Of a stretch of DNA of 51,868 nt, positions 1 through 51,868 are shown piece by piece. Each line of letters starts with the position of its first letter. The first letter of the stretch is position 1. The notes under the pieces are model-generated. The model searched no databases. It saw only the letters and a program-made list of their open reading frames with translations, and was not told the origin of the DNA. A program made the translations under genes and the position numbers. This stretch comes from Candidatus Gastranaerophilales bacterium (GTDB lineage: Bacteria; Cyanobacteriota; Vampirovibrionia; Gastranaerophilales; Gastranaerophilaceae): positions 1-51,868 of the forward strand of contig CALUWM010000013.1 in assembly GCA_944324485.1 (NCBI GenBank), in the 5' to 3' direction.

Positions 1-2
1 CT

Positions 3-1238
3 AAATGTATTAATAATAACTATTATATTGATAACGGTAAATGTATGGATTGTCCCACAGGAAAACTTTGTGATGGAGTTAGTTATTATGATGAAACAGT
101 TTGCGATGATCCTATGGAAGGTTATTTTTGTGAAGGAAGCGCATTAAAAAAATGCACAAGCAAATATTCAATGTATTGCACAAGTTGTAATGCTACTAAG
201 TGTTTAAGTTGTGCGAATCTTTTTTATTTATCCGGTAATGATTGTAAGCAATGCAGTGCCGGTTGCGCTAAATGTACAAGTTCATCATATTGTACGCAAT
301 GCGAAGCTTATAGAGTATTAGATACTATTACTCATACATGTAATATTCCTTGTACCCATTATATACCTAATTGTATATATTGTTATGATGCTACAAAATG
401 TCAAAATTGCATCGGCGGCTACTATGTCGATTCATCAAATAAATGCTCACCATGTACAAATATATCAAATTGTATAAATTGTTCATCTGCTTCAACTTGT
501 ACTCAATGTAAACAAGGTTATTATCTTAATTCATCAAATAAATGTTTAGCTTGTACTGTTTTAAATTGTGCAACATGTGCTAAAGACGGAACATGTGAAA
601 GTTGTAATCAAGGATATCATTTATCAAAAGATAAAAAAACTTGTGAAGCAAATGACTCTAATTTTAATTGCTCTGATTCTAATTTTATGAGAATAGGTAA
701 CTTATGTGTTACAAGAAAAAATATGGGAGATAGTTTAATGCTTCCAATACCTTATACAGTTAATATAGCTGAAGCAAGAAGCGAATACTGTTATTCACAA
801 TCTCAGAAATGTTGCTGGAAAGGAACAACCGGAGTGAATTGTGATTCAAACAACGGAGGATATTCAGGCTGCACAAGAACAGTATGTAATTGGGAAGCTG
901 CAAAAGAAATATGTGCTAAATTTAATTATGCAGGAAAAACTTGGAGATTGCCAACTCCTGACGAAGCTCAAAATTGGTTTGATGCTTCATTGGGGCTTGC
1001 TCAGAATGGTATGATGTTATGTAACCATATGAATAATGGTTTGGATGTTGCTCGGTGCGATATGACTTCTGCTTGTTATGGTGCATTTACTAATAAATGT
1101 GTTCCATCAATGACATTTCTTACTGAGGATGAAAATTCAAAAGTGCGAGCTTATTTGCTTGATAATGGTTTATATAGATATGGATCCTATCAAAAAACTT
1201 ATGCAGTTTCAGTACGCTGTGTAACAGAAATGGAATAG
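3..1238 (+). CDS. Cys-rich repeat surface protein with C-terminal Lcl/FISUMP-like domain (5' partial)
   Basis: The reading frame is open to the window edge, and cysteine pairs are already present before the first Met at 45, so the N-terminus lies outside. About 210 residues hold CxxC units spaced like furin/EGF-type or Giardia VSP repeats, several ending in G-Y-Y/H-L-x-S-x-x-K-C. The last ~180 residues contain WRLPTPDEAQNWF and end in a V-R-C-V strand, as in DUF1566/Fib_succ_major (Lcl) domains found on bacterial surface and pilus-like proteins. Disulfide-rich repeats imply export, but the signal peptide is not visible. The function is probably adhesion or surface display (inference). A hairpin terminator follows 34 bases after the stop. 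Confidence 0.6.
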   Translation, partial: KCINNNYYIDNGKCMDCPTGKLCDGVSYYDETVCDDPMEGYFCEGSALKKCTSKYSMYCTSCNATKCLSCANLFYLSGNDCKQCSAGCAKCTSSSYCTQCEAYRVLDTITHTCNIPCTHYIPNCIYCYDATKCQNCIGGYYVDSSNKCSPCTNISNCINCSSASTCTQCKQGYYLNSSNKCLACTVLNCATCAKDGTCESCNQGYHLSKDKKTCEANDSNFNCSDSNFMRIGNLCVTRKNMGDSLMLPIPYTVNIAEARSEYCYSQSQKCCWKGTTGVNCDSNNGGYSGCTRTVCNWEAAKEICAKFNYAGKTWRLPTPDEAQNWFDASLGLAQNGMMLCNHMNNGLDVARCDMTSACYGAFTNKCVPSMTFLTEDENSKVRAYLLDNGLYRYGSYQKTYAVSVRCVTEME

Positions 1239-1271
1239 CTTTTCATATTATTTTTTTGTGTTTTGGTTATG

Positions 1272-1295
1272 GGGTGAAACAATCACCCTTTTTTT
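1272..1295 (+). terminator. Rho-independent terminator of the Cys-rich gene
   Basis: GGGTGA, a loop AACAA, TCACCC, then seven T. It lies just downstream of the stop codon at 1238. Confidence 0.8.
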
Positions 1296-1299
1296 ATAA

Positions 1300-1327
1300 T
1301 TGAATAAAATATTTTTTATTATATTAT
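1300..1327 (+). promoter_or_regulatory. Sigma70-type promoter placing the mRNA start at the ATG
   Basis: TTGAAT at 1300-1305, 16 bases, TATTAT at 1322-1327, then six bases to the ATG at 1334. There is no Shine-Dalgarno. Transcription would begin at or next to the start codon. Confidence 0.4.
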
Positions 1328-1333
1328 TATGTT

Positions 1334-1714
1334 ATGAAAAATTTAAGAGGAATATTTTTAATATTTTTTGTATTTTTCTCCTTTTTTACAGGTTGTATCG
1401 GAGCAAACAATAAGGCTTTTGCTTCAAAGAATGTTAATTTTTCAACGATAAATTTAATTAGTCAAAAAAAAGATATTGCAATTAATTCAAAAGTGCTTGA
1501 GCAAGGATTTTGTACGCTAGCGGATAATTCTGCTATTGTATATAGCTCAAATCGCGGAATTCAAAATAATTTAGTTTCTTCGAGCGGATGTATTGCTTTT
1601 TTAAACAAATATTTTGACATATTATCAGGCAACCTTTATTCCAATTCATATCAAGATAGCTCTGCTATCGGTATTTCTCTTTTATTATTCGAAATTCAGC
1701 CTAATGCTCCATAG
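1334..1714 (+). CDS. Small exported protein of unknown function
   Basis: 126 residues. A very hydrophobic N-terminus (residues 5-24) ends in F-T-G-C, so it is either a lipoprotein with an imperfect lipobox or a cleaved signal peptide. The rest is Ser/Asn-rich with two further cysteines (near residues 60 and 86) and a hydrophobic C-terminal strand (ISLLLFEIQ). I recognise no family. There is no ribosome binding site before the ATG, but a plausible -10 box lies six bases upstream. The gene stands alone between a terminator and the next operon, which has its own ribosome binding site. Confidence 0.5.
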   Translation: MKNLRGIFLIFFVFFSFFTGCIGANNKAFASKNVNFSTINLISQKKDIAINSKVLEQGFCTLADNSAIVYSSNRGIQNNLVSSSGCIAFLNKYFDILSGNLYSNSYQDSSAIGISLLLFEIQPNAP

Positions 1715-1762
1715 TGTTTTATTTTTGGTTTAGTACAAAAATAGAATAAATAGGAGATTATA

Positions 1763-2014
1763 ATGAATATCGAATTATTATTGCAAAATTTTAATACAGG
1801 TGTAGTCATTACTTTTATTGGTATGGCTACTGTTTTGCTCTTTTTAACTTTAATGATTTTTGTTATGAGAGTTACGGAAAAAATTATTTTTCAATTAAAC
1901 AAATTTTTTCCTGAAGAGGTACCTTCCGAAACAAAGAAAAAAGTTAAAAGTAATGATGGCTCTGAAATTGCTGCTGCTATTGCAGTTGCATTTGCACAAA
2001 ATGGAGGCAGATAA
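1763..2014 (+). CDS. OadG-like small membrane protein (decarboxylase gamma-chain paralogue)
   Basis: 83 residues with one membrane segment (about 15-38, GVVITFIGMATVLLFLTLMI) and an acidic/basic linker. The C-terminal helix SEIAAAIAVAFA is the signature of the gamma chain of Na+-pumping oxaloacetate/methylmalonyl-CoA decarboxylases. In that family the gamma chain anchors alpha to the membrane beta chain and helps assembly. A second gamma chain lies in the true oad operon at 9308-9541, so this is a paralogue. No alpha or beta gene is adjacent. It precedes an ion transporter by three bases and they are surely co-transcribed. GGAG at 1752-1755 gives a good ribosome binding site. A role with the transporter is inference. 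Confidence 0.75.
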   Translation: MNIELLLQNFNTGVVITFIGMATVLLFLTLMIFVMRVTEKIIFQLNKFFPEEVPSETKKKVKSNDGSEIAAAIAVAFAQNGGR

Positions 2015-2017
2015 ACA

Positions 2018-3343
2018 ATGGAATTTATACATAATCTTGTAAGTGCTAACAGTGTCGCTGTTTCTGCTACATTGTTAATTGTTGCATATGTTTTTATTGC
2101 ATTGGAAAAAATACCAAAAGTTACAATTGCACTATTAGGGGCTGCAATTACCATAATTTTGGGACTTGTAAGCCAAACTAAAACATTGGATGGCGTTATA
2201 GACCCGCATTATTTCATTAATTTTGTGGATTTTAATGTAATTTTTCTTTTGGTTTCAATGATGATAATTGTTTCTATCACAACAAGAAGCGGTGTTTTCA
2301 GTTATATTGCAAATGAGCTTTTAAAATTTACTAAAGGGCATCCGATAAAAGTATTGGTTGCTTTAGGATTGTTTACTGCTGCCGTAAGTGCATTTTTGGA
2401 TAATGTTACAACGGTTATTTTGATTATGCCTATAACTTTTTCAATAGCTAAAAAATTGGAAATAAATCCAATACCATTTCTTTTAACTGAAATAGTTGCT
2501 TCAAATATTGGCGGAACAGCTACTTTAATTGGCGATCCTCCTAATATCATTATAGGAAGTGCTGCAGGATTTGCTTTTATGGATTTTATAAAAGAATTAA
2601 CAGGTGTTGTAGCAGTTATATTAATAGCTGTAATATTGATGCTTGTTTTATGTTTTAAGAAAATTCTTGTGGCGGATGAAAATAAAATGCAAGAAGTTGT
2701 AAAAATAGATAATTCAAAAACAATAACAGATTATAATCTTATGGTTAGGTCTATGATTGTGTTATTTCTTGTTATTTTAGGTTTTATGTTGCATGATGTT
2801 ATTCATATTGAAACTTGCGTTGTTGCAATGTTGGGGGCAAGTATTTTGCTATTGTTTGAAAAACCTACTCAAATATTGCAAGATGTTGAATGGAATACAA
2901 TATTTTTCTTTGTAGGCTTATTTATTATAATAGGCGGTCTTGAAGCTTCTGGCGGTATAAAATTAATGGCAGAATGGATTTTAAATGTAACAGAAGGTTC
3001 TAAAACTGCTACTGCTATGATAATTTTGTGGGCTTCAGGAATTATATCAGGTATTATTGATAATATTCCTTATACTGCTACAATGGCGCCAATGATAGCT
3101 GAAATTCAAAAAGTTATGGGTTCAAATTACGCTTATCCTTTATGGTGGTGTTTGTCTTTAGGTGCATGTCTTGGTGGAAATATGACTATAATTGGTGCTG
3201 CGGCAAATGTTATAGTTTCAGAAAATGCTGCAAAAGAAGGTCATCCTATTGCATTTTTGAAATTTATGAAATATGGCGTAGCGGTAGTTTTGATTTCTCT
3301 TATAATTAGCACAGCTTATATCTATTTGAGATTTTTAAGATAA
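2018..3343 (+). CDS. ArsB/NhaD-type (SLC13-like) ion transporter
   Basis: 441 residues with 11-12 membrane segments in two halves. Family marks are DNVTTVILIMP near residue 128, GGTATLIGDPPNIIIGS near 168, and the second-half counterparts DNIPYTATMAP near 348 and a GGNMTIIGAAAN segment near 386. These paired re-entrant motifs are typical of the ion transporter superfamily that holds ArsB, NhaD Na+/H+ antiporters, citrate carriers and the P protein. Substrate cannot be read with certainty. Na+/H+ exchange is attractive because of the Na+-pumping decarboxylase genes nearby (inference). It is second in a three-gene operon after an OadG paralogue. Confidence 0.8.
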   Translation: MEFIHNLVSANSVAVSATLLIVAYVFIALEKIPKVTIALLGAAITIILGLVSQTKTLDGVIDPHYFINFVDFNVIFLLVSMMIIVSITTRSGVFSYIANELLKFTKGHPIKVLVALGLFTAAVSAFLDNVTTVILIMPITFSIAKKLEINPIPFLLTEIVASNIGGTATLIGDPPNIIIGSAAGFAFMDFIKELTGVVAVILIAVILMLVLCFKKILVADENKMQEVVKIDNSKTITDYNLMVRSMIVLFLVILGFMLHDVIHIETCVVAMLGASILLLFEKPTQILQDVEWNTIFFFVGLFIIIGGLEASGGIKLMAEWILNVTEGSKTATAMIILWASGIISGIIDNIPYTATMAPMIAEIQKVMGSNYAYPLWWCLSLGACLGGNMTIIGAAANVIVSENAAKEGHPIAFLKFMKYGVAVVLISLIISTAYIYLRFLR

Positions 3344-3356
3344 TTAAGGATATTAT

Positions 3357-3476
3357 ATGACAAATGAAAATAATAAAAAAAATGATAATAAGCCATGTTC
3401 TGAGATTATTTTGACTTTAGTTTATACAGTTGTAGTTGTTCTTTTTATGTGGGGATTGTCATTTGTATTAAATTAA
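3357..3476 (+). CDS. 39-residue single-span membrane protein
   Basis: A short gene with AAGGA at 3346-3350, six bases before the ATG. It lies 13 bases after the transporter stop and directly before the operon terminator. The first 16 residues are polar and Asn/Lys-rich with one Cys, then IILTLVYTVVVVLFMWGLSF forms one membrane helix. Placement, ribosome binding site and composition argue that it is translated. It could be a small accessory subunit of the transporter, as small proteins often are. No homology is recognised. Confidence 0.55.
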   Translation: MTNENNKKNDNKPCSEIILTLVYTVVVVLFMWGLSFVLN

Positions 3477-3478
3477 AT

Positions 3479-3502
3479 AAAGCCGCCTAATTAGGCGGCT
3501 TT
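3479..3502 (+). terminator. Terminator of the OadG-like/transporter operon
   Basis: A perfect 24-base palindrome with core GCCGCCTAATTAGGCGGC, flanked by AAA and TTT, right after the stop at 3476. Confidence 0.8.
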
Positions 3503-3519
3503 AAAATAAATATATTTAC

Positions 3520-3548
3520 TTGAAAAAAAGAGATAAAAAAGTTAAAAT
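3520..3548 (+). promoter_or_regulatory. Strong sigma70-type promoter
   Basis: TTGAAA at 3520-3525, 17-base spacer, TAAAAT at 3543-3548. It is followed by a GGAG ribosome binding site and the ATG at 3579. Confidence 0.65.
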
Positions 3549-3578
3549 TAGTTATATAGTTAAGAGAAGGAGAGAATT

Positions 3579-3941
3579 ATGAAAAAAGTATTAGCAGTTG
3601 CTACATTGATGGCTATGACTGTGTCTGCATCTTTTGCTGCAACATCTTTTGGTAATTCTTTTAAGAATGCAGTAAAACAAGACATTCAAAATACTAAATC
3701 AGATTTAAAAGAAGCAGTAAAACAAGATATGCAAGCTAAGACTCAAGCCCAAACAAGTGCTTCTCAAGCAAAAAAAGCTGAAAAAATTAAACAAATTGAC
3801 GCTAAATTAGCAGAACTAAACAAAGAATTAACAGCTGTTAAAAATGACAAAAAAATAACAGAAACTGAAAGAGTTTTAAAAATGCGTCCTATCCAAAGAC
3901 AAATTGATTTTTACACAAGACAAAAACAAGCTCTACAATAA
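3579..3941 (+). CDS. Small exported helical protein, unknown
   Basis: 120 residues. A clear signal peptide (MKKVLAVATLMAMTVSASFA, cleavage about residue 20) is followed by a charged, Lys/Gln-rich, almost wholly helical mature protein. It includes a short internal repeat (F-K-N-A-V-K-Q-D and L-K-E-A-V-K-Q-D) and a coiled-coil stretch at about 65-95. It has its own consensus promoter, a GGAG ribosome binding site and a terminator, which suggests a well-expressed periplasmic or envelope protein. No family is recognised. It converges on the porin gene, with a shared hairpin between. Confidence 0.55.
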   Translation: MKKVLAVATLMAMTVSASFAATSFGNSFKNAVKQDIQNTKSDLKEAVKQDMQAKTQAQTSASQAKKAEKIKQIDAKLAELNKELTAVKNDKKITETERVLKMRPIQRQIDFYTRQKQALQ

Positions 3942-3968
3942 AAAAAGCCCCTAAACGGGCTTTTTTTA
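3942..3968 (+). terminator. Bidirectional terminator between convergent genes
   Basis: Stem AGCCC/GGGCT with loop CTAAAC, preceded by A-run and followed by seven T. It serves the gene ending at 3941 and, on the other strand, the porin gene ending at 3966. Confidence 0.8.
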
Positions 3969-5201
3969 TAGCAAAAATTGAGTTCCTACAATTATTTTGT
4001 GAGAGTCATTTCCATTTTGATTTTGTGCAAACACGTAATTTAACATTACTCTCATTGTTTGACCAAGTATAAAGTAATTTATACCTGCTGTATATTCTTT
4101 TATGTTGTTATTGCTTACTAATTTATTGGGATCGAAATCATCATATCTTAAAAGCACTTCAAGCTTTTTTGTTATTCTATATGCAATTGTTATGTTATAG
4201 CCCCATCTTTTTTTATCGGTTAATCCTGAAGCACCATTGGAACCGTCTGCATTTTGATATTCTGCAAGTAACCAAAATCTTTTATAGTCATATCTTAAGG
4301 CAGCACTTGTAACAAAGAAATCTTGGGAGTTTCTACTTCCTGTTTGAATGCCTCCTCCTATATTTAAGTTGCCAAATTTTTCTTTGACGTTTGCAAGTGG
4401 TTTAAAATTAACCCATAAATCTGTTTCGACCCCCGGAAAAAATTCGCTATACCAAGTATCTGAACTATATCCGCCAAAATCATAATCTAAATATTTATAA
4501 TCGCCTTTTAGTCGAATACCGGTTTTTCTGATATTTCCGAAGTTTCTTGCAGTTTGCGAACGTGCTAAAAATGGCACCAAATAAGGGCATTGCCCTCCTT
4601 CATACCCGACATTAGGTCTTGATGTTCCAAACATTAAAGTGTTATGAGGAATTCTTTTTGTTTCTATCCAAGCATCCAGCACAAGTTTATGAAAAAAATC
4701 ATCGTGCATATCAGGAGTTAAATCAAAAAGTAAGTTGTAACCTTCTTTTTCGCTTCTGAATTTACCTTTTAAACCCACATTAATTAATTGAGTATTGTAT
4801 GTAAAATTTGAATCTTTGTTATTTATATTTTCGCCAAGATTGAAAATAAAGCTTCCTTGTAAACCTATGTCTTTTATTGGACCTTTATTAAATTCGGCTG
4901 TTAGTTGTTTTTTAAACATCCCTTCAGGATTATTTAAATCATATTCTTTTTCAATTATTCCTTTTAGCGCTTCTTTTGAATATGGGTTAATTTCTTTTTC
5001 AATTTTTTCCTCAAGTGTTTTTTCTTGTTCTTCAAGTATTACAGGTTCTTCAAGTATAACTTCTTTTTCCCCTTCAATTAAATCTTTTTTTCTTTCTATA
5101 TTTTCAGGCGAAATAATGACATCATCTTTTGTTTTGTCTTCTATTGCAAAAGAAGGTGTCATGAAAAATAGTATTAAAAATATAAATATAATTTTTTTCA
5201 T
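3966..5201 (-). CDS. Outer-membrane beta-barrel porin, phosphate-selective porin (OprO/P)-like
   Basis: 411 residues. Signal peptide to about residue 19, then an acidic Glu/Lys-rich linker (20-75), then ~330 residues of alternating polar/aromatic strands. Features such as a barrel start near YNTQLINVGLKGKF, R-Y-D-D-F-D-P and a final strand KIIVGTQFLL look like porin_O_P family barrels. The last residue is Leu rather than the usual Phe. The barrel shows the organism has an outer membrane. No convincing ribosome binding site precedes the ATG. The exact substrate is open; phosphate selectivity is only a family name. Confidence 0.6.
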   Translation of the reverse strand: MKKIIFIFLILFFMTPSFAIEDKTKDDVIISPENIERKKDLIEGEKEVILEEPVILEEQEKTLEEKIEKEINPYSKEALKGIIEKEYDLNNPEGMFKKQLTAEFNKGPIKDIGLQGSFIFNLGENINNKDSNFTYNTQLINVGLKGKFRSEKEGYNLLFDLTPDMHDDFFHKLVLDAWIETKRIPHNTLMFGTSRPNVGYEGGQCPYLVPFLARSQTARNFGNIRKTGIRLKGDYKYLDYDFGGYSSDTWYSEFFPGVETDLWVNFKPLANVKEKFGNLNIGGGIQTGSRNSQDFFVTSAALRYDYKRFWLLAEYQNADGSNGASGLTDKKRWGYNITIAYRITKKLEVLLRYDDFDPNKLVSNNNIKEYTAGINYFILGQTMRVMLNYVFAQNQNGNDSHKIIVGTQFLL

Positions 5202-5214
5202 GCTTGAGGAATAA

Positions 5215-5245
5215 AAACGGCTTATAATATTTTTATAAGCCGTTT
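5215..5245 (-). terminator. Terminator of the FNT channel gene
   Basis: AAACGGCTTATAA pairs with TTATAAGCCGTTT around a short T-rich loop, six bases beyond the stop codon at 5252 on the minus strand. Confidence 0.7.
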
Positions 5246-5251
5246 ATTAAA

Positions 5252-6118
5252 CTATTCTTTGTCGTGATCGTCTCTAAGGTATGCCATCCAGAACAATAAT
5301 ACTACAAAAACTAGCGCACCTATGATGTTTCCAAGTGTTACAGGAATTAAATTATTAATAAAAAATGTTTTCCATGTTAAAGTTGCAAGTTGGTCTGCTC
5401 CAAGACCTGATGCACTAACAACAGAAGGAACTGATTTCATTAAAATTCCGCTTGGTATAAAAAACATATTAGCAACACTGTGTTCATATCCTGAAGCAAC
5501 GAAAGTTGTAATTGGGAAGAATATTGCAAAGATTTTTCCAATAACTCTTCTTGAACTTGTTGCCATCCATACAGCTAAGCAAACTAGCCAGTTACATAAA
5601 ATACCTCTACAAAATGCTTCTGTAAAACTTAAATTTACCTTCATGTGAGCATTTGTAAGAGTGTTAACGCCAAGAGCATCATGAGCATTATGGCACATAG
5701 CTCCATAGTATACTAAAAATGCTAGAATAATTGAACCTATGAAGTTTCCTAAATATACTATTGACCAACTTCTGAAAAGTTTTGTCCAGCTAATTTTCTT
5801 TTCTATAACTGAAAACATCATCATAACGTTTCCTGTAAAAAGTTCTGCACCTGTTAGGACAACCATCATAAGTCCTGCTGCAAAAATCATAGCTCCTATT
5901 AATTTAGATGCACCCCATCCGAGAGTGTCTGCTGTGCCTGTTGAAACAGTTAAGCTTACTTGAGCGCCGTATGCAATAAATGCGCCTGCTGCAATTGCAA
6001 GCACGAACATTTTAGATTTTCTGTAACCTGCTTTTTGTGGCATAACTTTTTCAGAAAAACCATGTGCCACTTCATTTGGTGCAAGACAGTCTTTGTTGTC
6101 AATTGTTTGATTTGACAT
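5252..6118 (-). CDS. Formate/nitrite transporter family channel
   Basis: 288 residues, normal for FNT pentameric channels such as FocA and NirC. Six membrane helices start after a ~38-residue cytosolic N-terminus. Family motifs are ELFTGNVMMM near residue 92, the NWLVCLAVWMATSS stretch near 176, and SGYEHSVANMFFIPSG near 210, which holds the conserved selectivity-filter His. TAAGGAG before the ATG is a strong ribosome binding site. It is a single gene with its own terminator, beside the oxaloacetate decarboxylase operon. Formate export during fermentation is the likely role (inference); nitrite transport is possible. Confidence 0.85.
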   Translation of the reverse strand: MSNQTIDNKDCLAPNEVAHGFSEKVMPQKAGYRKSKMFVLAIAAGAFIAYGAQVSLTVSTGTADTLGWGASKLIGAMIFAAGLMMVVLTGAELFTGNVMMMFSVIEKKISWTKLFRSWSIVYLGNFIGSIILAFLVYYGAMCHNAHDALGVNTLTNAHMKVNLSFTEAFCRGILCNWLVCLAVWMATSSRRVIGKIFAIFFPITTFVASGYEHSVANMFFIPSGILMKSVPSVVSASGLGADQLATLTWKTFFINNLIPVTLGNIIGALVFVVLLFWMAYLRDDHDKE

Positions 6119-6243
6119 AAATATCTCCTTAGTTTTATGTTGTAATGCTTAAAATAGTGAAATTCACCCGAAAAAAATTGTATTCCTTTAATGATATTTT
6201 TCAAGCATTTTTTTAAAAAAATATAATTATTTTTTTTAAGATA

Positions 6244-6273
6244 AAAAAATAGGGGGCTTGCCCCCTATTTTTA
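6244..6273 (-). terminator. Terminator of the birA-oadGAB operon
   Basis: ATAGGGGG, loop CAAG, CCCCCTAT, then T-run on the minus strand, 14 bases past the oadB stop codon. Confidence 0.85.
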
Positions 6274-6286
6274 TTTATTATTGTTA

Positions 6287-7465
6287 TTATTGAACGCAAA
6301 CTGTTAATAACACGCCTGCTGCAACGGCAGAGCCGATAACTCCTGCAACGTTTGGTCCCATAGCGTGCATTAATAAGTAGTTGTTTGGATTATATTCAAG
6401 ACCTACTTTATTAGATACTCTTGCTGCCATAGGAACGGCAGAAACTCCGGCAGAACCGATAAGAGGGTTGGTTTTTTCTTTTGAAAATAAATTCATGATT
6501 TTTGCCATAATAACTCCTGCTCCTGTTGCAAGAGAGAATGCGACTATACCAAGAATTAAAATAAACAATGTTTGAATTGTTAAGAATTGATCAGAGGATA
6601 GTTTTGAACCTACTGATAATCCCAGGAATATTGTAATTATGTTTATTAAAGCATTTTGCATTGTGTTTGAAAGTCTTTCAACAACTCCACATTCTTTACA
6701 TAAATTACCAAATGCAAGTGCGCCAACCAGTGGGCAAGCACTTGGAAGAAATAGAATACAAAGAGAAAGAACCATAAGCGGGAAAACAATTTTTTCACGT
6801 TTTGAAACTTCTCTTAGTTGTTTCATTTCGATTTTACGTTCCTTATCTGTTGTTAAAAGTTTCATAATTGGCGGTTGTATGACAGGTACAAGAGCCATAT
6901 ATGAGTATGCAGCAACAGCAATAGCACCAAGCAATTCAGGAGCTAATTTTGATGTCACATAAATTGAGGTAGGTCCGTCTGCTCCACCTATTATACCTAT
7001 TGCGCCAGATTGCGGAAGCGTAAAACCAAATATACATAGAGCGAGCAGTAATGCTCCAAATATACCGAATTGAGCAGCACCTCCTAATAAAGCTGTTTTT
7101 GGATTAGCAATAAGAGGTCCAAAGTCTGTCATTGCACCTACTCCCATAAATATTATAAGAGGGAATAGTCCTTGGTGTATACCTGCTTCGTAGACGATAT
7201 ATAAAAAGCCACCAGGTTCGTTCATTCCTGCTCCGGGGATATTTGATAAAAATCCGCCAAAGGCAATAGGAATTAATAATAATGGTTCATATTGCTTTTT
7301 GATTCCAAGCCACATTAAAAATAAACATACAATAAGCATTATTGGCGAACCAAATTGATGCAAAAATTGTTCGAACGCATTTGTTATATTAGGGTCTGCG
7401 GGTTGAACAAAGTTGCAAATTCCTGTGGTTTGCCATAATTGTTGAAAAATTTCACCTATATTCAT
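6287..7465 (-). CDS. oadB: Oxaloacetate decarboxylase, beta chain (Na+ pump)
   Basis: 392 residues, about 9-11 membrane segments. The beta chain catalyses decarboxylation of carboxybiotin and couples it to Na+ export. Family marks are [13 protein letters not shown] near residue 106, [17 protein letters not shown] near 154-170 with the conserved Asp of the Na+ site, GLSVGSKL near 278, and the C-terminal [19 protein letters not shown] and [14 protein letters not shown] blocks. GGAG precedes the ATG. It starts 16 bases after oadA and is the last gene of the operon. Glutaconyl- or methylmalonyl-CoA decarboxylase beta chains are close relatives; the alpha chain decides for a carboxytransferase of the pyruvate/oxaloacetate type. 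Confidence 0.9.
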
Positions 7466-7481
7466 CTTTTTATCTCCGCTT

Positions 7482-9278
7482 TTAACCTAATGTAACTAAT
7501 GATTGACCGTTTTTAACTTGATCACCTTGATTAACGTTTATGGAAAGAACTTTTCCTGCAGCAGGAGATTTGATTTCTGTTTCCATTTTCATTGCTTCTA
7601 CGACTAATAAAACATCGCCTTCTGCAACTTCATCGCCTTCTTGTACTTCTATTCTTATAACAACGCCGGGAAGAGCCGCTTTAATATCTTGACCTTCACC
7701 TGAGCTTTGCGATTTAGATTCATCAATACCTGCTTTAACTGCTACATCATATGATTTTCCGTTAACGGTTGCTTTTGTGCCGTCTAATTTAACAGTGTAT
7801 TTTTTGCCGTTTAAGGTTACTGTATAGCCATTATTTGTGCTTTCGCCGTCAGCACATGCACAAGCTTTGTTTGGTTCATTTTTTCTAACGCCCAAAGTAC
7901 CTTTTCCTTGAAGGAACATAATACCTTTTTCTTTACAAGCGCCTGCAATGAATATGTTTTCTTCAGTAACTTCAATACCTGCATCTTCAAGCATTTTAGT
8001 TGCTGCTTTAATCCCTTTTGTTTCATCTTTATCATTTAAATCGACAACAAGTTCATTTGTAGGTTGTAGATTTAATTGTTCTTCAGCAATTTTAATAATT
8101 TCAGGATCAGCTTCACATGGAGTTTTTCCAAAATAGCCAAGAACCATTTTTCCGTATCCTTCTGCAATTTTTTTCCAAGAACCAAACATAACATTGTTGA
8201 ATGCTTGTTGGAAATAGAATTGTGAAACAGGGGTAACAGATGTAGCAAAACCACCTTTTTCAACAACTTCTTTCATTGCTGCAACAATTTCAGGATATTT
8301 ATTCATTAAATTGTTGTCACGTAACATTTGAGTGTTAGCTGTCAATGCTCCTCCCGGAAGTGGAGATTGAATAATCATTGGATTAACAGCTAATGCTTCT
8401 GGAGGCATAAAGTAATCTTTCATGCATTCTTTGAAGATTTCTTCAGTTTCCAAAATTTTATTGATATCTATTCCAAGATCATACTCTGTATTTTTTAATG
8501 CGTGCCACATAGAAACTATGTCAGGTTGAGCTGTTCCGCCTGATACTGGTTTCATAGCAAGGTCAATACCGTCTGCACCGCCTTCAAGGGCTGCTAAATA
8601 TGCTGCAAGACCTGTTCCTGCTGTTTCGTGGCTGTGGAAGCGGATATGTGCTTCTTCGCCAAGTATTTCACGAGTTCTTTTGATTGTTTCATAAACTTTT
8701 CTTGGAGATGAAGTACCTGAAGCATCTTTAAAAGCTAAAGATGTGAAAGGAATTCCTGCGTCTAAAATTGAACGCAATACCTTTTCATAGAAAGCAACAT
8801 CATGAGCACCGCTGCAGCCTATCGGAAGTTCCATCATAGTGATTGTAACTTCATGATTTAGCCCGTTATTAGTTATACATTGACCTGAGTAAATTAAGTT
8901 ATTTACATCATTTAAAGCATCGAAGTTTCTAATTGTTGTGATGCCGTGTTTTTTGAACATTTTTGCGTGAAGATTAATCATATCGCGAGGTTGTGAATCT
9001 AAACCTACTACATTAACTCCACGTGCTAAAGATTGAAGATTTATGTCTGGACCTACTGTTTCTCTTATTTTATCCATTGTTTCAAAAGCATTTTCTCTGC
9101 AATAAAAAATTGGAGATTGGAAACGAGCTCCACCTGCTACTTCAAAATGTTTAATTCCTGCATCTACTGCGGATTTTAGGGCAGGTAGAAAATCATCAAC
9201 GAATACTCTTGCCCCGTACACTGATTGAAAACCGTCACGGAATGATGTATCCATAACTTTAATTTGTTTTTTTGTCAT
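7482..9278 (-). CDS. oadA: Oxaloacetate decarboxylase, alpha chain with biotin domain
   Basis: 598 residues. The carboxyltransferase TIM barrel (1-~270) begins with [10 protein letters not shown], the DT-x-x-RD-x-x-QS metal-site motif. It carries the carboxylated-lysine segment SLAFKDASG and the metal ligands [16 protein letters not shown] helical domain follows, then a linker and a biotinyl domain whose acceptor Lys is in EAMKMETEI (K564). It moves CO2 from oxaloacetate to biotin, giving pyruvate. A small oddity is the linker sequence containing C-A-C-A near residue 472. AGAGG precedes the ATG. It lies between oadG and oadB, downstream of the biotin ligase that would modify it. Confidence 0.93.
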
Positions 9279-9307
9279 TTTTTTATCCTCTTTTCTTTTT
9301 AATTTTG

Positions 9308-9541
9308 TTATGCTTGAGCTCCTGCAATAGCTATTGCAAGTGCAATTTCAGAATCATCTGAAGTGTTTTTGGCTTTAGTTTTTACTTCTTCGACTGCTAA
9401 TGGGCATAGTTTATTAATAAAACTTACACATTTTGCCATAATTAGCATAGCAAAAACTAAAATTGTCAAAAATGAAAACACAATTCCCATCCCGACAAGC
9501 ATTGTGATGCTACCTTCAGTCCACAATTCAGGGTTTAACAT
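9308..9541 (-). CDS. oadG: Oxaloacetate decarboxylase, gamma chain
   Basis: 77 residues. One membrane helix (about 13-37, ITMLVGMGIVFSFLTILVFA), a basic linker, and the C-terminal DDSEIALAIAIAGAQA helix that in this family contacts alpha. The start codon overlaps the last seven bases of birA, which implies translational coupling. It resembles the product of 1763-2014 in length, topology and C-terminal motif, so the window has two gamma chains. This one is in the canonical operon. Confidence 0.88.
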   Translation of the reverse strand: MLNPELWTEGSITMLVGMGIVFSFLTILVFAMLIMAKCVSFINKLCPLAVEEVKTKAKNTSDDSEIALAIAIAGAQA

Positions 9542-10101
9542 AGTATTTCTCCTTTTATTCCATTTTTTAAAAAGTCTTCATATTCATTTTCAAAATTCGA
9601 TAAAAATAAGTTTAAAAATTCATTTTTATCAACGTTTTTTCCTGTTTCTTCAAAAATAGAAGTTGCAGGTTGATCTATTTTTTTAAGTTCATTTTTTTCA
9701 AGGTTTAAATTAATTCCAAAACCTACAACAACTCCTTTAAAAACCTGCCCAAAAAATTCTGATTTTGCAAGAATTCCTGCTATTTTTTTATTATTGATTA
9801 AAATATCATTAGGAAATTTAAAGGTAGGTTTGAGGTTGTAGTTTTCAAGTGTTTTAGCTCCAATTAGAGCTGTGTATCTTGTAAGTTCATTCAAGTGTGT
9901 AATATTGCTTGGCTTTAAAACTAAAGACGCATAGATATTTCCGCCATTTTTATTTGATGAATACCAAATGCGTTCAAATTGACCTTGTCCTTTTGTTTGA
10001 AGGTCGCAAGTCACCACATCAAAATCGTCTAATTCCTCTAGATGTTGACGAGCATATTCGTTTGTGGAATTTAGCTCATCAAAATGAATAATACTGCGCA
10101 T
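9535..10101 (-). CDS. birA: Biotin-protein ligase, catalytic type without DNA-binding domain
   Basis: 188 residues from the ATG at 10101. An in-frame TTG at 10131 would add ten residues without homology. Motifs are STNEYA at the start, QTKGQGQFERIW (the biotin/ATP loop, GRGRxGR in E. coli BirA), the PTFKFPNDILINNKKIAGIL block with the catalytic Lys, and GFGINLN. It joins biotin to the Lys of the OadA biotinyl domain via biotinyl-AMP. It lacks the N-terminal winged helix of E. coli BirA, so it is not expected to repress transcription. Its 3' end overlaps oadG, tying cofactor attachment to the enzyme that needs it. Confidence 0.9.
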   Translation of the reverse strand: MRSIIHFDELNSTNEYARQHLEELDDFDVVTCDLQTKGQGQFERIWYSSNKNGGNIYASLVLKPSNITHLNELTRYTALIGAKTLENYNLKPTFKFPNDILINNKKIAGILAKSEFFGQVFKGVVVGFGINLNLEKNELKKIDQPATSIFEETGKNVDKNEFLNLFLSNFENEYEDFLKNGIKGEILC

Positions 10102-10143
10102 AGCTAAATCATAACAAAAACAAAATTTCAAAACAAATAAAAG

Positions 10144-10947
10144 TTATATTTTGATTTCTTTTCCAAAAGGAATAATTACATTATTTTTTTTATGAGTTAT
10201 ATCTTTGCTATAAAATGTTGGGATATTGAACATTTTTGAATATTCCTCTAAAAGAGGTATTATTTCATTTTCCTCAATGTAAAAATCGCCAAAAATTATT
10301 CCTTTTATTTTTTTCTTTAATTCTTTAAAACGATAAATTTCAAAAAACATTTTATCAATTTTGTATAGTGGTTCATTTATGTCTTCTAAAAACAAAATGA
10401 TGTCTTTATTTGGTATATAGTTATTATTTGAAAATGTTGAAACAAGGCTTGATAAATTTCCTCCCCACAATATACCTTTGCAATTACCTTCATTTATTGT
10501 TTTTAAATTTAGTTCAAAAGAATTTTTTTCTATTATTTTGATGTTTTTTTCGAGATTTTCCACAAAACCGTTAGAAATCATCAGTGAATGGAAACATTTA
10601 ACATTTGTATTTTTATACAATGCCATAAGAAGAATTGTAGCATCAGAGCTTCCCAGATAAATTTTGTTTTTAATTAAATTATAGTTAATTTTATCTACTA
10701 TTCTTATTGCTCCGAAACCGCCTCTTACAGAAATAACCATATCAACTTCATCATCCAGAAAGGCTTGTTCAAAGTAGTTTATACGATTTTCATCGGTGTC
10801 TGACAAATATCTGTATGATAAATTTTCATTATAAAATTTTTTAATTTTATATGTTTTTTCAAGAATAGAAATTTCTTTGTTAATTTCATCAAGATTTTTT
10901 ATGTTTCCGGATGGTGCAACAAGTCCTATTGTTCTAATTTTTTTCAT
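10144..10947 (-). CDS. ldcA: LD-carboxypeptidase (peptidase S66)
   Basis: 267 residues. The family removes the terminal D-Ala from L,D-tetrapeptides during peptidoglycan recycling. The catalytic triad can be placed: Ser101 in GSSDAT, Glu188 in LFLEDINEP and His252 in D-I-T-H-K-K-N. The RGGFGA motif near residue 75 is also present. It is slightly shorter than E. coli LdcA (about 300). No ribosome binding site is seen, but TATAAT at 10954-10959 ends six bases before the ATG, so the mRNA is probably leaderless. The birA start lies 43 bases downstream. Confidence 0.85.
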   Translation of the reverse strand: MKKIRTIGLVAPSGNIKNLDEINKEISILEKTYKIKKFYNENLSYRYLSDTDENRINYFEQAFLDDEVDMVISVRGGFGAIRIVDKINYNLIKNKIYLGSSDATILLMALYKNTNVKCFHSLMISNGFVENLEKNIKIIEKNSFELNLKTINEGNCKGILWGGNLSSLVSTFSNNNYIPNKDIILFLEDINEPLYKIDKMFFEIYRFKELKKKIKGIIFGDFYIEENEIIPLLEEYSKMFNIPTFYSKDITHKKNNVIIPFGKEIKI

Positions 10948-10953
10948 AAGTTA

Positions 10954-10959
10954 ATTATA
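10954..10959 (-). promoter_or_regulatory. -10 box of the ldcA promoter
   Basis: A perfect TATAAT (read on the minus strand) six bases before the ldcA ATG. The -35 element is weak. Confidence 0.5.
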
Positions 10960-10985
10960 CATTTATTTTAAAAAATTAGAAATTT

Positions 10986-11507
10986 TTAGTCATAAATTAT
11001 AGTAACGCCGGTTTTTCCTGTTGCTCCGCCTATGTCTTTATGATATTCACCATTTCTGTAATACATTTCATCTCCCATAGGGTTAGAAAATAGTTCTTGA
11101 TTACAATTTATGGATTTTGGACTTTGTTTAATATTTGAATTATAAGGACTTATTCCCATTTGTCTATATACATCTTGATTAACGGGTACGGAATATCCTG
11201 TCAAAGCTCCTGTGTTGTTTCCTCTGTTAAACCAACTTAAATAATTTCCGTAATAATTTCTTCTTAATCTGTCCATTTGTCTTAAGCGGTGAAGTCTTTG
11301 AAGCCTTTTTATGTTATTCGAATTAATTCTTTGATATTGATATGGACTGTAATATGTTCTGCTATATGGATTATATGTTGGTCTGTAAATAGTTCTTCTT
11401 GGCGCTATTCCATATGAAGAAGGCTGTTGCAGATAAACTTTTTCGTATGCAAAAGCAAAGGTGTCTAAAAAGAATAATAAACTCATAACAATTACAATTT
11501 TTTTCAT
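10986..11507 (-). CDS. Exported Tyr/Arg/Asn-rich protein, unknown
   Basis: 173 residues. The signal peptide is MKKIVIVMSLLFFLDTFAFA. The mature part is rich in Tyr, Arg, Asn and Pro (for example PTYNPYSRTYYSPYQYQ near 44-60) and strongly basic between residues 60 and 90. It ends in a Gly-rich segment, GGATGKTGVTIIYD. The composition suggests a disordered envelope protein that binds an acidic partner or polymer, but this is a guess. No family is recognised. There is no clear ribosome binding site. It is separated from ldcA by 38 bases. Confidence 0.5.
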   Translation of the reverse strand: MKKIVIVMSLLFFLDTFAFAYEKVYLQQPSSYGIAPRRTIYRPTYNPYSRTYYSPYQYQRINSNNIKRLQRLHRLRQMDRLRRNYYGNYLSWFNRGNNTGALTGYSVPVNQDVYRQMGISPYNSNIKQSPKSINCNQELFSNPMGDEMYYRNGEYHKDIGGATGKTGVTIIYD

Positions 11508-11684
11508 ATTTAAAAGATATTTTAAAAATTCAATGTGTTCATCGGTTAGTGAGATAATGTATAAAAGGCTAATTAAAATATTAAATTTTGTAAAGAAAAC
11601 TGGTTTTTTAAGCTTAAAACTTAAAGTTTAAAGTTAAATTTGTCGATATTTATTGTGTTAGACAATGAAGTTAAGGAGAATAAT

Positions 11685-12533
11685 ATGGGGCTTTCAGCAA
11701 GCCAAGCAAGATTTTTGCAATTAACGGCAAGAAGGAGCAATGTTGAATATCAGGCTCAACAGATTAATTTTCAACGTCTTCAATGGTCTGATAAGTTAGC
11801 GGCAGTTTCAAGCGAATATCAGGACAAAACTTCCAATCGTAAGATGGTTTATAATTTTAATAATGGTGATGGTATAACTCAGGTTGATGTTACCTATCAA
11901 AATTATAAAAATTATATGAATCAGCAAATGGAAGGACTTACAACCGCACAGGATAAGTTTTTTCTCGTTTCTTCGACCGGAAATAAAATTATAGTTGCAA
12001 GCGAAGAAGAACGAGACGCAATGATTGAAAGATACACGACTTATACTCCTTATTCTGTTTCATCGGAAGGAGAAAATGGCGTTGAAAATTCTGAAAATCA
12101 AGAAATTGTTATTCAAGAAGATGAAGAAGGAAACAGTCAACAAATGCTTGTTCAAAGAGAATTCAATGTAAACGATTTTATGATTGTTGACGATCTTGAT
12201 GATGTTGATAATTTTCAAAATGCAATTCAAAACGGGATTTATTTCTTTGCAAAACGTGAGTTAAATACTGAAACGAATATGTTTGAATTTAAAACAGAGT
12301 CTTGGGATACAATAGGCGGTGGTGCCATAGGTGAAGTTTATGATACAACTGATGACGCTGAAGCAGAGGCTGAATATAAAGCTATGTCAGATAAAATTCA
12401 AAATATAGATAAAAAATTAGAACTTCAGTTAAATAAACTTGAAACTGAAAGAAATGCCATTCAAACAGAAATTGAAAGTATTTCAAAGGTAATTGATGAC
12501 AATATTGAATCGTCATTTAAAACATTTAGCTAA
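11685..12533 (+). CDS. MGLSASQARFL-type coiled-coil protein of unknown function
   Basis: 282 residues from the ATG at 11685, chosen because AAGGAG lies seven bases before it. An upstream in-frame non-ATG start would add 15 unlikely residues. The N-terminus MGLSASQARFLQLTARRSN followed by a Gln-rich helix (20-50) is a pattern I associate with Gastranaerophilales proteins. A Glu-rich acidic middle (about 130-160) and a C-terminal coiled coil (235-275) follow. There is no signal peptide and no membrane span. Filament- or flagellum-like coiled-coil architecture is possible, but no function can be assigned. Confidence 0.55.
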   Translation: MGLSASQARFLQLTARRSNVEYQAQQINFQRLQWSDKLAAVSSEYQDKTSNRKMVYNFNNGDGITQVDVTYQNYKNYMNQQMEGLTTAQDKFFLVSSTGNKIIVASEEERDAMIERYTTYTPYSVSSEGENGVENSENQEIVIQEDEEGNSQQMLVQREFNVNDFMIVDDLDDVDNFQNAIQNGIYFFAKRELNTETNMFEFKTESWDTIGGGAIGEVYDTTDDAEAEAEYKAMSDKIQNIDKKLELQLNKLETERNAIQTEIESISKVIDDNIESSFKTFS

Positions 12534-12556
12534 ATTGTCAAACATTATAAACACAG

Positions 12557-12588
12557 CAAAAACGAGTTAATTAATTAACTCGTTTTTG
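12557..12588 (+). terminator. Bidirectional terminator
   Basis: AAAAACGAGTTAA pairs with TTAACTCGTTTTT around four bases. It lies between genes ending at 12533 (+) and 12614 (-) and has T-runs on both strands. Confidence 0.8.
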
Positions 12589-12613
12589 TTTCCTATTCTT
12601 TCTATTATTAATT

Positions 12614-12952
12614 TTATGCGTAATAAAGTGTTCTTTTTGTCTCATCATCGTCTAATGGCATAAGTTCTCCGGTTCCATTATTTTCCGGAACTCTGAAACC
12701 TTCAAACCCTGGTTTTTCTACGGTTTTTTCCGGTTTTGAAACAAATGGATTGCCTTGAACCTTGTAATCACCGTTTAAATATGCACTTGCAAGCTCATAG
12801 TCTTCAGTTGTTGGTCTATAACCTTGTTCAACAGTTGGAAGAGTGCTTGGAGCACCTTGGGTATATGCTTGATGATAACCTTGAGCATATGGTTGTTTAT
12901 AATATGAACCTGCTGTCTGTTGAATAAAAGGATTAATTTTGTCTATTGCCAT
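12614..12952 (-). CDS. Small Tyr/Gln/Pro-rich cytosolic protein, unknown
   Basis: 112 residues with no signal peptide or membrane helix. The first 45 residues are low complexity (Y-K-Q-P-Y-A-Q-G-Y-H-Q-A-Y type). The middle has a short helix around TTEDYELASAYLNGDYKV, and the tail is Pro/Glu/Asp-rich. It probably is largely disordered. No ribosome binding site is clear. The gene is flanked by a terminator, so it is its own unit. No family recognised. Confidence 0.45.
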   Translation of the reverse strand: MAIDKINPFIQQTAGSYYKQPYAQGYHQAYTQGAPSTLPTVEQGYRPTTEDYELASAYLNGDYKVQGNPFVSKPEKTVEKPGFEGFRVPENNGTGELMPLDDDETKRTLYYA

Positions 12953-13046
12953 ATAAAAATGCCTATACTAAATCTATACATATTTAAAAAGTATTTTTTA
13001 AAACAAAAATTGATAGGTGTTTTTATAATTTTACAAAAGTTAATAA

Positions 13047-14021
13047 TTATCCTCTTGAGAAAACTTCAAGTAAAAAAGAGTCCTCTGTTTTTATTGGGTT
13101 AAAATATGCTGCACTTGCGACCATAGCTGCATTATCCGTACAATATTTAAGTTCCGGAGCGTTTGTCTGATAACCTTGTTTTCTAAGTTCTTCTAAACGA
13201 AATCTTAGTTCTGAATTAGCTGCAACTCCCCCTGCAAGAGCTATTGTTTTACAATTTAATTTATCTGCGAAATTTTTTGTTTTTTTAATTAATGTGTCTG
13301 CTATTCTATATTGGAAACTTGCTGCTATGTCTTCTTTTGGAAGATTTTTAGGGTCAAATTTTTTAACTTCTCTTAATACAGCTGTTTTTAATCCCGAAAA
13401 TGAGAATTCATCTTCTTTAACTTTTGCTTCAGGAAAGTTAAAAGCTTTTTTATTACCGTTGTGAGCCATTTTATCCAATAAAATTCCCCCAGGGTATGGA
13501 ATGGAGCACAATCTTGCAACTTTATCATAAACTTCCCCCACAGCATCATCTATTGTTTGAGCTAAAATTTCTTGTTCGTTATAATCTTTAACATAGATTA
13601 TTTGACTATGTCCGCCGGAAACCAAAAGGCATATAAAAGGCGGTTTTAAATCTGTATTTATAAAGTTGGCACAAACATGGGCATTTAAGTGATTTATGCC
13701 TATATATGGCTTGTTATGGACTAATGATAATGTTTTTGCTGCATTTAGACCGACAAGCAAACAACCTACAAGCCCAGGGCCTACGGTTGAAGCAAAAGCA
13801 TCAATTTCATTAGGGGTTATGTTTGCGACTTTGAATGCTTCTTTGATAACTATGTTTATGGAATTTAGGTGTTCACGGGCTGCAACTTCCGGAACCACCC
13901 CGCCAAATTTTTCGTGTGTTTTTATTTGGCTTGATACGATATTAGATAAAACTTCACGACCATTTTTTACTATTGCAGCTGCTGTTTCATCACAACTGGT
14001 TTCAATTCCAAATATTATCAA
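13047..14021 (-). CDS. tsaD: tRNA N6-adenosine threonylcarbamoyltransferase
   Basis: 324 residues, normal for TsaD. It transfers threonylcarbamoyl from TC-AMP to A37 of tRNAs reading ANN codons, together with TsaB and TsaE. Motifs are GIETSCDETAAA at the N-terminus (nucleotide fold), the metal-binding His pair of GINHLNAH near residue 110 with PFICLLVSGGHSQ, and the ALAGGVAANSELR block near 255. The start is TTG with AAAAGGAAT seven bases upstream. It is divergent from the TPR/NHL gene at 14079. Confidence 0.95.
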   Translation of the reverse strand: MIIFGIETSCDETAAAIVKNGREVLSNIVSSQIKTHEKFGGVVPEVAAREHLNSINIVIKEAFKVANITPNEIDAFASTVGPGLVGCLLVGLNAAKTLSLVHNKPYIGINHLNAHVCANFINTDLKPPFICLLVSGGHSQIIYVKDYNEQEILAQTIDDAVGEVYDKVARLCSIPYPGGILLDKMAHNGNKKAFNFPEAKVKEDEFSFSGLKTAVLREVKKFDPKNLPKEDIAASFQYRIADTLIKKTKNFADKLNCKTIALAGGVAANSELRFRLEELRKQGYQTNAPELKYCTDNAAMVASAAYFNPIKTEDSFLLEVFSRG

Positions 14022-14044
14022 TTTTATTCCTTTTTAAGATTTTG

Positions 14045-14072
14045 TTGTAGTTTATTTGCGTTTTGCTATAAT
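14045..14072 (+). promoter_or_regulatory. Promoter with extended -10, leaderless start
   Basis: TTGTAG at 14045-14050, 16 bases, then TGCTATAAT (extended -10, hexamer 14067-14072). The ATG at 14079 follows after six bases, so it coincides with the expected transcription start. Confidence 0.6.
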
Positions 14073-14078
14073 AATAGC

Positions 14079-14930
14079 ATGAAAAATAAATTTCTAATTT
14101 CATTTTTAATTTTTTTGTCATTAGGTTCAATAGTTGTAGCTAATGATTTAGAAGAAGCTACGGGTTTATATAACGAAGCAATAGACTTATATAAACAAGA
14201 TGAAGTTGAGCGTTCTTTGGAACTTTTTAATCAAGCTATTGAAATTAAGCCTGACTTTTATGAAGCTCATTATAATCTTGCTCAAATTTTGATGTCTTTA
14301 GATAAAGATGAAGAAGCATTCAAAGTTTTAGAAAAATTGGTTAAATTGAGACCTGATGATTATGAAAGTTTGTATAATATCGGTCGTATACAGCACAAAA
14401 GAGGATATTTGTTGAGTGCTCATGAATATTTATCAAAAATTCCAAAAAGTGCTCCACAATATGAATCAGCTAGGCTTTTAATTTCAAAAATCGAAAAAAG
14501 ACAATTAGAGCTTAATTTAGAAGCAAAAATCAAAGAACATAAAGTTATCGTTGATTCTTTGGGTAAAATTAAAGGAATTGAATTAGAAGAAATATCTGCT
14601 CCATCGGGAGTTGCGACAGACGGCAGGGGAAATATTTATGTAGCAAGTTTTACAGAAAATGTAATATATAAGGTTTCTACATCCGGTCAAAAAAAAGTTT
14701 TCTCTAAATCAGCTTTAATAAAAGGTCCTGTTGGAATAGCTATTGATAAAAATGATAATATTTATGTTGCAAATTATTCAGCTAACAATATTGTAAGAAT
14801 TACTCCGGATTGGCAAGCTTCTATTTTTGCGGATGTTGAAAAGCCATACTGCATATTTTATGACTCCGAACATAATAGATTGTATGTTACAGCGCAAAGT
14901 ATAAATAAACTTCTTAAGTTTGATATTTAA
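14079..14930 (+). CDS. Exported TPR/NHL-repeat protein
   Basis: 283 residues. A signal peptide (to about 21) is followed by three tetratricopeptide repeats (about 26-130), with typical F-N-Q-A-I-E-I-K-P-D and A-H-Y-N-L-A-Q helices. The C-terminal ~120 residues have NHL-type beta-propeller blades, for example GVATDGRGNIYVASFTENVI and GIAIDKNDNIYVANYSANNI. Only two to three blades are present, fewer than a closed six-blade propeller, so it may oligomerise or be a truncated form. Periplasmic protein-protein or envelope scaffold work is likely (inference). It is a monocistronic gene from an apparently leaderless promoter. Confidence 0.65.
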   Translation: MKNKFLISFLIFLSLGSIVVANDLEEATGLYNEAIDLYKQDEVERSLELFNQAIEIKPDFYEAHYNLAQILMSLDKDEEAFKVLEKLVKLRPDDYESLYNIGRIQHKRGYLLSAHEYLSKIPKSAPQYESARLLISKIEKRQLELNLEAKIKEHKVIVDSLGKIKGIELEEISAPSGVATDGRGNIYVASFTENVIYKVSTSGQKKVFSKSALIKGPVGIAIDKNDNIYVANYSANNIVRITPDWQASIFADVEKPYCIFYDSEHNRLYVTAQSINKLLKFDI

Positions 14931-14932
14931 TT

Positions 14933-15265
14933 TTATTTCCAATAAACTTTGAAGTTTTTAATCTCTTCAAGGGTTTTATTGTAATTACCCTTAAAACAAA
15001 TACATCTGTCATCAATGTAAAGATATGACGGTAATTTTACATTAGTTACATCTTTAAAAAACTTATCTAAGTTATTTTTTATTAGCCATTTAGTTGCAAG
15101 CATTAAATTTCTTGTTGTAAAAAGATATAATTCACCTTGTTTTGATAATTTTTCTATAAATTCATAAGCCCCAATTTTAATTTCAGGAATATAATTTTCA
15201 TTGAATTTCTCTTTTCCGTATTCATTTAATACACCGTCTAAATCTATAAGTATTTTTTTAGCGAA
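14933..15265 (-). CDS. Small HAD-superfamily phosphatase
   Basis: 110 residues from the ATG at 15265, the Met directly before the first strand; a longer in-frame start would run through the palindrome at 15295. HAD motif I is KKILIDLDGVLN (D9, D11), motif II is LYLFTTRN, and the acidic motif IV is Y-I-D-D-R. The cap is minimal, as in small 5'-nucleotidase-like HADs often carried by phages. Substrate unknown. It is divergent from an XRE regulator, with two palindromes between. Eighty-seven bases of its 5' end are repeated exactly at 15942-16028. Confidence 0.65.
   Translation of the reverse strand, partial: FAKKILIDLDGVLNEYGKEKFNENYIPEIKIGAYEFIEKLSKQGELYLFTTRNLMLATKWLIKNNLDKFFKDVTNVKLPSYLYIDDRCICFKGNYNKTLEEIKNFKVYWK
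15175..15261. repeat. 87-bp exact direct repeat, copy 1 (inside the HAD gene)
   Basis: Identical base for base to 15942-16028. It covers codons for HAD residues ~2-31, including the catalytic Asp motif. Confidence 0.95.
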
Positions 15266-15294
15266 CATACTAAAACCAACCTTTCTGTTTTTGA

Positions 15295-15312
15295 TTTTGC
15301 ACGCGTGCAAAA
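15295..15312. promoter_or_regulatory. Perfect 18-bp palindrome, likely operator
   Basis: TTTTGCACGCGTGCAAAA is a perfect dyad in the 79-base divergent region between the HAD and XRE genes. A related half-site pair, TTGCAT-GT-ATGCAA, lies at 15337-15350, 40 bases downstream (close to four helix turns) and overlaps the XRE start codon. This is the usual layout for autorepression by an XRE dimer. Confidence 0.6.
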
Positions 15313-15336
15313 AATAATTAAGTTATAGCATTAAAA

Positions 15337-15350
15337 TTGCATGTATGCAA
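15337..15350. promoter_or_regulatory. Second, imperfect operator-like dyad over the XRE start codon
   Basis: TTGCATGTATGCAA shares TTGCA/TGCAA arms with the palindrome at 15295. It covers the region between the TAAAAT -10 box (15332-15337) and the ATG (15345). Confidence 0.5.
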
Positions 15351-15557
15351 AGAAATGAATTACAAAAACTAGGCAATCATATAAAGAAACTACGTAAAGA
15401 AAGAAAGCTTACAATTAGTGCTTTGTGCTACAAAAATGGGCTCGAACCTTCTACAATAAGCAGAATAGAAAAAGGTCAGATAGAGCCAAAATATCTTACA
15501 CTATTAAATATTGCCAAAGCTTTTGATTTATCATTAACCGAATTTTTAAATTTTTAA
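15345..15557 (+). CDS. XRE/Cro-type regulator (small, single HTH)
   Basis: 70 residues, one helix-turn-helix domain: LGNHIKKLRKERKLT, then SALCYKNGLEPSTISRIE as the recognition region, then YLTLLNIAKAFDLSLTEFLNF. There is no ribosome binding site. A TAAAAT -10 box lies seven bases before the ATG, so the message is likely leaderless, and an operator-like dyad overlaps the start. It probably represses itself and the divergent HAD gene. Its paralogue at 16096 shares the C-terminal KAF-x-LSL-x-EFLNF ending, and the similarity continues in the DNA past the stop. Confidence 0.8.
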   Translation: MQRNELQKLGNHIKKLRKERKLTISALCYKNGLEPSTISRIEKGQIEPKYLTLLNIAKAFDLSLTEFLNF

Positions 15558-15716
15558 ATCACCATATTTCCTCAATTTAATTATAAAACTATTTCTATTT
15601 ATAATGTACAAATGAATCATAACATAACGTATTGTATTTTGCACTAAAAATTTAAGTGTATAAATAGGGTATATAAATAATCTCAAATTGCACTTAATAT
15701 AAAGAGTGAGGTGAAT

Positions 15717-15890
15717 ATGTTTAAAGTCGAAAAAACTGAAATGACAAATAAAACATTCAGATTACCTTTAAAACTAGTGCAAGAATTACAAACTATTGCA
15801 CAAAACAAAGGAGTATCTCTTAATAATTTAGTGCAACAATGTTGTGAGTATGCTATCAAACATTTAGATAAAAATACAGATAAACTTTAA
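15717..15890 (+). CDS. Ribbon-helix-helix (Arc/CopG-like) DNA-binding protein
   Basis: 57 residues. A polar N-terminus, the beta strand NKTFRLPLKLV, then two helices (QELQTIAQNKG and SLNNLVQQCCEYAIKHL). This is the classic Arc/CopG arrangement with the short turn G-V-S between helices. GAGGTG three bases before the ATG is the ribosome binding site. Upstream DNA has TTGCACT twice (15639 and 15689) and TTAAGTG/CACTTAA arms (15652 and 15691), possible own operators. It sits between two XRE genes. No toxin partner is visible downstream, so an orphan antitoxin or a simple repressor are both possible. Confidence 0.65.
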   Translation: MFKVEKTEMTNKTFRLPLKLVQELQTIAQNKGVSLNNLVQQCCEYAIKHLDKNTDKL

Positions 15891-15941
15891 TATTTATTGG
15901 TAGTTTAATTTTTAATAATTTATGGATGAAATACGCCTCCT

Positions 15942-16028
15942 TTTTAATTTCAGGAATATAATTTTCATTGAATTTCTCTTTTCCGTATTCATTTAATACA
16001 CCGTCTAAATCTATAAGTATTTTTTTAG
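15942..16028. repeat. 87-bp exact direct repeat, copy 2
   Basis: Identical to 15175-15261 with unrelated flanks on the RHH side. On the XRE side the arrangement (HAD 5' end, divergent XRE) is the same as in copy 1. Confidence 0.95.
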
Positions 16029-16034
16029 TAAAAA
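15942..16034 (-). pseudogene. Fragment of a second HAD phosphatase gene
   Basis: Bases 15942-16028 are identical to the 5' part of the HAD gene (15175-15261). In frame, the start codon position reads ATT instead of ATG (I-F-T-K-K-I-L against M-F-A-K-K-I-L). After the repeat the frame continues into unrelated residues and stops within the antisense of the RHH gene. It therefore encodes motif I only and cannot be an active enzyme. Confidence 0.7.
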
Positions 16035-16044
16035 TAAGCTATTT

Positions 16045-16088
16045 TTGTCCGCCTTACAGTTTGTTTATATTGTCATTATAGCGGACAA
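16045..16088. promoter_or_regulatory. Inverted repeat before the second XRE gene
   Basis: TTGTCCGC (16045-16052) and GCGGACAA (16081-16088) are exact inverted arms 28 bases apart. A third half-site-like GGACAA overlaps the first codons (ATGGACAAGG at 16096). The arms differ from those of the first XRE gene, which suggests each regulator has its own operator. Confidence 0.5.
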
Positions 16089-16095
16089 TTTAATT

Positions 16096-16308
16096 ATGGA
16101 CAAGGTTTTATTGCAAAAATTAGCAAACCGTATAAAAGAATTGAGGAAATTGCATAAATATACTCAAGACGATTTAGCTGATTTAGCTAAAATTGCACGT
16201 TCAACTTTGGGTAATATTGAAACAGCTCAGAATGATATAACCTTTTCCAAATTAAATAATATTGCTAAAGCTTTTAATCTATCGTTAGCCGAATTTTTAA
16301 ATTTTTAA
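16096..16308 (+). CDS. XRE/Cro-type regulator, paralogue of the one at 15345
   Basis: 70 residues from the ATG at 16096; an in-frame TTG at 16045 falls inside the inverted repeat and is rejected. The HTH is LANRIKELRKLHKYTQDDLADLAKIARSTLGNIE, with a C-terminus KAFNLSLAEFLNF nearly the same as the first XRE. The two proteins differ more in the recognition helix (KIARSTLGNIE against GLEPSTISRIE) than in the dimer-side C-terminus. This fits duplicated repressors that evolved separate DNA specificity. No ribosome binding site is apparent. Confidence 0.8.
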   Translation: MDKVLLQKLANRIKELRKLHKYTQDDLADLAKIARSTLGNIETAQNDITFSKLNNIAKAFNLSLAEFLNF

Positions 16309-16371
16309 ATCATCGCACTCTCACAATTTAGCCTTAAAATTCCTAAAAGATTATGAATGAATATAATTAAA

Positions 16372-16415
16372 AATTGAAACCCTAATCGATTTTATCTGAT
16401 TTTAGGGTTTCAATT
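16372..16415 (-). terminator. Terminator of the GH57 gene
   Basis: AATTGAAACCCTAA and TTAGGGTTTCAATT, exact 14-base arms around a 16-base loop. On the minus strand a T-run follows. The GH57 stop is at 16438. Confidence 0.7.
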
Positions 16416-16437
16416 AGTTGTAAGATTCTTAAAGATT

Positions 16438-18207
16438 TTATTTTTTGATTATTTGAGCTGCGATAAATTGTTCTTCACGATTTTCGTATAATGGAGCAAG
16501 CTTAATTTCTTGTTGCGGCATTGTTCCTTCTTCAATCGGAAGATAAACTCTATAATCTATATCAGGGAAGCAATTATCTATTGATTCTATTGAAGATAAT
16601 TCTTCTTCGATTATCGAATTATTGTCTATCATATCTGCAATTTTTTCAAATCTTTCAACATGTTCTCTAAATCTGTCTGTTGCATAATCTTTAGCTTGCC
16701 ATGTTGTAATCAAAAATGGCCAATCTGAACTTTGTAGAAGCAGATTTTCTCTTGCAAGTTGATTTAGCGCACGTTTCAAAAGATTGTTTTCAGGAATTTT
16801 TTCATATCTTGAAACGATATCAATAATTCTTTTTTCACAAGAATGAATAATCGGCCACATCCATTCTGTTAAATGATTTTGCCATACCCAGAAATGTCCG
16901 CCTTGTCCCCAGCTTGATTCAGGGATTTGGATTGCTTCTGTTGGCGGATGAGCTTTCAAGTATTCTCCTGCTGTCATCATTTCAACTTCAGGAACGTAAT
17001 TATTAAGTTTTTTGATTACTTGCTTAATAAATTCTATTCCTTCAAACCACCAATGTCCGTATAGTTCAGTATCAAATGAAACCATAACAAGACCTTGTTT
17101 TCCATTGTGAGCATTTTTGTAATCGTTAAGTAGGTGATAAATCAAGTTTGTGTAATGGTCAGAATTGGAGTTAACTTGATTCATGGCTAACACTGGATCA
17201 TAGAGCATTTTGTCCCCAAGGTCAGTAGTAGATGAGGTTATTCTCCAATAGTGCATACCGGAATTACAGTCTTTTCTGTGGAATTCTCTGTAACATCCGT
17301 CTCCGGGATAACCGTCTGCTGCTGACCATACTTGGAAGCCTGCTCTATCGTTTCTACCCATCACGGCAACTTGTGCATCAGGTAACCAATATGCACTGTA
17401 TGTGTCATATCCGGTTGCCTCTCTTTTTGGTAATGGTATATACTCAATATTTCCGTAGACTCCTATATTTCTACGGTTTCCGATAGAGTTTCCACCTTCA
17501 ATCACGTGTGATTCGGTGAAAAAGTATTCAATGTCGTTATTTTGTAATGTTACTTCAATAGCATGACGCCATTTTTTCTTTCCGTCTTTTCCGATAAATT
17601 CATATCCTTGACGGTATGCACATTCAGGAAGCCAACACCCCTTTGCTTTTTTTCCAAAAAGTCTTTTTGTAGTGTCGGAGCCGACTTTAAATTGTGCATT
17701 TAAGTTCGTATCTGTTGCAAGCAACGGTGAAAAACCATGGGTTGCACCTGAGGTTGTTATTTCAATACAACCTAAATCTTGGTATTTTTTAAAGCCTGCA
17801 ATTAAATCCTTATTGAATTTATTAATAAATAAATCTTTAATTCTGTTGTACCAATCAAAATAGTATTTTGCCAAATATTTTAAATGTTGGCTGTGTGCAA
17901 CTTCAGGATCAGGGTATCTTTCGAGGTCTTCGGATACTGCTTTAATTCTTGAATCCAGATAGTCAATAAATCCTTGTTGTAAGTGTGGATCGTTTAATTG
18001 TTCCCCTAAAATCGGAGTAATTCCGATAGTCAATTTAGCTTTTATTCCTTCGTCATATAATTCAGAAATCATATTCAATAAAGGAACGTAAGTTTCTTCC
18101 ATACATTCATATAAACATTCTTCGCCAAAAGGCCACATTCCGGCCATTCTGTAGTATGGAAGGTGCGAATGTAACATAAAGACGAATTGTCCGATTTTTT
18201 GCACCAT
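16438..18207 (-). CDS. GH57 alpha-glucan enzyme, probable 1,4-alpha-glucan branching enzyme
   Basis: 589 residues. The N-terminal GH57 barrel begins with FVFMLHSHLPYYR (motif 1, catalytic-site His). It has S-G-A-T-H-G-F (motif 2), GCWLPECAYR with the nucleophile Glu195 (motif 3) and VSFDTELYGHWWFEG with the acid/base Asp379 (motif 4). The C-terminal helical DUF1957 domain follows. This is the architecture of GH57 branching enzymes, common in cyanobacteria, which form alpha-1,6 links in glycogen; amylopullulanase-like activity is the alternative. GGAGG lies 11 bases before the ATG. Monocistronic with a strong terminator. Confidence 0.85.
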   Translation of the reverse strand: MVQKIGQFVFMLHSHLPYYRMAGMWPFGEECLYECMEETYVPLLNMISELYDEGIKAKLTIGITPILGEQLNDPHLQQGFIDYLDSRIKAVSEDLERYPDPEVAHSQHLKYLAKYYFDWYNRIKDLFINKFNKDLIAGFKKYQDLGCIEITTSGATHGFSPLLATDTNLNAQFKVGSDTTKRLFGKKAKGCWLPECAYRQGYEFIGKDGKKKWRHAIEVTLQNNDIEYFFTESHVIEGGNSIGNRRNIGVYGNIEYIPLPKREATGYDTYSAYWLPDAQVAVMGRNDRAGFQVWSAADGYPGDGCYREFHRKDCNSGMHYWRITSSTTDLGDKMLYDPVLAMNQVNSNSDHYTNLIYHLLNDYKNAHNGKQGLVMVSFDTELYGHWWFEGIEFIKQVIKKLNNYVPEVEMMTAGEYLKAHPPTEAIQIPESSWGQGGHFWVWQNHLTEWMWPIIHSCEKRIIDIVSRYEKIPENNLLKRALNQLARENLLLQSSDWPFLITTWQAKDYATDRFREHVERFEKIADMIDNNSIIEEELSSIESIDNCFPDIDYRVYLPIEEGTMPQQEIKLAPLYENREEQFIAAQIIKK

Positions 18208-18319
18208 ATTTTATTTTGCCTCCGATTTTTCCTGTTAGTGTTTTTACTATAACATAAATTATAATAAAAAATAATCATTTAGAATTAGTACATTTGTATA
18301 AATTTACTAAAGTTAATAT

Positions 18320-18337
18320 AGTTAATTGGAATTAACT
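18320..18337. promoter_or_regulatory. 18-bp dyad, possible operator
   Basis: AGTTAATT-GG-AATTAACT is perfect apart from the two central bases. It lies in the 235-base divergent region between the GH57 gene and the unknown gene at 18443. The rest of that region is plain AT-rich DNA with no other feature seen. Confidence 0.35.
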
Positions 18338-18442
18338 AAGATAATTATGTTTGAGTATTGTGTAAATAAATAGTTTATAATATAAATTATTGATTTACAC
18401 AAATTTTCTGGCTTTTAATTGTGTTTTAAGTAAAATAATATT

Positions 18443-19030
18443 ATGGATAATAAAAATGAAGTTTTGTTTGACCCGGGGTATGCACCCATAGTTATTGATT
18501 CAATCGGACAGATTGGCTATACATATTATATTTTTTCTGCTATTCCAAATTTAAAATTAAAGAGGTTAAATTTTCCTAATACATTTAAAAAAATTGAAAG
18601 ACTTTTAAAAATAAACATTTCTTTTTATTTAGGTTGTCTTTTATGGGCAAATATAATTTCAAATTATAAAGATTGTGAAATTACAGGAAATAAACTTTTA
18701 GGGGAAGATGCCAAAGAGGAAGAATATACAAGTGAAATTAATTTTTTAATTAATTTTTTGGAAAAGGATTTTCCAAGGGATTGCAAGTATTTTATGAATA
18801 AGCAATATTCTCCGGATGAAAAGTATATAAAAATACTTAAAACATATAAAGAATTTTTGATAATAAATAATGGTTTTGTTTCATGTTCTAACACAAATCA
18901 AATTCTTATTCCAAAAGGTTGTAAAAAATTCAGTGCTGAAGTTATAGAAACAGTTAAGGAAAAAATAAACTCTGCAATTTCAAAAAAAGATATCACCCTT
19001 CTTTTTGATTGCTTTGAATATATTTTATAG
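18443..19030 (+). CDS. Hypothetical protein
   Basis: 195 residues, no signal peptide, mixed alpha/beta. It starts with MDNKNEVLFDPGYAPIVIDS and has an aromatic, Lys-rich N-terminal half, a single moderately hydrophobic helix (near residue 55, FYLGCLLWANIIS), and six cysteines without metal-site spacing. I recognise no family. TAAAAT (18431-18436) ends six bases before the ATG and there is no ribosome binding site, so it is probably leaderless. It converges on yifB. Confidence 0.45.
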   Translation: MDNKNEVLFDPGYAPIVIDSIGQIGYTYYIFSAIPNLKLKRLNFPNTFKKIERLLKINISFYLGCLLWANIISNYKDCEITGNKLLGEDAKEEEYTSEINFLINFLEKDFPRDCKYFMNKQYSPDEKYIKILKTYKEFLIINNGFVSCSNTNQILIPKGCKKFSAEVIETVKEKINSAISKKDITLLFDCFEYIL

Positions 19031-19032
19031 GA

Positions 19033-19113
19033 GAAGTCGGGGTTTAGAAAAAAACCTGTTCATTATAAAGCGTCAATGATGTAACACTACGGTAACAGGA
19101 AACGCCCGACTTC
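19033..19113. ncRNA. 81-base structured element between convergent genes
   Basis: GAAGTCGGG (19033-19041) pairs with CCCGACTTC (19105-19113). Inside, GTTT/AAAC, then CCTGTT (19055-19060) with AACAGG (19094-19099), then CATT/AATG closing a small hairpin. The layered stems and large asymmetric loops are more elaborate than a terminator, and no T-run follows directly. It starts three bases after the stop of the hypothetical gene. It might be a small RNA, a 3' UTR structure or a palindromic repeat element. No known RNA family was recognised. Confidence 0.4.
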
Positions 19114-19204
19114 AATTATATATTATATTATTTTTTTGCTAAAAACATTGTCGAAACGTATAATATGTAAAAGTTTGCTTTTTATCTAACTAAAGTATTA
19201 GAAA

Positions 19205-20722
19205 TTAAAAATTCCTTAATTGCAATGCTTGAGCAATATGTGATGTTGATATATCTTCTTTTTCGTCTAAGTCTGCAATTGTTCTTGAGATTTTTAGAAT
19301 TCTATCAAATGCTCTTGCTGAAAGATTAAAACTGTTAATCGCATTTTTTAAAAATTGTTTTGTTGTTTCATCAATTTTACAATATTTTTTTATTAATTTT
19401 GGACTAAGTTCTGAATTTGTTAAAATTCCTTCGTTTTTATATCTTTCCAGTTGAATTTTTCTTGCTTTAATTACTCTTTTTCTTATTTCATGAGAATTTT
19501 CAGAATTTTGTTTATTGTCTAAAAGTTCGTTTTCGTCAAGCCTTTGAATTTTGATTTGAATATCAATTCTATCTAATAAGGGTCCCGATAGTCTTGAGCG
19601 ATATCGATTTATTTGATATTCAGAGCAAGTACATTGTTTTTTATTATCGCCTAAAAACCCACAAGGACAAGGATTCATTGCGCCCAAAAGGATAAAATTC
19701 GCCGGATATTGTATGCTTGTTTGCGCTCTTGAAATTGTAATAATGTTATCTTCTAACGGTTGCCTTAAAACCTCTAGAGTTTTTCTTGGAAATTCGACTA
19801 TTTCATCTAAAAAAAGAACACCTCTATGTGCAAGAGTTATCTCTCCCGGTTTTGGATTTGAACCACCACCTATAATTCCTACTGCACTGGCACTATGGTG
19901 TGGTGAGCGAAATGGTCTCGATGTAATAAGAGGCTTGGATCTATCTAAAAGTCCTGAAATTGAATAAATTTTAGTAAGTTCAAGTACTTCTTGTTTTTCT
20001 AAAGGAGGCAAAATTGACATAAAAGCTTTGGATAACATTGTTTTACCTGCCCCCGGAGAACCGGACATTAAAACATTATGCGCTCCTGCTGCTGCAATTT
20101 CAAGTGCTCGTTTTGCTATCTGCTGTCCTTTTATATTAGCAAAATCAACACTAAATTCTTCGTTTGCATTTAAAAAATCTTCTATATTTTGTTTTAAAGT
20201 TTTTAAATTACTTTGACCGTTAAGATAGGAAACTATTTGAGCAAGATTTTGCGCTCCTAGTGTTTCTATATCATCAATAAAGCTTGCTTCTTTTAAATTT
20301 TCATAAGGTACAATAACTTTTTTTATTCCTAAATCAGATAACCCGCTTATTATTGGCAAAATCCCATTTACTGCTCTCAAAGAGCCATCCAGAGATAGCT
20401 CTCCTATAAACATTATTTCATTATGATTAAATTCTTTTATTATGTTTTCTTTTAATAAAATTCCAATCGCCATTGCAAGGTCATAACTTGAACCTTCTTT
20501 TCTTATATCTGCTGGTGCGAGATTTATCACCACTTTTGTTTGAGGAAAAGAAAAACCTGAATTTTTTATTGCCAGTCTTAATCTTTCTTTGGCTTCTGAT
20601 ATTGCAGTGTCACCAAGACCTATAATTGTTACTTGAGGGATAGAATTTACTGTATCTACTTCAATATTAATTTCAAAAACATCAAGACCTGTAATTCCTG
20701 CGCTTTTTACCGTAACTGCCAC
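19205..20722 (-). CDS. comM: YifB/ComM family AAA+ ATPase (Mg-chelatase-like)
   Basis: 505 residues, full length for the family. The N-terminal ChlI-like domain (1-~180) holds GLDVFEINIEVD and VVINLAPADIRKEG. The AAA+ core has Walker A GSPGAGKTML near residue 225, Walker B V-L-F-L-D-E-I, and the zinc-like CPCGFLGDNKKQCTC cysteines near 355. A C-terminal lid follows. In Haemophilus and Vibrio ComM is a branch-migration helicase acting in transformation; elsewhere the role is less clear. The start is GTG, overlapping the stop of the upstream TPR gene by one base (TAGTG), so it is translationally coupled. Confidence 0.9.
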   Translation of the reverse strand: MAVTVKSAGITGLDVFEINIEVDTVNSIPQVTIIGLGDTAISEAKERLRLAIKNSGFSFPQTKVVINLAPADIRKEGSSYDLAMAIGILLKENIIKEFNHNEIMFIGELSLDGSLRAVNGILPIISGLSDLGIKKVIVPYENLKEASFIDDIETLGAQNLAQIVSYLNGQSNLKTLKQNIEDFLNANEEFSVDFANIKGQQIAKRALEIAAAGAHNVLMSGSPGAGKTMLSKAFMSILPPLEKQEVLELTKIYSISGLLDRSKPLITSRPFRSPHHSASAVGIIGGGSNPKPGEITLAHRGVLFLDEIVEFPRKTLEVLRQPLEDNIITISRAQTSIQYPANFILLGAMNPCPCGFLGDNKKQCTCSEYQINRYRSRLSGPLLDRIDIQIKIQRLDENELLDNKQNSENSHEIRKRVIKARKIQLERYKNEGILTNSELSPKLIKKYCKIDETTKQFLKNAINSFNLSARAFDRILKISRTIADLDEKEDISTSHIAQALQLRNF

Positions 20723-22398
20723 TATATTTCCTCTTGTTCGCTGTTTGGAATTAGTTTTAAAAGTTTGGTGTTTGCAATTTCAAAATTTGGATTAAGATTT
20801 AAAGATGTCTTATAAAATTGAATAGCGTCTTTATTTTTGTTTATCGCTTGATTATAAATTCCGCAAAGGTAATAGTAATAATAATTTTTTTCAAGAGTAA
20901 ATGATGCGTTATAAATTAATCCTTTTGCAAGTTCATAGTTTTTGTTTTTTAAATATAGTTCAATCAGCTCGCCTACTGCTTTTTCATACATTGGATTTAT
21001 AGTTAAAGCTTTTTTTAGATAATCTTCTTTTAAGATATCATTTTTTTGAGCAATACTTATTGCACTTTTATAATAAGCTAAGTATTCATTTTGAGGCATT
21101 TTGTCAAGCTGTTGCTCAAGTTTTTGTAATTCTTTTGGGTTTTTTGCATATTGTCTTTGAGCTGCTGCAAGTTTTACAATTATTTCATAGTTATCTTTTT
21201 CTTTCGATAAAGCTTTTTTATACATTTTAACTGAATTTTTGTAATCTCCGTGAATATATCTTATATCACCAAGCCCAATAAGTGTTTCAGGATTATTTTT
21301 ATTTTCTTTGTATGAATTTATGAAATAAACATTAGCTCTTTCGATGTTTTTCAGTGCAAGTTCACTTTTAGCATAAAGTGTTATAATTTTATCATTATCT
21401 TTATCAAAATTTAGGATATTTTGACAATCTTTTTTTGTTTTTTCATAATTTCCTTCAACAAAGCTTTTTTTAGCAATATAATATTTTCTCTCTTTTTCAT
21501 CTTTTGTTGTATTAGCTAGAATTGTTTGATTTAATATTTCTATTTCATCAACAAAATCAACAGTTAATTTGGTTCTTTCAATTTTTTCAACTAATTTTTG
21601 TGCATCTTTATATTTTTTCGAATTAATTAGAACATTTATTTTAAATATTTGATATGATACATTATCAGGATTTAATGATATTGCTTTATTAATAGAATTT
21701 ATTGCTTGGTTATATTTTTTTAATTCAAGATTTGCTCTTGAAAGAGTGTAATATGCAAAGTCATTTTTTTGGAATTTTTCTTGGTTGTTTAATAACTCAC
21801 TAATTGCTTCTTGGGCAGTATTTTCAAAATATATTCCGCTATATAATTTTGCAAAATATATTTCGTCTTCTTTTTTTAGTTGAGTTTTTGGCTTATAACT
21901 TTTTTCAAGATTATTTATATTTTCATAAAATTGATTTTTATATACAATTTTTTCAATTGCTTTATCGCCTAATGAAAAAAAGCCGATTTCGTAAAATATT
22001 TTAGATAATGCTAATAAAGATGTGTCATTGTCAATTTTTTGAATTAGTTTTTCATATTCATCATAAGCAACGGAAACATTGCCTTGGTTAAATTTTGAAG
22101 TTATTGAAATAAAATCTCTTCTTAACTTTGCTTTTTTGTCTGCGATATTTTCTTGTGGTTTTGTTTCATTGCTTAAAAAAGTATCTACAATATTTGCTAA
22201 ATTAAAATAGTTGGAATTTGGATTAGGTTTATATTCATTGTGGATTTTTATATCTTCTATTGGTTTTAAAAGACTATCTTCTTGAGCTTGCGCTAAAGGG
22301 CAAAAATTAAGCACAGCAACTACAAAGAATAATAAAAAGATTAAATTCTTGTTTACAATTTTATATAGTATAGTGGTAGTATTTATCAAATGTTTCAA
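20722..22398 (-). CDS. Exported TPR-repeat protein
   Basis: 558 residues. The hydrophobic segment NLIFLLFFVVAVLNFCPLAQA (about 18-39) is a signal peptide or anchor. About eight to ten tetratricopeptide repeats follow, for example AFYTLSR-like and TLIGLGDIRYIHGDYKNSVKMYKKA-like units, up to the C-terminus. The start is TTG, with GAGG four bases upstream, and it overlaps the end of the HD-GYP gene by 38 bases. TPR scaffolds of this kind organise envelope complexes; the partner is unknown. The middle gene of HD-GYP, TPR, yifB. Confidence 0.7.
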   Translation of the reverse strand: MKHLINTTTILYKIVNKNLIFLLFFVVAVLNFCPLAQAQEDSLLKPIEDIKIHNEYKPNPNSNYFNLANIVDTFLSNETKPQENIADKKAKLRRDFISITSKFNQGNVSVAYDEYEKLIQKIDNDTSLLALSKIFYEIGFFSLGDKAIEKIVYKNQFYENINNLEKSYKPKTQLKKEDEIYFAKLYSGIYFENTAQEAISELLNNQEKFQKNDFAYYTLSRANLELKKYNQAINSINKAISLNPDNVSYQIFKINVLINSKKYKDAQKLVEKIERTKLTVDFVDEIEILNQTILANTTKDEKERKYYIAKKSFVEGNYEKTKKDCQNILNFDKDNDKIITLYAKSELALKNIERANVYFINSYKENKNNPETLIGLGDIRYIHGDYKNSVKMYKKALSKEKDNYEIIVKLAAAQRQYAKNPKELQKLEQQLDKMPQNEYLAYYKSAISIAQKNDILKEDYLKKALTINPMYEKAVGELIELYLKNKNYELAKGLIYNASFTLEKNYYYYYLCGIYNQAINKNKDAIQFYKTSLNLNPNFEIANTKLLKLIPNSEQEEI

Positions 22399-24118
22399 TT
22401 AACCTCAACTCGTCTTCGGTGATAACTTCTCTATCTTTTATTAGGATAGCATATAATTCATCTAAATTAAACTCCTTTAATAAAATTTCATCAGTATTTA
22501 AATTATTTTTTGAGCCGCTTAAAATTACATTTAAAATATCATAAACGGAAATTTTCATAAAAGCATTAACAATATTTTCGTCAAAATGTGTATTTTTTCC
22601 TTCCAGCATTATTCTTAAAGCATCTTTTATTTCCATTTTGTTACGATAGTGTCTTTTTGATGTTATAGCATCAAAAACATCGCAAACTGCAAGAATTCTT
22701 CCTCCTAGCGGAATATTTTCACCCTTTAGACCTCTATAATATCCTGTTCCATCAAATTTTTCATGATGTGAGCTTGCAATTTCCGCTACATCTTCAAAGT
22801 TTTTTGAAATATATACTTTGCCTAAAATATTATGGGTTAATCTTGCATGTTCTTTTATGTGTTCATATTCTTCAGGGGTTAGTTTGCCTTCTTTTTGTAA
22901 AACAGAATCTTTTATTCCTATTTTTCCTATATCATGTAGCAGCGAGGCATTTTTTATGATTTCTTTTTCTTCATCTGACAATTTATATTTTTCACAAATT
23001 AACTCGGCATACAAAGTAACTCTTTTGGAATGACCGGAAGTAATTTTATCCCTTGCATCTATTGAAGCTGCAAGTGTATCAATAAAGCTTGAAAAAAGCT
23101 TTTTTTGTTCTTCTATTAGTTTTTTTTGTTTGTTAAATAAATTTGCATTCTCAAGTGCAATTCCTGCTGATGAACCTATTGCAATAAGTAAGTCTTCATC
23201 TTTTTGTGTAAAATCCCCTTCAAATTTATTTAGTACTTGAAAAACACCTACTATTTGATGAGACAAATTTCTAATCGGCATACAAAGTATATTTCTTGTT
23301 TTATAACCCGTTTGAAGGTCTATATCTTTGTTAAAATACTCGCTTTCATAAGCATTTTTGATATTTACAGTTTCGCCTGTCATTGCAACATGTCCTGCAA
23401 GACCTTTGTTTGCGGCAAATCTTAATTCTTTTGTTTCAAGACCAAGTGCGACTTTACTCCATAGCTCATTATTTTCATCATCAAGTAAAAAAACCGTGCA
23501 TCTGTCTGCAACTAATGCTTGTTGAATTTGTTGAGCAATTATTGTTAAAAGGCTGTCTATATTTGTTTCTACGGCTATTGTTCTTCCTACTTGTAAAAGT
23601 GCTAAAAGCGCATCATCTTTTATTTCGTTAGGTATGAAAGAAGGCGGGGTTGAAGAAATTGTTCTTTGCCTGTTTTCATCTTCAATTTTTTGTTTGTATT
23701 TTAAAATGGCTTCATCTAATTTATTTCCATCCGACAATTTTATATATAGACTTGCTTTAATTAGGTTCAATGCTGTATTATAATTTTTTTCATAATATTC
23801 AATTAACGCTGAAATAAAAACATTGATTTTTTGTGCGAGCAGTGAATTTGATGAATTTGCCAAATATTTTGCATCGTTTAAAAGACTTAATGTTTGATAA
23901 TATCTTGCTCCTTGCCTATAATTATTAATTGCAAGATAAGACATTGCAATTGAAACTAAATCAAAATCTTTAGTTGCAATTGCTTTTTTGTGAATAGAAC
24001 TTAATTCTTGTTGCTTTAGAAATTTGTCTTTACAAATGCAGTTAAAAAAAGAGTTGATAAGAATATCTTTCATCTCTTGATAGTCGTTTTTTAAAAGATT
24101 TTGCAAAATTTTTGTCAT
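22361..24118 (-). CDS. GAF/HD-GYP domain protein, probable cyclic-di-GMP phosphodiesterase
   Basis: 585 residues. A helical TPR-like N-terminus (1-~150), a GAF domain (about 175-325, with CTVFLLDDENNELW and GLAGHVAMTGE) and an HD-GYP domain (about 345-520). Metal ligands are present: HDIGK (395-399), the His of KEHARLTH, HHEKFDG (451-457) and D in A-V-C-D-V-F-D-A. The GYP triplet reads G-Y-Y (459-461), a change from the family signature that often affects interactions rather than catalysis. No membrane span, so a soluble ligand- or redox-sensing hydrolase is likely. AGGAT before the ATG is the ribosome binding site. First gene of the operon. Confidence 0.85.
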   Translation of the reverse strand: MTKILQNLLKNDYQEMKDILINSFFNCICKDKFLKQQELSSIHKKAIATKDFDLVSIAMSYLAINNYRQGARYYQTLSLLNDAKYLANSSNSLLAQKINVFISALIEYYEKNYNTALNLIKASLYIKLSDGNKLDEAILKYKQKIEDENRQRTISSTPPSFIPNEIKDDALLALLQVGRTIAVETNIDSLLTIIAQQIQQALVADRCTVFLLDDENNELWSKVALGLETKELRFAANKGLAGHVAMTGETVNIKNAYESEYFNKDIDLQTGYKTRNILCMPIRNLSHQIVGVFQVLNKFEGDFTQKDEDLLIAIGSSAGIALENANLFNKQKKLIEEQKKLFSSFIDTLAASIDARDKITSGHSKRVTLYAELICEKYKLSDEEKEIIKNASLLHDIGKIGIKDSVLQKEGKLTPEEYEHIKEHARLTHNILGKVYISKNFEDVAEIASSHHEKFDGTGYYRGLKGENIPLGGRILAVCDVFDAITSKRHYRNKMEIKDALRIMLEGKNTHFDENIVNAFMKISVYDILNVILSGSKNNLNTDEILLKEFNLDELYAILIKDREVITEDELRLIETFDKYYHYTI

Positions 24119-24223
24119 GTTCTATCCTACTCTATATTGTAAAATTATTATCCTCTTATGTCAAACCAACCATAGACTTGTTAAATGATAAGTTTGGTTT
24201 TGAATTATTATAATTTCAAAGTT

Positions 24224-24252
24224 TTTACAACATCTTTAAATTATAGTAAAAT
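24224..24252 (+). promoter_or_regulatory. Promoter of polA
   Basis: TTTACA (24224-24229), 17 bases, TAAAAT (24247-24252). The ribosome binding site AAGGGG and ATG at 24270 follow. Confidence 0.65.
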
Positions 24253-24269
24253 TAATTTAAGGGGAATTT

Positions 24270-26912
24270 ATGGAAGACAAAAAGACGTTAATTTTAATAG
24301 ACGGACATGCATTGGCTTTTAGGATGTTTTTTGCACTTGAAAGAACAAACATGCAAACTACGACTCACGTTCCAACCTGGGCAGTTTATGGTTTTTTTAA
24401 AGCAATATTTGATCTTTTGGCAGACAAAAAATTGTCTTTAAAGCCAAATTCTATTGCAGTTGCATTTGATGTTTCTAAAGCGACCTTTCGTCTTGAAAAA
24501 TATTCTGAATATAAGGCAAATCGTTTAACGATGCCAGATAGTTTGAGAACTCAGTTAGAAATAATAAAAGAAGGTTTAAGTGTTCTTGATATTCCTATTT
24601 ATACAATGGAAGGATATGAAGGTGATGATGTTATAGGTACTATCGCTTCTCAAGCAAGTAAAAAAGGACATAAAACATATATCCTAACTGGTGATAAAGA
24701 TAGTTTTCAACTTGTTGATGAAAATGGTTTAGTTACGGTGTTGATTCCTCAGAAGGGTGAAATTAACCAATATAATAAGGAAAAAGTTTTTGAAAATTTG
24801 AGTGTTTACCCTTGTCAAGTTGTCGATTATAAAGCTTTGTGCGGTGATAGTTCGGATAATATCCCAGGAATTAGAGGAATAGGTCCTAAAAGCGCTGCTT
24901 CTTTGTTGCAGGAGTTTTCTACTCTTGATGGAGTTTATGAAAACATTGAAAAAGTAACCAAAAAAGCTTTAAAAGAAAAGTTAATTGAAGGAAAAGACAG
25001 TGCTTATTTATCAAGATTTTTAGCAACAATAAAAAAAGATTTACAGATAAAGTTTGATTTTGAAGGAGCTTGTCTCAGCGTTCCAAATAAAGATAAAGTT
25101 AAAGAGTTTTTTCAAAAAATGCAATTTTATTCTTTTGTAAAAAATATTGATAAATTGCTTTCTCCTTTTAATATAGAAACTTCTTGTAAAAATGAAAACA
25201 TTGTTAAATTTGATGAAGTAAATCCTTCAATTTCGCAGATGAGCCTTTTTGGCGAATTTGAAGAAAAAAAAGAGTTAAAGGAAGTTATAAAGTTAAAAGA
25301 CGATGAAGCAAAAGACTTTTTAAATTCTATAAAAACAGGCGATAAAATAGCATTATTAACAGATTATGCTGATAATAACTTTTGTTATGTTTCAGACGGC
25401 AAAAAAGCTTGCAAAGTTTCATCTTTGGAAATAAAAGATATATTTTTAAATGAGAAAATAAAAAAATGTGTTTATGATATAAAAACTATTTTGTCTTCTG
25501 AAATAGGCGATATTAAAGGTGTTATAAGCGATGTGCAACTATCAAGTTATATGCTTGATTCATCAAGAAAACATGATTTGATTACCCAAATAAATGAGTG
25601 TCTTGAAATAATACCTGATGAAAATGACTTATATTCTTTAGTTTCTTATATTTTAGATTTAAATGAATTTTATAATAAAAAATTAACTGATGCAGAACTT
25701 AAGTTATTGAATGAGGTTGAGCTTCCTTTGGCTTTTGTTTTAAGCGATATGGAAAAAACAGGAGTGAAATTAGATATATCTTGTCTTAAGGAAATTGGCA
25801 ATGAAATTGATGTCAAAGTCTCTCAATATGAGAAGAAAATATATGATGAAGCAGGTTGTACTTTTAATATAAATTCTCCTAAGCAGGTTGCTGAAATTTT
25901 ATTTGATAAAATGCAAATAAAGCCGAAAAAGAAAGGTAAATCCGGAACATATAGTACAAATGCTAAAATTTTAGATGAGTTAGCATTTGAATACTCAATT
26001 GCTGCTGATATATTGCAACATCGTCAATTAATGAAGCTTAAAACAACATACATCGAGGCATTACCGAAACTTGTTAAGGCAGATGGTAAAGTGCATACTC
26101 ATTTTAATCAGATAGTTACTACAACGGGAAGATTGTCTTCTTCTGATCCGAATTTGCAAAATATTCCCATAAGGACTGAATTTTCGAATAGAATTAGAGG
26201 AGCCTTTATTCCTTCTGATTTAGGTTCGTATATTTTGAGTGCTGATTATTCACAAGTTGAATTGCGTCTGCTTGCTCACTATTCCGGAGATGAAGGTTTG
26301 ATTAGAGCATTTGTGGATGATATTGATATACATAAAGTTACAGCCTCAAAGATTTTTAATGTTGAGCCGGAAAATGTTACAAAAGATATGCGAAGAAAGG
26401 CAAAAACCGTTAATTTTGGTATAATATACGGTCAAACCAGATACGGATTGTCTAAGACTTTAGGAATTGAGCCTTATGAAGCACAAGAATTAATAAACAA
26501 ATATTTTATGACATATCCAAAAATTTCTGATTATATAAATTCTACTCTTGAAATGGCAAATGAAAAAGGTTATGTTGAGACTTTATATGGAAGAAGAAGA
26601 TATCTTGGTGCGGAATTAAATTCCAGAAATGCAAACATCAGAGAATTTGCAGCCCGTGCTGCAATAAATGCACCTTTACAAGGAACGAGTGCCGATATAA
26701 TTAAGATGGCAATGGTTGATTTATTTGAAAAATTAAAGAACTACAAAACAAAAATGATTTTGCAAATTCATGATGAGTTGGTTTTTGAAGTTCCTAAAGA
26801 AGAAATAGAAATTGTCAAACCGATTATTGTAGAGGCAATGGAGTTAAATCAACCTTTAAAAGTACCTCTCAAGGTTGAAGTTGGTTATGGAAAAACTTGG
26901 ATGGAAAAGTAA
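24270..26912 (+). CDS. polA: DNA polymerase I, without functional proofreading site
   Basis: 880 residues. The 5' nuclease domain (1-~300) has L-I-D-G-H-A-L-A and YEGDDVIGTIA. The 3'-5' exonuclease domain (about 340-480) is present as a fold but has lost motif I: the D-x-E expected near residue 367 reads D-Y-A. The polymerase domain has motif A DYSQVELRLLAHYSGD, motif B RRKAKTVNFGIIYG and motif C QIHDELVFEVP. It fills gaps and removes RNA primers. Loss of proofreading is common in Firmicutes and related Pol I. AAGGGG precedes the ATG. Confidence 0.97.
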   Translation: MEDKKTLILIDGHALAFRMFFALERTNMQTTTHVPTWAVYGFFKAIFDLLADKKLSLKPNSIAVAFDVSKATFRLEKYSEYKANRLTMPDSLRTQLEIIKEGLSVLDIPIYTMEGYEGDDVIGTIASQASKKGHKTYILTGDKDSFQLVDENGLVTVLIPQKGEINQYNKEKVFENLSVYPCQVVDYKALCGDSSDNIPGIRGIGPKSAASLLQEFSTLDGVYENIEKVTKKALKEKLIEGKDSAYLSRFLATIKKDLQIKFDFEGACLSVPNKDKVKEFFQKMQFYSFVKNIDKLLSPFNIETSCKNENIVKFDEVNPSISQMSLFGEFEEKKELKEVIKLKDDEAKDFLNSIKTGDKIALLTDYADNNFCYVSDGKKACKVSSLEIKDIFLNEKIKKCVYDIKTILSSEIGDIKGVISDVQLSSYMLDSSRKHDLITQINECLEIIPDENDLYSLVSYILDLNEFYNKKLTDAELKLLNEVELPLAFVLSDMEKTGVKLDISCLKEIGNEIDVKVSQYEKKIYDEAGCTFNINSPKQVAEILFDKMQIKPKKKGKSGTYSTNAKILDELAFEYSIAADILQHRQLMKLKTTYIEALPKLVKADGKVHTHFNQIVTTTGRLSSSDPNLQNIPIRTEFSNRIRGAFIPSDLGSYILSADYSQVELRLLAHYSGDEGLIRAFVDDIDIHKVTASKIFNVEPENVTKDMRRKAKTVNFGIIYGQTRYGLSKTLGIEPYEAQELINKYFMTYPKISDYINSTLEMANEKGYVETLYGRRRYLGAELNSRNANIREFAARAAINAPLQGTSADIIKMAMVDLFEKLKNYKTKMILQIHDELVFEVPKEEIEIVKPIIVEAMELNQPLKVPLKVEVGYGKTWMEK

Positions 26913-26913
26913 A

Positions 26914-27276
26914 ATGAAAAAAATAATTTTAATTTTAAGTTTATTATTTTCAATTTGTTTTGCTCAAAGTATGTTTGAAGAATGTTATAAAATATATCCA
27001 AAAGATGCAGACATTCTTTTTATGAGCGCAATAGGTGCAATTAATTCTGATTCAAGGTTTACAATATCTGAAATACAATCTGCCAATGGTTATATTTTGT
27101 TTTTGTATGGGTCTAAGTATTATCTTTTAACGTTAACAAAAAGATATCAAAATCAAACAGAAATAAAAATTCTTCCTCAAAATAGTGATTTTTCTCAGGG
27201 AAGTACGGTCGCAAAAACTGTATTTGCTTTGATAGATTCTAAATTAAAAAATGCTCCAATGGGACTTGTGAAATAG
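26914..27276 (+). CDS. Small exported protein, unknown
   Basis: 120 residues from the ATG at 26914, one base after the polA stop. An overlapping upstream Met was rejected because MKKIILILSLLFSICFA is a textbook signal peptide. The mature protein is about 103 residues, mixed alpha/beta, with SDSRFTISEIQ and Y-Y-L-L-T-L-T-K-R stretches, one Cys and no known motif. It is translated between polA and priA in what looks like one transcript, a curious place for an exported protein. Confidence 0.5.
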   Translation: MKKIILILSLLFSICFAQSMFEECYKIYPKDADILFMSAIGAINSDSRFTISEIQSANGYILFLYGSKYYLLTLTKRYQNQTEIKILPQNSDFSQGSTVAKTVFALIDSKLKNAPMGLVK

Positions 27277-27278
27277 TT

Positions 27279-29321
27279 ATGACAGATGTAGTAGAGAAAA
27301 AATATGCTCAGGTTTTGGTTGATATTAATAAATTGGGAACCAAAACATTTAGCTATTTAATCCCTGATGAACTTAAAGAGGAGATTAAAGTAGGGCAGTC
27401 TGTTTTGGTTCCTTTCGGAAGAAGAAAAGATGGCTTAAAGGCCTATGTGGTTGGATTTTCGAATTATCTTGAAGAAGGAATAAAGGCAAAATATATAACA
27501 GAAATAATAGAAGCAAACCCTCTGTTTTCGCTTGAATATTTAAAACTTTTGGATTGGGTTGCAAATTATTATTATTGCGATATTCAAACTGTATTAAATA
27601 CAGCTTTGCCACAAAAGTTTTTTGAAAAAAATGTTAAAAAATACAGAAAACCAAAAAAAGAAAATGAAATTTATAAAATAGATAAAGAAGAAAAAAGTGA
27701 AAATAATTTATCAGATGAACAAAGAAAAGTATATGAAGAAATAAAAAAAGTTAATGCTAAAACATCTTTATTATATGGGATTACAGGCTCAGGCAAGACG
27801 GAAATATATTTTAAATTAATTGAAGATACAATTAAAAAAAACAAAAATGTTATTTTTTTAGCTCCTGAAATAGCTCTTGTTTCGCAATTAACCATAAGAA
27901 CACTTGAGCGTTTTGGAGCTGATAGTGTGGCTATTTGGCATAGTTCTATAACGGAAGCTGAAAAGTATGAAACTTGGAAAAAATTGAGAAATAATGAAAT
28001 AAAAATTCTTTTTGGTGCAAGAAGTGCTATTTTTGCTCCTATTCGTGATTTAGGGCTTATTATAATCGATGAAGAACACGAATCAAGTTATAAACAGACA
28101 ATGCCGTCTCCAAGATATAATGCAAAGGAAGTAGCTAAAAAATTATGCGAATTGTATGATGCTAAACTTATTTTAGGTTCTGCAACCCCATCGATAGAAA
28201 GTTATTATGAGGCAATTAATACCAATTCTCTTTTTGAGCTTAAAACAAGATATAACTGTGCAAAATTGCCCAAAGTAAGTGTTGTTGATATGAAGGTTGA
28301 AAGGGCTGAAAGGAATTATACTCCTTTTTCAAGAACTCTTATTAATCAAACAAAAGAGGCTGTTGAAAAAGGACATCAGGTTATTTTTCTCATTAATCGC
28401 AGAGGCTTCTCATCTTATACACAGTGTATGGAGTGTGGCGAGGTTCTAATGTGCGAAAAATGTGCAATTCCTTTAATTTTCCATAGTCAAACCAATTCCT
28501 ATAAATGTCATTATTGTAATTTTGAATTAACAGGTGAAATAAAATGTCCTAAATGTAATTCAGAAGCTTTAGAGAATTTTGGCATGGGCTCTCAAAAAGT
28601 TGAGATTATGGCAAAAGAAATTTTTTCTGATTATAGAATAGAAAGGCTTGATTCAGATAGTCTTTCTAAAAAAAATGAACATATAGAAATTTTAAAAAGA
28701 TTTCAAAATGGAGAAATTGATATTTTAATTGGAACTCAAATGATTGCGAAAGGTTTAGACAATAAAAATGTTACTTTAGTTGGTGTAATTAATGCGGATT
28801 TGAGTTTTAATTTGCCTGATTATAGAAGTTCTGAACGTGGATTTTCAATTTTGACTCAAGTTGCAGGACGTTCTGGGCGTGGAGATGATGAAGGTAAGGT
28901 TATTTTTCAAACATATAATTCTTCAAATGTATTTTTAAAAGACGCGCAAAAGCAAGATTACGAAGGTTTTTATGAAAATGAAATTCATTTAAGGGAGTTG
29001 CTTGACTATCCTCCCTTTTCAAATATGATTAGAATAGTTTTGTCGTCTAAAAATGAGTTTAGAGCTGAAAAATCGGCAGCTGAAATTGAATTGCATTTGT
29101 CTGATTATTTAAAAAAACTTTCTTTGGATGAGGCAATTTTAGTTTTGGGTCCGGTTGAATGTGTCTTAAAAAAGATAAGGGAAGAATACAGATATAATAT
29201 AATAATTAAAAATAAGTTGTCTGAAAAAGGGCATAGAGCAATTTTAAGATTTTTAAAAACAATTCATCTTCCTGATGATATTAAAATGGTTGTAGATATT
29301 AATCCTTCGGATATTTTATAA
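27279..29321 (+). CDS. priA: Primosomal replication restart helicase PriA
   Basis: 680 residues. An N-terminal DNA-binding domain (1-~110, YAQVLVDINKLGTKTFSYLIP) is followed by the SF2 helicase with GITGSGKTEIY (Walker A near 165) and I-I-D-E-E-H. The zinc domain between the helicase lobes keeps eight cysteines as CxxC pairs (C-M-E-C, C-E-K-C, C-H-Y-C, C-P-K-C). The second lobe has GTQMIAKGLD and QVAGRSGRG. It reloads the replisome at stalled forks. Two bases separate it from the upstream gene. Confidence 0.95.
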   Translation: MTDVVEKKYAQVLVDINKLGTKTFSYLIPDELKEEIKVGQSVLVPFGRRKDGLKAYVVGFSNYLEEGIKAKYITEIIEANPLFSLEYLKLLDWVANYYYCDIQTVLNTALPQKFFEKNVKKYRKPKKENEIYKIDKEEKSENNLSDEQRKVYEEIKKVNAKTSLLYGITGSGKTEIYFKLIEDTIKKNKNVIFLAPEIALVSQLTIRTLERFGADSVAIWHSSITEAEKYETWKKLRNNEIKILFGARSAIFAPIRDLGLIIIDEEHESSYKQTMPSPRYNAKEVAKKLCELYDAKLILGSATPSIESYYEAINTNSLFELKTRYNCAKLPKVSVVDMKVERAERNYTPFSRTLINQTKEAVEKGHQVIFLINRRGFSSYTQCMECGEVLMCEKCAIPLIFHSQTNSYKCHYCNFELTGEIKCPKCNSEALENFGMGSQKVEIMAKEIFSDYRIERLDSDSLSKKNEHIEILKRFQNGEIDILIGTQMIAKGLDNKNVTLVGVINADLSFNLPDYRSSERGFSILTQVAGRSGRGDDEGKVIFQTYNSSNVFLKDAQKQDYEGFYENEIHLRELLDYPPFSNMIRIVLSSKNEFRAEKSAAEIELHLSDYLKKLSLDEAILVLGPVECVLKKIREEYRYNIIIKNKLSEKGHRAILRFLKTIHLPDDIKMVVDINPSDIL

Positions 29322-29324
29322 AAA

Positions 29325-32300
29325 ATGTTGATTAATGCAAATTCTAATACAAATAGAACTAAATTATTACAAAATAAATATTTAGAACTTTTAAATTCAG
29401 GTATTGAAGCTGAAAAAATACTTGTTATAGTGCAAAATTCTAAAAAGAAAAAAGAATTTATTGATGAAATTAAAGAAAATTCAAACAAAGGGTTTATAGG
29501 CTCTCTTAAGATATATAGTTTTTGGGGATTTATAAGAGAGTATATTCTAGAAAATTGGGTATTGGTTGAAGAAGGTTTAAAGGATAAAAACGCAAAAATT
29601 ACTCCATATTTGTCAGGACTTGAAATTTCTCAATATATTTTTAAAAAAAGCATAGATGAAGTTGATTTTACAGGATATAATTCAAAGACAAGTCTTTTGC
29701 ACCAACTTTTTAGAAGAAACTCTTTAATTAATTTGAATAATCTTTCTAAAGAAGAAATTGATAAAAGAGATAAAATTTTACAGCAAACTTATTCAAGCGA
29801 AGCAAACCAAACGATAAATAAGTATAAAGCTAAAACAATCGATTTAAGAGCGTTTGATTATGTTAGGCAAATTAATATTTTTGAATATTTGTATAAAAAA
29901 CTTGAAAATAAGTTTGAATATATTTTTGTGGATGATGCCGATGAAATTACTCCTTGTGTTTTAGCATATCTTGAACATATTAAACCCAGTGTAAAAGAAT
30001 TTTTTATAGGTTATGACCAATTTGGTTCTTCAAGGTTAGGTTATTTAGGGGCAATTAATGTTGATTTTGAGAAGTTTTTAAATTGTAAAGCTCTAAAGCC
30101 TTTTGAAGATGATGAAAAAACTAAAAATGCACTTAAAATTTTTCATTCGGTTAAAGAAGACAAAAAAATTGATGTTGAAAATATTAACACAAAGACTTTT
30201 TTAAAACGAAACGAAATGCTTGATTGCGTTATTGAGGACATAAAAACTTTGGTTAATAATGGTGTAAAACCGTCTGATATAGCAATTATTACCCCTATTA
30301 ATGATGAATTTCTAAAAACGACACTTGAGAAAACGGGTTTTTGTTTTAATTTTATTTCAAAAAGCGAAAAATTAAATCAAAATAAAATCATAGGTTATCT
30401 TTTAGAATTATTAAAAATTATTATTGATACAAACAATAAGTTTGTGTCCCCGTATATTTTGAAAGGTATTTTGATTGAGATATTAAATATTGAAAAAAAA
30501 GAAGCCCTTTCTTTTGTTCAAGAATATAAAACAGGTTATGAATTTCAAGGTTTGAATTTATTTGATTTAATTAAAAATAAAGATAATGAACAGTTTAGAA
30601 AATTTATTAATATTTATGAAAAATGTAGATTTGAAAAGCTATCTTCTATACTTTTTGAAATTGTTTCAGGTTTTATTCCGTTTCAAAAAGAATTTTCTAA
30701 AGACATAATTAAAATTAATCAGCTTTTAAAACAAATATGCGATTTTGAAGATGTTTTTAAAGACGAGTTTGATAGATTGGAGTTAATTGTTCAACTTGAA
30801 AATACAATAATTTCTGAAAATCCATTGAGTGATTTGGAAATAGATGAAAATTCAATTATTGTTTCATCTGCTCAAAAGATTATTGATTATTCTTATAAAA
30901 CAAAATATCAGTTTTTACTGGATGTTTCTTCAGAAAATTGGATAAGGCAAGATATTGGACCTTTGTATAATTCTTGGGTCATGCAAAAAAAATGGGAAAA
31001 AGACACTTTTGAGCTAGAAGATAATATAAATTTAACAAAAGATAAGATTTCAAGAATGTTATACAAGCTATATCTTCTGACAGATAAATTAACATTATAT
31101 TCAAGTGCGTATGATTATTTAGGTGCGGAGAATTTTTCCGGAATTGATAAATATTTTGAATATAAAAACGAATTTTTGCAAGATACCAAAGCCGAGATTA
31201 AACCTATTGTACCTAGAGATGACCAAAAAGAAGTTTTAAAATATAAAGGCGGGTTAATGTCTGTAAGCGCAACGGCAGGCTCAGGAAAGACAACAATAAT
31301 GCTTCTTTTGGTAGATAAAATTTTATCAGGAGAAATATTGAATGATATAGAGCCTAATAATATTTTTGTTTTAACTTTTATGGAGTCTGCTGCAAGAAAT
31401 TTTAAAGAAAGAATAAAGGCGAAATATCCTAATTTAAAAGAATTGCCAAATATTTCAACAATACATGGGCTTGCACTTAGAATTTTAAAAGAAAATAATA
31501 ATTTTTCAAAAGTTGGTTTGGATTATGATTTTGAAATTTTAGATGAAGTTAAAAGAGTTAATATTTTAACTGAAATAGTTCATAAATTTTTAGGTTCAGT
31601 TGATAAATTGGATTTGTATGATGCTGCTATAAGTTCATATAAAAATGAATTGGTTTTATATGGCGATTTTGAATGTAGCAATAAGCTCTTTTTAAAAATA
31701 TATAATGCGTACGATGAAAAATTAAAGTCTGAAAATTTAATTGATTATGATGATTTATTGCTTTTGAGTTTAAAGTTATTAAGGGAAAATAAAGATATTT
31801 TAGATTATTATGCAGATTTAGCGAAAATAATAATAGAAGATGAAGCACAAGATTCAAGTGCTGTACAACAGAATTTGATTACACTTTTGGGTTCTAAACA
31901 TAAAAATATAATTCGTTGCGGAGATATTAATCAAGCTATAACTTCTACGTTTACAAATTCTGATGTCGAAGGTTTTAAGGATTTTATGAAAAAGTCAAAA
32001 AATGTTGTAATGGATAGATGCCAAAGGTGTGCAACAGGGGTTTTGGATTGTGCAAATGATACGGTTGATTATGCTAAAAAAGAAGAAATAAATGCCTTTA
32101 GCGATTTAATTATGAAACCGGTTGAAGGAAAAAATATAATAGATAGTAAGGCAGTAGGTAGTTTTATCTTTGAAACCGAAAAAGAAGAAAATAATTTTGT
32201 TTTAAAAGAAATACAATCATTATTAAAAAATTCTGATAAACCAATTTCGATTGCAATATTAACAAGAAGTAATTTTGCTATAAACAAATGGGTCAAAATT

Positions 32301-33122
32301 CTTGAAGAGGCTAATATAAGAACATATAAAAATTCTGACAATCTTATAAATAATTTATGTTATAGAATTTCTCTTTTGATATTGGAGTTTATTATAAATC
32401 CATATGAGTTAAGGACTTTAAAAGAAATTGCTAAAGAACTATATGATATCGGTTTTTATGATTTTGATACTTTAAGATATGCAAATTCTTTGTGCGAGCC
32501 TATTTTTTTAAGAGATGATTTTGATGAGCAATTTTGGTGGGATATGAATTATTTTTTATTTAAAAATTATTATTCTATTTATGATTTGGTTTGTGAAATT
32601 GGTGAGTTCTATTTTTCAAAAACTGGCGAAAAAGATAATATACACATGGTTGCTACAATAGCTCAAAAAGTAAAAAATTCTCAAAAAACTTTTGAAGATG
32701 CTGTTTTAAGGCTGAGAGAAATTCAATTTAAAAATAATTTTTCAAATATAAAATTTTTTAAAAGTGAAAATAAGGATAAAAGAAAAAATACTGTCAGTGT
32801 TATGACTATACATAAATCAAAGGGAGATGAGTTTGATTATGTTTTTATTCCTGAATTAACAAAAGATAATTTGTGTTTAAGTATTGATGATTGTAAGTTA
32901 AAAGAAAAATCTACTTTTATTCAAAAAATTAAAAAATATCCCAAGGATGATTTTGAATTGAAAAAAGAAATAACTGAAGAAAATTTCAGGTTGATTTATG
33001 TAGGAATTACAAGAGCTATAAAAAAATTGTATTTAACTGTCTCAAATAATTATAAGTTTTTTGCAAGAGACAAAAAATTTGAAAATTCAGAGTTTTTTGA
33101 GGGGGTATTGTGCAAAAAATAG
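29325..33122 (+). CDS. Double UvrD-like helicase: inactive N-terminal module fused to active AddA/RecB-type module
   Basis: 1265 residues. The C-terminal ~620 residues are an active SF1A helicase: Walker A SATAGSGKTT (near 650), IIIEDEAQD (motif II), IIRCGDINQAI (III), VMTIHKSKGDEFDYVF (V), IYVGITRAIKKLYL (VI). The N-terminal ~600 residues look like a second SF1A fold with a decayed Walker A (LINANSNTNRTKLL), a motif Ia-like E-K-I-L-V-I-V-Q-N, and FVDDADEI near residue 200 in the motif II position. This matches an AddB/RecC-like inactive partner joined to an AddA/RecB-like motor. No nuclease motif is seen in it; the nuclease follows as a separate overlapping gene. End resection in recombination is the likely role. 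Confidence 0.75.
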   Translation: MLINANSNTNRTKLLQNKYLELLNSGIEAEKILVIVQNSKKKKEFIDEIKENSNKGFIGSLKIYSFWGFIREYILENWVLVEEGLKDKNAKITPYLSGLEISQYIFKKSIDEVDFTGYNSKTSLLHQLFRRNSLINLNNLSKEEIDKRDKILQQTYSSEANQTINKYKAKTIDLRAFDYVRQINIFEYLYKKLENKFEYIFVDDADEITPCVLAYLEHIKPSVKEFFIGYDQFGSSRLGYLGAINVDFEKFLNCKALKPFEDDEKTKNALKIFHSVKEDKKIDVENINTKTFLKRNEMLDCVIEDIKTLVNNGVKPSDIAIITPINDEFLKTTLEKTGFCFNFISKSEKLNQNKIIGYLLELLKIIIDTNNKFVSPYILKGILIEILNIEKKEALSFVQEYKTGYEFQGLNLFDLIKNKDNEQFRKFINIYEKCRFEKLSSILFEIVSGFIPFQKEFSKDIIKINQLLKQICDFEDVFKDEFDRLELIVQLENTIISENPLSDLEIDENSIIVSSAQKIIDYSYKTKYQFLLDVSSENWIRQDIGPLYNSWVMQKKWEKDTFELEDNINLTKDKISRMLYKLYLLTDKLTLYSSAYDYLGAENFSGIDKYFEYKNEFLQDTKAEIKPIVPRDDQKEVLKYKGGLMSVSATAGSGKTTIMLLLVDKILSGEILNDIEPNNIFVLTFMESAARNFKERIKAKYPNLKELPNISTIHGLALRILKENNNFSKVGLDYDFEILDEVKRVNILTEIVHKFLGSVDKLDLYDAAISSYKNELVLYGDFECSNKLFLKIYNAYDEKLKSENLIDYDDLLLLSLKLLRENKDILDYYADLAKIIIEDEAQDSSAVQQNLITLLGSKHKNIIRCGDINQAITSTFTNSDVEGFKDFMKKSKNVVMDRCQRCATGVLDCANDTVDYAKKEEINAFSDLIMKPVEGKNIIDSKAVGSFIFETEKEENNFVLKEIQSLLKNSDKPISIAILTRSNFAINKWVKILEEANIRTYKNSDNLINNLCYRISLLILEFIINPYELRTLKEIAKELYDIGFYDFDTLRYANSLCEPIFLRDDFDEQFWWDMNYFLFKNYYSIYDLVCEIGEFYFSKTGEKDNIHMVATIAQKVKNSQKTFEDAVLRLREIQFKNNFSNIKFFKSENKDKRKNTVSVMTIHKSKGDEFDYVFIPELTKDNLCLSIDDCKLKEKSTFIQKIKKYPKDDFELKKEITEENFRLIYVGITRAIKKLYLTVSNNYKFFARDKKFENSEFFEGVLCKK

Positions 33123-33739
33123 ATACTTTTAGTGCAAATTCACTTAAAATTTTGGATAAAAGTTTTGTAGAATTTAAAAATAAATATATTTACAATCTTT
33201 CAATTTATAAAAAAGATAAAAGGACTCAAACAGGTCAAAAATTTCATGGGTTGATTTGTTTTTATATAAGAGGTTTTGATGTTTCGAGATTGCTTATGGA
33301 TTTGAGTTCGGATGAATTAATTTGTTGGCAAAAACTTAAAGAGAAATTAAAATTAATTAAAAGAAATTTTATTAAAACAGAATATTCTTTTTTAATTAAA
33401 GATGAGTTAAATAATATTCCTTATTATCTTACGGGGCGTTTTGACGGAATTTATAAAGATAATGATTTTTATGTGATTTATGATTGGAAAACTTCTAATT
33501 TTCCTAAAAATCCTGCCAATGACTTGCAAAGCATAGTGTATCTATATGCTTTAAGTAAAATTTATAAAACTGATAAAATTAAAATGAGATATCTTTCGAT
33601 TGAAAAACTACAAACATTTGATGTAAACTTTGTTTCATCTGAAAAATACAAAGAAATAATAGATGAAATAATTTTAAAATTACCTTGGTTTAATTTTTCT
33701 TTAAATAGTGGCTTAGAGTCTCAAGAGTTGAGTTTTTGA
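33110..33739 (+). CDS. RecB-family PD-(D/E)XK nuclease
   Basis: 209 residues, a stand-alone nuclease domain. The active site is readable: the Asp of TGRFDGIYKD, then YDWKTSN (D-x-K) 16 residues on, and QSIVYLYAL (the Q-x-x-x-Y motif of RecB/AddA nucleases). It lacks the four-Cys iron-sulfur cluster of AddB. It overlaps the helicase gene by 13 bases, so the two are translated together and probably form one complex. Its 3' end overlaps the convergent methyltransferase gene by 50 bases. Confidence 0.8.
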   Translation: MQKIDTFSANSLKILDKSFVEFKNKYIYNLSIYKKDKRTQTGQKFHGLICFYIRGFDVSRLLMDLSSDELICWQKLKEKLKLIKRNFIKTEYSFLIKDELNNIPYYLTGRFDGIYKDNDFYVIYDWKTSNFPKNPANDLQSIVYLYALSKIYKTDKIKMRYLSIEKLQTFDVNFVSSEKYKEIIDEIILKLPWFNFSLNSGLESQELSF

Positions 33740-34487
33740 TTTCAAAATTTCTAAAATCAACTATTGATTCATGAGTCAGGTTGAGATTTTTATCTTTATA
33801 TGTGATAGCTGATTTTGTATTTAACATTCCTAATTCAAAATTGTTTAGTGGATTTTGAATTAAATTTGGGTTAAAAGACGCATTTGTTCCTATTGTTCTT
33901 TTATCTTTAATGGTTTTTCCTATTTTTATATCTGTTTTAAAAAGCGCGTTTAAGACAGGTTTTGAATGGTTATATGTGCAATAAATTCCATTTTTATCGA
34001 GTTTTTTTATTATTTCTGAGATTAAATCTTCGCTCCAGAGTTCTGATTGTTTGTGCGGAGCAAAACCATCATGAAAAATTATATCGTATTTCGTGTTTAG
34101 TTTTTTAATGACTTTTCTTACATCGTCAAAGTAGAAATTTATTAAATCTGATTTGATTAGATTTTTTTCTATAATTTTATTTATTTTTTTTGATGATTTA
34201 TAGTCAAATTGAAAAGATTTTTTTGCAAGTTCTGCGTCAATTTCAATACAATCAATGACTTCTATTGTGTTGAAATTTTCAATCGCACATTTTGTATTGT
34301 AGCCTATTCCATAGCATATATCGAGGATTTTTAATGGTTTTTTATTTAAGATTAAACATGGGGCTATGAATTTTTCATATGCTTCTGTAATAGCACCTTC
34401 TCTGGAATGATATACTTCATCTAAATCTTTGTTATATAGTCCGATTGAGCCATCTTTTGTTATTATTTTTTCAATATTTTTTTTCAT
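33690..34487 (-). CDS. MnmC-like methyltransferase (DUF752)
   Basis: 265 residues. A Rossmann methyltransferase with ILDICYGIGYNTK (SAM loop near residue 53), an acidic C-I-E-I-D after strand 2, and IIFHDGFAPHKQSELW, the DGFaPxxxPeLW hallmark of the MnmC methyltransferase domain. MnmC(m) methylates the wobble uridine of certain tRNAs to give mnm5(s2)U. The FAD oxidase half of E. coli MnmC is absent, as in many lineages. TAAAAT (34495-34500) ends seven bases before the ATG with no ribosome binding site, so a leaderless start is likely. Confidence 0.8.
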   Translation of the reverse strand: MKKNIEKIITKDGSIGLYNKDLDEVYHSREGAITEAYEKFIAPCLILNKKPLKILDICYGIGYNTKCAIENFNTIEVIDCIEIDAELAKKSFQFDYKSSKKINKIIEKNLIKSDLINFYFDDVRKVIKKLNTKYDIIFHDGFAPHKQSELWSEDLISEIIKKLDKNGIYCTYNHSKPVLNALFKTDIKIGKTIKDKRTIGTNASFNPNLIQNPLNNFELGMLNTKSAITYKDKNLNLTHESIVDFRNFEIKNSTLETLSHYLKKN

Positions 34488-34499
34488 TATTTTTATTTT

Positions 34500-34532
34500 A
34501 AAACCGCTTTTATTTTGTTTAAAAGCGGTTTT
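34500..34532 (-). terminator. ftsZ terminator
   Basis: AAAACCGCTTTT and AAAAGCGGTTTT around a nine-base loop. Its distal edge directly abuts the -10 box of the MnmC-like gene on the same strand, so termination and the next promoter are back to back. Confidence 0.8.
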
Positions 34533-34555
34533 TTAAAGTTCTTTTGTTAGTTTTT

Positions 34556-35761
34556 TTAGAGTCTATTTTTTGGATTTAAAAATTCAGGAATATCTAATGA
34601 TGAACTTGAACTTGGAGCAGGGGATTGTTCTCTTGGCTTGTCTTCCATTGAAGATGGCATTCCGAATGGGAATGATGAAGAGTTGCCGGAAATTCCTGTT
34701 GAATTGAATCCACCAAATAATCCTGCTGCGGAAAGTTTATTATCAGCTGTGCTTGGAGCGCTAATTTCACCATTTTTCATTTCAAAACCTGTTGCAATGA
34801 TTGTGATTTGAATTTCTCCTTGAATTCTATCATCTACGACAGCACCGAATATAACTTCTGCATCATCTGCTACTGCGTCATGGATAACACTTGCCGCTTC
34901 GTTGACTTCAAACAATGTCATATCCGGACCGCCGGTAACATTCATGATGATACCTGTTGCGCCATTTATTGATGTTTCAAGAAGTTTTGAATCAATAGCA
35001 AGTTTAGCTGCTTCAAGAGCTCTGCCTTCGCCTGATGATTTACCGATACCCATCAATGCGCTTCCTGATGATTGCATAATAGTTTTAACATCGGCGAAGT
35101 CAACGTTAATTAAACCGCCCACAAGAATAATATCTGAAATACCTTGTACACCGCATAATAAAACTTCATCAACTACGCTGAAAGCATCTTTAAATGTTGT
35201 TCTTCTTTCAACAACTTCCATTAATTTGTCGTTAGGAATAACAATTAGAGCATCAACATTTTCTTTTAATTTTTCAAGACCAGCTAATGCTTGTGCTAAT
35301 CTTTTTTTACCTTCGAATTTAAAAGGTTTTGTAACGACACCAATTGTTAATGCACCCATTTCTTTAGCAATTTTAGCTACAACAGGAGCAGCACCGGTGC
35401 CTGTACCACCGCCCATACCGGCAGTGACGAAAACCATGTCCGCACTATCAAGTGCAACTGTTATATCTTCTCTTGATTCTTCTGCTGCTTTTTCACCAAC
35501 AGAAGGATTGCCTCCTGCACCAAGTCCGTTTGTTAATTTTGTTCCGAGTTGTACTTTTCTTGGTGCGCTAGACATTTCAAGAACTTGCGCATCAGTGTTC
35601 ATAGCCCAAAATTCAACACCGCTTAATCCAGATGCTATCATTCTGTTGACGGCATTTCCGCCGCCTCCACCAACACCAACTACTTTAATATTGGCATTTG
35701 TAGAAAATCTGGGATATTCCGCAGGTTGTCTGTCATAATTATCTAGTTTGAACTTATCCAC
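34556..35761 (-). CDS. ftsZ: Cell division GTPase FtsZ
   Basis: 401 residues. The tubulin signature GGGTGTG lies at 117-123 and the T7 loop N-V-D-F-A-D near 211. The variable linker (about 335-385) is Ser/Pro-rich. The conserved C-terminal peptide [13 protein letters not shown], which docks FtsA/ZipA-type partners, is intact. It polymerises into the Z ring at midcell. The start is GTG with AGAGGG eight bases upstream. A 304-base AT-rich region before it contains no other gene. Confidence 0.97.
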
Positions 35762-36065
35762 TTATCAGCCCTCTTATTTCAATCTTTTATTTTACTATAT
35801 TTTAAAAATATTTATATGTAAAGAATTTACACTATAAGTATGCTTCAAATTTAACATAAATTCAAATTTGATAAAAAATGTATCCAAATAATAAAATTTG
35901 TTTGATATTTTAAATAAAATTGCTACTACTTTTCAAAATTTAAAAAATGCACTATAATTTTATAAAGTAAACTTTTGTAAATAAAATTATTAGTCAATAA
36001 CATTTTATTTTTTTATTCGACTTTAATAATTCGTGAAACGCGTTATAACAACCAAAGAGGTTAAG
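35762..36065. other. Intergenic region, divergent promoters of ftsZ and a small gene
   Basis: 304 bases of strongly AT-rich DNA. I see no open reading frame with a ribosome binding site and no hairpin of note. It must hold the ftsZ promoter on the minus strand and that of the gene at 36066, but no pair of -35/-10 boxes stands out enough to call. Confidence 0.5.
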
Positions 36066-36380
36066 ATGAATTTTAAAAATTTTAAATTAGTTAGAAAATT
36101 AAAGGATTTAAGCCCCAAGTTAAAATGGCGCATGTTTTCTGAATTTCAAGATTGCAAAATTGCTTCAAGATATATTGATTATCTTATTCCTGAAGATAAA
36201 AAAGATATAAATAAAGATAATGAGAAGCTCGAAAAAATGGTTCGTGACACTTTGATAAAAGAATTTTCTCCAAAAATCAAGGATATGAAGTCTTTTGAAC
36301 TTTTAGTGGATGCAACCGTTCATAATATCAAACAAAAACAGCTAAAAGCAATGGGCGATTGGGAAGAAATAGAATTATAA
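36066..36380 (+). CDS. Small charged helical protein, unknown
   Basis: 104 residues from the ATG at 36066, preceded by AGAGG at a six-base spacing. An in-frame upstream start would lack this site. The product is basic at the N-terminus (KNFKLVRKLKDL) and mostly helical, with no membrane span and one Cys. It stops three bases short of the convergent atpG stop, without a visible terminator between. No family is recognised. Confidence 0.5.
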   Translation: MNFKNFKLVRKLKDLSPKLKWRMFSEFQDCKIASRYIDYLIPEDKKDINKDNEKLEKMVRDTLIKEFSPKIKDMKSFELLVDATVHNIKQKQLKAMGDWEEIEL

Positions 36381-36383
36381 AAA

Positions 36384-37352
36384 CTATTTCAATGCTCCGG
36401 TGCCGGATATTATTTCTGTAATTTCTTGTGTAATTTTACCTTGACGAGCTTTATTATATTCAACAGTTAAAGTTGTAATCATCTCAGCAGCATTATTTGT
36501 AGCTGCACCCATTGCGGTCATTCTTGATGCAAGTTCGCTTGCTTGTGCTTCAAGAAGTGCTTGGAATATAACATTAGTGATAAACATAGGCACGATTTTT
36601 GATAAAACTGCTTTTAAATTTGGTAAAAATTCACTTAAAGGTTCAACATGACCTTCTTGATGGCTTATTTTGAGTTCTTCATCAAGTTCTTTGTTTCTGA
36701 ATTCTTTAATTCTTTCGCTGTCGGTTACAACGGGCAATAATTGCCAGTTTTCAGCTGTATATGTCATCATATTTTTATATCTTGTCGTAACAAGCTCGAT
36801 TGAATCTATTTCGCCTTTAATGTAATCATCTGCTAAATCTGATGCTATCGTATAAGCCGAACTTGAATTTATACCATCAAGTATGTTGATATATGTTTTT
36901 TCTATAATAAAATCCAGTCTGCTTTTTGCATTTTTTATTGCAGGTACTGCTTTTTGTCCGACAAGGTATACTTTTACGTTTTTACCTTCATTTTTGATTT
37001 TTTTGATTAAATTTAGTGTGCATCTTACAACATTGGCACAATAAGCTCCTGCTAAACCTTTATTTGATGAAATTACAACAACTGCTACATTTTTAACTTC
37101 TCTTTGAGTTAAAAGAGCTGAGTAATTGTCTATGCTATGTTCGGTTTTAATTTTTTCACATTTGTCTTTTTGTGTTTGCTTATATGCCCAACAAAACATT
37201 TTGTACAGTTCAAGAGTAAAAGGACGTGAAGCTTTAACTGCATTTTCTGCTTTTTTAACTTTTGCAGCTGCAACCATTTTCATTGCCTTGGTTATTTTTT
37301 GGGTATTTTTTATGCTGTTTATTCTATCTTTTATATTTCTTAAGCTTGCCAT
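36384..37352 (-). CDS. atpG: ATP synthase gamma subunit
   Basis: 322 residues. The N-terminal helix SLRNIKDRINSIKNTQKITKAMKMVAAAKV and the C-terminal helix ELASRMTAMGAATNNAAEM are the two long helices of the rotor shaft. It is longer than the ~287 of E. coli, near the cyanobacterial/plastid size, and has extra charged sequence around residues 215-245. However, no Cys pair is visible there, so the redox switch of plant chloroplasts is absent. Last gene of the atp cluster, separated from atpA by a membrane protein gene. Confidence 0.92.
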   Translation of the reverse strand: MASLRNIKDRINSIKNTQKITKAMKMVAAAKVKKAENAVKASRPFTLELYKMFCWAYKQTQKDKCEKIKTEHSIDNYSALLTQREVKNVAVVVISSNKGLAGAYCANVVRCTLNLIKKIKNEGKNVKVYLVGQKAVPAIKNAKSRLDFIIEKTYINILDGINSSSAYTIASDLADDYIKGEIDSIELVTTRYKNMMTYTAENWQLLPVVTDSERIKEFRNKELDEELKISHQEGHVEPLSEFLPNLKAVLSKIVPMFITNVIFQALLEAQASELASRMTAMGAATNNAAEMITTLTVEYNKARQGKITQEITEIISGTGALK

Positions 37353-37355
37353 AAT

Positions 37356-38015
37356 TTATCCTTTTGCTTCTTGAGAAGTAATTTTAAATGTTTGTCTTAT
37401 AAATTGAGCATTTAAGTCTGCTATTATAAATGTTAAAAACGGTATTAAGAAAATCGGTCCAATAATGGTAATTAATGATAGTCCAATTATTGCTACGCAA
37501 CCAAGCGTGATAAGAAATCTTATTATTAAAAAAGCAACATAGTTAGGAAAATTGTTAATTAATATGTGTTTCATTGCACTAAATTTAAAAAATGAATTAA
37601 ATTTTAAATTTGTAGCATACAATAAGACTGCTAAGTCCAAAAATATAATATATAAAATATAGAGTACTATTGAAATTATTAATATTAAAGGATTTTCACT
37701 TATGTTTTTTGTTGCCAAATTTAAAATTAAACTAATCGGGAAAAATATTGCAGAAATCAAAAGTGAAAATAATACATATTTAATTCCGACACCAAATATC
37801 TTTGAAACATTCCACTCAGGCATAGAAGCATTTGGTTTAAAAATTTTTGAATTAGTTAAAGAAAAAGCGTATCCGCAATAGAATATAGTTACAAATATTG
37901 CACCAATAAAAGGAATGAGTGCTAAAAATGATATTTTAACTAATGACCAATAAACTTTGGAGCAGTTAAAGTCTTTTTTAAAATAAGTCAGTGATTTTTC
38001 TATATCTATATCCAT
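37356..38015 (-). CDS. DUF4013-like membrane protein inserted in the ATP synthase cluster
   Basis: 219 residues with about five to six membrane helices. After the first helix pair it carries the MPEWNVSKIFGVGIKY segment, similar to the L-P-E-W-x-x-x-x-x-L-F-x-x-G-x-K motif of DUF4013 proteins. The function of that family is unknown. It lies nine bases downstream of atpA and three bases upstream of the atpG start, so it is translated from the same message. A role in assembly of the membrane sector is possible but is only inferred from position. It is not similar to AtpI. Confidence 0.6.
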   Translation of the reverse strand: MDIDIEKSLTYFKKDFNCSKVYWSLVKISFLALIPFIGAIFVTIFYCGYAFSLTNSKIFKPNASMPEWNVSKIFGVGIKYVLFSLLISAIFFPISLILNLATKNISENPLILIISIVLYILYIIFLDLAVLLYATNLKFNSFFKFSAMKHILINNFPNYVAFLIIRFLITLGCVAIIGLSLITIIGPIFLIPFLTFIIADLNAQFIRQTFKITSQEAKG

Positions 38016-38024
38016 ATTAACCCT

Positions 38025-39548
38025 TTATACTTTAAAAATGTTTTCTTTGAAGTTTTTAATGTGTTTAGTTAATTCTTCTTTGTCCTTATCTTCAAGTTTT
38101 GCACCTTCATTTAATTTTGTTTCAAGTTCGGAACAATTTGATGAAAAATATTCAAAGAATTGTTTTTTAAATTCTTGAATATCTTTGTTTTCAACGTCGT
38201 TTACATATCCTTCGTTTGCACAATATAAAATTGCAACTTGTTTTGCAACGCTCAATGGGTCGTATTGAGGTTGAATGAGGACTTGAGTTAATTTTTCACC
38301 TTTTAAAAGTTGAGCTTTAGTAGCAGGGTCAAGGTCTGAGGCGAATTGTGCAAATGCTGCAAGTTCTCTGTATTGAGCTAAATCTAGACGTAGTTGACCT
38401 GCAACTTGTTTAATACCTTTTGTTTGAGCTGCACCACCTACACGAGAAACTGATATACCTGCATTAATTGCCGGTCTTTGACCTGCATTAAAAAGGTTTG
38501 ATTCAAGGAATATTTGTCCGTCTGTGATTGAAATAACATTAGTTGGAATGTATGCTGATACGTCTCCTGCTTGAGTTTCAATTATTGGAAGTGCCGTAAG
38601 TGAACCTGCACCTCTTTCATCAGATAATTTACAAGCACGTTCTAATAATCTTGAATGTAAATAGAATACATCTCCGGGGTATGCTTCACGTCCCGGCGGT
38701 CTTTTTAAAAGCAAGCTCATTGCACGATATGCTTGAGCATGTTTAGTTAAGTCATCATATATAATTAAAACATGTTTTCCGTTTTCTAAAAATTCTTCAC
38801 CGATTGCACATCCGGCAAAAGGTGCAATGTATTGAAGCGGTGCAGAATTGTCAGCGGTTGCCGATACTATTATTGAATAGTCCATAGCACCTTTTTCTTC
38901 AAGAGTTTTTGCTAAGTGTGCAACTGTTGAGGTTTTTTGTCCTATTGCAACATAAATACAAATTACATCTTTGCCTTTTTGGTTAATGATTGTATCTATT
39001 GCGATTGCGGTTTTACCTGTTTGACGGTCTCCGATTATTAATTCACGTTGTCCTCTGCCGATTGGGGTTAGTGCGTCTATTGCAGTTAAACCGGTTTGTA
39101 AAGGTTCATGTACTGATTTTCTTTCAATAATACCGGGAGCGATTCTTTCAATAGGTCTTGTTTTATTTGTTTGAATATCTCCTTTGCCGTCAATTGGCAC
39201 ACCGGTAGGATCAATTATTCTTCCGATTAAAGCATCGCCAACCGGAATGGAAGCAATTTTTCCTGTTGATCTTACGGTCATGCCTTCTTTAATTTCTGTA
39301 TAATCTCCGAGTATAACTACTCCGACATTATCTTCTTCAAGATTTAATGTTATACCTAATGTACCCTTGCCGTCATCAAATTCAACTAGTTCTGATGACA
39401 TAACATCGCTTAGTCCGTATATTCTTGAAATTCCGTCTGAAATTTCTATTACGGATCCAACGTTATCTACTTTTAGTTTTTCTTCATAGTTTTCTATTTT
39501 TTGTTTGATGATTGAAGTAATTTCAGAGCTGTTTATTGTTGACGACAT
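38025..39548 (-). CDS. atpA: ATP synthase alpha subunit
   Basis: 507 residues. The P-loop [13 protein letters not shown] (near 169-181), the [14 protein letters not shown] region, and the [11 protein letters not shown] and [24 protein letters not shown] blocks are all typical. The alpha subunit holds the non-catalytic nucleotide sites of F1. AAAGG precedes the ATG. Length is as in other bacteria. The catalytic beta subunit is not in the window. Confidence 0.97.
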
Positions 39549-39575
39549 AATATAAGCCTTTCTTTGTGTTTATTA

Positions 39576-40115
39576 TTAATATTTTGTTAAAGTTTCAAAT
39601 TTAGTTTTTAAACTTAAATCTATAACTTTATCTTCGATTTTTATTATAAAACCTCCTAGAATGTCTTGGTTTTTGCTATAATTCAAAACCACATCTTTGT
39701 TAAGCTTTGTTTTTAATTTTTCTTCCAGCATTTTTTTTGATTTTTCATTTATATCAACTGCGCTTATTATTTCTACTTCTTGTTTGTTTTTTATTTTGTC
39801 TGCTTCTTTTTTAAACAGTTCATATATTGTCTTAAAAATTCCGAATCTGTTTTCATCAAGTAGTGTTTTTATAAAATTTAAAGTTAAAATGTTAACCTTA
39901 TCTTGAAGTGCGCTTTTTAGAGTTTCTTTTTTATCTTTTAGCGAAATAACAGGGTGCAAAAAGAATGTTCTTAAATCTTGATTTTCAAAAATTACCTCAT
40001 TTATTGATTTTAAATTTTCAAGAATTTCATCAATGTCCTTATCTGCACTCTGTGCAAGTGCATGAGAATATCTTTTTGCTACTTTAATATTTTTTATGTC
40101 TATATTTTTATTCAA
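39576..40115 (-). CDS. atpH: ATP synthase delta subunit
   Basis: 179 residues. VAKRYSHALAQSA at the N-terminus is the standard OSCP/delta opening, and the C-terminus has DILGGFIIKIEDKVIDLSLKTKFETL. It links the peripheral b/b' stalk to the top of F1. The ATG overlaps the atpF stop by four bases. Confidence 0.93.
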   Translation of the reverse strand: MNKNIDIKNIKVAKRYSHALAQSADKDIDEILENLKSINEVIFENQDLRTFFLHPVISLKDKKETLKSALQDKVNILTLNFIKTLLDENRFGIFKTIYELFKKEADKIKNKQEVEIISAVDINEKSKKMLEEKLKTKLNKDVVLNYSKNQDILGGFIIKIEDKVIDLSLKTKFETLTKY

Positions 40116-40618
40116 GATAAACTTCCTTCAATTTTATCAAGTTCTTCGATTGACTTTTCAATTATTTTTTGATGATTATTTTCATCTAATCTTTTTTGCA
40201 CTTCTTCTTTGGCAATATTTATACTTGCTTTATAGATTTCATTAATAGTAAGCTTTTTGTATTTTTCTTGTTGATTTGAAATTATCTTTTCTATGCTTTT
40301 TATTAATTCATTTTTTTCTAATAAGGTTTTTTGTTCAATTTTTTCTTTAATATTTTGAGCATTACTTTTTGCTTGAGAGATAATTTCTTCTTGTAATTTT
40401 GGTGTATCTTTAACAGATTTCTTAGTTGATTTATATTGACTTATTGCGTCTTGAGCATTGCTTGAGCTTTTTTCAACGGAAAGCTTGATATCATCTGTAA
40501 GTTTTTGAATTAATGCACCAAGATTTGCCTTTTTGAATATCCACACAAGAGTGGATATTACTATAATAAAATTTATTACATTTGTTTTTAAAATACTTTC
40601 AAATAAGCCTGTTTGCAT
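40112..40618 (-). CDS. atpF: ATP synthase subunit b
   Basis: 168 residues. A membrane helix at about 11-29 (NVINFIIVISTLVWIF) and a long charged coiled coil. With the gene just upstream it gives two different b-type subunits, as in cyanobacteria and plastids. Given the a-c-b'-b-delta order, this one corresponds to b. It is separated from b' by four bases. Confidence 0.88.
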   Translation of the reverse strand: MQTGLFESILKTNVINFIIVISTLVWIFKKANLGALIQKLTDDIKLSVEKSSSNAQDAISQYKSTKKSVKDTPKLQEEIISQAKSNAQNIKEKIEQKTLLEKNELIKSIEKIISNQQEKYKKLTINEIYKASINIAKEEVQKRLDENNHQKIIEKSIEELDKIEGSLS

Positions 40619-40622
40619 TTTA

Positions 40623-41099
40623 TTACCCGATATTTAAGTGTTTATTAATTCTTTCTTCTTCTATTTGAACTGTTATGTTATCGTTTAAAACCTTTGAAAC
40701 TATTGAAGAAACAAAAGATGAAATTTCATTTTTTAATTCTTTTTTAGAGTTTTCTTTTGCCGTTTCCAATTCTTCTTTGTTTTTTTCAATTTTTTCTTGA
40801 ATTTCTTTTTTTGTTTCTTTTATGATTTTTATATTTTCGTCATTTGCTTTTTTTGATGTTTCTTTTATGATTTGAGATGCTTCAAGCCTGCTTTCTTTAA
40901 GGGCTTTTTCTTTTTCGTTTATTAATGCGCTTGTTTTTTCTTTTGATTCGGTTTCCATTTTTGTATTTTTTGCATAGAATTTTTCTCTTTCATCAAGAAT
41001 TTTTGTTATTGGATTAAAAAGTATAGTTTTAATGATGAAAAGAAAAATTAAAAAACTTATTACAACAAATATAAATGTTCCGTCAATTTGCATTAACAT
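40623..41099 (-). CDS. ATP synthase subunit b'
   Basis: 158 residues. A membrane helix at about 7-29 (DGTFIFVVISFLIFLFIIKTI), then NPITKILDERE, the conserved turn of b-type subunits, and a Lys/Glu coiled coil. Two Met codons (41099 and 41093) are possible starts. The b' gene is the second stalk subunit expected in a cyanobacterial-type synthase (often also called atpG, which conflicts with gamma, so no symbol is given). Confidence 0.88.
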   Translation of the reverse strand: MLMQIDGTFIFVVISFLIFLFIIKTILFNPITKILDEREKFYAKNTKMETESKEKTSALINEKEKALKESRLEASQIIKETSKKANDENIKIIKETKKEIQEKIEKNKEELETAKENSKKELKNEISSFVSSIVSKVLNDNITVQIEEERINKHLNIG

Positions 41100-41164
41100 T
41101 GTTATTATTTTCTCCGTTTGTTTATTTGTGCAATCAAGCTAATGCCTGATTGCACAAAATAATC

Positions 41165-41398
41165 TTATTTTAAAACAAATCCTATTAAAATTACTACAAG
41201 TAAAGCGTATATTGCACAAGCTTCGATTAGACCTGCACCAATGTAGAAATATTTAGATATTTGACCTTCAACTTCGGGTTGGCGAGCGATAGATTCAATG
41301 ATTGCCTTTGTTGCCAGTCCTAAACCAATACCGGGGCCTACTACGCCAAAGCCTATTGCCAAGCCCATTGCGATAAATTTTAATACTGATAAATCCAT
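41165..41398 (-). CDS. atpE: ATP synthase subunit c
   Basis: 77 residues, two membrane helices joined by the ARQPE polar loop (38-42). The ion-binding carboxylate is Glu59 in LIEACAIYAL. In Na+-coupled c subunits the neighbours are Gln (in GxGQ) and Ser/Thr after the Glu; here they are Leu26 and Ala60-Cys61. This points to H+ as the coupling ion. It forms the rotor ring of Fo. Confidence 0.92.
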   Translation of the reverse strand: MDLSVLKFIAMGLAIGFGVVGPGIGLGLATKAIIESIARQPEVEGQISKYFYIGAGLIEACAIYALLVVILIGFVLK

Positions 41399-41412
41399 AG
41401 TTATTTTCTCCT

Positions 41413-42213
41413 TTAATGCTTACTAACTGCGCCTTGGATATACGCACTTGTCAGAAGCGTAAATACAAGGGCTTGTATAAATGCTACAAATAATTCAAAA
41501 AACATAATGGGTAACGGTAAAAGTGAACCTAGAAATAAACCTATATTATATACCCAGCTTGAAGGTAAAATTCCGCCAAGTGTATTTTGACAAAATGTGT
41601 TTACTGCTTCAGGACTCAACAAGGAAGCTATTAATCCTCCTAAGACCATAATCAGTATTTCTCCGGCTAAAATATTCGCAAAAAGTCGCAATGCCAATGT
41701 TAAAGGTCTTACGATGTCTTCAAGCATGTTAAAAGGTGTCATAAACCAAACCGGTTGAAAATAATGTTTAAAATATCCAATACCTTTTAATCTTATACCT
41801 GAGATTATGTAATAAAAAAGTACAATAATAGCTAATGCCGCTGTTACATTTATATCGTTTGTTGGCGAAGCCAATTCGCCGTGCGATAGGCGAAAAGCTG
41901 GTATAAAATTTAATATTTTCCAAGGAACTTGTCCTATTAAGTTTCCTGTTATTATGAATAAAAACAAAGCTATTAAAATTGGCGTATGTCGTTTTCCTTC
42001 TTCTCCCATACCTTTTGTAAGGGATGAAAATATAGTAACTATATTTTCAAAAATTGCTTGAAGTTTTGAAGGAACAAGCTTTAAATTTCCAACCGCCAGA
42101 AGCGCGAAGAATATTATAATAGCCATGGTTATCCACAGGGTAATTAATGTGTCCATATGAACATTTAATCCCAAAATGTTAACTATCCAGTGTTGTCCTA
42201 TATGAAATTCCAT
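41413..42213 (-). CDS. atpB: ATP synthase subunit a
   Basis: 266 residues, five to six membrane segments. The essential Arg lies in LALRLFANILAGE (near residue 176), and the C-terminal FELFVAFIQALVFTLLTSAYI helix is conserved. It forms the two half-channels next to the c ring. First gene of the cluster; atpI is not seen upstream. Confidence 0.93.
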   Translation of the reverse strand: MEFHIGQHWIVNILGLNVHMDTLITLWITMAIIIFFALLAVGNLKLVPSKLQAIFENIVTIFSSLTKGMGEEGKRHTPILIALFLFIITGNLIGQVPWKILNFIPAFRLSHGELASPTNDINVTAALAIIVLFYYIISGIRLKGIGYFKHYFQPVWFMTPFNMLEDIVRPLTLALRLFANILAGEILIMVLGGLIASLLSPEAVNTFCQNTLGGILPSSWVYNIGLFLGSLLPLPIMFFELFVAFIQALVFTLLTSAYIQGAVSKH

Positions 42214-42280
42214 AGTCTTTCCTAATTTGTTTCCAAAGTTTATATTAACTCAATTTTTAAAATCATATTTAATCTATTTG

Positions 42281-42369
42281 GATGAAATTTCTTGTTATTT
42301 GTCAAATGTGAACTATGCGTTCGTAAAAAAATTTCATCTAAATCTTTAGGTTTAGATAAAAAGAACCAC
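42281..42369. promoter_or_regulatory. Inverted repeats in the divergent atpB/response-regulator region
   Basis: ATGAAATTT (42282-42290) and AAATTTCAT (42339-42347) are inverted arms ~48 bases apart. Directly after, ATCTAAA and TTTAGAT form a small hairpin (42347-42369). They lie upstream of both atpB (minus) and the regulator at 42494 (plus). A binding site or leader hairpin is possible. Confidence 0.3.
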
Positions 42370-42493
42370 AACAAATAGGTTAAATTTCAATCTTGATATT
42401 GATGAATAAACCGCCTAAAAGAAGTATATTCATAGTGTAAGTTACGTAAAATAGATTAAAATTTATAAAAAAATATACTTTTTGGAGGGGGTA

Positions 42494-43207
42494 ATGAGAA
42501 GAACCGTGGATTTTAAAAGAAAGCAAAAGGTTATTGTTGTAGATGACAAATATGAACATGCTTCAGGCGTGCGTGAGTTGGTTAATTTAGAAAACGATTA
42601 TGAGGTTATTGCTAATGCAGGTAATGCAAATGTAGCAATTTCTCTAATTAAAAAATATCAACCGGACATTGTTTTAATGGATATTAATATGCCTGAAATG
42701 GATGGCGTTAACGCAATAGCTGAAATTCAAAAATTAGGAGTTAAAACAAGAATTATTGTATTAACTGCTTATGATGATGCAGATTTGATTTATAGAGCTA
42801 TGAAAGTCGGTGCTTGCGGTTATGTTTTAAAAACGATGGTTTCAGCTCAATTAATTAAAGCTTTGGATGAAGTTTCCATGGGTAAAATTTATCTTCCAAA
42901 TGTTTTATGTTCTAAGTTTTTTGAATATTTCCAAGAATTTGAAAAGAATGGTAATGTTAATAAAGAAGATGATGGGGAAGAAAATTTACTTCATTATTTA
43001 ACAAATAGAGAAGAAGAAGTTTTGTCTTTATTGCTTGAAGGTGCTACATATAAAGATGTTGCCAGAGAATTATTTATATCTGAAACAACAGTTAAAACGC
43101 ATGTAAACAATATTTTCCAAAAACTTCAAGTTAAAGAAAAAACACAAGCTGTACTTTATGCTATTAATAAAGGCTTTAAGCCAAAGGCTAAGAAAATCGC
43201 TGTATAA
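42494..43207 (+). CDS. NarL/FixJ-type response regulator
   Basis: 237 residues from the ATG at 42494, which has GGAGGGGG just before it. A receiver domain (about 12-130) has the phospho-acceptor Asp63 in VLMDINMPEMDG, the acidic pair V-V-D-D, and the Lys in Y-V-L-K-T. The C-terminal LuxR-type HTH is LTNREEEVLSLLLEG with ARELFISETTVKTHVNNIFQKL. It is followed by a histidine kinase and then flagellar rod genes, so control of motility is likely (inference). Confidence 0.9.
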   Translation: MRRTVDFKRKQKVIVVDDKYEHASGVRELVNLENDYEVIANAGNANVAISLIKKYQPDIVLMDINMPEMDGVNAIAEIQKLGVKTRIIVLTAYDDADLIYRAMKVGACGYVLKTMVSAQLIKALDEVSMGKIYLPNVLCSKFFEYFQEFEKNGNVNKEDDGEENLLHYLTNREEEVLSLLLEGATYKDVARELFISETTVKTHVNNIFQKLQVKEKTQAVLYAINKGFKPKAKKIAV

Positions 43208-43233
43208 TTACGGAAAATATTTTCTGATTATTA

Positions 43234-43281
43234 AAATTGCAAACAAGTACGAGCTAAAATGCTTGGACTTGTTTACAATTT
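43234..43281 (+). terminator. Hairpin between the response regulator and kinase genes
   Basis: AAATTGCAAACAAGT and ACTTGTTTACAATTT pair with one mismatch around an 18-base loop. No long T-run follows, so it may attenuate rather than end the transcript. Confidence 0.4.
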
Positions 43282-43325
43282 AATATATCAAGTGATTTAT
43301 TTTGTCCGAAAAAATGGTAAGTTAG

Positions 43326-44552
43326 ATGACAAATAAAATTAAGAAAAATTTTAATGTATATTTTGAAAATAAAGATTTAACTCAAAATGAGCAATATTCT
43401 GCTGCGATTGTAAAGTCTTTAATTAGGAGTATATTAGAACCCATTGCTTCAAATAATTCTAAAGCGATTGCCTTTTTGCGTCTAAAAAATATACCTGAAG
43501 TTGATGGTTTAATTAAGCGTCTTGAATATTCAGCGAATGTTACTTTGAAGGAATTTAGCGATTTTGAGTTTTCAAAATTTGATGTGGAAGATGTTGGTTT
43601 CGTTGTTCTTTCTACAAGCAGATATAATTGTGCCCTTATTTATAGAGAGGTGCAAGAAGATAAATTTGAAATATATTTAAAATTAAATTCTAAATTAGTT
43701 TCTGATGTATATGAAACTTTAAAAAATATATTTTTAATTAATTATGATGAAGAATTTTATTCATATCGTCCTGAAAGACGAGAAAATAATCTTTTAAATG
43801 AGGCTATTTTTAATATATTAAAATTTTTTGAAGAGACAATTAGAGAAAATGAATATAACACAAAAATTCAAGAAAATTACAGAAATGTTAATACAGTAAA
43901 TACAACATTTAGGAACGAGATATATCAAAATGTTCGTCAAATTGCACATGAAATCAAAAATCAATTAAGCATTTTGGATATTTATACAAGGATTTTTGAA
44001 AAGAAAACAAATGATTCAGAAACAGTTGAACCTATTAAGAAATCAATTTCATTGATAAAAAGTCAAATTGATCAATTCAAGAATTTTGATGTAATTAATT
44101 TGCAAGAAAAAAATATAAAATTAATTATTCAAGAATCAATTAAAATGTATGCAAATATTGCTAAAGAAAAAAATAATAAAATAGTTTTAATTGATGAAAT
44201 GGCTGGAGTTGAGGCTAATGCTTTTGTTGATGAAGAAAAGTTTTTAATTGTAATTAACAATATTATAAAAAACGCAAATGATGCTGTTGATAATGATGAA
44301 ATTATAGTTAAACTTGCTCAGATTGATGAAAAGATTAGAATTTCTTTTATAAATCATGGTGAAAAAATCGAACAAAAAAACCAAGAAAAAATATTTGAAC
44401 AAGGTTATACTACAAAAAAAGACGGTTGGGGGACAGGACTTTCGGTTTGCAAGAAGCTTATAGGGTCTCAATTTGGTACTTTGGAGCTGACGAAAAGCGA
44501 TGAAAAAGAGACCGAGTTTTCAATTTTGCTTCCGCTTGCACAATCTAAGTAA
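43326..44552 (+). CDS. Soluble sensor histidine kinase
   Basis: 408 residues with no membrane helix. Residues 1-~190 are an unrecognised sensor region. The dimerisation box has His208 in IAHEIKNQLS. The ATP domain has INNIIKNANDAVDND (N box), GYTTKKDGWGTGLSVCKKLI (G2 region) and a final ELTKSDEKETEFSILLPL. The HEIKNQLS box is the type seen in NtrB/AtoS-like kinases. It very probably pairs with the regulator just upstream and lies 15 bases before flgB. Confidence 0.88.
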   Translation: MTNKIKKNFNVYFENKDLTQNEQYSAAIVKSLIRSILEPIASNNSKAIAFLRLKNIPEVDGLIKRLEYSANVTLKEFSDFEFSKFDVEDVGFVVLSTSRYNCALIYREVQEDKFEIYLKLNSKLVSDVYETLKNIFLINYDEEFYSYRPERRENNLLNEAIFNILKFFEETIRENEYNTKIQENYRNVNTVNTTFRNEIYQNVRQIAHEIKNQLSILDIYTRIFEKKTNDSETVEPIKKSISLIKSQIDQFKNFDVINLQEKNIKLIIQESIKMYANIAKEKNNKIVLIDEMAGVEANAFVDEEKFLIVINNIIKNANDAVDNDEIIVKLAQIDEKIRISFINHGEKIEQKNQEKIFEQGYTTKKDGWGTGLSVCKKLIGSQFGTLELTKSDEKETEFSILLPLAQSK

Positions 44553-44567
44553 ATTGAGGATTGAATT

Positions 44568-45035
44568 ATGGATATAATTAGTAATAGAACAAAAGAAATA
44601 GCCGCAATGGCACTGGATGGACTTAATGAAAGAGCAAAAGCAATAAGTGCTAATACAGTTAATGTTTTGACTCCTGGGTATCAAAGAAAAGAGGTTTCTT
44701 TTGAATCAAGTCTCCAAGAGATTATCAAAAGAGAAGATGAAAAAGAACAAACAAAAATTCAAAATTCAATTGAGTATCAGAACAATCCAAAAAATGTTTT
44801 AGCGGGTCAAAGCCCTGCTCAAATTGCTTTTTTAAATAGTCAGGTTAATGATGGCTTTTTAATAGATGTTCAAAATGATATGGCTGAGCCTAATGGGTTG
44901 GATGGAAATAACGTAAATCTTGAAGTAGAAATGATGGATGAAGCTAAAAATGGTATGCAATATCAAGTTGTTGCAAACCTATTATCAAAATCCTATGCGG
45001 CTTTGGGTAGTATTATAAAAGGTCAAAATCAATAA
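44568..45035 (+). CDS. flgB: Flagellar basal-body rod protein FlgB
   Basis: 155 residues. The N-terminal rod motif is ISANTVNVLTPGYQRKEVSFE, the ANN/T-x-x-T-P-G-Y-x-x-x family opening. The C-terminal helix VVANLLSKSYAALGSIIKG completes the coiled core. It sits in the proximal rod above the MS ring. TTGAGGATT before the ATG serves as the ribosome binding site. First of three rod genes in order flgB-flgC-fliE. Confidence 0.92.
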   Translation: MDIISNRTKEIAAMALDGLNERAKAISANTVNVLTPGYQRKEVSFESSLQEIIKREDEKEQTKIQNSIEYQNNPKNVLAGQSPAQIAFLNSQVNDGFLIDVQNDMAEPNGLDGNNVNLEVEMMDEAKNGMQYQVVANLLSKSYAALGSIIKGQNQ

Positions 45036-45057
45036 TTTGTTTTTGAAAGGATAGAAT

Positions 45058-45549
45058 ATGAGTTTTAATGTTTTTGATATAGCTGCAACAGGTATGCACG
45101 CACAAAGAATTAAGATGGATACTGTTTCTTCTAATATTGCAAATGTTAATACAACAAGAAATGAATTTGGTGAAAAGCAAGTTTATCATAAAAAGCAAGT
45201 TAATTTTAAAGAAATGGTTTTAAAAAAGGGTCCTTCTTTTCCGAATGGAAATGTAAGTGTTGAATTTGATCCTCCTTCTGAACCTTATCTTAAAGGTGGA
45301 GTTAGCTTAAATGATAATATTATTTCAAAAGGTGTTATGGTGGATTCTATAACTGATGCTTCCAATCCAACGAAGATTGTTTATGATCCAAATCATCCTG
45401 ATGCAGATGAAAATGGATATGTTGAGCTTCCAAATGTAAATGTTGTGGAAGAGATGGTTAATATGGTTAATGCGTCCAGAGCTTACGAAGCAAATGTTAC
45501 AATTGCTCAAACAACAAAATCAATGATACAAAGTGCTATAAATATATAA
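45058..45549 (+). CDS. flgC: Flagellar basal-body rod protein FlgC
   Basis: 163 residues. ATGMHAQRIKMDTVSSNIANVNTT is the family N-terminus, and the C-terminus MVNMVNASRAYEANVTIAQTTKSM carries the conserved S/A-R-A-Y-E-A-N motif. GAAAGG precedes the ATG. Proximal rod subunit. Confidence 0.95.
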   Translation: MSFNVFDIAATGMHAQRIKMDTVSSNIANVNTTRNEFGEKQVYHKKQVNFKEMVLKKGPSFPNGNVSVEFDPPSEPYLKGGVSLNDNIISKGVMVDSITDASNPTKIVYDPNHPDADENGYVELPNVNVVEEMVNMVNASRAYEANVTIAQTTKSMIQSAINI

Positions 45550-45561
45550 TGAGGTTTGAAT

Positions 45562-46041
45562 ATGGGAAGTAATTTTTCAATAAATCCAAATTTTAATATG
45601 GGTGGCTTTAATAATTCCATTGATGATTTTAATAAGGTTTTTTCTAATTCGTTAAATAGTGCCGATAGAACTTTAGATAACGCTTCAAATTTTAATGAGA
45701 TATTTAATTCTATGTCTCAAAATATGGCACCTATTCAAGCCGGTACTCAAATAAATGACTTTAATAATTTGATAGACAATGCAAAAGAAAATCAAAATAT
45801 TTCTCCTGTCGCAAAAATGGCGAAAGACATAGGTTCAGGATTTTCTAAGGGTATAAATGATTTAAATACTGTTGATAAACAAGCAGAAGTTGATTTTGAA
45901 ACTTTCGCTTCCGGTGGAGATATAAGCGTTCATGAAGTAATGATTTCAGCTCAGAAATCCAGTCTTGCAATGCAGATGGCAATTCAATTAAGAAATCAGA
46001 TGTTGAATGCTTATAATGAGTTTAAATCTATGCAGATATAG
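45562..46041 (+). CDS. fliE: Flagellar hook-basal body protein FliE
   Basis: 159 residues from the ATG at 45562, with GAGG eight bases upstream; the in-frame TTG at 45556 is less likely. The C-terminal ~65 residues are the conserved FliE domain: ASGGDISVHEVMISAQKSSLAMQMAIQLRNQMLNAYNEF. The N-terminal ~90 residues are Asn/Ser/Phe-rich, longer than in E. coli (104 residues in all). FliE joins the MS ring to the rod. No further flagellar genes follow here. Confidence 0.9.
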   Translation: MGSNFSINPNFNMGGFNNSIDDFNKVFSNSLNSADRTLDNASNFNEIFNSMSQNMAPIQAGTQINDFNNLIDNAKENQNISPVAKMAKDIGSGFSKGINDLNTVDKQAEVDFETFASGGDISVHEVMISAQKSSLAMQMAIQLRNQMLNAYNEFKSMQI

Positions 46042-46044
46042 TTT

Positions 46045-47574
46045 TTATGAATATACATACGGCGGGCCATTTTTAATTTCAATAAGTATGGTTTCCGCTA
46101 GTTCTTTAAGTTCTTGTTTTGATTTTCCTTTTTGTGCTTGATATCTGAAATTTTCAAGCATAGGGTTTATTGCACTTAATTTTTTTGTTTTAAAATTGTC
46201 AATTTCTACTTGAATAAGTTGTTTTCGTAAATTGAGTTCACTTTTTGAATTTTCTCTTCCAACCATGACATCTTTAATGGCTTCAGCTGTATTTTTTAAC
46301 ATATAACCTGTTGCACTTATTGCACAGAATGAAAGAAATAAATATTTGTTAAATTTGTTTTCAGGATTTAAAATCCAGTTGTATAAATGTCCTCTTTCTT
46401 CATTTATATAGCAATAATATTGTATTTTTTCGCTTATGCCACCGAGTGCTTCCGGTGCTTGTGCATATATTTGTGCGTTTTTAATTTCTTTAATTGCACT
46501 TTGTATTTCATTAGGCGTTATATCTTTTATTCTAGAAAGATTTGTTTCCATTGTTTCTTCTTTTGCATTAATTGTTTTTAAAATTGCAATTAATTTTTTT
46601 AATCCTCTTTCTTTATCGCTTTCATTGATTGCGTTTTCAATTTCACTTCTTATTTTTTTATCTTCAAATTTTTCATAAAATGAATTTAAATTTACCGCTG
46701 TTTTTTGAAAATTCTTGTATAATCCAAAACAAAGTGCAACTATACCTACTGTTGCTCCTATCATTCCAAACATTAATTTGGTGTTTGTTTTTTTATTTTT
46801 ATCTTCATTTTTTTCGTTTTCTTTTCCTTTAAAATTTAAAAAACTTTTAAAATTTGTATTTTTATCGCCTTCTTTGCTTAAAACAGATTTAAAATAATTT
46901 GTCGTGTCTATTAATAAAGTGTTTACAACTTTTAATTTGCCTGAAAATGCTTCAGCTTCTACATTTATTAAATTTTTCTGAAGGTCATGTTCGATGTCGC
47001 AGTTTTGTTTTTTAATCCAAATTTCTTTTACTCCTTGAGTAAAGTTTTTTGCACAAGCTGTAATAGCAGTCATTAAACCCACTCCTATAAGACCGAATAT
47101 GTTTTTGGCATTTGGGTCTCTAAGCGCTCTATACATAGCAAAATGGGGTTCTTCAACGATATTAATGTTTCTTGCTAAATCTCCGGGGATTACCATTCCT
47201 GCTTCTTTTGAAATTGCTTTTGAATAATTTTTCATAAAAAAGCTTATTCCGATAATAGATGCTAAAGTTAGCCCTGTTGCTATGGCTATTGGTTTTATAG
47301 CTTTTTTATAATCAAAATTATTTTCGATTTCATTGGGGTTTTTATCTTCTTGAGGTTTAATATTTTCGGGAATTAAAAGCTGGGTTGATATACTGTCAAA
47401 GCTGTCAAAATCTTCTTGCTTTTTATCTTTTATGTAATTGTTTAATAAAACACCCTGAATTGTGTTTGTTTCGATTGTTTTTTTATTTTCTTTAACCGTA
47501 TCAAACCTTGGTGATTGCTTTGAAGGTTTATTATTTATGTTTTTTTTGTATATATCAAATGATACTTTCTTCAT
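46045..47574 (-). CDS. Membrane protein with an internal duplication, unknown
   Basis: 509 residues, four membrane helices in two pairs (near 93-113, 137-157, 268-288 and 398-415). Two similar helical blocks are readable: one after the second helix, with CAKNFTQGVKEIW and LQKNLINVEAEAF; the other after the fourth, with MLKNTAEAIKDVM and LRKQLIQVEIDNF. They have the same spacing, so the protein arose by duplication. A Lys/Asn-rich cytosolic N-terminus precedes helix 1. AAGGAAG before the ATG is the ribosome binding site. The start overlaps the upstream zinc-motif gene by 20 bases. No family is recognised. Confidence 0.55.
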   Translation of the reverse strand: MKKVSFDIYKKNINNKPSKQSPRFDTVKENKKTIETNTIQGVLLNNYIKDKKQEDFDSFDSISTQLLIPENIKPQEDKNPNEIENNFDYKKAIKPIAIATGLTLASIIGISFFMKNYSKAISKEAGMVIPGDLARNINIVEEPHFAMYRALRDPNAKNIFGLIGVGLMTAITACAKNFTQGVKEIWIKKQNCDIEHDLQKNLINVEAEAFSGKLKVVNTLLIDTTNYFKSVLSKEGDKNTNFKSFLNFKGKENEKNEDKNKKTNTKLMFGMIGATVGIVALCFGLYKNFQKTAVNLNSFYEKFEDKKIRSEIENAINESDKERGLKKLIAILKTINAKEETMETNLSRIKDITPNEIQSAIKEIKNAQIYAQAPEALGGISEKIQYYCYINEERGHLYNWILNPENKFNKYLFLSFCAISATGYMLKNTAEAIKDVMVGRENSKSELNLRKQLIQVEIDNFKTKKLSAINPMLENFRYQAQKGKSKQELKELAETILIEIKNGPPYVYS

Positions 47575-48271
47575 CTTTTTCTTCCTTTGGATGGCGTTTT
47601 ATTCTAAAAATTCCTTTTAAGACTTTTTTTAACTCTCTTGCTTTTAGTTTTTCTATTTCTTCATTTTCATTGTTTTCGTCTTCATCTTCAACAAAAAGAG
47701 AAAGAATTGTTTTAAAGGCTTTTTTTATACTGTTTGAGCTAAAAGCTGAAATAAAGTTTTTTATTTCGCCGAATATCATAGCCAGCTTTTCTGTCGTTGA
47801 ATTAATTAAGTTGACAATAGAATTTGTTGTATTTTGAATAAATGTTTGAACATTTTTTATAACATTTGGAATTTTCGATATTAAATTTATTATAGGCAAT
47901 ACAAATGTTTTTACAATGAGTTTTACAGGAGCTTTTATAATTGCAGGCATGTTTTCAATATTTTGTATAAGTTTATCTAAATTTTTTTGCACTTTGTCAA
48001 GCCCGAGCATTATCCTGTTTTCTAAAAGTCTTTGTTGGCTTGCTTCAATTTTGTCAATTCTTGCTTGGATTTTTGCATCTTTAGCTGCAAGAATTTTCAT
48101 CCATTCTGCCATACATTCGTTATAGCTCATTTCGCCTGCTACTCTTGGCTTATTTTTATCTTTTCTTATTCCGCCGCCGCCCATGCCTGAGCATATAGGG
48201 CATGCTCCAATGGGGAGACCATGCGGACATTTTCCTGCTGTTTGAATTGTTTGATTTAAAGGTATTACCAT
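47555..48271 (-). CDS. Zinc-motif/coiled-coil protein, unknown
   Basis: 238 residues from the ATG at 48271, chosen for AAGG seven bases upstream; a GTG at 48292 would add seven residues. Near the N-terminus, GKCPHGLPIGACPICSGMGGGG has the look of a Cys/His zinc knuckle (C-x-H ... C-x-x-C). A helical region with basic coiled coil (45-95) follows, then an amphipathic/hydrophobic helix-rich part (about 95-165) that could lie on a membrane, and an acidic-then-basic C-terminus. Together with the downstream membrane protein (20-base overlap) it is probably one functional pair. Upstream lies a possible riboswitch. Confidence 0.5.
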   Translation of the reverse strand: MVIPLNQTIQTAGKCPHGLPIGACPICSGMGGGGIRKDKNKPRVAGEMSYNECMAEWMKILAAKDAKIQARIDKIEASQQRLLENRIMLGLDKVQKNLDKLIQNIENMPAIIKAPVKLIVKTFVLPIINLISKIPNVIKNVQTFIQNTTNSIVNLINSTTEKLAMIFGEIKNFISAFSSNSIKKAFKTILSLFVEDEDENNENEEIEKLKARELKKVLKGIFRIKRHPKEEKDEESII

Positions 48272-48275
48272 ATTA

Positions 48276-48292
48276 GCGCCTTTTTTGGGCAC
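48276..48292 (-). promoter_or_regulatory. Hairpin that can hide the ribosome binding site
   Basis: On the minus strand GTGCC, CAAAAAA, GGCGC can fold, placing the AAGG Shine-Dalgarno next to the ATG at 48271 in the loop/stem. This would suit translational control by the structured leader upstream. Confidence 0.3.
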
Positions 48293-48328
48293 TTAAATAC
48301 ATAAATAGCGATTTTGGAATTACGCAAA

Positions 48329-48395
48329 ATACGCAAAATTTCAGTATTCCGACTTTACGGCCGCGGCCCGGTTAGGGAATCGCACCCTTATTTCC
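48329..48395 (-). ncRNA. Structured leader, candidate cobalamin-type riboswitch
   Basis: A GC-rich patch within an AT-rich 143-base intergenic region. Read on the minus strand it holds GGGTGCGATTCCC, CTAACCGGGCCGCGG, CCGTAAAG and AGTCGGAATACTG in this order. The pattern GGTG-x-x-A-x-x-CC ... C-x-G-x-C-C-G-C ... GTAAAGTC resembles the conserved core of cobalamin riboswitches, including a degraded B12 box. The peripheral P7-P11 arm is absent, as in short cobalamin variants. It is 58 bases upstream of the zinc-motif gene. The match is by eye and partial. Confidence 0.35.
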
Positions 48396-48435
48396 TGTTT
48401 TTATTCTTTTTTTCAATTATACAACAAAAATGAAA

Positions 48436-48903
48436 TTATATTTCTTCTTCTAAATCTTCTTCTGATTCATCAGTTGGAAGTTTTATTTCTATACCCATTT
48501 CAGATAAAATATCTCTTGATTTGGGCCCATATGCTGTGTCTGCAAAATTTTCTAAAATTGTTTGATAGCAGACAACTGCATCTTTTTCATTGCCACGCAT
48601 TTTAAAGATGTTTCCAAGTTTATAATATATAGGAGCAAAAGCAGCTTCAGGAAGAACATCCATTTGTTCATCAAGTTTTAATTTAAGTGCAATCAAATTT
48701 TTTGAATCTTCGGGGGAATAAAATTCTCTTTCGTATATTTTTTTTGTTAAATAGTCAACGCTTTCGGTTAATTCAGTAAGGGCTTCTTGGCTCATTCCTT
48801 TTTTCTTTACGTTTTTTTTGGCAGCATCGGCAGGAAGCGCCTGATTTACCACAAGAGCTATAATTAGCATTAAAGGAATAAGTACTGATAAAGTTTGTTT
48901 CAA
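48436..48903 (-). CDS. Exported TPR-like protein
   Basis: 155 residues. The start is TTG with GGGGAG upstream. A signal peptide runs to about residue 28 (S-V-L-I-P-L-M-L-I-I-A-L-V). The mature part contains two TPR-like helix pairs (EAAFAPIYYKLGNIFKMRG and AVVCYQTILENFADTAYG). It ends in a very acidic tail (ESEEDLEEEI). The repeat AxxxYKLGNIxxxxG resembles YbgF/CpoB-type outer-membrane lipoproteins, but there is no lipobox. No partner is visible. Confidence 0.55.
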   Translation of the reverse strand: MKQTLSVLIPLMLIIALVVNQALPADAAKKNVKKKGMSQEALTELTESVDYLTKKIYEREFYSPEDSKNLIALKLKLDEQMDVLPEAAFAPIYYKLGNIFKMRGNEKDAVVCYQTILENFADTAYGPKSRDILSEMGIEIKLPTDESEEDLEEEI

Positions 48904-48962
48904 ATTTTTCTCCCCTCAATTTTATATTACAATAACTTTTTAAAAATTCCTCAATCTTCGGG

Positions 48963-48990
48963 TTGAAATTTCTTTGAATTTAATTAAAAT
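48963..48990 (+). promoter_or_regulatory. Promoter with leaderless start
   Basis: TTGAAA (48963-48968), 16 bases, TAAAAT (48985-48990), then seven bases to the ATG at 48998, with no ribosome binding site. Confidence 0.6.
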
Positions 48991-48997
48991 CATTTAT

Positions 48998-49486
48998 ATG
49001 AAAAAAATATTCTTGATTTTGACTTTATTTTCTTTTTTATCTGTCGGCGCACAGACTTTAAAAGGTGGCGTATCGCAGGATTATATACCAAAGGGTTTTT
49101 TTGGTTCTTGGGGAGTTATTTCTAAATTAAGTAATTCTAATAATCCTTCTTTATTTAATTATGAAAGCAGAGATATTTGGACACTTTCGGGATATGGAGA
49201 CACTTTGGTATTAGAGAATTTGGAGTCAGGTGCAAGATCTGAAATAAAAGTTAAAGATAAGTCGCATGATGGAAAAACACTGAAGTTTGAACGTGAAAAA
49301 ACTGTGAATGAAAATGGTAAAAAAGTTGTTTATAAAGAAACCGTGTGTTTTGTTTTATATGGAAATAATTTTTCAGGCACAGATGACTTTATTGTAGAAA
49401 GGTATGATTCGGATAACGAATTTGTAAAAAAGGATTCTGCTAAGTATATTATTTCAGGCGTTAGGATTTCAGGAACAAATCCTTAG
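48998..49486 (+). CDS. Exported beta-rich protein, unknown
   Basis: 162 residues from the ATG at 48998; an earlier in-frame start would break the signal peptide (MKKIFLILTLFSFLSVGAQ). The mature protein is rich in short beta strands: I-P-K-G-F-F-G-S-W-G-V, DIWTLSGYGDTLVLEN, LKFEREKTVN, SGTDDFIVERYDSDNEF. The sequence F-G-S-W near the start of a barrel recalls lipocalin/calycin-like entries, a weak likeness. A leaderless promoter drives it. Confidence 0.5.
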   Translation: MKKIFLILTLFSFLSVGAQTLKGGVSQDYIPKGFFGSWGVISKLSNSNNPSLFNYESRDIWTLSGYGDTLVLENLESGARSEIKVKDKSHDGKTLKFEREKTVNENGKKVVYKETVCFVLYGNNFSGTDDFIVERYDSDNEFVKKDSAKYIISGVRISGTNP

Positions 49487-49542
49487 TTTTTTCGTCTAAG
49501 AAGAAAGGATTTATGTTAAAATAGTAGTCAAAGGGTTGAAAA

Positions 49543-50484
49543 ATGCAAGATAAGATATTTGATTGCGTAATTTTGGGCGGAGGTCCTGCCGGATTGTCGG
49601 CAGCATTATATTTGAAGCGTGCTAATGTTGGTTGTGCTATTGTTGATAAATCAGCTTTGGGTGGGACGCCTGTAAATTATTGTGAAATAGAAAATTATTT
49701 GGGCTTGGGAAAAATTTCAGGTTTCGAATTATGCGAAAAATTTGAAGGTCATGTTGATAATTTTGATGTTCAAAAGTTTCCGTTTGAGGAAATTGAAAAT
49801 GTAGATTTGATTTCTCCAATAAAAAAAATCAAAACAAAAGAAAGCGAGTTTTTAGCAAGAACGGTAATAATTGCAACCGGTGCTAAGCCAAAAAAACTCA
49901 ATATCAAAGGAGAAAACGAAAACGTAGGTCGTGGAGTCAGTTATTGTGCCGTATGTGATGGTGCTTTTTATAAGGATAAAACGGTTTGTACTGTTGGCGG
50001 TGGCAATTCTGCTTTGGAAGAGGCTTTGTACTTAACAAAATTCGCTAAAAAAGTATATATAATTCATAGACGGGATAAATTCAGAGCTGATGATATTGTA
50101 CAAAAAAGGGTTTTAGAGAATAAAAAAATTGAGCTGCTTTTAAATTATATTCCGCTTGAAATTATTGCAAAAGATAAAGTTGAGAAAATAAAACTACAAA
50201 ATACTCAGACTTTAAAAACAATTGAATACAAGGTTGACGGAATTTTTCCTTACATAGGGCTTGAACCTAATGTAGAATTATTTTCAGGGCAAATTGAGGA
50301 AGATAAAAACGGTTTTATTTTGACTGATAGCACTATGAAAACTAATATTGACGGCGTGTATGCTATTGGAGACGTTAGAAATACTCCTCTAAGGCAGGTT
50401 ATTACGGCAGTTTCAGATGGTGCAGTTGCTGGAGTTGAAGTTAGTAAGTATTTAATGAATATAAAAGAAACAGTAAGGAATTGA
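49543..50484 (+). CDS. trxB: Thioredoxin reductase
   Basis: 313 residues. FAD site GGGPAGLSAALY (12-24), redox-active CAVCDG (C135, C138), NADPH site GGGNSALEEALYL near 154, and the FAD end motif GDVRNTPLRQVITAVSDGA. It passes electrons from NADPH to thioredoxin. AAAGGG precedes the ATG. The gene overlaps by three bases an upstream in-frame TTG of the next gene, and the two are likely co-transcribed. A ferredoxin-type partner cannot be excluded, but the motif R-R (HRRDKFRA) fits NADPH. Confidence 0.92.
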   Translation: MQDKIFDCVILGGGPAGLSAALYLKRANVGCAIVDKSALGGTPVNYCEIENYLGLGKISGFELCEKFEGHVDNFDVQKFPFEEIENVDLISPIKKIKTKESEFLARTVIIATGAKPKKLNIKGENENVGRGVSYCAVCDGAFYKDKTVCTVGGGNSALEEALYLTKFAKKVYIIHRRDKFRADDIVQKRVLENKKIELLLNYIPLEIIAKDKVEKIKLQNTQTLKTIEYKVDGIFPYIGLEPNVELFSGQIEEDKNGFILTDSTMKTNIDGVYAIGDVRNTPLRQVITAVSDGAVAGVEVSKYLMNIKETVRN

Positions 50485-50489
50485 TAAAG

Positions 50490-51458
50490 ATGAAAGCACT
50501 TGTCTATGACGAAAAGTTAAAATTAGTTGATAATTATCCTAAGCCGGTTCTTTCGGATGAAGAAGTTTTAATTAGAACTGTTATGGTGGGGATTTGTAAT
50601 ACTGATTTTGAAATCACAAAGGGATATATGGGCTATAAAGGTGTTTTAGGCCATGAATTTGTGGGAATCGTTGTAGAAGTTGGAAAAAATGCTAATAAAG
50701 ATATTGTTGGCAAAAGGGTTGTAGGAGAGATAAATTGTGCATGCGAAGAATGCAGCTGGTGTCATAATGGTTTACAAAGGCATTGTCCAAATCGTTCAAC
50801 TTTAGGAATATATAAAAAAGACGGATGTTTTAGTGAATATTTTACACTACCTTACAAGAATGTTTTTGTAATATCAGATAATATTGATGATATAACAGCA
50901 ACATTTACTGAACCTCTTGCGGCAGCATATGAAATTCTTGAGCAAGTTCACATTAAACCTGATTCAAAAGTTGCACTTTTGGGTGATGGGAAATTAGGTC
51001 TTTGTATTTCTTTGGTGTTTAAGGCTTTAAATATTGATTTTGTTCATATAGGAAAACATGAAAATAAGCTTAAGATATCTAAAGATTTAGGTGTTAAAAC
51101 AAAGTTGCTATCTGAATTAACAGAAAAAGACAGAAAAGCTTTTGATATTGTGATTGAGGCAACCGGCTCAACCGGTGGATTCGAGACAAGTGTTTCTCTT
51201 GTAAAACCTAGAGGGGTTCTGGTTTTAAAAAGTACGATTACTGCTAAAGAAGGGTTAAATTTAGCTTCAATAGTGGTTGATGAAATTAATATAGTTGGGT
51301 CTCGTTGTGGTAAATTTGCACCTATATTAAGATTGCTTGAGGATGGAAAAATAGATGTAAAGCCTTTGGTTGAAAAGGTTTATAATATTGAGGATTTTAT
51401 TGAAGCTTTTGACAATAATTCTAAAAAAGATACTTTGAAAGTTTTAGTTAAGTTTTAA
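50490..51458 (+). CDS. Zinc-dependent alcohol dehydrogenase (MDR family)
   Basis: 322 residues from the ATG at 50490, which has AAGGA upstream (the earlier TTG at 50481 is rejected). Catalytic zinc ligands are Cys in GICNTDFE, then His-Glu in LGHEFVG. Structural zinc uses the cysteines of CACEECSWCHNGLQRHC. The nucleotide fold has L-L-G-D-G-K-L-G. It is shorter than most (340-380) and the second substrate-binding part is compact. Substrate unknown; fermentation alcohol or polyol oxidation is possible. The last gene before the GC-rich repeats. Confidence 0.88.
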   Translation: MKALVYDEKLKLVDNYPKPVLSDEEVLIRTVMVGICNTDFEITKGYMGYKGVLGHEFVGIVVEVGKNANKDIVGKRVVGEINCACEECSWCHNGLQRHCPNRSTLGIYKKDGCFSEYFTLPYKNVFVISDNIDDITATFTEPLAAAYEILEQVHIKPDSKVALLGDGKLGLCISLVFKALNIDFVHIGKHENKLKISKDLGVKTKLLSELTEKDRKAFDIVIEATGSTGGFETSVSLVKPRGVLVLKSTITAKEGLNLASIVVDEINIVGSRCGKFAPILRLLEDGKIDVKPLVEKVYNIEDFIEAFDNNSKKDTLKVLVKF

Positions 51459-51480
51459 TTGTGGTAGAATATTAAAAAAG

Positions 51481-51868
51481 TCGGCTGATAATTGCGCAAC
51501 CCGAGCCGAGCGAGCTTAGCGACAGCTTAGCAAGCGAAGGCGAGGGCAAAGGTGTGCGAAGTGCGAAAGCGGCAAGCGGTGAGCTTGGCGCAGAGCACGG
51601 AGACCGTACCCTTTAAGTGCCGAGCGAGCTTAGCGACAGCTTAGCAAGCGAAGGCGAGGGCAAAGGTGTGCGAAGCACTTTTGAAATTCGAGCCATACTC
51701 CGACTGGAGTCGGCGAGAATGAAAAAGCCTAAGGTGTGCGAGCTCGTGATGTCAGACCGTTGAGGGCTGACAGACAGAGCGAAACCGTACCAAAGCGGCA
51801 AGCGGTGAGCTTGGCGCAGAGCACGGAGACCGTACCCTTTAAGTGCCGAGCGAGCTTAGCGACAGCTT
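51481..51868. repeat. GC-rich repeat array, running off the window end
   Basis: About 390 bases, much richer in G+C than the rest. Unit A (57 bp, starting GCCGAGCGAGCTTAGC) occurs at 51505-51561 and 51619-51675 and begins again at 51845. Unit B with part of A (77 bp, starting AAAGCGGCAAGCGG) occurs at 51566-51642 and, identically, at 51792-51868, where the window ends. Between copies lie CCGACTGGAGTCGG (51700-51713, dyad) and GTCAG/CTGAC arms (51751-51771). No long open frame is present in any direction. It starts 23 bases after the alcohol dehydrogenase stop. Confidence 0.85.

Follow-up and report, generated by a model that had tools for sequence, protein, structure and literature searches.

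The window analysed here is a stretch of 51,868 nucleotides from a Candidatus Gastranaerophilales bacterium, a gut-dwelling relative of the cyanobacteria, and all features described below lie on its + strand. A gene with an ATG start (29325..33122) encodes a protein of 1265 amino acids in which open reading frame and Pfam analyses identified two SF1A helicase modules, in agreement with the first-pass annotation. Residues 1-618 (29325..31178) constitute the N-half, assigned by Pfam, AF2 and Foldseek to a degenerate SF1A fold with a putative AddB/RecC-like scaffold role, while residues 619-1265 (31179..33119) constitute the C-half, a complete SF1A motor according to its PF00580 and UvrD_C matches, its motifs and its position in a tree. 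The priA gene, recognised by Pfam, lies immediately upstream (27279..29321), 3 nt from the fused gene. At the other end, a second gene (33110..33739) starts with GTG and overlaps the fused gene by 13 nt; a GAGGGGG stretch shortly 5′ of the GTG, inside the 3′ end of the fused gene (33099..33105), is its probable ribosome-binding site.

This second gene encodes a separate 209-residue PD-(D/E)XK (RecB-type) nuclease, as had been proposed, which was assigned by its PF12705 (PDDEXK_1) match (E=2.2e-10, 41.3 bits for a gathering cut-off of 22), an alignment of 18 sequences and its adjacency. The active site is complete (H46, D112, D125-W-K127, Q140 and Y144, forming a D...DxK...QxxxY motif), and H46, D112, D125, K127, Q140 and Y144 were invariant across the nucleases of 18 relatives; the catalytic core D112 ... 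D125-W-K127, with its G-R-x-D and D-x-K motifs, maps to 33443..33490. Reading of the sequence revealed none of the Fe-S cysteines in this protein (P0002), confirming their reported absence. However, the four-cysteine AddB/Cas4 pattern was matched in 41 of 88 orthologous nucleases, which indicates that the absence is a secondary loss in this lineage, the cysteines being present in outgroups. In a PDB search, the nuclease profile matched AdnB (E 4e-5), and PADLOC and NCBIfam returned weak Cas4 matches. Stand-alone PD-(D/E)XK and Cas4-like nucleases (e.g. PDB 9IAC and 9IAB) share the RecB-type active site and, with the relatives of this nuclease, the Cas4-like cysteines, but the nuclease described here is encoded together with a fused helicase, overlapping it in most genomes. 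The idea that 9IAC/9IAB are cyanobacterial orthologues was dropped, as a cyanobacterial orthologue of the nuclease does not match them.

The two helicase modules of the fused protein

When residues 1-625 were run alone, the N-half matched PF00580 (UvrD-helicase) with an E value of 3.8e-5, slightly above the gathering score. The decayed Walker A and the DDAD motif II noted at first pass were read directly: INANSNTNRT at residues 3-12 (29331..29360), aligned to relatives that carry I-E-G-P-x-x-S-G-K-T, and V-D-D-A-D-E at residues 202-207 (29928..29945), in which D206 and E207 are invariant. Motif II thus reads DDxDE, and the motif VI arginine is missing. Nearly all fused relatives examined likewise had DDxDE instead of DExxD, with the motif VI arginine position replaced. 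By these motifs, the N-half is predicted to be catalytically dead. Its Walker A was intact in only 10 of 95 fused proteins compared with 9 of 10 separate cyanobacterial N proteins, a distribution pointing to a first Walker A that was present in the outgroups and lost in the Gastranaerophilales lineage.

Searched by sequence against the PDB, the N-half profile matched no chain significantly, AddB included (best E 0.32, to Rep), and the fold therefore had to come from structure prediction. The AF2 model (pLDDT 89.1, pTM 0.86) and Foldseek bore out the SF1 fold expected for the N-terminal ~600 residues, with a full SF1A fold over residues 1-622. Foldseek TMq values were 0.68 for AdnB, 0.64 for AddB and 0.60 for UvrD (E 2.6e-17 to UvrD), structural alignment (VIA) over residues 1-618 gave Z scores of 28 for UvrD, 23 for AdnB and 21 for AddB, and superposition on AddB yielded 5.5 A over 567 residues. 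The modelled fold is equally near UvrD, AdnB and AddB, with no special closeness to AddB.

The C-half was as complete as the first-pass annotation had stated. Residues 626-1265 run alone matched PF00580 (E=1.8e-43) plus UvrD_C, and motif reading and alignment located Walker A (ATAGSGKT, residues 649-656, 31269..31292), motif II (EDEAQD, residues 838-843, 31836..31853) and motif VI (RLIYVGITRA, residues 1222-1231, 32988..33017). Motifs I, II, III and VI were intact in 95 of 95 fused relatives. The chain ends ~35 aa past motif VI, the nuclease being a separate ORF. By sequence score the C-half was closest to PcrA/Rep, with PcrA and not AddA as the best match. In the tree, the PcrA clade (support 99/98) excluded the C-half together with the cyanobacterial UvrD2 proteins and the C protein of an unfused operon (genome G069, see below); the position of G383 was left unused, since its very long branch, with less than half of the columns filled, probably results from how the protein was cut. 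The genome has its own PcrA (L001), separate from the fused protein. The predicted fold of a near-full-length relative of the fused protein reached a pTM of 0.77, which suggests that the two modules are packed together rather than loosely hanging.

Conservation and the separate genes of cyanobacteria

The fused protein was found in 80 of 80 Gastranaerophilales loci, and the nuclease gene was adjacent in 74 of them and overlapping in 67, so that the pair is conserved. With orthologues in every locus, the fused layout is far beyond chance; it is a near-universal, vertical core gene of Candidatus Gastranaerophilales and no local oddity. It is linked to priA, which adjoins it in 31 of the 80 loci, and to polA, not to defence genes. 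Wherever the nuclease gene was not adjacent in a sample of relatives, it lay elsewhere in the genome (10/10). In genera g39 and g36 the fused protein is retained, but no nuclease of the PDDEXK family found here was detectable (in g39, eight genomes had no match and one a weak match), and the nuclease appears to have been lost altogether in these two genera, exceptions that led us to reject strict co-occurrence of the two proteins. Both proteins were missing from G169, G327 and G332 and from each of the eight f9 genomes. Replacement of the missing system by AddAB was not borne out, and most f9 genomes lacked any PDDEXK_1 protein. A single-chain UvrD-PDDEXK type of protein was present in G169, G327, G332, G406 and G057.

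In photosynthetic cyanobacteria, the N-half protein, a second UvrD (UvrD2, distinct from PcrA) and the stand-alone nuclease are encoded by separate genes. The cyanobacterial N-half protein, of 670-750 aa, has almost no Pfam signal, and no family scored above cut-off in the genomes checked. Once among the Cyanobacteriota relatives, in G069, the three genes form an unfused operon in the order N, C, nuclease. This operon and the separate cyanobacterial genes make the fusion a Rosetta-stone link between the three proteins. The layout had been put forward as one with no described counterpart in this lineage, and our search of the literature on Gastranaerophilales/Melainabacteria repair helicases found nothing on the fused gene. 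The claim needs qualifying, however: a set of three genes occurs throughout Cyanobacteriota, and this layout is its fused version.

Relation to known end-processing machines and proposed function

Family and profile searches of the source genome found no AddB, no match to RecC (PF04257, for which the E. coli control was positive) and nothing that attains the cut-off for AddA or RecB, the AddA equivalog of NCBIfam scoring 97-101 bits for a cut-off of 707.65. The expectation that the genome lacks other addAB/recBCD genes therefore held for AddB, RecC and canonical AddA/RecB, but a separate 1012-residue single-chain UvrD-PDDEXK protein is present, which could share the job or be the main resecting enzyme.

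The locus had also been described as an AddAB/RecBCD-type machine. A chain combining a putatively dead scaffold with a live motor, beside a separate nuclease, is indeed conserved, but the features that define AddAB, RecBCD and AdnAB place the fused protein and nuclease outside all three. AddAB (Bacillus subtilis type; PDB 3U4Q, 4CEJ) shares one dead SF1A-fold scaffold, judged here from motifs, one active SF1A motor and a RecB-type nuclease, and further likeness lies in the AddB-like N-half fold and the Fe-S four-cysteine pattern of the relatives' nucleases. In contrast to AddAB, both SF1A modules are in one chain, and there is a single nuclease, a separate polypeptide, instead of two nuclease domains: the motor chain lacks the C-terminal nuclease of AddA, the N-half runs directly into the C-half where AddB has its own C-terminal nuclease, and the Fe-S cysteines that frame the AddB nuclease are lost in this genus. 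AdnAB (mycobacteria; PDB 6PPR, 9NP6) shares the UvrD-like modules, AdnB giving the top Foldseek TM-score to the N-half, but AdnA and AdnB each carry a C-terminal nuclease and neither module here does. In RecBCD, too, an SF1A motor and a RecB nuclease accompany a scaffold of dead SF1 type (RecC), but that nuclease is covalently attached; moreover, sequence searches gave no RecC here, and the locus encodes no RecD-like chain. PcrA/UvrD/Rep share the C-half motor motifs, whereas the C-half belongs to a separate clade and is fused to a dead module. Matches to GajB of Gabija (GajAB) reflect the generic UvrD motor, and the partner here is a PD-(D/E)XK nuclease while GajA is an OLD-family ATPase-nuclease.

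On balance, we regard it as probable that the two genes encode a DNA end-processing machine of 2+1 layout that is AddAB-like without being AddAB. The C-half would act as an ATP-driven SF1A motor of presumed 3′-to-5′ polarity unwinding DNA from an end, and the dead N-half, by analogy with AddB and RecC, would serve as scaffold and strand guide. The nuclease may dock on the fused body and cut the emerging strand or strands, leaving a 3′ tail onto which RecA could be loaded; PriA, from the neighbouring gene, might afterwards restart replication. The succession of a dead and an intact SF1A module throughout the fused relatives, the SF1A fold of the N-half, the apparent packing of the modules, the nuclease adjacency and overlap, the co-loss, the Rosetta-stone link and the absence of AddB/RecC support this proposal, while the genera without nuclease, the single nuclease gene, an N-half fold no nearer to AddB than to UvrD or AdnB, the 1012-aa protein and the PcrA-best score of the C-half count against it. 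Genomes with AddAB/RecBCD have PriA, except one that also lacks RecA (PMC1193525), and together with the priA linkage we counted this for end processing.

Descent from a true AddAB, in which the two helicase parts joined into one chain and the Fe-S nuclease of AddB was split off, would account for the four-cysteine AddB/Cas4 pattern of the relatives' stand-alone nucleases and for the superposition of the N-half on AddB. We nevertheless consider it unlikely: scores for the AddA and RecB families fall far short of their cut-offs, the PDB sequence search with the N-half profile retrieved no chain of AddB, and the cyanobacterial set already consists of three separate proteins, so that there is no sign of an ancestor with intact AddA or AddB. 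Degradation of foreign DNA is a further activity of RecBCD and AddAB, and the pair could instead be a barrier against incoming plasmid, phage or transforming DNA, with a Cas4-like defence nuclease fed by the helicase. The weak Cas4 matches agree with such a role, as does a transposon screen in S. elongatus, where loss of uvrD (a PcrA paralogue), of Synpcc7942_0992 (PD-(D/E)XK endonuclease-like) or of a cas4 gene improved RSF1010 maintenance and natural transformation (PMC10653904), uvrD and Synpcc7942_0992 being candidate counterparts. What makes a barrier distinctly unlikely is that the fused gene is a vertical, near-universal core gene whose linkage is with priA and polA, not with genes for defence, and that the PADLOC GajB matches cover only the generic motor. 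The PcrA/Rep-like sequence of the C-half, the priA adjacency and the helicase kept without nuclease in g39 and g36 would also suit an ordinary second UvrD/PcrA-type helicase (in fork or R-loop remodelling or PriA restart) that gained a dead N-module, with the nuclease often encoded alongside but doing separate work. Such a helicase is decidedly improbable in view of its exclusion, with the G069 operon protein and UvrD2, from the PcrA clade, the nuclease overlap and co-occurrence across families, the co-loss in several lineages and the retention of N-half proteins as separate genes in cyanobacteria.

Under the end-processing proposal, we infer that the three separate proteins of photosynthetic cyanobacteria also act together, and they may be an overlooked broken-end-processing machine of these organisms. 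Whether Cyanobacteriota hold a fourth bacterial end-resection architecture besides RecBCD, AddAB and AdnAB seems to us evenly balanced; such an enzyme would combine a UvrD-like motor dedicated to it with a dead SF1A module as scaffold and with an Fe-S nuclease of RecB type that stands alone. Photosynthetic cyanobacteria would encode it in three dispersed genes, the unannotated protein serving as scaffold, and Gastranaerophilales as fusion plus nuclease. If true, this would close the gap in RecBCD/AddAB that has been reported for model cyanobacteria, and with three candidate partners singled out by the fused protein, the question is testable by gene deletion in tractable cyanobacteria. The Gastranaerophilales also offer a natural case of a detachable nuclease whose Fe-S cysteines were lost and which has apparently gone in two genera.

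The gene pair and the predicted fold of the N-half

The fused helicase gene (29325-33122, plus strand) encodes 1265 residues and its frame overlaps by 13 nt that of the nuclease gene (33110-33739, plus strand), whose 209-residue product, P0002, begins at a GTG codon with a GAGGGGG stretch 5′ of it. Pfam recognised residues 626-1265 as a complete UvrD helicase (1.8e-43). Scanned alone, residues 1-625 gave a UvrD-helicase match barely above the cut-off (3.8e-5), and P0002 matched PDDEXK_1 (2.2e-10). Coordinates, ORFs and Pfam matches agreed with the two UvrD-like modules and separate nuclease gene read in the first-pass annotation. A convergent gene for a 265-aa Methyltransf_30-type methyltransferase (33690-34487, minus strand) shared 50 nt with the nuclease gene at the latter's 3′ end, and a similar overlap of opposite-strand genes was present in close relatives.

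In the N-half (residues 1-618), the alignment placed INANSNTNRT at the Walker A position, where relatives have IEGPxxSGKT, and VDDADE instead of DExxD at motif II. In a set of 95 fused proteins, motif II of the N-half read DDxDE with few exceptions and another residue stood in place of the motif VI arginine, while motifs I, II (EDEAQD), III and VI of the C-half (residues 619-1265) were intact in every one. The altered motifs II and VI point to an N-half that is very probably dead as a motor across the whole family. The Walker A motif was lost later, because G-x4-GK[ST] is retained in 10 of the 95 fused proteins and in 9 of 10 separate cyanobacterial versions.

We modelled residues 1-622 with AlphaFold2, using 67 relatives as input (pLDDT 89.1, pTM 0.86). 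Foldseek matched the model to UvrD (E 2.6e-17), AdnB (TMq 0.68) and AddB (TMq 0.64), as well as AddA, RecB and RecC, and VIA-align gave Z scores of 28.4 for UvrD (8.9 Å), 23.1 for AdnB (4.3 Å over 570 residues) and 21.4 for AddB (5.5 Å over 567 residues). The predicted SF1A fold is clear, confirming the SF1 fold expected for the N-terminal ~600 residues, and the scores single out no nearest SF1A family. The model of L091, a near-full-length relative (1200 residues modelled, pLDDT 85.1, pTM 0.77), suggests with moderate confidence that the two modules pack together.

Conservation, linkage and other end-processing genes

The window's genome (1.72 Mb, completeness 99.6%) has as relatives in the named collection Candidatus Gastranaerophilales, which are non-photosynthetic, mostly gut-derived Cyanobacteriota. 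Among relatives, almost every genome of the genus and of the family had a full-length orthologue, as did most of the order. In a second collection, all 80 loci carried the fused form, the nuclease gene adjoined it in 74 (overlapping in 67 of these) and priA lay immediately upstream in 31. Ten genomes in the sample of relatives had a nuclease gene that was not adjacent but located elsewhere in the genome. At the thresholds used, N-half and nuclease were both missing in three genomes of the same family (G169, G327 and G332) and in all eight f9 genomes sampled from the class. The pair is conserved with exceptions in genera g39 and g36, where the fused protein was present and a nuclease of the P0002 family was not found (g39: eight genomes, plus one weak match). 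The g39 loci that were read contained nothing nuclease-like 3′ of the fused gene, and L318-L321 (G238, G345, G421 and G275) kept the helicase but apparently lost its cognate nuclease gene. In G238, G421 and G275, PDDEXK_1 occurred only on a single-chain UvrD-PDDEXK protein. Locus L020 (G008) had one in-frame TGA inside the fused-gene match, possibly through misassembly or because the gene is decaying locally.

A single-chain protein of this kind (1012 aa, C-terminal CxxCx5C; L290:5101-8139, contig C2 of G000) was the only PDDEXK_1 protein besides P0002 found in the window's genome, and it is a possible competitor for the end-processing role. Its first 818 residues scored far under the AddA and RecB cut-offs, no AddB-like gene lay beside it and RecC was not found in the genome, so that separate complete addA/addB or recBCD genes, which would have spoken against the first reading, did not emerge. 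Similar proteins (~1010-1036 aa) occurred in G169, G327, G332, G421, G238, G039, G336 and G057. G251, G205 and G040 carried a two-gene AddAB/AdnAB-like pair (L324:1943-8045, L325:1765-7852, L326:1974-7389), a 931-972-aa protein with a cysteine-rich nuclease-like end beside an 849-1125-aa UvrD; this pair was not found in the window's genome.

Alignment of P0002 with relatives revealed invariant H46, D112, D125, K127, Q140 and Y144. As first noted, P0002 had no Fe-S cysteines, but this is not an original difference: orthologues in other families and cyanobacteria have one N-terminal-side cysteine and CxxCx4-7C near the C-terminus (pattern matched in 41 of 88), as AddB and Cas4 are known to do. 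Since orthologues elsewhere carry it, the site was lost secondarily in the window's genus.

Proposed mechanism and separate-gene counterparts

The analysis shows the anatomy, folds, motif states, linkage and co-occurrence with its exceptions. AddAB and RecBCD suggest by analogy that the C-half would move 3′-to-5′ along one strand, with the dead N-half splitting or guiding the other and the docked nuclease cutting. We infer complex formation, polarity, resection and RecA loading, and also a connection with PriA-dependent restart; in all but one case, genomes that encode AddAB or RecBCD also encode PriA (PMC1193525). Of the AddAB/RecBCD-type machine first proposed, AddAB-like working is probable, but, judged by the layouts that define AddAB, RecBCD and AdnAB, the fused helicase and nuclease belong to none of the three.

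At the genome level, the N-half profile matched separate 670-750-residue proteins in photosynthetic cyanobacteria (E down to 1e-21), none of the three checked having a Pfam family above cut-off. Many genomes with this protein encoded stand-alone 250-300-residue PDDEXK_1 proteins matching the nuclease profile, and the C-half profile matched a second UvrD (736-785 residues) distinct from PcrA. In the tree, C-halves, operon proteins and this second UvrD all fell outside the PcrA clade (support 99/98). G069 carried an unfused operon of N (673 aa), C (712 aa) and nuclease (280 aa) in the window's gene order, and in G383, from another family of the class, the nuclease gene came directly after a fused gene (1451 aa). 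Most simply, the genes were at first all separate, and the first two of the three then fused. The first reading named no described machine with this exact layout in the lineage, and we found no description in the literature searched, subscription journals lying largely outside it; the G069 operon and the separate cyanobacterial genes, however, comprise the same three parts. If the latter prove to be one machine, its interest would be phylum-wide. Plasmid maintenance and transformation in S. elongatus increase when uvrD, which is paralogous to PcrA, or Synpcc7942_0992, whose product is described as PD-(D/E)XK endonuclease-like, is lost (PMC10653904), and these genes may be orthologues of the C-half and the nuclease, respectively.
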